The position numbers and the translations under genes are program-made. From contig NC_079431.1 in the NCBI RefSeq assembly GCF_026213295.1, positions 18,102,466 to 18,166,465 of the forward strand: a stretch of DNA of 64,000 bases, written 5' to 3'. This document shows positions 1 to 64,000 of the stretch, one piece after another; the first letter of the stretch is position 1; the number at the start of each line of letters is the position of its first letter. The notes beneath the pieces were generated by a model. That model made no database searches, had not been told where the DNA came from, and saw only the letters and a program-made list of their open reading frames with translations. Source of the DNA: Gadus chalcogrammus (lineage: Eukaryota; Chordata; Actinopteri; Gadiformes; Gadidae).

Positions 1-829
1 GAAGGGAATCACATTACCCAGTGACCACAACATGTATCTGCAAGGATGGATCAGTAATTGGAAGTTTAGTTTGTATTTGTAACGCCCTTTATCACAGTAA
101 CAGCTTATTCCTCAATTGGTGTGGCAGTTTGCCTTTCTGCTTTTTTGTGTTTATCCTTGGTTGGTTCATTGTGCTTTTTTTTTCGTCCCTTATTTCCCCA
201 CCAGCTGTGATTTCGACAAGTCATCACAAGCCATTTGACAATCTACCCTCTAGTTACATACCACATGGTAGTTTCCGCCCAGATGTACGATAGATAGACC
301 AATCTACCTGCCTACCCAGTGGAGTGAACTAACTGATATGCAGCCCAGTGTTTCCCCCAGTACTGTGTTTTACAAGGCGGGGCCCTATTGTTGTTAAGGC
401 GGCTGCCTTAACAACAATAGGGCCCCGCCTTGACTACCAATGTATATAAAAAAAATATATATATATACCGGTATATATTTTTTAGTATTTTTTAATTATT
501 ATGCATTAACAAAGTAGAAAACTCTCGTAGGGAAAGAAAACATACTTCCATCAGGTGTAAAAAATAAAGATCAATAATGCATCAGTAATACTGTTACAAC
601 AAAGGTCGTGCCATATGGGTTTTTGAATGGAATTGAAACGGAGACTATCTATCTATATATCTGGGGGACATGCCCACATATGGTGTCACCTAGAGCTGGC
701 TTGTCATGGCTAATCAACATCAAACCTGAGAGTAAAAGAGTGGACCTTTAAGAGTATTGATCCCAAAACTGTAAGGTTTTGTGTCCACAACCACAGTGAC
801 TTCGATGTATGTTTGCTTTGAACCAGTAC
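1..829. other. Intronic DNA of the dynein gene, no exon seen
   Basis: No dynein exon or other gene is supported here. The stretch holds a perfect hairpin (373-432), an AT-rich run near 450-500 and a short copy near 285-330 of the dispersed repeat also found at 3524-3700 and 24340-24490 (landmark 'CTACCCAGTGGA' and its complement). The first 300 bases contain an open frame with no recognisable domain, which I treat as chance. Confidence 0.6.
373..432. repeat. Perfect 28-bp hairpin (inverted repeat, 4-nt loop)
   Basis: Arm 373-400 begins CAAGGCGGGGCCC and arm 405-432 is its exact reverse complement, separated by the loop GGCT. Such perfect short fold-backs are usually centres or relics of palindromic MITEs. 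No coding or RNA role is visible. Confidence 0.9.
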
Positions 830-3800
830 CTTGCAGCAGGTGTATCGGATCTGGTCAGACAGCTGCTGGTAGCGGATCACCTCTACCATGACTTCCTCGA
901 AGGAGTGCTGCTCGCGGAGGAACTGGCTAACCTCCTCCTGGGCCTGCATGGACACCAGCGCCGTGTACTTGTCGTACACACGTAAGTACTCCATGGGGGC
1001 AAGGCGCTCGGTTCGAAGGAACTTAAGCACAGCCTCCCGATGAGCCTCTAGGATCATCGGGAGAACCACCGGCTTCAGGACGCCTCCGGACTGGGGGTCC
1101 GGCTGGGGAGGGAAGGGAGAGGAAATGAGATGGGGAGAGTTGAAACAAGGAGATTTTCAGAGTTAGTCTGATAATAATAAGCAATGTTGGATGTGAAATC
1201 CGCCACACACCGTATTTATACTATATGTGTCTGGGAAGCCTACCCCTCACTCCGACGCAGACATTAAATACATCGCTGCTCACCCGGAGATTCGCTATCC
1301 ACATACACTGTAGCGCTTTATGATATGTTTCCATTAAGCCCTACCCTCGGATTGGTCTATTAAATACATTTCTGCAGAGACAGAGATTCACCATCAACAC
1401 ACACACAGAACGCCACCTCCTCCGCAGCGGACTACATTTGTAGACTACTTTCGCCAAGTAAAAACACTGCGAAAGTTTCAGACTGACATCCAATAAGGAC
1501 GAGGCTTCATTGTCCGATACATACCTACCTCTGTTGTGTTTTGTGATGTGCTGTTGTGTTTTGCACTTCAAGGGCCACTTTGCGATTTTGATGTTTTGTT
1601 TTCTGATTTGCTGTTGTGTTTTGCACTTCAGGGCCAGCGTAAGAGGGGATGAGAGGAGTGTGTTTCTCACCGTTTCTGAGAACAACTTGGTTTCGACTCG
1701 AGGTATCAGGCTGACAGAACCGAGCATCTTGTTGTAGACACCGAGTATGGCCACTTCAAAGTCGACAAACTCCGGCTGAAACTCAATGGTCTTGTCTGCC
1801 AGCATGAGACGCACAATGAAGCCTGGGTGTTTGTAGGCCGACAGCTGAGGAAGCAGAGTTTCACAACAAGCAGAGCTGTTATGGATCTAAAATATACATC
1901 CCATTGTATTACTGCAGTACTTCCAGATAGTTTTCCTTCAATGTAAAGCCCCTTTCACATCGGCACTTTCTGCAGTCTTACCCTGCAAAGTTACAAAAGA
2001 TTTCCTGCATTGGTTCATGTGTGAATTGGGAGCATGGACCGATACTAGAAAGAAATATGCACATGTTATTTGCAGAGAAAGACTAACTAATTCAGCTTAT
2101 TTTAGCTGCCAACAAATTGTTTTTTCAAGAATGTTTGGAAACTGGAAAGGTTCCAGATTAAGGAAGGTCATCTTAGTTTGTTGGGTTTTGAGCCACTGGC
2201 GTTCATAAGTCTTGCATATTACTGCCATCTGCTGGACAGTCCCTTTGTCCATATTCCGTCATTGCTATGCCATGCCGTGTAGGGCGCGAGATAAAAACTA
2301 GTGGTGCCTAAAACGTTATCCCATTAATTTACCGGGAACTATGTGTGAAAGGGGCTTTAAAGAGGTATGGTTTCTGCATTACACATTAGAACAATATATA
2401 TAAATATAATAATAATATAATAAATATATATAAATTGCCCGAAGTCCTTAGATTGTGCTCTTATGGTATTTCTTTAGTAAAAATAATAACCCTAACCCTT
2501 ACCAGCAAGAAAACACAAATACCTCGCATAATGTCAAAGTCAGACAAAAAGACGAGAAGATACGCTAACTGGACAGGGAGTTTTGAAGCTAAGGGTGTCT
2601 CTCGGTCAGTCTCTCACCGGGTCGCAGCTGATGAAGGAAGTATAGTCCGTCAAGGAGTCCAGCAACAGGCTCTGCAGTTGAGAGGTCATCAGAGCTGCCG
2701 CACAGTTGAAATACGACTGCCTGTTGGTGATGCTGTTGCTAGGCACCAGCTTGCGCGTGTACGCCTGGTGATAGTTGGTGTGTACCTCACCCAACCATCT
2801 GTGGGAGGGACCAAAGTCTTTTGACGCATGTCTCGCCATTGACAAACAATCTGTTTGTTTATTTCCACGGTGGTTATGGATGAACCCCAGGAGAGAGGGA
2901 GAACCTACTTAAACAGCGTGGCTTTGGCACTCTCCACCTGGAAGGCCACCATGGAATGGAATTCCGACAACAGCAAGGTATCCACCCTCTGGTGGAAGGC
3001 CACCACGTCCACCAGACGCAGATCCCTGAAGGGACACGGGGGCCTCAAAGTCACACTGAACAACCTAAACCTCAATGAGGGATTTGTGAGTGGGCACTGG
3101 GCAGTGTAGAAAAAAAGTTGAACTTCGTATGAAGAGACATTTATATTTGAAATGGATGAATGTGTGCATGTCAAGGGATGTAATCAATCATGGATATAAT
3201 GTAATCATCACAGATGTACTCCTTTTTTTTAGAAAACAGTGAAACATTGAAAGATACTGTTATGTTGCAAAATATTCAGTACAGGTTGCTATTCTTTGGC
3301 ATCCATGAAACCATGAAATAATTACTTTGTTTTTTGTTTTACAAAAAGTGTAAAATTCATAAATCGATGAACGTAAAGGTGGGATGGCTGGTGTGTGATG
3401 GCTGGTTTAGGCAGCCTCACCTGGTCCGAGTCAGACTGATTGGACACTGGGCCTAGAAGAGGCTTCACACCTGTTTTCCATTGAGAAATCGGTGTACACA
3501 GGTTGAAGGTCCCATGACATGCCAGCAGGTGTTAGTGTGATTAGCTGTTACAAGCCGTTTTTTAAATCTGCCCCTTATGACATCAAAAGTGGGCATGTCC
3601 ACCTAGATGTGTGACAAATAGATGAGTGACGTTTGCTACAGTCCACTGGGTAGGCTGGTAGACTGATCTATCCAGCACTAGGTGGACACGCCCATGCCCT
3701 GCATCGAGCACCATCTATTAGTGTCTGTAACCTTACAATAAACTGGTCTTCCAACACCACCACCAAGCATCCTTGTCTCGAGTTAAACCTCTTACCCACT

Positions 3801-6800
3801 GCACCATCCGTCAACGGATGACGGAAGGCGTGGCTGAAAACACATCGGCAAATCAAAAACACAACAGCATCACAGTTTAATCACTTTGAATGCGGCTCCG
3901 CCCCATTCAAAGTCAATGGGATCCTCCAACGAACGGATGCAGCGGGCAAGAGGTGTTAAAGTCAATAAGAGTGTGGCAGCCAACTAGATGGCGTGTGTAG
4001 CATGAGACTTTCTACAGTAAAGTTCATTCAAAACCTGTCTTAAAGAATTTACCTGATATTGTCAATACAGGTAAGGGATATTTACCTGTAAGATACATGC
4101 CATAGCTGGAGCACCTGCAGCATTGCAGGGTTGATGGCGTGTAGTTGTCGACTCATCTTCTTCCTCGCTTTGATAAATGACGTGCTCCACGGCTTTGGCC
4201 CAACTTCCAGACTGGAGATGGGAAATATAAGACATCTACTACAGTCCAGTGTACAATAACCATAAGCTTTATAATAAAATGTGAAGTTGTATTAATTTGA
4301 ACCAGATGACAAGTTGTTAGCACATTTGCTAATCAAGCATTTTGCCTCTTGTCTTGACATGTCAAATTGATAGGATTTACAGCAATACACTTTAAAAAGC
4401 CAGTGAGCCCTGTGTTTCAGATGGAATTTGAACACTGTGATTTGAAATAAATGAGTTTTAGGTAAGAGGGGGGCGTGTTATCCCTATGGTCACGCCCCCC
4501 ACCAACTTTAAGATTTTCATTTTTCAAGATAGTGTTTTAATAAGAAATGTTGTATAAGAAATTCGCCACACACCGTAGCGTTATACTATAGGTGTCCGGG
4601 AAGCCTAACCCTTACTTTGAGATGGACATTAAATAAATCGCTGCTCAGACGGAGCTAAACCATCCACACACACCTTGGCGTTATACTATGTATAAGTGTC
4701 CGAAAAGACCAATTTTCTTGCGGACACCGCAGTCAACCGCTGCCCGGAACGAGCTTCACACGTTAACACAAACTGCTCCGCCAGTGGCCCTTGGTTGTGA
4801 TGTCAGAATACCTCGGAAAAGGTTGTCTGATGTCATGATAAGAAAGCCACCACCTTCGCAGCAGCGTGGAACGTTCACAAAGTGTTTTGAGGAAAATTGC
4901 AATAATATAGAATTTAACCCATTTCTACTCTGAATTGGGGATTTATTTCAGTTACAGTGAACAATTATATAAGTCAAATTACCATCTAAAAAAATACAAA
5001 TATTTTTCGGGTTAAATGTCTCTTTAAGTGTTCCAAAGAGTGCACAAATATCAAATGTTCCCTCATACAATAAATATTGGAGGAGGAGTTTTTTTTGGAG
5101 TTCTAAATTTAAAGTCAGAATAAAGTCGGAAAACTGAGATTTAATCTGAATTCTGACTTTAATCTCAGAAGAAAAAATCGCATGTGGGCCTAATCCTCTT
5201 TCGTGGGAAAGACTTACTCAGCATAATGAGAGGGGCATTCCTTCACCTTGGCCTCATCTCCCTCTCTTGGGTGTTGCAGCACAAAGTCCACTGCAAAGAC
5301 AGATAATGGGTTTTATAGTAGTATAGTCCTTCTTCAACTAAATTCAAAATGGAAATAAAAACATCTGACAAATCTTGCCTTGCACCTATAAAAGATGGAT
5401 GAAAAGCAAAACTTTACTCTTTCAGTAGTTGTGTACATTAAGACATGCAATCAGTAACACCCAAACATACTGTATTTAAAATATTTGATGTAGTCCATGA
5501 TCTTAACAAAGAATAAGAAGACTGGTGTTTGATGATCGAAACCTGTACCATCTGAACTTGGGGGAAAGGGTAAGTCACATGCACAGTGGTCATGACCCCA
5601 AATCAAATGCAATGGAGTCAAACACGCGACTCTTGAGGTTGTGGGTGGCTTACCGATGGCTTTCTTCATGCTGAAGAGGTAGTCTTCTCTCATTTCCTCC
5701 GAGAGCTGCTCGATGGTCTGCAGCCGGCTCCTCAGGTGGGTGGGCACCAGGCCCAGAATGTTCTGGAGCCATGAGGCCTCCATGGGAGCCACATGGTCCG
5801 TGTCGATGCCACAGTGGATGTAGTGGTAGTATCTCTGACGGAACCACACAGCACACAATTAGGCTCTACCACAATTAGGCTCTACCATACAAACTGCCCT
5901 TACAAACTGCCCTGGCTAGATAGCTTTCTCGAATAGTGGTAAATGATGAAACCACAAATTGAGATACTGTGCTTACTTGCCTTCTTGCAGATTTAGAGAC
6001 TGAGGTGTGCAGTTAGAATTCTGAGCAAAGTATATGGATTAACACACCCTCCTAACCTTAACCTTTTGACTTACTGAAATGTTGCTATGGTCTCAGAGTT
6101 CAGAATAACCACACTGACTATTACACAGCCACTAACGTAGCACAGACCTGCGCACCTCATTCTCAAAGTATGTGAGCATTGGCGTCAATCAAAACTTGTG
6201 GACATGTTTGTTTTTGAGCACTATTGGAGAAAAATGCCTAGCCAGGTCAGTTTCCTATGGGAACTGCAAAACATTTGTTTGGAAAATAGGGTATATGTAT
6301 TAATAAAACTTCACGAGACACCACTAGAAGGGTTGAGTTTAACCAAAGTCATGGCTGATTTAAATCTAGACAGAGACAATGTCAACAATTATCTTGGGGT
6401 CTTAGCAAACTGGCCAAATCCTTTATCAAGATTTAACTTTTTTGTAATTTCTCTATTATTAATTGAATACCTTTTTCAATCAGTTACCTAGAGTTCGCTT
6501 TCGATAAAGGTGGTTGCTTAATCATTAAATGTGAACATGGGTGTGTTTCTTTGCAGTTTATGACCAAAACTAGGTGGGCATACATCTATTCGACCATGCA
6601 CAAACATGCTGTGTTGTTACTTAGCAGTAGCAAGCATAAGCATGGTCCTAGACCAATACTGTAACAGCTACTCCTGGAAACGGCAGTAAAAAGAACACTG
6701 ATGCCTGCTTAACAGACTGCCTTGAGAAAGGAAATCTAATAAAAATGTAATATTAAACATTGACTGTTCACAGCTCACCAGATTGTCCTTCTCAGATGCT

Positions 6801-9005
6801 GTAAGTGTGCCATATTTAGGGAGCTCACTGCTCTCCACTGCAGTCCTCCCAGTGTCAGTGTCTTGCTGCCTGAAAGAAAGATAGAGCGAATTGCACGCCA
6901 GTTTACTTTGTGTGCTTTTAACCAAACATGCTTTTAACCACATTCAAATATTTCACTGCCACAAGTAAATTAAGGTAAAAATATACTTTATTTACGTCAT
7001 TTTTTTATGGGATGAGAGCAGACTTAACTTTTACATAGTTCACACACATGAATCCACATTTATTCTATATGTTCTCCATTACTGGGGTTAATGTGGAGCC
7101 ACAGCATGTACTGAAAAGAGAGATAGAAGAAGAGAGCGACAATAACTCTAACATTGGCCTGTATTAATGTGAAAACCAGGAGCTCACAGGATGATGTGGA
7201 CCAGGTCCCGCCGGAAGTTCTCAGGGTCCTTGAGACGACGTTTCCAGGAGCTCCCTTGCCGTTTCGAGGACTCTGAGCCATGGCCTGCCTTTCTTTTACC
7301 GGGACGCCCTAAGCCTCCTCCAAGAGCCTTACTACTCCGGCCACCTGGCCCTCCAACTGCCAGATCCCCTAAAAGATAGTATACTTTAATATTACCAACA
7401 CAATACTAAACTAGTATTGTAGTAATAATGTTTAATATACTATATGAAAGGGGGCATTAGTAGTACAAATACCCCCTGACATATAATATACTTTAATATT
7501 ACAAATACAAAACTAAACTACTAATGCCTCGCAAAACTGAAGCCCTTTCTGTCCTTCTCTGATCTTGAAACTCTTATACATGCTTTCATTACATCTAGAC
7601 TTGATGATTGTAACTCATTATTTTCAGGCCTGACCCACTCCACTCTCAACAGACTTTAGCTAGTTCAAAATGCAGCAGCTGGATTAAGTGGCACCAAGAA
7701 ACGTGGGCATATAACTCCTGTCTTGGCTAAACTGCACTGGTAAATTTCTAAATTTAATTTTTTGTTTTCAAAGTCCTCAATGGTTTGGCACCCAGGTTTA
7801 TAGGTGACATATAAATTCTGTACAGCGCTCCAAGGTCACTTAGGTCTTCAACACAGAATCTTCTCTGTATCCCCAATACATGCCTTAAAATCAAGGGTGA
7901 TAGGGCCTTCTCTGTTGTTGCCCCCAAACTCTGGAATGCCTTACCTTTATATATTAAGTCCTCTCCCAGCATTGACCGCTTTAAGTCCAACTTAAAGACT
8001 TTTATTTTCTCCCAAGCTTTCAATCTACCATATTTTTTTCCTTTCTCCTCCCTGATGTTCCCATGATATATAATTATTTTTGTTGTACTAATATCATTGT
8101 TTTTGTTTGTTTGTTGAGCACTTTGGGTCAACCGTGTTGTTCTTTTAAACGTGCTATATAAATAAAGTTGACTTGACTTGATGCCGCCTAACATAAAGTC
8201 TACTTCAATATTACTTATACAATACAAACGACTAATACCCCTTGTCACTTATAGTATACTTAATATATGATTTCACAGCTTTTGCAATGCGCCCATTTAT
8301 ACAGTACAGTACACAGTGTATGTTAAGGTACACTCACTTCTTACTGCGGCTCCGAAGTCGTCTGACTCCCATCTGGCCGGAGAGCTGAGGCTGAAGTTCG
8401 GCCTTGTCTTTCTCTGCCATTGACTTCTACCGCTAGCCTATACATACACAAGGCTTGCTGTTGGTCAACAGTGCTACTTTTGCTTCTGTTCATATGTTTG
8501 TTTTATTAATTTAAGGATATACAGTATATATATATATATATGTATGCATGTATATATCTATGTATGTACGTATGTAGGTACGTGAAAGAAGAATGTGCCA
8601 TTTTTATTAAATGTGACAAATGTAGGATTTAATCATAATTTATGGCACACATTGTACATTGTTTTTTACAATATTGTAAAGCGCTTTGAGGGGCCGGTTA
8701 AGTGATGCATAAATAAAGTCAATTTACCATTTACCAAACACAAACACAGAGGAGTTAATATTGTGTGTCTGTAACGTTAAGTCACAGGCTACTGACAGCA
8801 TTGATTGACTGTGGGTCATTCATACCTGTGGGAGTTGGTCCATGTCCCGGGTGTGTGTTGGACTCTGGAGCGTCTTCTCATCATGTGAAGACCCGTTCTA
8901 TAAATGTAACGATAGGTTAGTAGTGGATACGTCCAGTTTAACAACTGTTTTTTTATAAAACAGGTGTTCCGAGGCGGTGAGTTACCAACTCACCTTGGAG
9001 TCCAT
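830..9005 (-). CDS. dnah7: Axonemal dynein heavy chain, DNAH7-like, N-terminal exons (partial)
   Basis: This is the 5' part of a giant ciliary inner-arm dynein motor gene. I read 12 coding exons, all in phase: 9005-8994, 8897-8826, 8426-8345, 7368-7188, 6869-6779, 5834-5654, 5290-5218, 4211-4086, 3025-2909, 2798-2618, 1844-1671 and 1102-830 (521 residues). The gene then runs off the left edge, so the stem and AAA motor are not in the window. Residues follow the DNAH7 tail closely: 'YYHYIHCGIDTDHVAPME', 'EEMREDYLFSMKKAI', 'VDFVLQHPRE', 'KPWSTSFIKARKKM', 'ESAKATLFK', 'YFNCAAALMTSQLQ', 'HPGFIVRL', 'IPRVETKLFSE' and 'DQIRYTCCK'. The start is the MDSK codon with a GTGAGT donor. The first ~110 residues are basic and poorly conserved. 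Tandem X-boxes upstream fit ciliary expression. DNAH7 fits better than DNAH3 or DNAH12 by memory of the human proteins. The subfamily is firm and the exact paralogue less so. Confidence 0.85.
1160..1335. repeat. Dispersed repeat, copy 1 of a pair (with 4545-4700)
   Basis: Both copies share 'CGCCACACACCGTA', 'GGGAAGCCTA', 'GACATTAAATA' and 'ATCGCTGCTCA' in the same order and orientation. They lie in two different introns of the dynein gene. A shorter echo follows at 1340-1400. No coding content. Confidence 0.7.
1946..2357. mobile_element. MITE with 14-15-bp terminal inverted repeats
   Basis: The left end AAAGCCCCTTTCACA (1945-1959) is the exact complement of the right end TGTGAAAGGGGCTTT (2344-2358). 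The flanks are compatible with a TA target duplication (1944-1945 and 2358-2359). The interior has no transposase. A TA target would suggest a Tc1/mariner-type non-autonomous element, but two bases are weak evidence. Confidence 0.75.
3524..3700. repeat. Dispersed repeat (copy also at 24340-24490)
   Basis: The shared order of 'AGTGTGATTAGC', 'ACAAGCCGTTT', 'GTGTCCACCTAGAT' or close variants, 'GATAGATGAG' and 'CCACTGGGTAGGC' shows an interspersed repeat of about 150 bp. One copy sits in a dynein intron and one in an esyt3 intron. A partial copy lies near 290-330. Family not identified. Confidence 0.7.
3895..3965 (+). repeat. Fragment related to the Harbinger-like MITE at 35.4 kb
   Basis: 'CATTCAAAGTCAATGGGATC' followed by 'AACGGATGCAG', 'GGGCAAGAGGTG' and then TTA matches one end of the element at 35447-35844 and the copy at 49261-49488. 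Only this end is recognisable here. Confidence 0.6.
4545..4700. repeat. Dispersed repeat, copy 2 of a pair (with 1160-1335)
   Basis: See the entry at 1160-1335. Same orientation, moderately diverged, in a different dynein intron. The surrounding intron (4212-5217) holds no exon. Around 5090-5170 it contains alternating 'GACTTTAATCTCAG' type inverted motifs. Confidence 0.65.
7381..7530. repeat. AT-rich tandem units split by an L2 insertion
   Basis: Units containing 'TATACTTTAATATTAC', then 'AATAC...AAACTA' and 'ACTAATACCCC'-like words occur at about 7373-7460, 7480-7530 and 8190-8275. The third is separated from the others by the L2-like LINE, so the LINE probably inserted into this array. 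Confidence 0.55.
7535..8185 (+). mobile_element. Decayed L2-like LINE 3' end
   Basis: Broken frames on the plus strand give peptides typical of the C-terminal part of L2-clade LINE polymerase ORFs: 'LIHAFITSRLDDCNSLFSGL', 'LVQNAAAGLSGT', 'HITPVLAKLHW' and 'LKTFIFSQAF'. A 3' end with 'TGCTATATAAATAAAGTTGA' follows. Stops interrupt the frame, so it is inactive. It lies antisense in a dynein intron. Confidence 0.75.
8640..8735 (+). repeat. Short LINE/SINE 3' tail fragment
   Basis: 'GTAAAGCGCTTTGAGGGG' followed by 'GCATAAATAAAGTCAATTT' is the conserved tail type shared by teleost L2-like LINEs and their partner SINEs. No coding sequence remains. Confidence 0.5.
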
Positions 9006-9171
9006 GTTGGCGTGATTCAACAACAATCACAGAAACCCTATGTTCAACGTGTTTATGAACACCTAGATACCATGGTTCTCTTCTTTAAAAACCACCGTTC
9101 AATAGTTATTTCAGTTAATTCACGTTGCATCTAGCCGACGGAGTGTGCGCGCACGTCAAGTTGTTTAGTAT

Positions 9172-9224
9172 CCAATGAGTTGCTAAGTAACCTGGGCGTT
9201 GCTAAGCAACCAGGAAGTTGCTAA
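9172..9224. promoter_or_regulatory. Tandem RFX X-boxes plus CCAAT upstream of the dynein gene
   Basis: GTTGCTAAGTAAC (9179-9191) and GTTGCTAAGCAAC (9198-9210) both fit the X-box consensus for RFX factors. The second is a perfect palindrome. A half-site, GTTGCTAAT, follows at 9216-9224 and CCAAT lies at 9172-9176. They sit 174-205 bp upstream of the dynein ATG. X-boxes near the start are a known hallmark of cilia genes, so RFX (and FOXJ1) control is a reasonable inference. Confidence 0.75.
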
Positions 9225-11160
9225 TAGGTCCATGAAGTAACGGCATGCAACCGCTCTCATCGGAATTCCATTGAACAATATCTTCTGCCCGAACAAATGT
9301 GAAGCGCCAAATGTTTGGAGGCACGCAAACCGCTCACGTTGTATTAATTTATAAAGTGGCTTTAATGAAGCCACATAGTATTTAAGTACCACGTTAAAGT
9401 GTATGTAATTGCTGCTCGATGGGTGTTGTGGTTGAAATCCCAGCAACGATTTGGTCTCGAGCCAGCGACGTGATCCACTTACCGCAGTTTACCCATGTTG
9501 TCAGAATGATTGGCTCACAGATATTCAATTTACCAACAAATGTTTATTGAATCAATGTTTTTCATGTATTCACATGTTTTGACAACGAAACGATTGCCAA
9601 TTCAATACATGTAAACAATTGTGTAAGCCTTCAAAAAGGCAACCCTTAAATTATTCAATTCCACATAAAAGAAATACAAATCAACCACATTCACTTGTTG
9701 TGCATTGTTGTACAATTGATGTGTAAGTAAATCCATATAAAAAGTATTGCAGCACTCAATCATTAAAACAATATATATTCTGTTCCCTGGATTTATTTTA
9801 ATATTATAAACAAATGGAATAAAATGCATAAAGAAAAAAGCATGACTTATGTTTCTTATTGTTGAAAAACTCGAAAATAGTGAATGCGTGGATTTGTCTC
9901 TAGTGTCTCCTGTTTCACCGTGTTATTCACCCTGTTTCACAGCATCTGTTTGTCTTGGTAAAATAATGTTGAATATGAAAGTTAATGTAGTTAGTTAGTT
10001 AAGCTTTGTGCCACCTAGCCGTCCATGTTATAGGCCTATTGTAGTGTAGATAACATCGACCGCAGGCTACTACAATACTTTATTTAATTCGCCCATTCAT
10101 TCAGCCTTTGTTCACGGGAATCATTTCTATATTTAATTTGCATGAACTAGATTTAAGAACATAGTCGACCTCCTTAAGTAATGCTGTGGCTTTGTTTTCA
10201 TGTCATGAGATTAATTTCACATGAGTAACCAGATTTTTGTCTGTCTTTGCTTTATAGTTTTACCCTTTATACTCAATAAAACATAATTGGATGGACATGC
10301 CTACCAGACCTGTGTGCGAGGACAGAACAGCTATCACAATGTAACAAAATAAAAACAAATGCTAAACATCCGGGCAGCGAGTGCAATGTAACAGTAACCA
10401 GCTAAGGACACATGAATAAAATAATCAAATGAAAATGAAGAAACAGCATGAATAATTGCTGTTTCATCCCCCCACAACTGTTGTTCTGGACAACCTCTTC
10501 TCAAGTATTTCTTCATTCTGGTGTCTTATTGGGAGATCCAAACTCATTGTTGTTCGGTCGGTTGTTCGAGTGGACGGTTGTTTTGTTTTGTTGGTGAGTC
10601 CGTTTGGTGAATGGCAAGTTGGTTTGTTAGTTGGATTTCTTCAGCCCAGGTAGACTGAGCTCAAACCTTGAATTGAAAAGCAAAACAGGAGAAGGTGGAT
10701 GAATAATTAATACATAGAAACGAGCATTGTGATAATCTCAAAAGTTGCAATGCTTAATATTGAGCCCCTCCCAGATAGTAGGCTTGAGACTTTCAAAATA
10801 AAGAAATCCTCAAAGTGTTCTGCCCACTCTAACTGGCTGTTCAACTGTCTGACGCAATCCAGTGCAGATCGGCTGTGTGGGAGGAGTGAGTGGGAGGGGT
10901 TCTGGGATTGGCGATAGTATAATTCCTATCAACAAAGAGAGCGGTACGGACTGGCCAGCATTTGTAGAATATATCTGTTATTGGATATGAATATATTGAT
11001 AACATTATTGAAATCACAATCTACCAGGATTGACTAAAGATATGTCTAGGTTGTTTTAAGGAACAATCTTTTTACTTAATCATGGTTGATGAATAATAAA
11101 TAAACAACATTGACAAACAAGCCAAGGATATTGTCCTTCAAAAGCAAATGGTTAGGTTCC
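9225..11160. other. Intergenic DNA between esyt3 3' end and dynein 5' end
   Basis: Both neighbours are on the minus strand, so this is the esyt3 3' flank plus the dynein upstream region. No ORF has a recognisable domain. The stretch is AT-rich, without obvious terminal-repeat elements. At 10863-10933 a good minus-strand acceptor precedes a 32-codon open frame that could serve as an alternative last esyt3 exon (see findings). Confidence 0.5.
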
Positions 11161-26256
<15,096 letters not shown>

Positions 26257-26576
26257 GTCCCACTTGCAGTATATCCTCCTAAATGCTTTTTCTGTCCAAG
26301 TGCCTCTCGGTTAGGTTGCCTTGACTCGCCCTCGCATTCCAGATTTATCGACTATAATCCCTGCGTCCTCCAGATTGTTTCTTTCGGTTTTTATTCTACA
26401 GGTGAGGGATTTACCTTTTTGCCACTCGTCGATATTGTTGTCGTAGCTTGTCGGTGTATCGGCTGACGGGTCGCGATCCACCGGGATTTGTGATGGTTTG
26501 TTTATTCTGCCATTCAATGACTTCCGTGTTTGAGTGTCGACACAATAAACGCTCCCGAAACAGCCACACCTGAGCG

Positions 26577-26584
26577 TGACGTCA
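26577..26584. promoter_or_regulatory. Full CRE palindrome upstream of esyt3
   Basis: TGACGTCA, the complete CREB/ATF site, lies about 320 bp upstream of the esyt3 ATG, in a GC-richer region (26000-26600). It is a candidate promoter element. The transcription start is not visible. Confidence 0.45.
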
Positions 26585-26774
26585 TGATGGGTGTGGACTG
26601 GGAGAAGGAAGACAGGTCCCATCATGGCAGGCCTACTCATATGCCCAATCCCAAAGTGAGCCCTGAGGACTAAGGACTCACGGACTTAATTGATCTCAGG
26701 TGCTAGTTGAGTGAGTGCGTGAGGCCACATGGGCTCAGATAGGTATAGATGGGATTCGGACAGAACTTCAAGAG

Positions 26775-27090
26775 AGCACATGTTACCAGTGGCGGACTCA
26801 GGGGGGGTGCCTCCATGGTTGAAAATGTGCCCTCAAGAGTGGCGAATACGAGAGAATATGCCTTATTGGCTGCCCTTTACATGTGAAAAAAATGATTGGG
26901 TGCCCTCTGGGGCCCCTTCATACAATAAATGATGATGATGAGCCCTCTAGATAAGACAATTCGATAACGTGCCTGAGTGATGTCCTTACAGTGCCTCCAT
27001 GGTTGATGAAGTGCCTTCTAGAGTGGTGAATACGAGACAGTGCCTTATTGCCTTTACGTGTCAAAAAAATGAATGGGTGTGCCCTCTGGT
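26775..27090. repeat. Direct pair of ~100-bp repeat units
   Basis: Copies at about 26808-26915 and 26990-27090 share 'GTGCCTCCATGGTTGA', 'GAATACGAGA', 'GCCTTATTG' and 'GGGTG...GCCCTCTGG'. It resembles an interspersed element tail and has no coding content. Between esyt3 and this pair (26585-26775) I see nothing else. Confidence 0.6.
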
Positions 27091-27367
27091 GCAGAAAGGC
27101 AGAAATTCCTATATGGGCTGTTTCCCAATGTCAAGGAAGCATGGTCAACGGCCGCCCTTTTAAGGACGCTACGTCATAGAACGCCGACAAGTGTTCCAAT
27201 GTTGAGGACACTCGAAAGCCGCGCCATTTTTGCGTCCTTTGTTTTTGAGAGATTTTTCAAGGATGCATCGCTGCATCCTAGACGAGCCAAAACTACGCAC
27301 AATCCTCTGCGTTCACTGGGCGGGTTCTTGAAAATGGCAGAGCAGTACACGTTCAAATGAAGTGAAG

Positions 27368-28076
27368 CCGTTTCTCAATTCGCGTACTTGTGCGTGCTCG
27401 TGTGCTCGTGGACTCGTGAAACGTCATCAGTCGTTGCCCGAGCACTGTTCCAATTCGAAGCACGCATCAAGCGAGTACTGTCGTAAAACCCGGAAGTGTT
27501 CTGGATGCGTGCTCGATATCGCCGTTTCACCGAGCATGCATCGGAGGTGGCTCGTGTGTGCTTGCTCCCGCTATAAATCCCAGGATGCATTTCGCACTCG
27601 CAGCAGTAGGCCTACGAGGGCGGACAATATGGAGAAGACGCACAAGTTACAACTGTAGCTTAAGTTACTCTTAACTTATATATATATTTATATAATATAT
27701 AATATAATAATAATAATAATAATAATATATAAATATATATATGTAAGGTCGTGTGTGTATAGCTTATACACATGACAGGACACTCATATCTTTTCAATTG
27801 TTATTCATTCAGAATATTTACATACTATTTGAAAATGAAAGAGGCTGGGATTTTGTTTTGTATCATTTGTTTATATTGTTCAGTAGTATATGCCTAAATG
27901 AGGCCGTAGCACAGTTAACGGACGAGCAGAGGTGGTGACGTCATCGAGTCCGCTGCTGTTCCAATCGCAGGTACGTACTCGCGTGCTCGCAAGTATGTGC
28001 TTGAAGTACAGACTTGCCAAGTACGTGCTTGCAAGTCATCGAGTCCGTAGTACGCGTGCTACGAATTGAGAAACGG
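27368..28076. mobile_element. MITE, ~709 bp, 15-bp terminal inverted repeats
   Basis: The left end CCGTTTCTCAATTCG (27368-27382) and right end CGAATTGAGAAACGG (28062-28076) are exact complements. Subterminal 'GTACTTG', 'GTGCTCG' and 'CGAGCAC' words recur in both halves. The interior (27660-27745) is AT-rich TAATAA. No transposase. The class is not assigned because no clear target duplication is visible. Confidence 0.75.
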
Positions 28077-28477
28077 CCTGAATTTATATCAGAGAATGTC
28101 TAATATGAGGAGAATGGGCACTCGCGGGTTAGTTCCGGTTATCTGGACTGTTTGCAGTAATAATCTCTGACCACGCGGGGCGCTCGTAGGCGAGTCCAGA
28201 ATGAATGGGAGCCAACGGGGTTTTATCCTCAGAATCCACTTTTCTCACGATGTAATTTTTTGTCAAGTAATTTGAAAGTTGCTATCAAAAGGTGGGGCTA
28301 AGATAATAAACTCAGCAGAATATTGCATTTTTTAAGGTCACGTATCTGTTCTAAAAAGGCGTTAAAAACATGCGATGACGTCACACACTGTAATACTGTC
28401 AGAGGTAGGCCTACTGCTTTACGGCAGTTTCTAAAGCACTTCAGCTGAATATTGCATTTTTTAAGGTCACGTATCCT

Positions 28478-29641
28478 TTTACCCCGCAACGATAACACCA
28501 GCTGTTGGAGGTAAGGCTTTTTTGCCCTAGTTACAGAGTTTTAGTGAGCTAATGTAAAAAAAAGAAATGCGCAAATGTTTTACATATGTATGTTACTTAC
28601 AGAGAGTGTTTTTTCTAATCCTCACTAGTGCCGATGATAAAGCTTTTTTTTTTTGTAACGATTATGAGCCATTTCTTTCTCCTAAAATAGAAACCTGGAT
28701 TAGAATCATAATTTTAAGACTGCATCAATTTAGTTTACATCAGTAAACAATCTGCTAGAGAGCAGTGTTCTGTTGTTCTCCTCATGCCTCTTCCTTTCTT
28801 GATCTCTACAGTCGGACCTTGATGCTGTGACAACGGACAAGTCTTCTTCCTCTGTCCTTTTCCCCTGCCTCTGTTCAGTAGGCCTATGTTCAGTGTTGTT
28901 AAAGGCACCCAGTGCAACTTTCGAGGCTTACAAATAAACATTCAATTTCTAGTCTTTTTTACACATAGTAAGTTTCAAAAACTCCATACCATTACATACC
29001 GACATTCAAGCTGCAAAGATGAGACGTCGTTGAGTGGTGAGAACTGATAGAAAATCGATAACAACAACAATGCCGCCATTTTCTTTATTTTTTGTAACCT
29101 ACAATAAATAAAGCAGGCTTCCAGTCAATGGAAAAATGGCTTCTCCCCACCGGCGATTGTTGTTGTTTACGATTTTCTATCAGTTCTCACCACACAACGA
29201 CGTCTCATCTTTGCTCCTTGAATGTCGATATGTAATGGTATGGAGTTATTGAAACTTACTACGTGTAAAAAAGACTAGAAATTGAATGTTTATTTTTCAT
29301 TGAATGTTTACATAAAGTTGCACTGGGTGCCTTTAAATCATTTCTTTCTTTTTTATTAGTTACTGTTCTTATTGTGTTCTTGTTAGTGTGATGTTTGAAT
29401 AAACTTGCCTGTTGCAATGTTGGTATAATGTTTGTATAATTACTGTTATACAACTGTTACTGTTTCAATGTGACCCAGACCATATTTCTCATTTAACAAA
29501 CATGTGTAGCTTATAATGCGTTGCATGGCAGAGCAATTACGGTATATTCAATGGCTTAAAAAAAAAACATCTGTAAAGATCAGTGAATGCATAGAAATCA
29601 ATGACAAGTGGTGTAGATGGTTTTCCCTCTGTGCAAGGTCA
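28478..29641. repeat. Direct duplication, copy A (interrupted by a MITE)
   Basis: This segment matches 30655-31371 nearly base for base, starting at 'CCGCAACGATAACACCAGCT' and ending at 'CCCTCTGTGCAAGGTCATTA'. The only large difference is the 430-bp MITE in copy A. No gene is encoded. Confidence 0.9.
28903..29332. mobile_element. Palindromic MITE with TTAA target duplication (piggyBac/Kolobok type)
   Basis: The 19-bp ends AGGCACCCAGTGCAACTTT (28903-28921) and its complement (29314-29332) are perfect. TTAA flanks both sides (28899-28902, 29333-29336). The empty site, a single TTAA, is preserved in the duplicate at about 31072-31075. Inverted similarity continues far inward ('CAATTTCTAGTC', 'GATGAGACGTCGTTG'), so the whole element folds into a long hairpin. 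Confidence 0.93.
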
Positions 29642-29891
29642 TTACAAGTCCTACAAAAAAATAACGACTGTAATAGCAGATGTTGAAGTTGTTAAATCGT
29701 TAACTAACCATTTGTATGGAACAATCGGTTAAGGTAAGTTAAGTGCTTGAGTCTCGACACTTTAGAGAATGTCTAGCGCGCAACTTGAATAAGCCATGTG
29801 CGATATTACCCGGGCTCCAGCGCAACTTTCCTTACCAGGTGAAGCCTCAGGTAGCTAGGACCATTCATACAGGAGCAAGCAAGAACGTTAC

Positions 29892-29974
29892 CTTTTTCTG
29901 TCCTTGGTAAACGAAAAGACGGACAATACGTTTCCACTGTAAGTGCAGTTTATCATTGCACATTTACGAGGCAT
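29892..29974 (-). pseudogene. THAP zinc-finger first exon, minus-strand copy
   Basis: An 83-bp exon starts MPRKCAMINC and ends at a GTAACG donor. C5 and C10 with a 'FSF.KD' motif match the start of THAP (C2CH) DNA-binding domains. The downstream Cys-His half would lie in a later exon that I cannot find. The plus-strand sister copy is at 33984-34066. It is probably a relic of a THAP-encoding transposon rather than a host gene. Confidence 0.6.
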
Positions 29975-30654
29975 TTCTTTTTTAAACTATCTTTATTTTC
30001 GAAAAATAGACAATGACAGATTAAATGATATTGAGCGGGATATTGACTGTATTATTTAAGGTGGTCATACCGTACCTACCATGTATATAACACATTGAAC
30101 ATTGAACACAAGAAATGGAAGAAATTCCATTTATGCCCATGTACTTTCACCATACATACTATCTAAAAAATAAAAGGACCTGCAAGAAAATATAAATACA
30201 GTACTCAAAAATGGAGTTAACACGTTTCTGATTGCTCTTCAGCTTCAGATGCCGTAAGAGGGGTCTCCGGTCGTAATCAGTCGCAAGTCCGTCCCTGACC
30301 AATCAGCATTCATTAGCAGAATGCTAGCGTGTATGGCCAACAACGGCCCAAACTGTAAGAAATCGAAAGGACATAAGTACTCACTCATTTGACTTTTGAA
30401 CCATAATCTATATTGAACTTGCGGAATCTACAATAAAATTTGCGATATTTCAATGACAAGCAGGTGAAAGAGGCATAATTAGCCGTTTAGCCCCATAGAC
30501 TCCCATTCAATCTGGACTCGCCCGCGATCACCCCCAGTGGATGTCTCATGCAACTACAACCAAAATCGGTACAATGGGGCGTATAGGGAGTGCCCTCTGG
30601 CTCTTCGTAGACGGGCTCTGCTCATATTAGACATTCTCTGAGCGCTTCCCTTTT

Positions 30655-31371
30655 CCCGCAACGATAACACCAGCTGTTGGAGGTAAGGCTTTTTTTTGCT
30701 TAATACCGTAGTTTTAGTGAGCTAATGTAAAAAAATAATAATAAATGCGCCAATGTTTTACATATGTATGTTACTTGCAGAGAGTGTTTTTTCTAATCCT
30801 CACTAGTGCCGATGATAAAGCTTTTTTTTTTAGTAACGATTATGAGCCATTTCTTTCTCCTAAAATAGAAACCTGGATTAGAATCATAATTTTAAGACTG
30901 CATCAATTTAGTTTACATCAGTAAACAATCTGCTAGAGAGCAGTGTTCTGTTGTACTCCTCCTCATGCCTCTTCCTTTCTTGATCTCTACAGTTGGACCT
31001 TGATGCTGTGACAACGGACAAGTCTTCTTCCTCTGTCCTTTTCCCCTGCCTCTGTTCAGTATGTTCAGTGTTGTTAAATCATTTCTCATTTTTTTTATTA
31101 GTTACTGTTCTTATGGTGTTCTTGTTAGTGCGATGTTCGAATAAACTCGCCTGTTGCAATGTTGGTATAATGTTTTTAAAATTACTGTTATACAACTGTT
31201 ACTGTTTCAATGTGAACCAGACCATATTTCTCATTTAACAAACATGTGTAGTTTATAATGTGTTGCAGGGCAGAGCAATTGTATTCAATGGCTTAAAACA
31301 AACCCATCTGTAAAGATCAGTGAATGCATAGAAATCGATGACAAGTGGTGTAGATAGTTTTCCCTCTGTGC
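30655..31371. repeat. Direct duplication, copy B (intact empty site)
   Basis: See the entry at 28478-29641. Copy B lacks the MITE and carries scattered substitutions. It begins a few bases outside the right terminal repeat at 30640. Confidence 0.9.
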
Positions 31372-31763
31372 AAGGTCATTAGCCCAAGTCTTCTTTTAGC
31401 TAATTTATCAGCAATTTCATTGCCATATATTCCATGGTGGGCTGGAATCCAACAGAACTGAATAACTAAACCAAGGCTTATAATATTTAAAAGAAGATGC
31501 TTTACCTCTATCACCAAATATTCACAAATTGAATTATCTGTTATAAAACTTTGTAGTACTGCCATAGAATCAGTACATATCACTGATCTAAGAGGTTTAG
31601 TATCTACAACCCATCTAAGAGCGGTTATTATTGTGGCCATCTCGATTGAGTATACTGATAAAGTCACCCACTCTATATCCATATCCTTTTTCAAATTCTG
31701 GAATATATATGCCAATACCACATTGTCCTTTGGGATCTGCTGTGGTTTATACTTAAAAGACAA
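31317..31763 (-). pseudogene. LINE RNase H domain fragment
   Basis: The frame gives a type-1 RNase H: 'SIEMATIITALRWV' (catalytic Glu region), 'ICTDSMAVLQS' (catalytic Asp) and 'FCWIPAHHGIYGNEIADKLA' (conserved His/Asp end). This arrangement is typical of the RNase H at the end of I/Jockey-like non-LTR polymerases. No reverse transcriptase is adjacent, so it is a truncated relic. The end overlaps the border of duplication copy B. Confidence 0.75.
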
Positions 31764-33983
31764 GGTTCATTTCACCAAGTATTTCACAGTCTCTTGAAGC
31801 GATAATCCAGAGTGGGTGAAACTGACACTTTTAGGGCCAATGCCTTAAGCCTACTCTGAATTGTAATTTCAACAGTTTTCAATACTGTAACATATAATCC
31901 AGGTCCTTAATCTATATTCGATGATGCTCTTCTCTGCGTATTTGATAAATCAGTAATTATAACCTTTTTGGTAATCATTTGTGTTTATCACACTGTTCAT
32001 TCATTTCACTGTTCTTCCTCTCATTCCTTTCCTTACTTCTTCTTTAGGCTACCCGTCTTTGTTTCCACTTCCCCTCTTCTGCCCCAGCCAAACAGCCAAA
32101 AAAAGTGTTTTGTTAAAATTTGGGGTGGGGGGTCTTGTAATAAAAGCTTTTTTTATTGTAACACTTGGTTCAAATCCTATTTCTTACACATGCAGCCATT
32201 TGGACACCATTCTATGATAGCTGATAACCAAGGTACACACTGTAATACTATAATCAAGAGAACATACAGGCAGTTCAAATAAAAAGAGATGGAACTTTAT
32301 TGATCTGGAAACTTCATAAATATGTAGGATTGCTCCATATAATACCATCGTAACATAGTAAACGTATGTAGGCCTAGAAAAATACAGTGCAATGTTATTG
32401 CTTAAGAAACAGATTCCTTCCAACTAACTATTTACGAAAAATGCAATCAATAATTTATATAAAAGTAAATGTTTACATATCGACCAGCAACGAAGTTGGA
32501 GTAGCCTACCCAAATAATGAATTGTATACACCAACATTGTTAACTGTCATACATAGCTAACCATAACCCTGTCATACATTGCTAAACAAGCAAATGAAAA
32601 TGAAATACCTACCAACGCAACTGAAATGTTAATATTAGACAATTGACAATATTATGAAAATTACGTAGGTCTCCCATAATCATTCAGGTAATCAATACGT
32701 CCGTGCCTGTTGCAGCTATTTCAATGATATGTGTGTTATATATCCGTGTTCAACGCCATTCATGTTAAGTAAAAGGAAAAATCTCAGACTTCGGAAGTTA
32801 ATGGAGTTAATGGAAGTTAATTCGGAATTTAATTCGGAATTTAATTTAATTCGGAAGTTAATGGAGCCGTGCACTTCGAAATAGGTCCATAGCAAGGAGC
32901 CGTTTGTTTCAGTACGACTCCTTTCAGCTGCCCACCCAGCAAAAAATAAATACATAAAACTGCTAATAAAACGCTTGAGGAGGCGTTTTGAAAAGAAAAA
33001 ACTTATATTTTTTTAGAACATGGTAGAAATATAATTATGAGCCTTTGATTGATATCCAGACATTTTTTGCGGAGACACAATCCTGTTCCCCACTTGTATT
33101 GGAGTGGACGGCAATATCTACTTCTGGGCCACATGAAATGATGGACCCCCGTCCACAGCCATCTTAAACAGCTGCAATACCAGGCTTGGCCTCTGAGCAC
33201 TGGTGGATTGCGGAAGTATGCACTGCTCCTGGGAGCCTGGACAGGACGCGTCCTTGCTAGTCGCGTCCTATGGAGATGAGACTAGAGTGCTAGCTCGAGT
33301 GCTTCCTAGCGTTTGTAACGTTCAGACTTTGGAACGACTTGGTAGTGTGGAAGCGCTTCCGCTTCCGCTTTTTAATACTGCGTATCCGCTTGTAAACACA
33401 TGAATAAAACGCTTATGAATAAAACATGGCAGCAATCAAGCTGATCGATATTTATTTGACTTTTGTCTGTTATGAATGCGGTCATGTCTCCTTCGCATGG
33501 AGCCTCTTTGGGGAAGTCACAAAAGCTTTGTTGCGGTTGATCGAATCGTCTTAATTCATGCATCACATTTACAGTACGGTTGATTACTATTATACAGGGG
33601 GAAAAAGACAAAGAAAGATGATAAACATGTATTTATTTGGATATATCATTTAACGGATCTGATTCATTCATTCATATATGCCTACAATCTACCAGTGTTT
33701 TTGAACACATAAGTATATCATATAAAATACAATTATATACGTTCATTCAAAATTACAAACATTGCAAATGATCGGTTGTGCATTAATTTTACAACATAGT
33801 GGCACTATCCCTTCCACCGGTAAACAAATGTTTGTGCGCCACCCTAAGGCGCACAAAAGCCTCCGTTTGCTGCATGGGCAGACCCTAAAAAAAACCGATT
33901 CAACACAAACATAAATAGGTATACATAAATAATGCAATCTTGTGAGCGAGTAGTTTAAAAGTTTAAAATAGTTTAAAAAAGAA
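31764..33983. other. Repeat-derived intergenic DNA, nothing assignable
   Basis: No gene is seen. It contains a short direct-repeat tract near 32795-32870 ('TTCGGAAGTTAATGGAGTTA' and 'AATTCGGAATTTAATT' words) and AT-rich DNA. The open frames have no recognisable domains. Confidence 0.5.
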
Positions 33984-34066
33984 ATGCCTCGTAAATGTGC
34001 AATGATAAACTGCACTAACAGTGGAAACGGATTGTCCGTCTTTTCGTTTCCCAAGGACAGAAAAAG
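33984..34066 (+). pseudogene. THAP zinc-finger first exon, plus-strand copy
   Basis: M-P-R-K-C at the start, C5 and C10, then 'LSVFSFPKDRK' and a GTAACG donor: a canonical THAP N-terminus. The flanks (33960-34217) are an inverted copy of 29738-29992. No downstream exon carrying the rest of the C2CH finger was recognised within the next kilobases. The better-preserved 'FPKD' makes this the less damaged copy. Confidence 0.65.
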
Positions 34067-34360
34067 GTAACGTTCTTGCTTGCTCCTGTATGAATGGTCC
34101 TAGGCTACCTGAGGCTTCACCTGGTAAGGAACGTTGCGCTGGAGCCCGGGTAATATCGCACATGGCGTATTCAAGTTGCGCGCAAGACATTCTCTAAAGC
34201 ATCGAGACTCAAGCACTTAAAGGCATATTGTACGGGATCCAGTAATATGCACTTTTTAATATGTTGTTGAAATTGGTTTTTACATCCTGACAGCAATAAA
34301 TAACTTATGGGCAATGAAAAAGAAGCGAAAAAATAACGAATTCTGTATCTGCTATAAACC

Positions 34361-35224
34361 CCTGCGTTCACACCAAAAGATACAAAAAGTTGACGCGCGT
34401 CACGATCCCATTCAAAGTGAATGTAGAGACGCGTTGCTGCTTTGCTGCCGCAGCATTTGCTGCCGAGAAAACCGGCAGCAAAATTTGATTTGCGGCGCGT
34501 CAAAATCTGATTTGCAGCGCGGCATGCCCGTGCCCGCTGCCGGGCACGGGCGGCGGGCACGTTCACGTATTTTGCGGCGCGTCAAATGCTGCTCGAGTTG
34601 AAATATTTCAACTTTTCGGCAGCAAACGCGTGATGACAGCCAATCAGCGTTCAACAGCGTTGCCACGGAGGCGTTGCCACTGAGTGACATGCCGTAACAG
34701 CCAAACAGTGTTACTCCCTTGGAGTGACCTAGAGTTCACTACCGTTACATTTATTTAGTAACTCGAAAAACCCCACAAATAAGCATTCTGTAGTGTAGTT
34801 GTGTTTACACTTAAACTAAACTATAGTAGTATGTGTATGTATAAGTATGCTAAAGGGCTAGCATAACAACCCCAAACAAAACCCAGTTGGGTGCCAGGCA
34901 GCACCAGCCTTCCAGGCTCCGAATGGTCTCATGAACCCATAAACGACGGGCATTCCGACGTCTCTCCCTCTTCCACAATAGGTAAAGACATGCAATGCTC
35001 GTAATGTCGGTTGTGAATGAATTCAAAAGCACCTCGAAACTTCCCGCGCTGCAAAACTGCGGCGCAGCAAAACGTTTGCAACGCGTCAAAACCTTTGCAG
35101 CGCGTCAAAACCTTTGCTGCGCCGCAAAACTTTTGCTGCGGCGCAAAACTTGATTTGCCGCGCCGCAAAACCTCGGCGTCAACGCGTTCGGGCAGCAAAT
35201 GCATCTTTTGGTGTGAACGCAGGG
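34361..35224. mobile_element. 864-bp MITE with 22-bp TIRs and CpG-rich internal repeats
   Basis: The left end begins CCCTGCGTTCACACCAAAAG and the right end is its exact complement (35203-35224). Subterminal zones on both sides are packed with alternating 'GCGGCGCGTCAAA', 'GCAGCGCG' and 'TTTGCTGC' words in opposite orientation. No transposase. CpG-rich subterminal repeats suggest an hAT- or Harbinger-type element, but no duplication is visible. Confidence 0.8.
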
Positions 35225-35446
35225 ATGCTTACCAATCGGAGACACTGTGCCCGGATCTAAAGAACCAATCACAAGCCTGCGCGTTCTCTCCCCTCTGTGT
35301 ACGAGCCTGAGCCGGCCTGAGCGCGTTCACGGAGGGCAAAGAAAGCGTTGTTGTCATAGTAGTTCATGACAGTGGACTAGACCTAGTGAGCCTACAACGT
35401 TAACACAATGGAAGAGAAACAACTGAAGTTACCACTGCCACCGTTA

Positions 35447-35844
35447 CGCCCCGTGCCCACTACATGCGTCCGTTGCGTGATCCCCATTGACTTTAATGGG
35501 GACGGACGCGCAATGCATTGTGGATCCGTACGTTCCGTTGGAGCCTTCGGCTCAGTCAAGAAGTTGAAATATGTTCAACTTTTTCGGCAGCGACGGATCC
35601 GTCATCCAATCAGATCGCGTCTGCAAATTTAAGCACTGTGACGCGACTCGGGCTCTGACGATACTGGAAAGCGGGAAAGCGGGTCATCTTGCATCGCAAC
35701 AAGCAGGAAGTAGCAGGAAGTAGCGGGAAGAACCCGGCGAAGCGATTAGATTGGCTGACGGATGCCTCTGCAAAGACTACTCCCCCATCAGTCAGCCACG
35801 TCTTCCCACATCAGTCAACGGACGCATGTAGTGGGCACGGGGCG
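35447..35844. mobile_element. PIF/Harbinger-like MITE, TTA target duplication
   Basis: The ends 'CGCCCCGTGCCCACTACATG' and complement are perfect for about 29 bp (35447-35475, 35816-35844). TTA sits on both outer sides (35444-35446, 35845-35847), matching the TWA target of PIF/Harbinger elements. 398 bp, no transposase. Relatives are at 49261-49488 (reverse orientation) and 3895-3965. Confidence 0.85.
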
Positions 35845-35847
35845 TTA

Positions 35848-36586
35848 CTTGCCCCGGTTCATCCTTTTAAAAAGGCAAGAAAAAGAAAGACAGAAACTGA
35901 AAAGGCAGCAACAAAAAAGAAGTTGGAGACTGCTCGAGGAAAAACAAGAATAAATATTGGATTAGCTTTTCAGCGATGGCGACAGCTGAGGGAGTTGAAT
36001 GGCCTGAAAAGTGACACAATGGTTGCCGTTGAAGTAAGCCGTAAGCAGCAGCAGCGCTCGTGCACGGCTCTGTGTCGAGGGGTGGGGGCAGGGAGTCCTG
36101 AAGGGTGGGGGAGGAGTTAAACGAAACTCCGAAGAGAAGCTAATTTCAAATCATGCTAGCTCTCTCACGTACAGTATAGCTTTAAGTATATATATATATT
36201 TTTTTTTTTTGTTAGTTTGTTTTATTTTGTTTCGTTAGTTTGGTTTTTTCTTTGAATTTATTTTTATGATTTAAAGTATCATTTGCCAACGTCCTTGTCA
36301 CACACTCCTGTGTAGTAGTCCAGTAGGTGGCGGTATATGGAGGGAAAAACTTTAATCCCCACTAAACAAGAAGAAGAAGATCTCTGCATCCGGTACGTCA
36401 CGGACTAGGCCTCGTGTCTTGGCCCCATAACGCGGAAGCAAATCGCTCCGTATGTTACCCTGCGATACTGAGCAGTTTGTATAGGAATGAATGGGCGGCC
36501 ATTTTCCAGTCTGTGGTCCATCCTTTATTATGTCCATGGTCCTAGCAAGGCTGCAGCCTTCACTTTGGGAAACAGCCATGGTCGCG
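35848..36586. other. Non-coding stretch between MITEs
   Basis: No gene is supported. A lysine-rich open frame (35689-36120) overlaps the MITE end and has no recognised domain. An AT-rich, T-rich run lies at 36180-36270. Confidence 0.45.
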
Positions 36587-36588
36587 CA

Positions 36589-37663
36589 GTGGCGAAGTCA
36601 CGCCCCTTCCGGTAGAGCCCATGGGACCTATGAGATCGAAAAATATGTATGGGTTTCAATGGAGAGAAAGTAATTATCTTCTGGTCCCAGTCTTTTTATG
36701 CCCCGGATTACACCTATGTTGTTTGTGGATTTAAATAACAATTTTTTCATGCCAAGAGTTTGACCGTTTATTGTGCAATTGTTCAGTTAAAGGCTGTAGA
36801 GAAAACACAATGAGAAGGACTACATCTCGTATGTGCCGTCACGTTCCCTGCGACTGGGGTGGACAAGACCGACAATCTCCCCATCGGCAAAACTGAAACT
36901 CTCAACATGCCCCAACTTATAATGGTTTTCACCTCTTTTGATGCTTTTATCCTTCCCTTGGAAAAAACCTAACATTATCAAACTTCTTCATGAAAATGTT
37001 TAGTTTTCTTTGCATGAAAAATTATAATTTAAATCCACAAACAACATATATGTCATCCGGGGCACATAAAGACTGGGACCAGTGCCGTGTTCCAATACCC
37101 GTACTTCCATGAGTATACTTAAAGGAAGTATACTATCCGCACTATCTACTACGTTATTTTCTCAGATGTGAGTGCTGTTCCAAATCGAGTACTCCGTGGG
37201 GCACTAACCGGAAATTACGATCACGACTGCCGCCGTGGCTCCTCCCCCGCAATAAACATCCCGCTTTGAACGGTGAACTCTTTACGCCTAGCAGCTATAA
37301 AAACTACAAAATGAGTCTATTAATGCAGGCTATGTGGAAAATGCGCCGACTTTGGCTCAGCCTGGCTCCGCCTTTTCCGCTACGTAGCTAAGATGGCTGC
37401 CGTTGAGTACGGGGAGTGTCCTTCGATCCACACTTCAGGATTAGCCTGTTTTGAGTACGTCATCCGGGTCCTTGAAGTATACTTCTTTTCGCCGGATCTG
37501 AATTGGAACGTACTGCGTACTCAAATTTTGGCTAGTAAGTACGGACAGTACGGGTATTGGAACACGGCACAGGAATTAATTTTTAACCTCCATTGAAACC
37601 CATTCATATTTTCCGATCTCAAAGGTCCCATGGGCTCTACCGGAAGGGGCGTGACTTCGCCAC
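36589..37663. mobile_element. Palindromic MITE (arms ~490 bp apart by a nested MITE)
   Basis: 'GTGGCGAAGTCACGCCCCTT' at 36589 is the complement of the sequence ending at 37663. The inverted similarity continues through 'GAGCCCATGGGACCT', 'GGGTTTCAATGGAG', 'CTGGTCCCAGTCTTT' and 'AAATCCACAAACAACAT'. The right arm is interrupted by another MITE (37082-37570). No coding sequence. Confidence 0.85.
37082..37570. mobile_element. Nested MITE with ~24-bp TIRs
   Basis: 'GTGCCGTGTTCCAATACCCG' at the left matches the complement at the right end. CAG flanks both sides, possibly a 3-bp duplication or part of the terminus. It splits the right arm of the surrounding palindromic MITE exactly between 'GGGACCAG' and the continuing arm, so it is younger than that element. 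A short open frame inside has no domain. Confidence 0.8.
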
Positions 37664-37752
37664 AGACAATAGCGTCGTCTTGTTGTTTACCTTCCTAATT
37701 TCCGGATTTCCCTATGGTCTCCGCGGTAATCGTCACAACGCTTTGAACTGTG

Positions 37753-40002
37753 TAGTGATGGGAATTTAGGCTCTTTTTAGTGATCCGGATCTCTTGGAAC
37801 GGTGTGGGTGTCAGGTTGACTCGGCTGCCAGATCGACTCGGGGTCCTAGATTAGTGTTGGCTCGTTCGTTCGCGAACCAGTTCGAATGATCGAGTCTTTA
37901 GGATGAACGAACTGAACCGGTTCGTCTCTCTCGTTCGTTCGGTCGTCTCGTTCACCATTCGATTCACCGGAAACTCGACTGAACGAACAAACTGACGAAC
38001 GATTCGCGAACGACTCCTCGTGGCGAACTGAATCACGCGAACTGGGTCACGGAAACGAATCATTGAATCCACCACTATCCTAGATGCGCAATAATGACGC
38101 ACTTCTTGTAAACGCTGTCTTTTAAATGCGCATGCGCGTTTCATTCATCCCCATGTTATTCCCAAGTATTAACGATCTCCTTTTGTTTTCTAATCTATGA
38201 ATAATAATCGAATGGACAAATTATTGTTGCATATACTTGGGTTATATATAAAAGAGGAATCGGTTAACTCCATTCACTGAACGGGGCGATCCACTTTATT
38301 TCCAGCGCTCCCAACACAGAGTCAAAACAGCGACCCACACGCAGACACTTCCGTTCTCCTCCTCAGAATAAGAGTCCCTAACAGGAACTGGGTTACATAT
38401 GTATTTATCAGTGCTTTTAGACGTGTTTCCAATGGCTTTGTTTATGCAAAAGAACGGGCTGCATTCAATGAAAATCAAAACCAAAACGGATTGAGCCTTC
38501 TTTTTATGTCCATGATTGAGTCCTGTTTAGTAGTAGTAGTAGATTTTTATTTAACATGGATGTGACAATATCATTGGACGAAACCAGATGCATTGTTTTC
38601 AGTGTGTTAGCATAAATGCTAGTTTTCAACACCTGTCCACCGGAGGCTTTTAAAAACATTAAATAAATAAATAAAATAAAACAATAATAATAAAAATAAA
38701 CAAAACAGAAACAAGATGAAATACTAACCCTATAATATACATAAGCAAAGGCAGCATGATCAGACAATTAACCAGTTGTAAATGGTGAAACGGAAACAGT
38801 TTAGATTTAGTTTGACCTTCTTTGCAACATACTTAATCTGCTTAACAAATTTTAAATTCTTATCCAGGATGATGCCCAAATATTTTACTTCATTTACTGA
38901 TTAAATTAATTCATTTTTGATCAGTACCTCAAAAACATCGCTGATAGGCCTATTACGGATGGAGAACCACATAGAGAAGGTTTTCTTCACATTAATGGTC
39001 AACTGAGATAGCTCAAGCCATTTTGAAATGCTGAGTAATGCTTGTGTCAGGTGCTCACCTGCTAAGCTTGGTGTTTTACTGGACACGTGGATAACAGTGT
39101 CATCAGCATACATTTGACAGTTGGACCCCGGACAGCAGTTTGGTAGGTCATTGATATACATAGAAAACAACAGTGGACCAAGTACAGACCCTTGCGATAC
39201 TCCAAGTACATACCCTTGCGGTTTATAAACAACTCTTCCGGGTTTTGTCAGTTGGTTTGTGTCGATAAGTCAAGTGTCGATACGTCATCTGTAAGCGCAG
39301 GACCCCAAGCCGATCTGGCAGCCGAGTCAATCCGGTACACACAACGGCTCACCAACAAGAGCTGGCTCTTTCGGCTCCCAAACGGCTCTTGATATTATCG
39401 CTTACGTATACCTTTTATAATGGTGCCATGTCGTAATTCCGACGGTCATACAGTCTTGGAATCATTTTTTGAGAGTGTTTTCCTGCTTGGAGGAACATAC
39501 ATAGGATTGAGAGCCTGTGTGAAACTTCTGAATCCCTTGTCCTCCACAATTGAGAACGGTTGGAAATCACTTGCAATCAGGGCTTGTTGCATTGTCCTGC
39601 GTTACGGTGACGGTTTCGGTGCGCCCTAGCAGTTGCTCCCGTGCCCCCTCCCTTCTACTTGTATTTCATATATTTGAATTGACTAATTAAGGGCGCCCGC
39701 CAAACGCATTTGGCAGGCGAACACCTAGGTTGCCTATGCCGAGCGCCGGCCCTGCCTGTCAGTCACAGGCAACGTTTGTCACGCATCGAAATCCCCCGCC
39801 CCTTGCTGCTTGTTCTCATGATCGGTTGCTGGCTGCCATGCATGCGCCGTGACACGCATAGCACGCGTAGAATGAATGCATGTAGCACCCGTAGCGCGGG
39901 AGAAAAGAAAAGACACCGGCTCGTGTTCGGGAGCCGACTCCAATCGTTCACTTAAAAGAGCCGGCTCTTTGAGCCGACTCGTTCGCAAAATACCCATCAC
40001 TA
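37753..40002. mobile_element. hAT-like element, 2,250 bp, perfect 8-bp TSD
   Basis: The termini TAGTGATGGG and CCCATCACTA are perfect complements, flanked by GAACTGTG on both sides (37745-37752, 40003-40010). Subterminal regions are rich in 'GAACGA', 'TCGTTCG', 'GCCGGCTCTT' and 'GAGCCGACTCG' words, as in hAT transposase-binding zones. No transposase is encoded. A minus-strand LINE fragment (about 38500-39215) and other repeat pieces fill the middle. Confidence 0.9.
38780..39215 (-). pseudogene. LINE reverse transcriptase fragment
   Basis: Peptides 'FSMYINDLPNC', 'MYADDTVIHVSSK' (polymerase active-site YADD), 'SISKWLELSQLTINVKKT' and, after a stop, 'KYLGIILDKNLKF' follow the order of non-LTR reverse transcriptases common in fish (L2/CR1/Rex1-like). 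It is inactivated by stops and nested inside the hAT-like element. Confidence 0.8.
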
Positions 40003-40010
40003 GAACTGTG

Positions 40011-41316
40011 GGCAATTCCCTTAGTTGAGGTCTGCACTGATGCTGACTGAGGGAAAGGGCTCGGTAAGGGTGGACTCAAACCCTCACGCCCTTTGGAATT
40101 CGACATTGGGACAGCCCTAAAGCCTTACTAATTTCGTGAGAACGCGCAATAAAGTCTGTGAGTCCGGACATTGGGATTGGGCCATAATCAACCTCAACTA
40201 TTTGTGCTTCCTCAACGCCTAATGAATCACATGTAAATGCCAACACGTAAAGTAAGAAGTGCACCCAAGTATAGGCCAATAGCTAATCTAAAATAACATA
40301 TACTCGAGGTTCCCCAGATTCTGGAAGACCGTGATCACTCTCGCAGCAAAATGCATACAACACTGCCCTTATTATGTAGAAATAGTCATATCAAATTAAA
40401 CATGAGAAACTCTGCCACAAGCACACATGAGTCATTTTTACACACACCAAACACAACCCAAACACCAAGCATATTAATTAGGCAAATTAGACAATTAAAA
40501 ATAAGCTGGAGCTAAAGAGGTTAACAATCAGTGGCGCTGCTAGAGATTTCGGGCCCTATGAAAGAATATCATGTTGGGCCCCCACCCTCCAACCTAAACC
40601 ACCCATCGGCGTAGAAAAAACATTTGATGACCTGTAGATAATAGACTGGCGACTCAATGGGGTTTTTCAATAGGCACTTTTTGCCATACAGTGCCACACT
40701 GATTTGCGTTATCACTACCAATTTAGGCATGCCGTACCATACCGCACCCAAGATGGTCCAGGGAGCCAAAGTGAGCCCACCCCGCCCTCAAGTGGGCCCT
40801 GGTTGTCTCTCGGATTGTAGGAATATAGACCTATTCAAATACAATAATCTTTGCATTCTTGGGTATGAGACGCATTGCCATGCACTAAGAGTAAGGGTTC
40901 TGGACAGCTTTATTATTCATTTTTTGTTTGTTCCTATAACTGTAAAACACTAATTATAGGGTAATAAGGATTTAAAAGAAGCACATCATTGTGAGGTTAG
41001 TTGACAAGCAAAATTGCTTGTTGAAATAGGATATAATTCGTTCCGATTAGTCAAAAGACTGGACATTTGAAAATATTTCACACTATTAGATTGCTGATAT
41101 CAATATTCAGCGTTTTTTTCCTCTTTTGGCAGCCTGGTGAATATGTGTGAAACATTGTCAATTGTGTTATCAGGGCGCTGTTTACACTGTTCTCATCAAG
41201 CTTTAGAGTTTAGGAAGCAAGAAAGAATATATTGAACATATTGAACATCAAACTGAATCCATCATCTCGGATATCAGTGTGTGTCGCTGTCCGTCGGAAA
41301 CCATCCAAATATATTA
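40011..41316. other. Intergenic DNA, repeat fragments only
   Basis: No gene is supported. Around 40530-40800 the sequence has 'GGGCCCTATGAAAG' and 'GGGCCC' words typical of interspersed DNA-transposon fragments. The open frames lack recognisable domains. Confidence 0.5.
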
Positions 41317-41865
41317 AGGGCCCTATTTTAACGGTCTGAAACGCAAGTGAGGAGCGCCAAGCGCAAGTAGCTTTATGGGCGGTTCTATGGCAATGTCGCT
41401 AGTTTACCGGCGCGAAAAATGACTCTTGCGCCCGGCGCAAATCTAAAAAGGGTTGGTCTGAAGTAGCCTAATTACCCGTAGGTGTGGTTTGGGCATAACG
41501 TGCCATAAACCAATGAGAGTGCCAACTCCCATCCCCTTTAAGAGCCATGAGCGAATTTGAACCTGACGAGTTGATATTTTATCAGCGCGTCTGCAGTCTC
41601 CGATGAGACAGATGCACATGAATTTCAAACTTCAAATGGCTCCGTTTATGGCCAAATAATATGGCTTAATTCACGCATGGAATAAGGTTTTCTTCCACAA
41701 CTTAAAATACTGAGTCCTATTTAATGTGGTTCTATTTAATGATATTTAATTATATGCGCAATACATTATAAACATTGTTTCTTATTAGTATTGTATGCAT
41801 TATCGGGTAACCCTTCCTTTTACAGTCCCCTAATTACTAGGTATTTACCCGGTACATACATGGTA

Positions 41866-42150
41866 AATTATAGTGTATTACTGGGTAATTACCACTGGTA
41901 ATAAGAAGGTAAATACAGAGGTAGTTACCCGGTAAATAAATGGTAAATCGTAGTGTATTACTGGGTAATTACCACTGGTAATAAGAAGGTAAATACAGAG
42001 GTAGTTACCCGGTAAATACATGGTAAATCATAGTGTATTACTGGGTAATTACCACTCGTAATAAGAAGGTAAATACAGAGGAATTATCCGGTAAATTATA
42101 GTGTATTACTGTGTAATTACCACTGGTAATAAGAAGGTAAATACAGAGGA
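41866..42150. repeat. Left subterminal repeats of the foldback element (4 units, ~78 bp)
   Basis: Each unit carries 'TAGTGTATTACTGGGTAATT', 'ACCACTGGTAATAAGAAGGT' and 'AAATACAGAG' or close variants. The last unit is shortened. The mirror array is at about 47830-48120. Confidence 0.9.
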
Positions 42151-42518
42151 ATTACAGCTGATGTACCAAGTAAAACCTCCACTATTACCCATCAACTCAA
42201 CTAAGTAGCGTGTAGTTGTAACTGATTTAGGTTGGTAATAACTCCGATATTGTGTACTTCCTCGGAAATTAGGCAAGCAATTCTTAGAAACACCTATTAT
42301 CCAAGGTTTATGTCGGTAACAGCCCAAATTTAATGATGTATCTAGAAATTAGCATAGTACTTTCCTATAAAATACTTTTTCTTAGTTATTATTCATAGCT
42401 ACACCCATTTAGAAAGGGTTTATTCAGTTTACCACTATGGAATTACTTACCTGGTAACAACCTCTGCAGGAAGTTTTTCTCTAGTGTCATGGTACATCTT
42501 CTTAAATACTGGGTACAA

Positions 42519-43800
42519 AGCCGTTTGTTTCCATGGTATTACCAGGTTCTTACCATATCATTTATAATAGATACATTCCATTGTCCATGCAGTCAACACA
42601 AACTTGTACCATGTACGTTCTGCGACGTTACCAAGTAAAACACGACAATTTACCCAGTAAGTAAGCTGAAACTGTACTGTAAAAGGAAGCCTCGTTTGTT
42701 TCCATGGTATTACCAGGTTCTTACCATATAATTTGTAATACATTATTCCCTTTTCCATGCAGTCAACACAAACTTGTACCATGTACGTTCTGCGACGTTA
42801 CCAAGTAAAACACGACAATTTACCCAGTAATTAAGCTGAAACTGTACTGTAAAAGGAAGCCTTGTTTGTTTCCATGGTATTACCAGGTTCTTACCATATA
42901 ATTTGTAATACATTATTCCCTTTTCCATGCAGTCAACCCAAACTTGTACCATGTACGTTCTGCGAAGTTACCAAGTAAAACACGACAATTTACCCAGTAA
43001 GTAAGCTGAAACTGTACTGTAAAAGGAAGCCTCGTTTGTTTCCATGGTATTACCAGGTTCTTACCATATAATTTGTAATACATTATTCCCTTTTCCATGC
43101 AGTCAACACAAACTTGTACCATGTACGTTCTGCGACGTTACCAAGTAAAACATTACAATTTACCCAGTAATTAAGCTGAAACTGTACTGTAAAAGGAAGC
43201 CTTGTTTGTTTCCATGGTATTACCAGGTTCTTACCATATAATTTGTAATACATTATTCCCTTTTCCATGCAGTCAACAAACTTGTACCATGTATGTTCTG
43301 CGACGTTACCAAGTAAAACACGACAATTTACCCAGTAAGTAAGCTGAAACTGTACTGTAAAAGGAAGCCTCGTTTGTTTCCATGGTATTACCAGGTTCTT
43401 ACCATATAATTTGTAATACATTATTCCCTTTTCCATGCAGTCAACACAAACTTGTACCATGTACGTTCTGCGACGTTACCAAGTAAAACACGACAATTTA
43501 CCCAGTAATTAAGCTGAAACTGTACTGTAAAAGGAAGCCTCGTTTGTTTCCATGGTATTACCAGGTTCTTACCATATAATTTGTAATACATTATTCCCTT
43601 TTCCATGCAGTCAACACAAACTTGTACCATGTACGTTCTGCGACGTTACCAAGTAAAACACGACAATTTACCCAGTAATTAAGCTGAAACTGTACTGTAA
43701 AAGGAAGCCTCGTTTGTTTCCATGGTATTACCAGGCTCTTACCATACAAGTTGTAACTGGTTATTCCCTTTTCCATGCAATCAACACAAACCATATATGT
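42519..43800. repeat. Left 170-bp tandem array of the foldback element (~7.5 units)
   Basis: 'CCATGGTATTACCAGG' recurs eight times at about 170-bp spacing (near 42531, 42701, 42871, 43041, 43211, 43379, 43549, 43719), and each unit also has 'TACGTTCTGCGACGTTACCA'. The repeated 69-residue frame here is a by-product: 170 is not a multiple of 3, so each frame dies one unit on. Confidence 0.95.
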
Positions 43801-44967
43801 TCTGCAACATCGTTCACCAGTAGTTAAGCACTTTAATTGTTGTTATAAAACCCCAAACCACTGTTGATGAAAGACATATTAAAATTAAACAAAATCAAAG
43901 GCTTATCTTTCAAACAATGCATATCTCACAAACAGGCACTGAACACTGAAGAAATCGGACAAACAAAAGAGCCGTCCACATCAACTCAATTTAAATGTTA
44001 CTGATGGTGTTTTTATAAAACACATGACAGTGTTATGGCAAGTGACCACAAGGAAGACTGCTTCAACCTCTACAATTTGAATAAGTGGTGAATGCCATGC
44101 AGCTATCTGCCTATGGGAGCATCTTCGTGGTCATTCGCAAACCAATGAGTCCACTCGATGAATGAGAGATGACTCTTTAGTGTCTTCTCTGTGAGGTATC
44201 CCTGCAGTCTCCACATCTGGGATTTGAAGGCTGACCAAGACCTGACCAGGTACCTCCAAATCTCCCCTTCAAGAATCAGAAGACAAGAAAATAAACATTA
44301 GGACTGTCAATTAATGAACATTTCTAGAACATGTAGAAGTCAAGGATTATTTTGTTTATCAGTTAAGAAAGGATGCTGGTCCTCTGGCCATTGTGTTTGG
44401 TCATATTGAAAAGAGAAAAAGGCATAGCCATAAATACAGTTAATAGGACGGGAGGGGACAGGCAGTTAGCTCCGGTTAGCCCTTTAGCATCGAGCTAGCG
44501 GAGCTTCTGTCATTCAAATAACTCGGACATGTTGTTTAAAACCTATAGCACCCAATTTATTAAAATATCCGGATTTAATCGGGCTCTCTCCCATAAGTAC
44601 AGTTAATAGGACGGGAAGAGACAGGCTCTGTTAGCCCCGGTTAGCGCGATGCTAAAGAGCAGCTCTACCGGAGCATGCCACCTCAACAGGTGCAAGTTAG
44701 CCTCCGGTTTGATATTCGCCGGATATTCGGTTTACCACCCAATCGGATTCATCAACATAAGTGCAATACATTACGGGCTTAGTATGTTGAGGACGGTTTA
44801 GGACACCGTATCGCGGAAAATCACAAACACATGTTGTCGCCATCGATGTCTGTGCAACAACGTCATTTACGTTCTCTGGCTGCTACCTGTTTTAGGGACC
44901 GTCAACAAGTTACACTCACCGACTGGTGGCAGAGACGTTACCATGGAATTGTTTCTGGAAATAAATC

Positions 44968-45189
44968 ATATAAAATAACATAAAAATCACAAAAAAATAC
45001 ATTTTGTCACCTGATTGTAGTATTAGTTGCCAATGGTGGGCTGCTACTTACTGCAGGTAACTTTGCTAATATATTGCATTATTGTTAAACGGGATGCAAT
45101 TAATAATTTCAAATATAGTTTGGTCGATTTTTGTCGAATATTAAACTATTAACTGCATTATGATTAACTATATTGCAATATATTTGTGT
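44968..45189. other. Central loop of the giant palindrome
   Basis: AT-rich unique spacer between the two arms. The arms meet it at 'TACCATGGAATTGTTTC' (left) and 'CCTGAAACAATTCCATGGTA' (right). No gene. Confidence 0.85.
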
Positions 45190-46346
45190 GATTCATTTCC
45201 TGAAACAATTCCATGGTAACGTCTCTGCCAACAGTCGGTGAGTGTAATTTGTTGACGGTCCCTAAAGCAGGTAGCAGCCAGAACGTAAATGACGTTGTTG
45301 CACAGACATTGATGGCGACAACATGTGTTTGTGATTTTTCGCGATACGGTGTCCTAAACCGTCCTCAACATACTAAGCCCGTAATGTATAGCACTTATGT
45401 TGATGAATCCGATTGGGTGGTAAACCGAATATCAAACCGGAGGCTAACTTGCACCTGTTGAGGTGGCATGCTCCGGTAGAGCTGCTCTTTAGCATCGCGC
45501 TAACTGGGGCTAACAGAGCCTGTCTCTTCCCGTCCTATTAACTGTACTTATGGGAGAGAGCCCGATTAAATCCGGATATTTTAATAAATTGGGTGTTATA
45601 GGTTTTAGACAACATGTCCGAGTTATTTGAATGACAGAAGCTCCGCTAGCTCGATGCTAAAGGGCTAACCGGAGCTAACGGCCTGTCCCCTCCCGTCCTA
45701 TTAACTGTATTTATGGCTATGCCTTTTTCTCTTTTCAATATGACCAAACACAATGGCCAGAGGACCAGCATCCTTTCTTAACTGATAAACAAAATAATCC
45801 TTGACTTCTACATGTTCTAGAAATGTTCATTAATTGACAGTCCTAATGTTTATTTTCTTGTCTTCTGATTCTTGAAGGGGAGATTTGGAGGTACCTGGTC
45901 AGGTCTTGGTCAGCCTTCAAATCCCAGATGTGGAGACTGCAGGGATACCTCACAGAGAAGACACTAAAGAGTCATCTCTCATTCATCGAGTGGACTCATT
46001 GGTTTGCGAATGACCACGAAGATGCTCCCATAGGCAGATTGCTGCATGGCATTCACCACTTATTCAAATTGTAGAGGTTGAAGCAGTCTTCCTTGTGGTC
46101 ACTTGCCATAACACTGTCATGTGTTTTATGAAAACACCATCAGTAACATCTAAATTGAGTTGATGTGGACGGCTCTTCTTTTTGCCAATTTCTTCAGTGT
46201 TCAGTGCCTGTTTGTGAGATATGCATTTGTTTGAAAGATAAGCCCTTGATTTTGTTTAATTTTAATATGTCTTTCATCAACAGTGGTTTGGGGTTTTATA
46301 ATAACAATTAAAGTGCTTAACTACTGGTGAACGATGTTGCAGAACA

Positions 46347-47452
46347 TATATGGTTTGTGTTGATTGCATGGAAAAGGGAATAACCAGTTACAATTTATAT
46401 GGTAAGAGCCTGGTAATACCATGGAAACAAACGAGGCTTCCTTTTACAGTACAGTTTCAGCTTAATTACTGGGTAAATTGTCGTGTTTTACTTGGTAACG
46501 TCGCAGAACGTACATGGTACAAGTTTGTGTTGACTGCATGGAAAAGGGAATAATGTATTACAAATTATATGGTAAGAACCTGGTAATACCATGGAAACAA
46601 ACAAGGCTTCCTTTTACAGTACAGTTTCAGCTTAATTACTGGGTAAATTGTCGTGTTTTACTTGGTAACGTCGCAGAACGTACATGGTACAAGTTTGTGT
46701 TGACTGCATGGAAAAGGGAATTATGTATTACAAATTATATGGTTAGAACCTGGTAATACCATGGAAACAAACAAGGCTTCCTTTTACAGTACAGTTTCAG
46801 CTTAATTACTGGGTAAATTGGTGTGTTTTACTTGGTAACGTCGCAGAACGTACATGGTACAAGTTTGTGTTGACTGCATGGAAAAGGGAATAATGTATTA
46901 CAAATTATATGGTAAGAACCTGGTAATACCATGGAAACAAACAAGGCTTCCTTTTACAGTACAGTTTCAGCTTAATTACTGGGTAAATTGTCGTGTTTTA
47001 CTTGGTAACGTCGCAGAACGTACATGGTACAAGTTTGTGTTGACTGCATGGAAAAGGGAATTATGTATTACAAATTATATGGTAAGAACCTGGTAATACC
47101 ATGGAAACAAACGAGGCTTCCTTTTACAGTACAGTTTCAGCTTAATTACTGGATAAATTGGTGTGTTTTACTTGGTAACGTTGCAGAACGTACATGGTAC
47201 AAGTTTGTGTTGACTGCATGGAAAAGGGAATAATGTATTACAAATTATATGGTAAGAACCTGGTAATACCATGGAAACAAACGAGGCTTCCTTTTACAGT
47301 ACAGTTTCAGCTTAATTACTGGGTAAATTGTCGTGTTTTACTTGGTAACGTCGCAGAACGTACATGGTACAAGTTTGTGTTGACTGCATGGACAATGGAA
47401 TGTATCTATTATAAATGATATGGTAAGAACCTGGTAATACCATGGAAACAAA
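46347..47452. repeat. Right 170-bp tandem array of the foldback element (~6.5 units)
   Basis: Mirror image of the left array. 'CCTGGTAATACCATGG' recurs seven times at about 170-bp spacing, one fewer than on the left. Some units share private variants (for example 'AAATTGGTGTGTTTTA' in alternating units), which suggests unequal exchange within the arm. Confidence 0.95.
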
Positions 47453-47829
47453 CGGCTTCGTACCCAGTATTTAAGAAGATGTACCATGACACTAGAGGAA
47501 AACTTCCTGCAGAGGTTGTTACCAGGTAAGTAATTCCATAGTGGTAAATTGAATAAACCCTTTCTAAATGGGTGTAGCTATGAATAATAACTAAGAAAAA
47601 GTATTTTATTGGAAAGTACTATGCTAATTTCTAGATAGTACATCATTAAATTTGGGCTGTTACCAACATAAACCTTGGATAATAGGTTTTTCTAAGAATT
47701 GGTTGCCTAATTTCCTAGGAAGTGCACAATATCAGAGTTATTACCAACCTAAAACAGTTACAACTACACGCTACTTAGTTGAGTTGATGGGTAATAGTGG
47801 AGGTTTTACTTGGTACATCAGCTGTAATT

Positions 47830-48120
47830 CCTCTGTATTTACCTTCTTATTACCAGTGGTAATTACACAGTAATACACTATAATTTACCGGATAATTCCT
47901 CTGTGTTTACCTTCTTATTACCAGTGGTAATTACCCAGTAATACACTATGATTTACCATGTATTTACCGGGTAACTACCTCTGTATTTACCTTCTTATTA
48001 CCAGTGGTAATTACCCAGTAATACACTATGATTTACCATGTATTTAACGGGTAACTACCTCTGTATTTACCTTCTTAATACCAATGGTAATTACCCAGTA
48101 ATACACTATAATTTACCATG
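47830..48120. repeat. Right subterminal repeats of the foldback element (4 units, ~78 bp)
   Basis: Complement of the left subterminal set: 'CAGTAATACACTA' recurs four times, followed by the terminal repeat ending at 48174. Confidence 0.9.
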
Positions 48121-48911
48121 CATGTACCGGGTAAATACCTAGTAATTAGGGGACTGTAAAAGGAAGGGTTACCCATTATCGTTGTCGACTTGTGTTCCTA
48201 ATATGCATGTGCGATGTGCCCCCCCGTTAATATACATTGCCATGGACTGTATTACGCGTTACGTGTTTAGTTTGCGTGTGTTTAAACAGATTGACGCAAA
48301 CACACGTGCCCGCGCGCGTGTGGGTGTGTTACACATACACACACGCGCGCCCGCATTCATTCATTCTTTTTAACACTCACTCGCGGTAAAACAATGTTTT
48401 CTCACGATCAAATACTCATCAATCCTAAAAGTTAGGGGCATGTACACAATGTCTTTGTCAAGCAAATATGTGTTTGCTGTACAGTGTTTGCAGATGCACT
48501 GATTTAAAAGTATAACTTATTACCGCTGTATCAGCTGTTCATTCCCAAATAATTAACCAAGAATGTGTGGCTAGGTAGATGAGAGAAGCAAAGTGTATGC
48601 GCGAGGTGCACAAGCAACATTATGCATGCGCCCTTAAAATAGCATCTGAAGAACGCGCCACTTACTTTAAACCACGTATTTCCAGGTTTGTCGCGCAAGT
48701 GGTTTCTGAAGCGTCAAAATAACACCAAGGAACGTTTGCGCCAGAATACGCCTCCTCCTTTCGCCGAGCCGCCCCTTGGGGCGCAAGATCAATCCCTAAT
48801 TGACCGACGCGTGGCGCAGGAGGGAAAAGAACGCTCTGCGCCAGTTGCAAACTAGCAACGACACATGCGCCAGTGATTAAGTCAATTGCGCCGGATGCAA
48901 GATAGGGCCCT

Positions 48912-49260
48912 ATATGTGTCTTAAACAAATCATTTAGATTATATGGTAGGCTATAATAACCAACTAAATAGGCAATAAACAAGTTAGTGTTGTTGTTTCA
49001 TCGACTCATGACTAGCCCATAATCAGTTAAGAGACACCTTCAAACGGGAAGTATAGTGGAAAAACGCCGCTAGTGTAGTCTAGTGTTTATAATTACCCAA
49101 TACTTAAAGGCCATGTTGCAGGGTTTATTTTCCAACGAATTTGAGCAATTTGCTTGTTGTTAATAAAGATTTAAACTGTTATTTATTGTATTTAATGTTG
49201 TTAGGTGTCACAAAACAGAATGTAATACGAAAAAGTAGGTACTATTTTAGCGGTTTGCTA
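48912..49260. other. Short non-coding gap
   Basis: No gene, repeat end or RNA was recognised between the outer MITE and the Harbinger-like copy. Confidence 0.5.
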
Positions 49261-49488
49261 TTGATTCCCAAATTCCCCCAGTCGGAAGGCTTGGCTGACG
49301 GATGGGGGAGCTTTCCGGGGTCGTCAGAGCCCGAGTATTGTCACACAGTGCTTAAATTTGCATACGCAATCTTTTTGACCGAGCCAAAGGCTCCAACGGA
49401 GCACAAGGATCCACAATGCATTGCGCCTCTGTCCCCATTCAAAGTCAATGGGGATCAGTCAACGGACGGATGCAGTGGGCACGAGGCA
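49261..49488 (-). mobile_element. Partial PIF/Harbinger-like MITE (relative of 35447-35844)
   Basis: In reverse orientation it carries 'GATCCCCATTGACTTTGAAT', 'GCGCAATGCATTGTGGATCC', 'GCTCCGTTGGAGCCTTTGGC' and 'GCAAATTTAAGCACTGTG', all shared with the 35.4-kb copy, and ends next to TTA (49489-49491). The other end is lost. Confidence 0.75.
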
Positions 49489-49509
49489 TTAGGCTACTAG
49501 GTACGGATA

Positions 49510-49712
49510 TGTTGTGTTCACTACTGCATTGAGTTACTCATACAATTATGTCAGTTGAATTTTACAGCCTCTAGGTGGCGTAGTAATGCAGACGGATAGA
49601 GGCGAGAGGAGGGGAAGAAGAATGTAATGTATGTTGATACAAGAACGGAGATAAAGGGTTGACTGGAAAGTAACGTGTTCGTGTTGGTTATTACTACACA
49701 CCCAACATAACA
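49510..49712 (+). repeat. 5' LTR of the Ty3/gypsy-like element
   Basis: 203 bp, TG...CA ends. It is followed at once by 'AGTGGCGACGAGGATAAAG', the likely primer-binding site (tRNA species not assigned). It differs from the 3' LTR by a handful of substitutions and small indels. Confidence 0.95.
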
Positions 49713-49738
49713 AGTGGCGACGAGGATAAAGAAACAAA

Positions 49739-50063
49739 ATGGCTTTATTCGGTTTACAACCGCCCTCTGTATTCCTGGAGTGCCCGGGAGAACCGAAGAT
49801 TGCGTTGGAAGCTTGGAGAAAGCTATTTGACAACTACTTGCTTGCAATTTTTCGCGGAGAGGAAAAGAGCTCTGCTGATTCTCTGTGTGGGAACAGAAGG
49901 ACAAAGGTTGTTCAATACCTTGCCGCTTACTGAGGATACCTATGGTGGTAGCTTGCTGGCTTTGCAAACCTTTTTCACCCCGAAAGTCAACATGGTTGCG
50001 GAGAGGTACCGTTTTCACCAAGCGTTCACTAAGAGTGGAACAAAACTTGTCTCTGCAGTCTAG
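49739..50063 (+). pseudogene. gag (capsid) remnant of the Ty3/gypsy-like element
   Basis: It starts at an ATG 27 bp after the 5' LTR ('MALFGLQPP'). The first frame reads into 'KIALEAWRKLFDNYLLA', a capsid-like start, then shifts to a second frame ('LLILCVGTEGQRLFNTLP', 'FFTPKVNMVAERYRFHQ') that completes the retrotransposon-gag-like helix region. A frameshift near 49860 and a stop at about 50061 make it non-functional. Confidence 0.8.
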
Positions 50064-50096
50064 AGACAGGGAAATAAGAAGGCAGAAAACCCAAAA

Positions 50097-50807
50097 GTGA
50101 AGTATAAGCAAAAAGGGGGTCTACGGAATGATGCCAGTCAACAATACTACAGATGTGGCTCTGCTGATCACCTTGCTAACGACCAGTCAATCCCAGCTAA
50201 AGCAGGTAAATGCAAAACATGTGGGAAGATAGGCCACTATTCCAGAGTGTGCAAATCCTCTGCTAAGTCAGTCATTCAAGTGAGTTTGCCTGAAGTGACT
50301 GTCCTCAATGTTGGCAAGAAGACTGATGTGCAAGGAAAACTAATTGGAACCTTCACTCTGGCTACATCACCTACAAGTACACATACAAGTGACATGTTAG
50401 TTGACACAGGATCTGGTGTTTCAATACTACCTGAAAAACTGTACAGAGAAAACTTAAGCACAAGTAAATTAAGCCCACCTACAGTAAAACTGTTGACATA
50501 CTCAAGACAGAACCTAAAAGTATTTGGACGTCTTAAAGCGACAGTGACATACCAACAGAGGACTGCAACTCGATTTTTCCACATTGTGAAGTCTGGTACA
50601 CCTCTCATTGGGATGGATCTATGTGAAAACCTCAACATAGAGATTAAAGGAGGAAAGTTGATGGAACCAACAGTGGACTGTGCCATGCTTTCACAGTCAC
50701 CTAGGCCCCCTGAAACTACATCCTCTTTGGACATTGGACATGCCAAAGCCATTGTGCATAAAGTGCAGATACGCACAGATGTTAAACTAATGCAACAAAA
50801 ACTCTGA
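50097..50807 (+). pseudogene. Nucleocapsid zinc knuckle and protease remnant
   Basis: One open frame of 236 residues. An intact CCHC knuckle reads 'CKTCGKIGHYSRVC', preceded by a degenerate one. The aspartic protease motif 'MLVDTGSGVSILP' (catalytic D in DTG) follows, and 'PLIGMDL' resembles the protease C-terminal hydrophobic motif. It ends at a stop at 50805-50807. It was presumably once continuous with the polymerase that follows. Confidence 0.88.
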
Positions 50808-50812
50808 CGCCT

Positions 50813-52100
50813 GCCGCTTTCTGTGTGTGATATCGTCACTGCAGAGCTGAATGAACTGGAAAAGCAGGGAATCATAGAGGGAGTTGATTAATCTGAATGG
50901 GTTTCCCCTATTGTAGTCACTAGGAGGAAGAACGGAAAAATCTGCATGGGTGTGGATATGAGAGAACCTAACAAGGCAGTGGTCCCCGACAGCCACCCAT
51001 TACCACTGATTGAGGACGTACTAGCTGAGCTGCGTGGGTCAAAGATGTACTCTACCTTGGATCTGAAAAGCGCCTACCATCAACTGGAACTGCATGAGGA
51101 GAGCAGAGTCTGACTGCTTTCATTACACATGAAGGATGTACAGATACCACAGAGTTCCTTATGGACTAAGTTCAGCCCCTGCAGCATTCCAGAAAATGAT
51201 GACAAAAATACTCAGTGGGTTAAAGGGGGTGAAGTCTTACCTAGATGATGTCATAATCTATGGGCCCTCACAGGAAGAACATGACACTAACCTGAAAGCT
51301 GTAATGAAGCGTATCCAGGAAGCAGGTCTGCAGCTCAACAAAGAAAAATGCCTCTTCAGTCAGACTACACTGACATTCCTGGGCCACAGACTCTCACCTG
51401 AAGGCTTACAGCCGAGCAATGGCCATGTGACTGCAATCCTGAGTGCGCCTGCTCCTACTGATGCAGCCAACCTCCATTCATTCCTGGGCTTAAGTGCATG
51501 GTATAGCAAATTCATACCTAACTACGCCAGCCTGGTCGAGTCAATGAGAGCTCTGTTGCGGAAGAATACGACATTCAAGGGGAATGATGCAGCACAAGAG
51601 AGCTTTGATCAAGTCAAAAACATGGTGGTCAATAGCCCAGCACTAAAACTGTTTGACCCAAACAAACCAACAGTGGTCTCAACTGACGCTTCTGATTACG
51701 GACTTGGAGCTGTTTTGACACAGGTGAATGAGGCCGGAGTGGAAGACACAATCACTTTCGCCTCTCGCAGTTTATCAGATGCTGAAAGAAAGTACTCGAT
51801 AGTTGAAAAAGAGGCTGTCGCATGCGTCTGGGCTGCTGAAAAGTGGTGTGTGTGTGGCTCTGGGGAGGGAAGTTCCTGTTACGCACCGATCGTCAAGCTC
51901 TAACTACACTCCTGACTAACAAGGGAGATAATTGCGCTGGACTTCGGGTAGCCCGGTGGTCTGCTTGCCTAATGGAGTTTGATTATGAGGTCCAGTACAG
52001 AGCTGGAACACTGAACAACATTGCCGACTGTTTATCCAGACTACCACTTCCTGCGACAGACATGGATTATACTGAGACCGTGGAGTCAATCGCAACAATT
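50813..52100 (+). pseudogene. Reverse transcriptase and RNase H remnant
   Basis: 'MREPNKAVVPDSHPLPLIED' and 'YSTLDLKSAYHQLEL' (catalytic Asp), then, in another frame, 'YRVPYGLSSAPAAFQ'-like palm residues (read as 'HRVPYGLSSAPAAF') and the active site 'YLDDVIIYG' (about 51238). RNase H shows 'VSTDASDYGLGAVLTQ' and 'YSIVEKEAVACVWA'. Breaks: an in-frame stop near 50890, a frameshift near 51110 and a frameshift near 51850. Confidence 0.92.
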
Positions 52101-53290
52101 CTTGACGACATTCAAGCAGTCACTCAGGCGCATTTCAAAGCGGAGAGTAACTCCTGCCCTGTGCTGACCAAACTTCGCGCAAAGCTACAAAAGCCTTGGC
52201 CAAAACAAAAAAAAGTGCTTGACCATGACTTACAGCCATATTACCTGATACGTGATGAACTGGCAATTTTGGATGACTGTGTGATCAGAGGCACTCACCG
52301 TCTCGTGGTTCCAGGGCCACTGCAGAAAACGCTCATAGACATTGCACATGAGACTCATCAGGTCATCGTCAGAACAAAACAACGCCTCAGAGAACTTTAC
52401 TGGTGGCCTAAAATGGACGCACAAGTTGAATCACTCATCAAAGACTGTACTACATGAAGACAAAATGACAAGTCAGTTACTACCTACAATGCCCCCCTCC
52501 AACCTGTGCCTTTGCCTGACGCCGCGTGGGAAAGTGTCAATCGACATAGTTGGTCCTTTTGAATCTGCACCAAGAGACTGCAGATATGCCATAACGCTTG
52601 TGCACTACTTCAGCAAATGGCCGGAAGTAGCTTTTATGGCCCAGAAAGATACTGCAACATTCATTCAGTTCCTCATAGCAACCTTTTCACGGGAAGGTAA
52701 TCAAAAATAGTTAGTGAGTGACAATGGTACTCAGTTCACATCAGCTGAATTCAGTAATTTCCTTAAACAAAGAGGAATCGTGCACCTGAAATCTCTATAT
52801 TATCCCTGTGCAAATAGTTGAAAGGTTCAACAGAGTGCTTAAAGACTGCCTCCCGACTGCTTCAATCCAAGGGACACCCTGGAAGCCATTCACAAGGCCC
52901 TTCCTTATGGATTACAGAGCTACTCCACACTCAACCACTGGAGTGAGCCCCTCACAGCTGCTTCATGGAAGACAAATGAGAACAAAACTCAAAATCACGG
53001 ATAAGACTCCTGTCCACGTACACGAGAATGTGGTGTGTGAAAGAGTTAGAAAGATACAGGAATACTCAAAACAGTACACAGACAGGAAGAGGAGTGTGAG
53101 GAAGACATCCTTCAAGCCCGGTGATCAGGTTAGGATTCGGAAGCCATGGACGTAAGGAAAGGGGAACAAAAGTTCACAAAGCCAAGAACTGTGGGGCGGA
53201 AGAAAAGCCCATACACCTACCTGTTGGATGATGGTAGAATCTGGAACACATCACATCTTTCTGTACTACCAGAAATGAACACCATGGACA
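52101..53290 (+). pseudogene. Integrase remnant
   Basis: The zinc-binding start ('HETHQVIVRTKQRLRELYWW', ending 'IKDC') is followed by the core domain ('VSIDIVGPFES', 'YFSKWPEVA', then 'SDNGTQFTS' in a shifted frame) and a C-terminal region ('RPFLMDYRATPHSTTGVSPS', 'PGDQVRIRKPWT'). Several stops and frameshifts (near 52455, 52708, 52820 and 53153) inactivate it. Confidence 0.9.
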
Positions 53291-53299
53291 ATGACAATG

Positions 53300-53550
53300 G
53301 TAAGGATGCCCACTGGGCGCCTCCCTTGGGAGGTGTTTCAGGCATGTCCAGTGGGGAGGAGACCTCGGGGAAGACCCAGGACTAGGTGGAGAGATTATAT
53401 CTCAACACTGGCCTGGGAACGCCTCGGGATCCCCCCGTCAGAGCTGGTCAATGTGGCCCGGGAAAGGGAAGTCTGGGGCCCCCTGCTTGGGCTGCTCCCC
53501 CCGCGACCCGACCCCGGATAAGCGGACGAAGATGAGATGAGATGATGCAT
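53300..53550 (+). mobile_element. Rex3/RTE-like LINE 3' end
   Basis: The frame 'RRPRGRPRTRWRDYISTLAW' followed by 'ERLGIPPSEL' and 'AREREVWGPLLGLLPPRPD' is the characteristic ORF end of Rex3-type (RTE) LINEs in teleosts. The stop lies in 'GATAAGCGGACGAAG', then a short GATGA tandem tail. 5'-truncated, inserted in the gypsy element behind its integrase. Confidence 0.85.
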
Positions 53551-53603
53551 GAAAATGTTTGGTATGCATACTGTTAAATGCTGTTGTAATGGTTAATGGT
53601 TGT

Positions 53604-53987
53604 TGTTACGACCCCTCCCTTTCGGCAGCTGATTACTTCCTGCAGGAGTTGGCTGAAAGGGAGGGTCGTTAGGGCAAGTTGCTCACACCTGGCTAGGCCT
53701 CTACCCAAGGTGATATAAGCCAGCCTGGTCTCATTGTCTCTCTCTCTCTCCTAGGCTCCACGCTGCTACAGGTTCTTGGTTCTTTTTGTTGGCTTCCTTT
53801 TACACTCAACAGCCGCACACACGTCTCACTCATCCATGCACTACATTCACCACTGATGCCACTACTCTCCACACCTCATGCTATTGGTAACTAAGATTGT
53901 TTAAGTGATAAATAAACCTTATCATTTATTACTTGCAACCTGACTTGTCTCCCCTCCTTGTCACATACGCTGAGCCAGTTTGTGACA
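53604..53987 (+). repeat. LTR (forward) with tRNA-Pro-type primer site
   Basis: TGTTACGACC at the start and GTGACA at the end bound a 384-bp LTR-like sequence with 'AATAAACC' near its 3' part. Two bases later comes TGGGGGCTCGTCCGGGAT (53990-54007), an 18-nt match to the proline-tRNA primer-binding site used by many gammaretrovirus-like and other LTR elements. An inverted copy of the LTR lies at 54903-55284. Confidence 0.8.
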
Positions 53988-54007
53988 AGTGGGGGCTCGT
54001 CCGGGAT

Positions 54008-54772
54008 CAATTTACTAGGATTAAAATAGCTTGAATTTTGACTACTGGTAAATTGGCCAGTAGTCACTACTTGTTGTTGGACATAGCTGATTGTGCTGTG
54101 GTTATCATCAACTGTTCTGGGAGGGGAAATGTCAGGTTGTTGTCAGTGCTGGTTATTTCTTGTAGGAATTTCAAGGAGAGGTATTTGGTCCATTTCTGTT
54201 TGTGGTGAGGGTGATTAGTTTTGACTGGGGCTTTGCGGTTAGCCCTACCTGGGGTATGTTGGTATCTGTTTGAGCAGGAGTTTCTACCCCCTGTTAGGTT
54301 TGGTAGCGGGTTCCTCTAGGGGACTCGTGGTGATCAATTTAGGTGGCGGCGAAGGTGGGTAGAGCTATTAGCTCGGGAGCACCTCTAGGGTTGGGAGAGG
54401 GTTGCCAGTCCTCTGGTTGCCTTCTTCACACCGCTGGTTTCGCGTGCATAAGTACCCCCCACCATTAACTGCACGAAGACTAGGGCAAGTTAGTTAGCTA
54501 GTTTTAATGGTTGTAGTTAACATCAGGATAGGGGTGGGGCTCCTGTTCACCTATTACCTCAGGTTTTGGGTTTTCGGCGTGTCTCAGTCAAGAGTTGTAA
54601 CTTGTTAGGCTGATTTGTTTTTGAGGATGGTGGAGCCAGAGTGTTTGGAGTTGCCAGATTCTTTGCTGGTTGACCAGTTAGCGGGTTCTCAGGCTGAGCT
54701 AGTGGCAGACCAGATGGCTGATTCCTCTTTAATGGAGCTGTTTGACCAAGTTGTGCCAGCATCAGAGGTGAG
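54008..54772 (+). pseudogene. Leader and truncated gag start of an LTR element
   Basis: The G/T-rich leader after the primer site runs to an ATG at 54627. A short frame ('MVEPECLELPDSLL') of about 50 codons stops near 54780. The rest of gag and all of pol/env are absent; the sequence passes directly into a U1 snRNA fragment. A leader plus gag start is inferred from position; no domain was recognised. Confidence 0.45.
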
Positions 54773-54896
54773 GGATACTTGATCAAGAAGGTGGTTCACC
54801 CATAGCGAGGCTCAGCCATTGCACTGAGGCTGTTGCTGACCCGTGCGAATTCCCCAAATGTGGGAATCTCGATTGCATAATTTCTGGTAGTGGGGG
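54773..54896 (+). pseudogene. U1 snRNA pseudogene fragment fused into LTR element
   Basis: Matches U1 snRNA from about nt 20 to nt 143: 'GAAGGTGGTT', 'GCGAGGCTCAGCCATTGCAC', 'TTCCCCAAATGTGGGAA', 'GATTGCATAATTT' and 'TGGTAGTGGGGG'. The 5' end (5'-splice-site recognition sequence) and the 3' stem-loop are missing. It passes straight into the inverted LTR through shared 'GTGGG/CCCAC' bases. Not expected to work as an RNA. Confidence 0.88.
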
Positions 54897-54902
54897 CCCA
54901 CT

Positions 54903-55284
54903 TGTCACAAACTGGCTCAGCGTATGTGACAAGGAGGGGAGACAAGTCAGGTTGCAAGTAATAAATGATAAAGGTTTATTTATCACTTAAACAATCTTAG
55001 TTACCAATAGCATGAGGTGTGGAGAGTAGTGGCATCAGTGGTGAATGTAGTGCATGGATGAGTGAGACGTGTGTGCGGCTGTTGAGTGTAAAAGGAAGCC
55101 AACAAAAAGAACCAAGAACCTGTAGCAGCGTGGAGCCTAGGAGAGAGAGAGAGACAATGAGACCAGGCTGGCTTATATCACCTTGGGTAGAGGCCTAGCC
55201 AGGTGTGAGCAACTTGCCCTAACGACCCTCCCTTTCAGCCAACTCCTGCAGGAAGTAATCAGCTGCCGAAAGGGAGGGGTCGTA
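54903..55284 (-). repeat. LTR (inverted copy)
   Basis: Reverse complement of 53604-53987 with few differences, beginning TGTCACAAACTGG and ending GGTCGTA. The outermost three bases of the LTR are lost. Opposed LTR orientation is not normal for an LTR retrotransposon. Confidence 0.9.
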
Positions 55285-55389
55285 TTTTATTATTTTGAAA
55301 TGTTATAGGCGTGGTGTTACTTGAATTCCATTACAAAAGTAATTTTAAGTTTTGTTATGAAGGAATTTGCCTTTATTGAAAGGGGGAGA

Positions 55390-55586
55390 TGTTGTGTTGA
55401 CTACTGCATTGAGTTACTCATACAGTTATGTCAGTTGAATCGTACAGCCTCTAGGTGGCGTAGTAATGCAGACGGATAGAGGCGAGAGGAGGGGAAGAAG
55501 AATAATGTATGTTGATACAGGAACGGAGAGAGTTGGCTGGAAAGTAACGCGTTCTTGTTGGTTATTACTACACACCCAACATAACA
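55390..55586 (+). repeat. 3' LTR of the Ty3/gypsy-like element
   Basis: 197 bp, direct copy of the 5' LTR, preceded by a purine tract and followed by the target duplication GGATA (55587-55591). Confidence 0.95.
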
Positions 55587-55619
55587 GGATAGGATAGTAT
55601 GGATATTGAAACACGGCAC

Positions 55620-55690
55620 TATAGTGTTGTCCACAATGTGGAGAAGAAAACCTTCATAACTGGTGTTAGCTTGAACATGTGGTCAAAATG
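55620..55690 (+). repeat. Repeat flanking the parp14-like gene, copy 1
   Basis: 'GTGTTGTCCACAATGTGGAG', 'AAGAAAACCTTCATAACT' and 'GTGTTAGCTTGAACATG' recur, inverted, at about 62680-62750 beyond the gene's 3' end, and in part at 56388-56432. From here to the start codon (55690-56050) nothing else is recognised. Confidence 0.65.
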
Positions 55691-56051
55691 AATGAAGCAT
55701 TGACTAAAATAATTTCCATCACTTTCGTTTCTGATATTCCAACTTCTTTGACGACTACGTGTCAAATGATATCAACTGACGGTCCAGTAGCGCGCTCCGT
55801 GCAGTGTTGCCAGATTGGGCCAGATTTTCCAGGCAATCCGGCAACACTGGGTCTGTGCTATCTGGATCTACGTAAGACTCAACCATGCGATAAGGGTGAA
55901 ACATAAATGGTAAACTAAAAAAATTGAGAAACAAGTTGAATCATTCGTAACGTTTCAATAGACACTTTTAATTTGAAAGACAATAACTTATAGGTCTACC
56001 TAGGTAGCACTGCCTCAGCTTTGTGTTCACATTGTTTTCCGATCTAAAAGC

Positions 56052-56060
56052 GAAAGTGAA
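56052..56060 (+). promoter_or_regulatory. ISRE/IRF-like site before the parp14-like gene
   Basis: GAAAGTGAA (within AAGCGAAAGTGAATTC) fits the IRF-binding core GAAANNGAA and lies 57 bp upstream of the start codon. PARP14-family genes are interferon-induced in vertebrates, so this is a plausible control site. A single short match is not proof. Confidence 0.5.
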
Positions 56061-56116
56061 TTCAGAATGAATACGCCTTTAAGGTCGGAAGTACAGTTGA
56101 CGGATTGTAGACAGCG

Positions 56117-59100
56117 ATGGACGACGCATATCCTTATACACTGATCGTAGAGCTCGAAGAAAACAACGTTCCCAGACTGAAAAACAAACTGGTAAAATAT
56201 TTCCAGAGTAAAAGACGGGCCGGCGGTGGTGAATGTCACATTCAATATGAAGACAGAAGCAGGACCGCGGTGCTGCGTTTCAGAAGGGAGGAAGGTGATC
56301 ATGCTTAACTCAAGCTTTTACTCTGTAGTGATTATTGAAATTATTTTAGCGTAGGCTATGCTTCATTTTGACGACGTTTCAAGATAATAAGAATGGTTTC
56401 TTCAACAACGTAGAGAAGAAACCATTCATAACATGACGTCACCTGGGGTTGGTTTTCTCATCCAGATAGGGCGAGGGTTCTGGCTCAAGAGACTCATGTG
56501 ATCGTCTTGGAAGAAGGGGTGATAAAGGTCTCCGTTTATTTGGCTGACAGAAGCTCTGAGAGAGAGGTAAGTAGACGAAAGACTCATCCAACGCAGCACT
56601 ACAGGCCATTTTTTTTACATCGTCACATAGCAATACCGATATGCCGTTGTAACACTTATAGGCTACCCCAAAAAAGTTACTTTCCCTATCGTTAATGTAT
56701 TTTGGAAGCTTAGCCATGACCACATTGATGTTTTTTGTGCACTGCACTGCACAAATCAAATTTTTAATTTAGTATTCCATCAACAAATGTGTGTGATATG
56801 AGGCTGCCTTTAGCAATACTGGGGCCAGTGTGTCTGTGGGATGAACGGATGATGGAGCAGGAGAAAACTAGCAAAAAGTCTAAATAAATACTTTGCTTGA
56901 CGGTTATTTGAACGGACATTATTTTTGAAGTTATTCAACAGCAACAGGGATGGGTAGAATCATGTGTAAAATAAACATTTGTTTGTATTTTTTGGTATTA
57001 TGTTGTTGTGAACTATATTCTGTCAGCAGTTGACAACCGCTACCAACAACCAACAAAGCAACTCGGATAGTCGTGCATCTGAGGAGGAGACCCAGGTGAA
57101 GGCGGTGAGCAGGGTAGAGCAGACAGAAGAGTCGGCTTTGGGTTCCACCTCCGCTGTCTTAGAGAACGTTCCCCAGGACATGAGCAAGGACATCATGGAG
57201 ATGTTGGTGGAAAACGTCTACTTCAAGTCACAGATAACCACCCAACCTGATTTCAGTTTGGAGATGCTCTCCGACATATGCTCCGCTGTGATTACTTTCT
57301 CAAGTACAAAAGGTTGTTTTATGATCTTATAATTACTAAATATTCATGTTATATATTAACGGTTATCATCACTCACTTGATATTCGATGCATTCTCTTCT
57401 CTAACAGAAAACAATGAGTTCATTACAAGCTGCCAGACAAACAGGACCTTCTTGAACAAGAAATTAACTGTCAGAGCTCTGGAAGTCACATCCCAAGTCA
57501 GAGTTGAGAATTTGTCAAACATCAGTGAAGATGTCCTCCTGCTGTACTTTGAGAATGAAGGTTGGGAGGTTGAACAGGTCACCCCCGATGAAGAGGAACA
57601 GTCTGCTGTCATCTCCTTCAAAATGGACACAGGTAAAGTCTTCATTAGTAGAGCATAGTTATTTTAAAGCGGTGCTGCATGTGTGCATGGAGGTTGCAGT
57701 GGCAAGCAGTGTCTAGCCCACACCCTCTAACACACACAAACTAGCTATCAGCCGTGTCCGATATCGGCTAAACATGGGGAGATGCTTTATAATATTGAAA
57801 ATATGCAACGCACTCAAGCAACACACTTAAGCAACCCACAAAAACAACGCTTATGCTGCTGTGGGAGTTTTCTTTACAAATTAAAATTTCGATCTATTAT
57901 ATTGAAATCCAGCTGCACAACTGTACTCATTGTTGTTTGAAAATGAAATTATTGGAAGAGAAACAAATGTGGTAATAATAATGTTTTAACACAAACAATG
58001 TTTGTAAAGGAAAAAACATGGAAATGATTTTCGATACAAATGTGTAATTTAAGAGGCCTGAGAATGCGCCGCATTCAAAGCGTATGTGGACCGCTCGCCA
58101 CTGTTCGATTGTAGTATTATAAATCGTTAGTATTGTTAATCTTCTTTATTTTTTATCAAGTACATTTAAATGTGAATAATGATTTTATCTCATTAGCTGT
58201 TCAAGGGATAATCAAGAAGGAACATGTGATCGGGATAACACCGGTCAAGGCTTTTCCATTTTACGACTCCTTGGGAACGGTTCTTTATGGCAAAGTCCGA
58301 CCCAAACCAAAACTACCTGCTACCTTCTCTAAAAGCATACATTCCCCACTCTTGACGTACCTCCATCAGCAGCAGGAAGCAGCAGAGATGGTTTGTGGTC
58401 ACTTGTCAGCACTCTTCTGCAAGGTAGACCTCCTACCCTCATCTGTGAGTTTCAGCCCTCTTCCAGCACTGCTCGAGCAGAAAGATGTTACACCCAAAGA
58501 CATCAAACAGTGGAAACAATCAGTGGAGCAGGCCTTCACACAGGTCTTGTCCAGGTTCAAAACTCTGAGGCTTCAGCCTCCACCATCAACATGGGAAGAG
58601 TCTGAAGCGCATATCAGAGAGATTGTTTTAGACAAGACCATGGAAGTCATCCCTGAGAAAGCTGAAGGTGCATTGTCAGTGGTCGGCCTTGTGGACGAGG
58701 TGACCAGACTAGAGCCCACGTTGAATGAGCTCATGACCAGGATTGAGAAAAGGGTGCAGAGGGAGAATTCAAGTATTACACAAGGATTTGAGATATCCGA
58801 AGAAATGTTTCACCTGCTTTGTCAGGACGGTCTTGCTGACCGGTTCAAAGATAATTACTCAGACCTAGAAATGACATATGAAGACAAATTGATCTTAAAA
58901 GGTTTAAGTCATGAGGTTTCAGATGCAGCTATTGTGGTAATGGCACAAGTGCTTGCAGTACAAAAAAACCTCTTAGATGGACCTACAGCTGAGGAGGATA
59001 ACCAGATTGAGGCGGCTAGCAGGGAAGAGCAGAGAGAACAGCCGGCTTTGGGTTCTACCTCAGCTGTATTAGAGAACGTTCCCCAGGACATGAGCAAGGA

Positions 59101-62100
59101 GTTCATGGAGATGTTGGTGGAAAACATCCACAAAAACTACAAGTCCCCGATGACCAGCCAACCTGAATTCAGTTTGGAGATAATCTCTGACACATGCTCC
59201 GCTGTGGTTACTTTCTCAAGTGCAAAAGGTGTTTTTGTGTTTTTAAAATTACTAAATATTCTTTATGACTCAGTTAATGATCTGCCTTTGTACTGCAAGT
59301 TTAAACTAGAATTTAAATGTATTCTCTATACTTCTCTAACAGAAAATAATGAGTTCATTACAAGCTGCGAGAAAAACAAGATGTTCCTGAACAAGAAATT
59401 AACTGTCAGACCTCTGGAAGTCACATCCCAGCTTAAAGTTGAGGATGTGTCCAACATCAGTGAAGATGTCCTCCTGTTTTACTTTGAGAATGAAGGTTGG
59501 AAGGTTGAACAGTTCACACCAAATGAAGAGGAGCAGTCTGCTGTCATCTCCTTCAAAATGGATACAGGTATTTTATTTGTGAGGACGTTCTTTTTAAGGT
59601 GGCGATAGTGGATGATCATTTTGAGAGACTGGCGGATGGATTGGGTCTGGCGTCCTTTCGGAAGTACACCATCTGTTTTGCTTAACACGCCATGGAGATG
59701 CTAATGGGCTTATTGAGTGTTACCCTATTATCTTGTTTGGTAGCATGGTGTTTGTTTCTCTTGGGGTCATTTAAAGTTGTTCCCTACTTAGGATCTTTTA
59801 GTTAAGCAATTACAGCTACTGTGGATTTCCAGAATGTGATGTGGCAGGTGTTTTTCATCGTTTTTGTAGCAGGTGATATAAAGAAATCACAGGGTTGTGA
59901 TAAATAATTAGAATATGAAAAAGCCTACCTACTTTATTAGGTCACACACTCACTGCAGTTGCCTTATTTATGTAGGTACTCAGGAGGATTGCAATGCACT
60001 GCTGTGCCCACGTTGTGGAAAGAGAACGTTCATGATAGATATTTATCAAGTAAATAGAAATAAAGGCATAGACCTAATAACTTCATTGGATGTTTTTATA
60101 GCTATATTTTACGTATATTTAAAACAACATTCACCAGCATGTTGTATTTCTATAATTTTTTTCACATAATACAATATATGCAACAGCCCAAAATGGCGGT
60201 ATCAATAAGACTGGCCACATCTAATACAGTTACCCTAAATTCTTATTTAATTTGTTTATTTAATCCCATTTTATCTTTTTTCTCAATAGATGTTGAAGGG
60301 ATAATCAAGAGAAAACATCAAATTGGGAAGACATATCTCAAAGTTTTCCCATTTTACAACTCCTTGGGAACGGCTCTTTATGGCAAAGAAAGACCAATAC
60401 TTAACGTTTCTAAATGTATGAGAAATACCAGAAAAAATTACCAGCCCCTTCCAAGGCCCATCTATCAGATTCAAACATCTGATGGCATTGATTTAGCTGT
60501 TTCTAAAGCTGATCTATGTAGCTACGCAGTAGATGCAGTGGTTATCAATTCGAATAAGAACTTGAAACTTGATGGAGGTACTGGAGAAGCAATTGTGGCG
60601 GCTGCTGGTTCTTCCTTGCAGGAAGAATGTGATAAAATCCATCTCCGGAGAGGGCAGCTGAAGCCAGGAGACAGTGTAATTACTGGTGCAGGGGGTCGGC
60701 TTCAATGCAAAAAAGTGATCCATGCGGTCACACCCCAGTATGATCCATCTAACCACTTGAAGACAGTGGGGCAGCTGAGAAGAGCTGTTAAAGGAAGTCT
60801 AGAACTTGCTGAGATGAATGGCTGTCAATCTCTGGCCATCTCTGCCATCAGTGCCAACATGGGGTTCCCAATAGACCTGTGTGCCGACACCATCATCAAA
60901 GTGTTGAAGGAACATTGTGAGGACCAGTTTGGTGAAAACAACCTGAAGCAGATCCATTTTGTTAGCACAGATGACCATGCCGTTCATGCTTTGGAGACAT
61001 CAGTGAGACACAAGTTTGGAAACCAAGGAATTATTTATTCTCAGCAGAGTGTTACTGACAGACAGAGCTTAAAATCAATGGAAGGGTTTATTCAAGCTGC
61101 TAGGGTAATTGTTTATTTTCTATGTATATATCCCAAAAGCCTATTTATACAAGAGTTTATTCATTTGGAAACCAAGGAATAATTTATTTCCAACAGCGTG
61201 TTCCCAAGCAATCTCCAATTCTGGAAAAGGACGAAAACACTCTCCGGCTACTGGACACCAATGAGGAATTGAGCATTGAATTGGTGGAAGGGAATATTCA
61301 AGATGCTACGGTAATAATTTATTTTCTATCCTAATTTATACTTGAATTCTTTAATCTTCAATCAAAAGTTCAATATCCTGTCAGAAATAAACTATAATAA
61401 TTAGATATAATACTGGGAATAAAATAAAAAAACATTTGTTATTCATATATTCAGACCGAGGGGATTGTGAATGTTGTCGGTAGAGAGCTTGATCTGAGAA
61501 GGGGAGCCGTTTCCAAGGCTATCCTTGAAGCAGCAGGACCCAACCTTCAGCTGTTGGTCAGTGAACATTGCCAAACTGGGAACTTTGGTGATGTCATTGT
61601 TACAAGTGCATGTCAACTGAGAAGCAACATGCTTTTCCATGCAGTGGTTCCTCCTTGGGGCAACAAGGGCAACGCTTGCAAGGTAACACATTCATTATTA
61701 TTATATTTCCAGATCCAGCGCTCGTTATGTGTGCATTTTTATTTTCAGCAGATGTTTATTTACCTAGAAATTAAAAGGCATCTGTGCTATATTCCACAGA
61801 TAATGAGAGAGATTGTTGAAGACTGCTTGAACAAGGCAGAGAACCGTGGTCTTAACTCCATATCCTTCCCTGCAATCGGCACTGGAAAACTGGGCTTTCC
61901 CAAAGACCTTGCAGCATCTGTAATGATAGAAGAAGTCTTGGTGTTTAAGAAGCAGTCGATGCACTTGAAGAAGGTTGCCATCGTTCTCCATCCAAAAGAC
62001 AGACAGACAATCCAGGTAGAGACCGGCATATTTCATATAGAAGTACACACATACATAAACCAAATGTGGCTTGTGTTATTGACAGTGGATGTTGATGTGT

Positions 62101-62155
62101 TCACCTGCAGGTTTTTAATCAAGAATTAGAGAAACGTCTCTCGACAGGAAGTTAA
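56117..62155 (+). CDS. PARP14-like RRM/macro-domain protein lacking an ART domain
   Basis: Eleven exons, all in phase: 56117-56294, 56466-56566, 57030-57312, 57408-57632, 58197-59228, 59343-59567, 60290-61104, 61197-61310, 61455-61682, 61800-62015 and 62111-62155 (1,153 residues, stop TAA). The N-terminus 'YPYTLIVELEENNVPRLKNK' with 'SKRRAGGGECHIQY' is the first RRM-like module of PARP14-type proteins. Two further RRM-like modules ('LENVPQDMSK...NKKLTVR', residues ~120-262 and ~565-681) are each followed by 'GIIK..H.IG' and 'FPFY.SLGT.LYG'. Macro domain 1 lies at about 742-925 ('AVDAVVINSNKNLKLDGG') and macro domain 2 at about 975-1153 ('PAIGTGKLGFPKDLA'). PARP14 proper continues with WWE and ADP-ribosyltransferase domains; none is found before 64 kb. 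Likely role: ADP-ribose binding or reading in the interferon/antiviral response (inference). It may be a separate paralogue, a truncated gene or a PARP9-like reader. Confidence 0.88.
56391..56427. repeat. Hairpin in intron 1 of the parp14-like gene
   Basis: GAATGGTTTCTTC (56391-56403) and GAAGAAACCATTC (56415-56427) are perfect complements around an 11-nt loop. The right arm belongs to the repeat also seen at 55620 and 62700. Confidence 0.75.
57633..58196. other. Intron 4 of the parp14-like gene
   Basis: No exon or repeat terminus was recognised. AT-rich. The acceptor at its end is TTATCTCATTAG. Confidence 0.6.
59568..60289. other. Intron 6 of the parp14-like gene
   Basis: No exon is needed here: the flanking exons join in phase. 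It contains a short open frame with no recognised domain. Acceptor TTTTCTCAATAG at the end. Confidence 0.6.
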
Positions 62156-63385
62156 GTAAGCTACAAGTCATCCACCCTTCTGCAGATGATTTGCTAACAG
62201 AGAAAATAAGGAAAGGAACATGTAGTGATGCCTATTCTGAAAGAGGAAACCGGACATTTAACTCTTTTTTTACTCATTAACCAATACAAGTAATGGCACC
62301 TTCACAAACGTACAATTTGGTCTGTTTAATCAAATCCTGAATTGAATCCTGTTTTTAACAATCTAAGATCTAACAATCTTAGATTGTTAGATATTATGGC
62401 GTTTATATAGTTAACTTAATTTTCTATCGTAAACATTGCTCTTGCTGCTCTTAAAATATGAACAATTTCTAATATATATATATTAATATGCACAAGTAAT
62501 CTGTAAAAATGCACAAGTAATGTGGTTTGGTGGGGTTGACAGGAGTTTAGGAAGGGGGGGGGTATTGTACGTCACTTATTTTGCTTAAAAAATTCTAATA
62601 GATAAGACTTTGTTTTGCTTATTGTTAAAGCTGCTTCATTTTGATGAAAATTATTTTAGTCTAATGCTTCTTCTGGTGACATGTTTCAGGCTAACAAGTT
62701 TTGAATGGTTTCTTCTCCACATAATGGACAACACCATATAAGGTTTTATAAGTTTGGAGATAAGTTAAACACCTCAAACATGGCCTCTTTGCCATTTCCG
62801 CTAAAGCCAAGACAGACAAGGTTCACCTGGGTAAATAATATGTAAGTGTGGCTTATTTACCATTTGCACTTCCAATATAAACTGTTTTCTTACCTGTGTT
62901 CAAGAGATGCTTCATGAACCACCTCCATAACACACTTGTTTACCTTGTGACTCTGTTGTAATAAACCAAGTGTTGAGCATTTACCACTCTCCAAGTCATG
63001 TCTAGCCGATACGACCATACCTCAAAGGATCTATTTTGTTTTTCATCAATGTAGAAGGTCTGAACATCACTGACAGGCTTTTGTCACTAGTCGTTTTACT
63101 CTGCCAAATATGCCAGTTTTATACCCGCCTTTATCACGGCATTGTCCGCGCGTTTATACTGACCGAGGTAATATACCGGCTTGATTTCGCACCCCAATTT
63201 CCCCTCCCGAACCCTCCATATATTGGGGGTGTATCTCTTTCATGTAAATGTAATTAGACACCCCTGGCCCCTGGTACATCGCGGTACCAGGGGCGGGACT
63301 TGGGTAGAGGTGTTGATGACGTAGCAACATGAGTAGTTCTAACTGGAGAGACGGTGAAATCCGCAAGCTGCTGACCATCATGGGA
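62156..63385. other. 3' flank of the parp14-like gene
   Basis: No WWE or ART exon was found. A polyadenylation-type AATAAA lies at 62960-62965. A small hairpin ('ATCTAACAATC...') lies near 62355-62395. The inverted copy of the 55620 repeat is at about 62680-62750. Confidence 0.55.
62680..62750 (-). repeat. Repeat flanking the parp14-like gene, inverted copy
   Basis: Complement of 55620-55690: 'GGTGTTGTCCATTATGTGGA', 'GAAGAAACCATTCAAAACTT' and 'GTTAGCCTGAA'. Together they bracket the gene in inverted orientation. Confidence 0.65.
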
Positions 63386-63797
63386 GAGAATAATTGATTG
63401 AATTTATATAGTGCTTTTCTAGACACTCAAAGACACTTTGAAGGGGGGACGTCACCAACCACCACCAGTGTGTGGCACCCACTTTGGTAATGCACGGCAG
63501 CCAATCTGCACCAGAAAGCTCACCACACACCAGCTTGAGGTGAAGAGTGAGGGAATTAATGAGTCAGCCAATTGTACAGGAGGATGATTAGGGGGCCGGA
63601 TTGAATGAGCCTGGTTGGACCGGGGAAGCCCCTACTCTTTGCGATAAGTGCCCTGGGATCTTTTATGACCTCAGTGAGTCAGGACCTCGGTTTTACATCA
63701 CCTCTGAAGGATGGCATCCAAGTACTAACCAGGCCCGACCATGCTTAGCTTCCGAGATCAGACGAGATCAGGCGTCTCCATGGTGGTAAGGCCGTTA
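63386..63797 (-). mobile_element. 5S-rRNA-derived SINE (SINE3-like)
   Basis: On the minus strand the first ~80 bases (63795-63715) match 5S rRNA: 'GCCTGATCTCGTCTGATCTC', 'GGAAGCTAAGCA' and 'TCGGGCCTGGTTAGTACTTG'. These include the internal RNA polymerase III promoter region. A body shared with many fish repeats follows ('CACTGAGGTCATAAAAGATC', 'CCTCCTGTACAATTGGCTGA'), and the tail reads 'AAAAGCACTATATAAATTCA'. A 5S-derived head with an LINE-like tail is the SINE3 design. Confidence 0.85.
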
Positions 63798-63820
63798 AAG
63801 GCATTTAATGGCCTTACCAC
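63783..63820. repeat. 38-bp near-perfect palindrome at the SINE head
   Basis: GTGGTAAGGCC and GGCCTTACCAC enclose 'GTTAAAGGCATTTAAT', itself nearly self-complementary. The left half is the 5S-like start of the SINE. The remainder to 64000 shows nothing recognisable. Confidence 0.8.
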
Positions 63821-64000
63821 CAGAAGGTGATGCAGTCGCAACGAAAATGGGAAAAGATCGTGTGATCAACGAGAAAGCAGGCGAGGAACTTTGCTTATGA
63901 GGCTTCTGTCAGGATATAAAACATGTGGTCAGCAAAATAAAGAACATGTTGGCGTTTCTGCACTTGTAAATAGTTAATCGTGTTCGTAGTCTACACTCAG

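Follow-up and report, generated by a model that had tools for sequence, protein, structure and literature searches.

The window analysed here, a 64,000-nucleotide stretch of Gadus chalcogrammus DNA, contains a near-complete palindrome of ~6.4 kb at 41806-48173, which raises the question of whether this structure is a mobile element and, if so, what moves it. The evidence below makes it very probable that the element is a non-autonomous foldback DNA transposon, moved by a transposase made elsewhere.

Anatomy and boundaries of the palindrome

We aligned positions 41805-44974 with the reverse complement of 45183-48174. Of the 3174 alignment columns, 2928 were identical and 60 mismatched (35 transitions and 25 transversions, scattered along the arms); there were 6 gaps, the sole large one being 168 bp, or about one array unit. 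The arms (3.17 and 2.99 kb) are thus 98.0% identical, gaps excluded. The features are as follows.

41798..41805, no strand: left target site duplication, 8 bp, CATTATCG
41806..41830, plus strand: left terminus, GGTAACCCTTCCTTTTACAGTCCCC, from comparison of genome copies
41839..42149, plus strand: left subterminal array of ~80-bp units, rich in GGTAA/TTACC
42522..43791, plus strand: left 170-bp array, 7.5 units, 7 copies of CTGTAAAAGGAAG
43809..44974, plus strand: left inner arm outside the arrays, from the arm alignment and other copies
44106..44297, minus strand: left-arm mirror of the decayed ORF, with a premature stop
44975..45182, no strand: loop, 208 bp, from the arm alignment
45183..46337, minus strand: right inner arm, mirroring the left one, from the arm alignment and other copies
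45213..45237, plus strand: putative exon-like piece from an ATG, then a GTGAGT splice-donor-like site, read by eye
45880..46074, plus strand: decayed ORF, putatively last-exon-like, EIWRYLVRSWSAFKSQ...HHLFKL stop
46353..47453, minus strand: right 170-bp array, 6.5 units, 6 motif copies, mirroring the left one
47828..48140, minus strand: right subterminal array, mirroring the left one
48149..48173, minus strand: right terminus, complementing the left one exactly, from comparison of genome copies
48174..48181, no strand: right target site duplication, 8 bp, CATTATCG

Very long inverted arms with tandem repeats around a short middle are the structure of a foldback element. The first-pass annotation had described such arms around a loop of ~220 bp, and both its subterminal repeats and its mirrored 170-bp arrays were located in both arms. 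The exact complementarity that it reported for the termini holds over the 25 bp compared. Its 6-bp target duplication, in contrast, proved to be the 8-bp CATTATCG when other copies were compared. We had considered a 6-bp duplication plus a variable spacer base; this was dropped, as that base completes an 8-bp duplication across copies. Since the base preceding GGTAACCC differs among copies and belongs to the duplication, the element extends from 41806 to 48173, with the terminal inverted repeat (TIR) GGTAACCCTTCCTTTTACAG.

The units of the 170-bp arrays are 168-171 bp long and mirrored in the two arms, the innermost unit of the left array being diverged. Within these units the 13-bp terminal motif stands inverted (as CTGTAAAAGGAAG), and it is exact in 207 of 215 non-last array units. 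GGTAA/TTACC occurs 62 times in the left arm, versus 11.7 ± 3.1 times in shuffled sequences. Judged from sequence, GGTAA/TTACC and the inverted terminal motif are probable transposase-binding sites, although the frequency of the motif in the arrays could merely reflect tandem repetition.

Dispersed copies with the same ends

A genome search for the element ends, allowing at most one mismatch, returned 433 matches (210 + 223), whereas the reversed control returned none. Among the 193 ends listed of these 433, there were at least 48 convergent pairs with a median spacing of 6.24 kb, and 42 of the 48 listed pairs were 2.8-7.7 kb apart. We examined 22 two-ended copies. Perfect 8-bp duplications flank 15 of them and three more match at 7 of 8 positions; a matching duplication is absent from the remaining four (L012, 6/8; L025, 5/8; L040, 1/8; L022, 0/8). 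The duplications tend towards a symmetric nRnTAnYn (R2/Y7 in 25 of 30, TA at positions 4-5 in 6 of 15), a pattern spotted post hoc. Paralogous empty sites, each with a single 8-mer, were found for L010 and L019. The family thus consists of dispersed copies with target site duplications, as expected of a mobile foldback. Shared ends and empty sites bear out the earlier reading of the locus as a foldback transposon with mirrored arrays and no recognised transposase.

The copies also share their interior. In a 20-copy set, 16 of the 18 two-ended copies have both arms and the loop, the latter with 93.0-99.5% identity; for the other two of the 20, only one end lay within the 10 kb extracted, and the other listed end of L018 is 17.7 kb away. 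Array lengths differ between copies. Across 17 copies, 21 alignment columns are diagnostic of the arm, and the median K2P distance between copies was 1.47% for A-A and 2.04% for B-B comparisons, versus 2.91% for A-B within a copy (medians were used because inserts inflate the means). Arm-specific variants common to several insertions indicate that the finished palindrome was copied as one unit.

These features bear on whether the palindrome is instead an assembly artefact, or an inverted duplication of host DNA that is merely present in many copies. In one copy, L022, the flanks are mirrored and differ chiefly by small indels, the pattern that assembly errors would produce. Against this, 22 two-ended copies have the same terminal sequence, 18 of them with duplications matching at 7-8 of 8 positions, and the arm differences are scattered substitutions, many of them common to several copies. 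We therefore regard this explanation as barely credible for the family. At the window copy an artefact appears unlikely, because its arms carry 60 scattered differences, it terminates at a target site duplication and the same plan recurs elsewhere.

Candidate sources of the transposase

We propose that a transposase from elsewhere in the genome would recognise the GGTAACCCTTCC ends, very likely aided by the many repeated arm sites, and that the whole 6.4-kb palindrome would be cut out and inserted with an 8-bp target duplication. Such cut-and-paste in trans would involve binding of GGTAA/TTACC and of CTTCCTTTTACAG by the transposase. The arms may have originated from a coding element that was internally deleted, with gene pieces incorporated into them through an inverted duplication; arm-to-arm conversion and unequal exchange within the arrays may also have operated.

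The arms contain an ORF of 65-75 amino acids, preceded in other copies by a splice-acceptor-like site. Of 40 arm copies, 31 keep its frame intact, and relatives in the gadids Boreogadus and Arctogadus, in keeping with a gadid host, are annotated as unnamed proteins, as might be expected if the arms carried a working gene. However, its distinct changes (21 non-synonymous, 8 synonymous and 1 stop) are near the neutral expectation (0.67/0.27/0.06), and it had no Pfam match above the cut-off and no PDB match; a working gene is thus highly improbable. The acceptor-bearing pattern had 103 + 91 genome matches (100 listed) and occurs in ordinary foldbacks too, so we rejected it as a pointer to a coding copy.

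The first-pass annotation had envisaged an autonomous partner with the same ends. The analysis found no relative that combines these ends with a transposase. Inspected by eye, the long or odd copies (L014, L018, L019, L028 and L032-L040) contained either just further foldback sequence or insertions of other kinds, with ORFs resembling LINE, LTR and Harbinger elements, and no recognisable transposase of the element. A search of the literature with three 10-12-mers of the end letters matched 273 papers, and none of the 15 listed was a transposon paper to judge by its title. A 21-bp end on a viral contig lies inside an ORF resembling, by eye, a DNA methyltransferase, and was judged a chance match.

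The missing partner has about an even chance of being a hAT transposon. Ac-type hAT duplications follow a T2/A7 pattern, Buster-type ones have TA in the middle, and hAT ends are of the CAG/TAG type. The 8-bp duplications that hAT elements make agree with those found here, perfect in 15 of 22 copies, as does their symmetric tendency, subject to its post hoc nature; yet the Ac-type pattern is rare (5 of 30) and the GGTAACCC ends differ from the CAG/TAG type. The 167-169-bp repeat families of cod are labelled hAT in the account of PMC12368964, but TIRs of the superfamily are given as 10-25 bp (PMC3942097). A Merlin-like partner, or a P, Mutator-like or Zisupton one, is a serious contender at somewhat less than even probability. 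Merlin TIRs have a conserved terminal GG with 8/9-bp duplications (PMC8101967), and here the TIR begins with GG beside an 8-bp duplication; the genome has 72 Merlin DDE matches, and Galileo, of the P superfamily, is closest in anatomy. However, none of the 72 matches lies inside the 48 listed end pairs (193 of 433 ends listed); one (C85:26178), possibly by chance, is located 9 kb inward of a left end that has no mate among the 193 listed. Dada was ruled out by the 8-bp duplication and long TIR, since Dada elements make 6-7-bp duplications and insert in small RNA genes, Dada-U6/Dada-U1 being without TIR (PMC3706591). IS481EU was likewise rejected (duplications of ~4, ~15 or ~25 bp, parabasalid hosts).

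Comparison with known foldback elements

The first-pass annotation held such elements to be little described in fish. This is only partly right. A 2025 Atlantic cod paper (PMC12368964) presents a 'hAT-derived MITE' that is non-autonomous and whose inverted repeats consist of 167-169-bp tandem units; likened by description, it is probably the array part of the present family. gadMor-hAT-1784/-8043 resemble our element in their inverted 167-169-bp tandem units, gadid host, consensus called palindromic, high genomic coverage and insertions whose mean length reaches 5,838 bp (2 on chromosome 7). The gadMor-hAT-1784 consensus has no ORF, and our element has only decayed ORF pieces. Unlike our element, that consensus has ~600-bp TIRs and a short interior; the description of the two families appears to be without a 6-kb unit, GGTAACCC ends, 8-bp duplications, loop or arm ORF, and the term 'TSD' is absent from the main text.

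For this abundant element the full unit is now given (ends, target duplication, arms and loop), where earlier probably only the repeats were. The cod paper reports 167-169-bp repeats at the inversion breakpoints of chromosomes 1 and 7 (PMC12368964). That complete 6-kb palindromes seed gadid rearrangements, that these breakpoint repeats are foldback remains and that a foldback inserted into other DNA can make that DNA part of a far larger palindrome, as at C11:1751080-1776765, is a speculative and rather unlikely proposition. The true ends permit a base-level test of whether recombination between copies produced the cod inversions, a mechanism reported for Drosophila Galileo elements, and let one ask whether breakpoints carry intact foldbacks or fragments. 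The element also offers a vertebrate case in which to test why foldback arms accumulate tandem repeats with the terminal motif.

Foldbacks with tandem-repeat arms are already known, and in kind the element is ordinary. Muta1, as described in PMC5225508, resembles it in foldback-type TIRs, subterminal tandem repeats and 8- or 9-bp duplications, but is an active Mutator-like element with a transposase and 12-bp repeat units. Tetris of Drosophila virilis, in the account of PMC4079207, is like our element a non-autonomous foldback with layered arms and ~220-bp tandem repeats that vary in unit number and have a stretch in common with the outer arm; it feeds long satellite arrays, and differs in its 8-10-bp duplications, its Drosophila host and its only three structurally complete copies. 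Galileo also has long arms with ~140-bp tandem repeats, one D. willistoni copy without a transposase segment having TIRs of 4,246/4,680 bp (PMC4168063, PMC3688188). According to these accounts, Galileo differs in its Drosophila hosts and in having copies with transposase segments, and its repeats contain transposase-binding sites and its TIR has recruited a final ORF piece, features to which our element can be likened by description.

Structure of the foldback element and its genomic copies

Alignment of the arm at 41805–44974 with the reversed 45183–48174 segment revealed a near-complete palindrome. The two arms are 98.0% identical without gaps (matches, 2928; mismatches, 60; gaps, 6). The differences were scattered along the whole arm (94.6–100% identity per 200-bp bin), and the largest gap, 168 bp, amounted to about one unit of the 170-bp array. 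Both arms carry mirrored 80-bp subterminal arrays and mirrored 170-bp arrays. Thus, the first-pass annotation was right in proposing palindromic ~3-kb arms with mirrored arrays and a short loop, the latter measuring 208 bp instead of the ~220 bp given there. A 17-bp word at 44437 and 44600 of the inner arm (163 bp apart; mirrored at 45528 and 45691) appears by eye to be a piece of a diverged direct repeat. The window also contains the following features.

Other features of the window
29855–30004 and 33954–34103: inverted repeat with 150-bp arms (94% complementary) separated by 3.9 kb
50064–51903: retrotransposon ORFs (zinc knuckle; reverse transcriptase with RNase H)
53607–53920 and 54971–55284: perfect 314-bp inverted repeat with a 1,050-bp spacer and no 4–11-bp direct repeat immediately outside
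54757–54902: U1-like match (73 bits), between the arms of the 314-bp repeat
58115–62129: ORFs with PARP14-like gene domains (KH, RRM, macro)
63690–63799 (−): 5S rRNA-like match (56 bits)

The first-pass annotation had proposed searching for further copies. In the 630-Mb assembly, where the window lies on contig C20, the 21-bp end of the element was found 433 times at ≤1 mismatch (210 forward and 223 reverse), and its reversed control gave no match. Among the 193 listed ends, which comprise 83 exact ends of G-type, 100 of the 172 of T-type and 10 others, we paired convergent neighbours <30 kb apart and obtained 48 pairs with a median span of 6,243 bp, 42 of which spanned 2.8–7.7 kb. An exact match to the end in a viral contig (L001, 1757–1777), situated within an ORF that by eye resembles a methyltransferase, was taken as chance.

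A 696-bp left-arm query gave 596 candidates, and the 40 scored were 97–100% identical. From these best 40 we fetched 20 copies, a sample biased towards window-like copies, and added three shorter ones. Both ends were seen in 18 of the 20, and 16 of these 18 had the loop (93.0–99.5% identical; in copy L022 the match spans 191 of 208 bases) between inverted arms. The 17 loop-bearing copies, window included, have 4 to 13 array units per arm. The two loopless copies have array units on one side only (L024) or two and three units (L025). Copy L038, whose matching pieces are 91.6–95.3% identical to the window element, is older. Foldbacks with longer centres lie at C2:15685635, C3:2020295, C7:5508992, C10:8800273 and C13:22273133, with exon copies 2.5–2.67 kb apart versus the usual ~1.62 kb; the one on C10 has ~1 kb of additional central sequence without a large ORF.

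Target site duplication and a nested palindrome

The base adjoining GGTAACCC differs among copies and completes an 8-bp repeat on either side. The target duplication of the window element is therefore 8 bp, CATTATCG, and the 6 bp of the first-pass annotation did not hold up against the other copies. The 8-bp duplication is perfect in 15 of 22 two-ended copies (the window, 18 of the 20 fetched and the three shorter ones). L015, L016 and L038 match at 7/8, the first two, which share their flanks, probably being one duplicated locus; L012, L025, L040 and L022 match at 6/8, 5/8, 1/8 and 0/8, respectively. In patterns noticed after the fact, the perfect duplications favour a purine at position 2 and a pyrimidine at position 7 (25/30), and six of the 15 have TA at the middle. 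Empty sites, which the annotation had also suggested seeking, were found in paralogous form: the joined flanks of L010 and L019 match uninterrupted repeats in L012 (81%) and L027 (89%), respectively. In each of these repeats the 8-mer is present once, with two mismatches to the duplication in the former and one in the latter. A related repeat in L019 also aligns with the site of the window element (70%); we rejected it as a clean empty site because the alignment is gapped at the insertion point.

A 25.7-kb palindrome (C11:1751080–1776765; stretches L022, L030 and L031) is centred on the L022 copy, and the flanks of this copy are mirrored over ~9.26 kb at 98.4% identity. One flank has an ORF with an integrase core and others that we take to resemble Polinton/Maverick proteins; its capsid-like ORF had no Pfam match over the cut-off. 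Either the foldback hairpin caused a Polinton-like copy to become its own mirror image during replication, or an assembly fold-back occurred at L022. The 6-bp direct repeat CACCGA bounding the palindrome favours a real insertion, and the indel-rich outer parts of the flanks favour an assembly error: the 121 differences comprise 99 small gaps and 22 substitutions, and 16 of the 121 fall within 5 kb of the element.

History and coding content of the arms

When 17 copies were aligned on the loop, arm A could be told from arm B at 21 columns, with few exceptions (majority ≥70% in each arm; one 2-bp gap counted as two columns). Median same-arm divergence between copies was 1.47% (A) and 2.04% (B), smaller than that between arms A and B within one copy (2.91%) or between unlike arms in different copies (3.10%). 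These results show that the palindrome predates the spread of the compared copies and was copied as one unit; the exceptions would fit arm-to-arm conversion. The outermost and innermost array units correspond between the window arms (1 and 3 differences). The inner units of the window have no one-to-one correspondence. For inner units in general, divergence within an arm (1.96%) is similar to that between copies (1.95–2.22%).

The inner arm carries a 65-codon ORF with a stop, preceded in other copies by an acceptor-like TTACAG; this acceptor-bearing form has 103 + 91 genome matches at ≤3 mismatches. The changes in the ORF (21 nonsynonymous, 8 synonymous and 1 stop) look neutral. A protein search gave 11 relatives, four from Boreogadus saida, three from Arctogadus glacialis and four unnamed, two of the last being 77–80% identical. 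From these relatives, the host of the element is very probably a gadid. Excerpts of one report describe a 69-bp ORF end drawn into a Galileo TIR (PMC4168063), a likeness suggesting that the arms took up part of a coding element.

Candidate binding sites, superfamily and known systems

An 8-bp duplication is compatible with the P superfamily, and the GG start of the ends suits Merlin better than hAT. Published accounts of hAT, Merlin and Zisupton likewise accord with a duplication of this length. Merlin transposase domains gave 72 genome matches, none within the 48 pairs among the 193 of 433 ends listed; one lies 9 kb inside a left end without a listed mate on C85. Of the candidate superfamilies, we place hAT first.

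The left arm contains 62 GGTAA/TTACC words (11.7 ± 3.1 expected from dinucleotide shuffles), with 24 in its outer 349 bp (3.5 ± 1.7); in the inner arm their number is what chance would give (2 versus 2.1). The terminal 13-mer CTTCCTTTTACAG reappears, inverted, within the 170-bp units. It occurs 15 times in the element and nowhere else in the window; across the 17 copies, 207 of 215 non-last units carry it without a mismatch, and its columns are little more conserved than the others (raw values 0.996 and 0.986). Both words are putative transposase-binding sites, like those demonstrated for the Galileo THAP domain (PMC3688188); any word is multiplied by tandem copying.

Foldbacks with tandem-repeat arms are an established kind, as excerpts on Tetris (PMC4079207), Galileo (PMC4168063, PMC3688188) and Muta1 (PMC5225508) describe. 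Searches of open-licence papers brought up no description of the full unit or its ends. In excerpts of a study on Atlantic cod (PMC12368964), gadMor-hAT-1784 has two ~600-bp TIRs of 167–169-bp units without an ORF, gadMor-hAT-8043 has ~167-bp tandem units, and both lie at derived-inversion breakpoints on chromosomes 1 and 7. Compared by these partial descriptions, the window element and the gadMor-hAT families have in common the length of their units, an inverted arrangement, the host group and the absence of a transposase.
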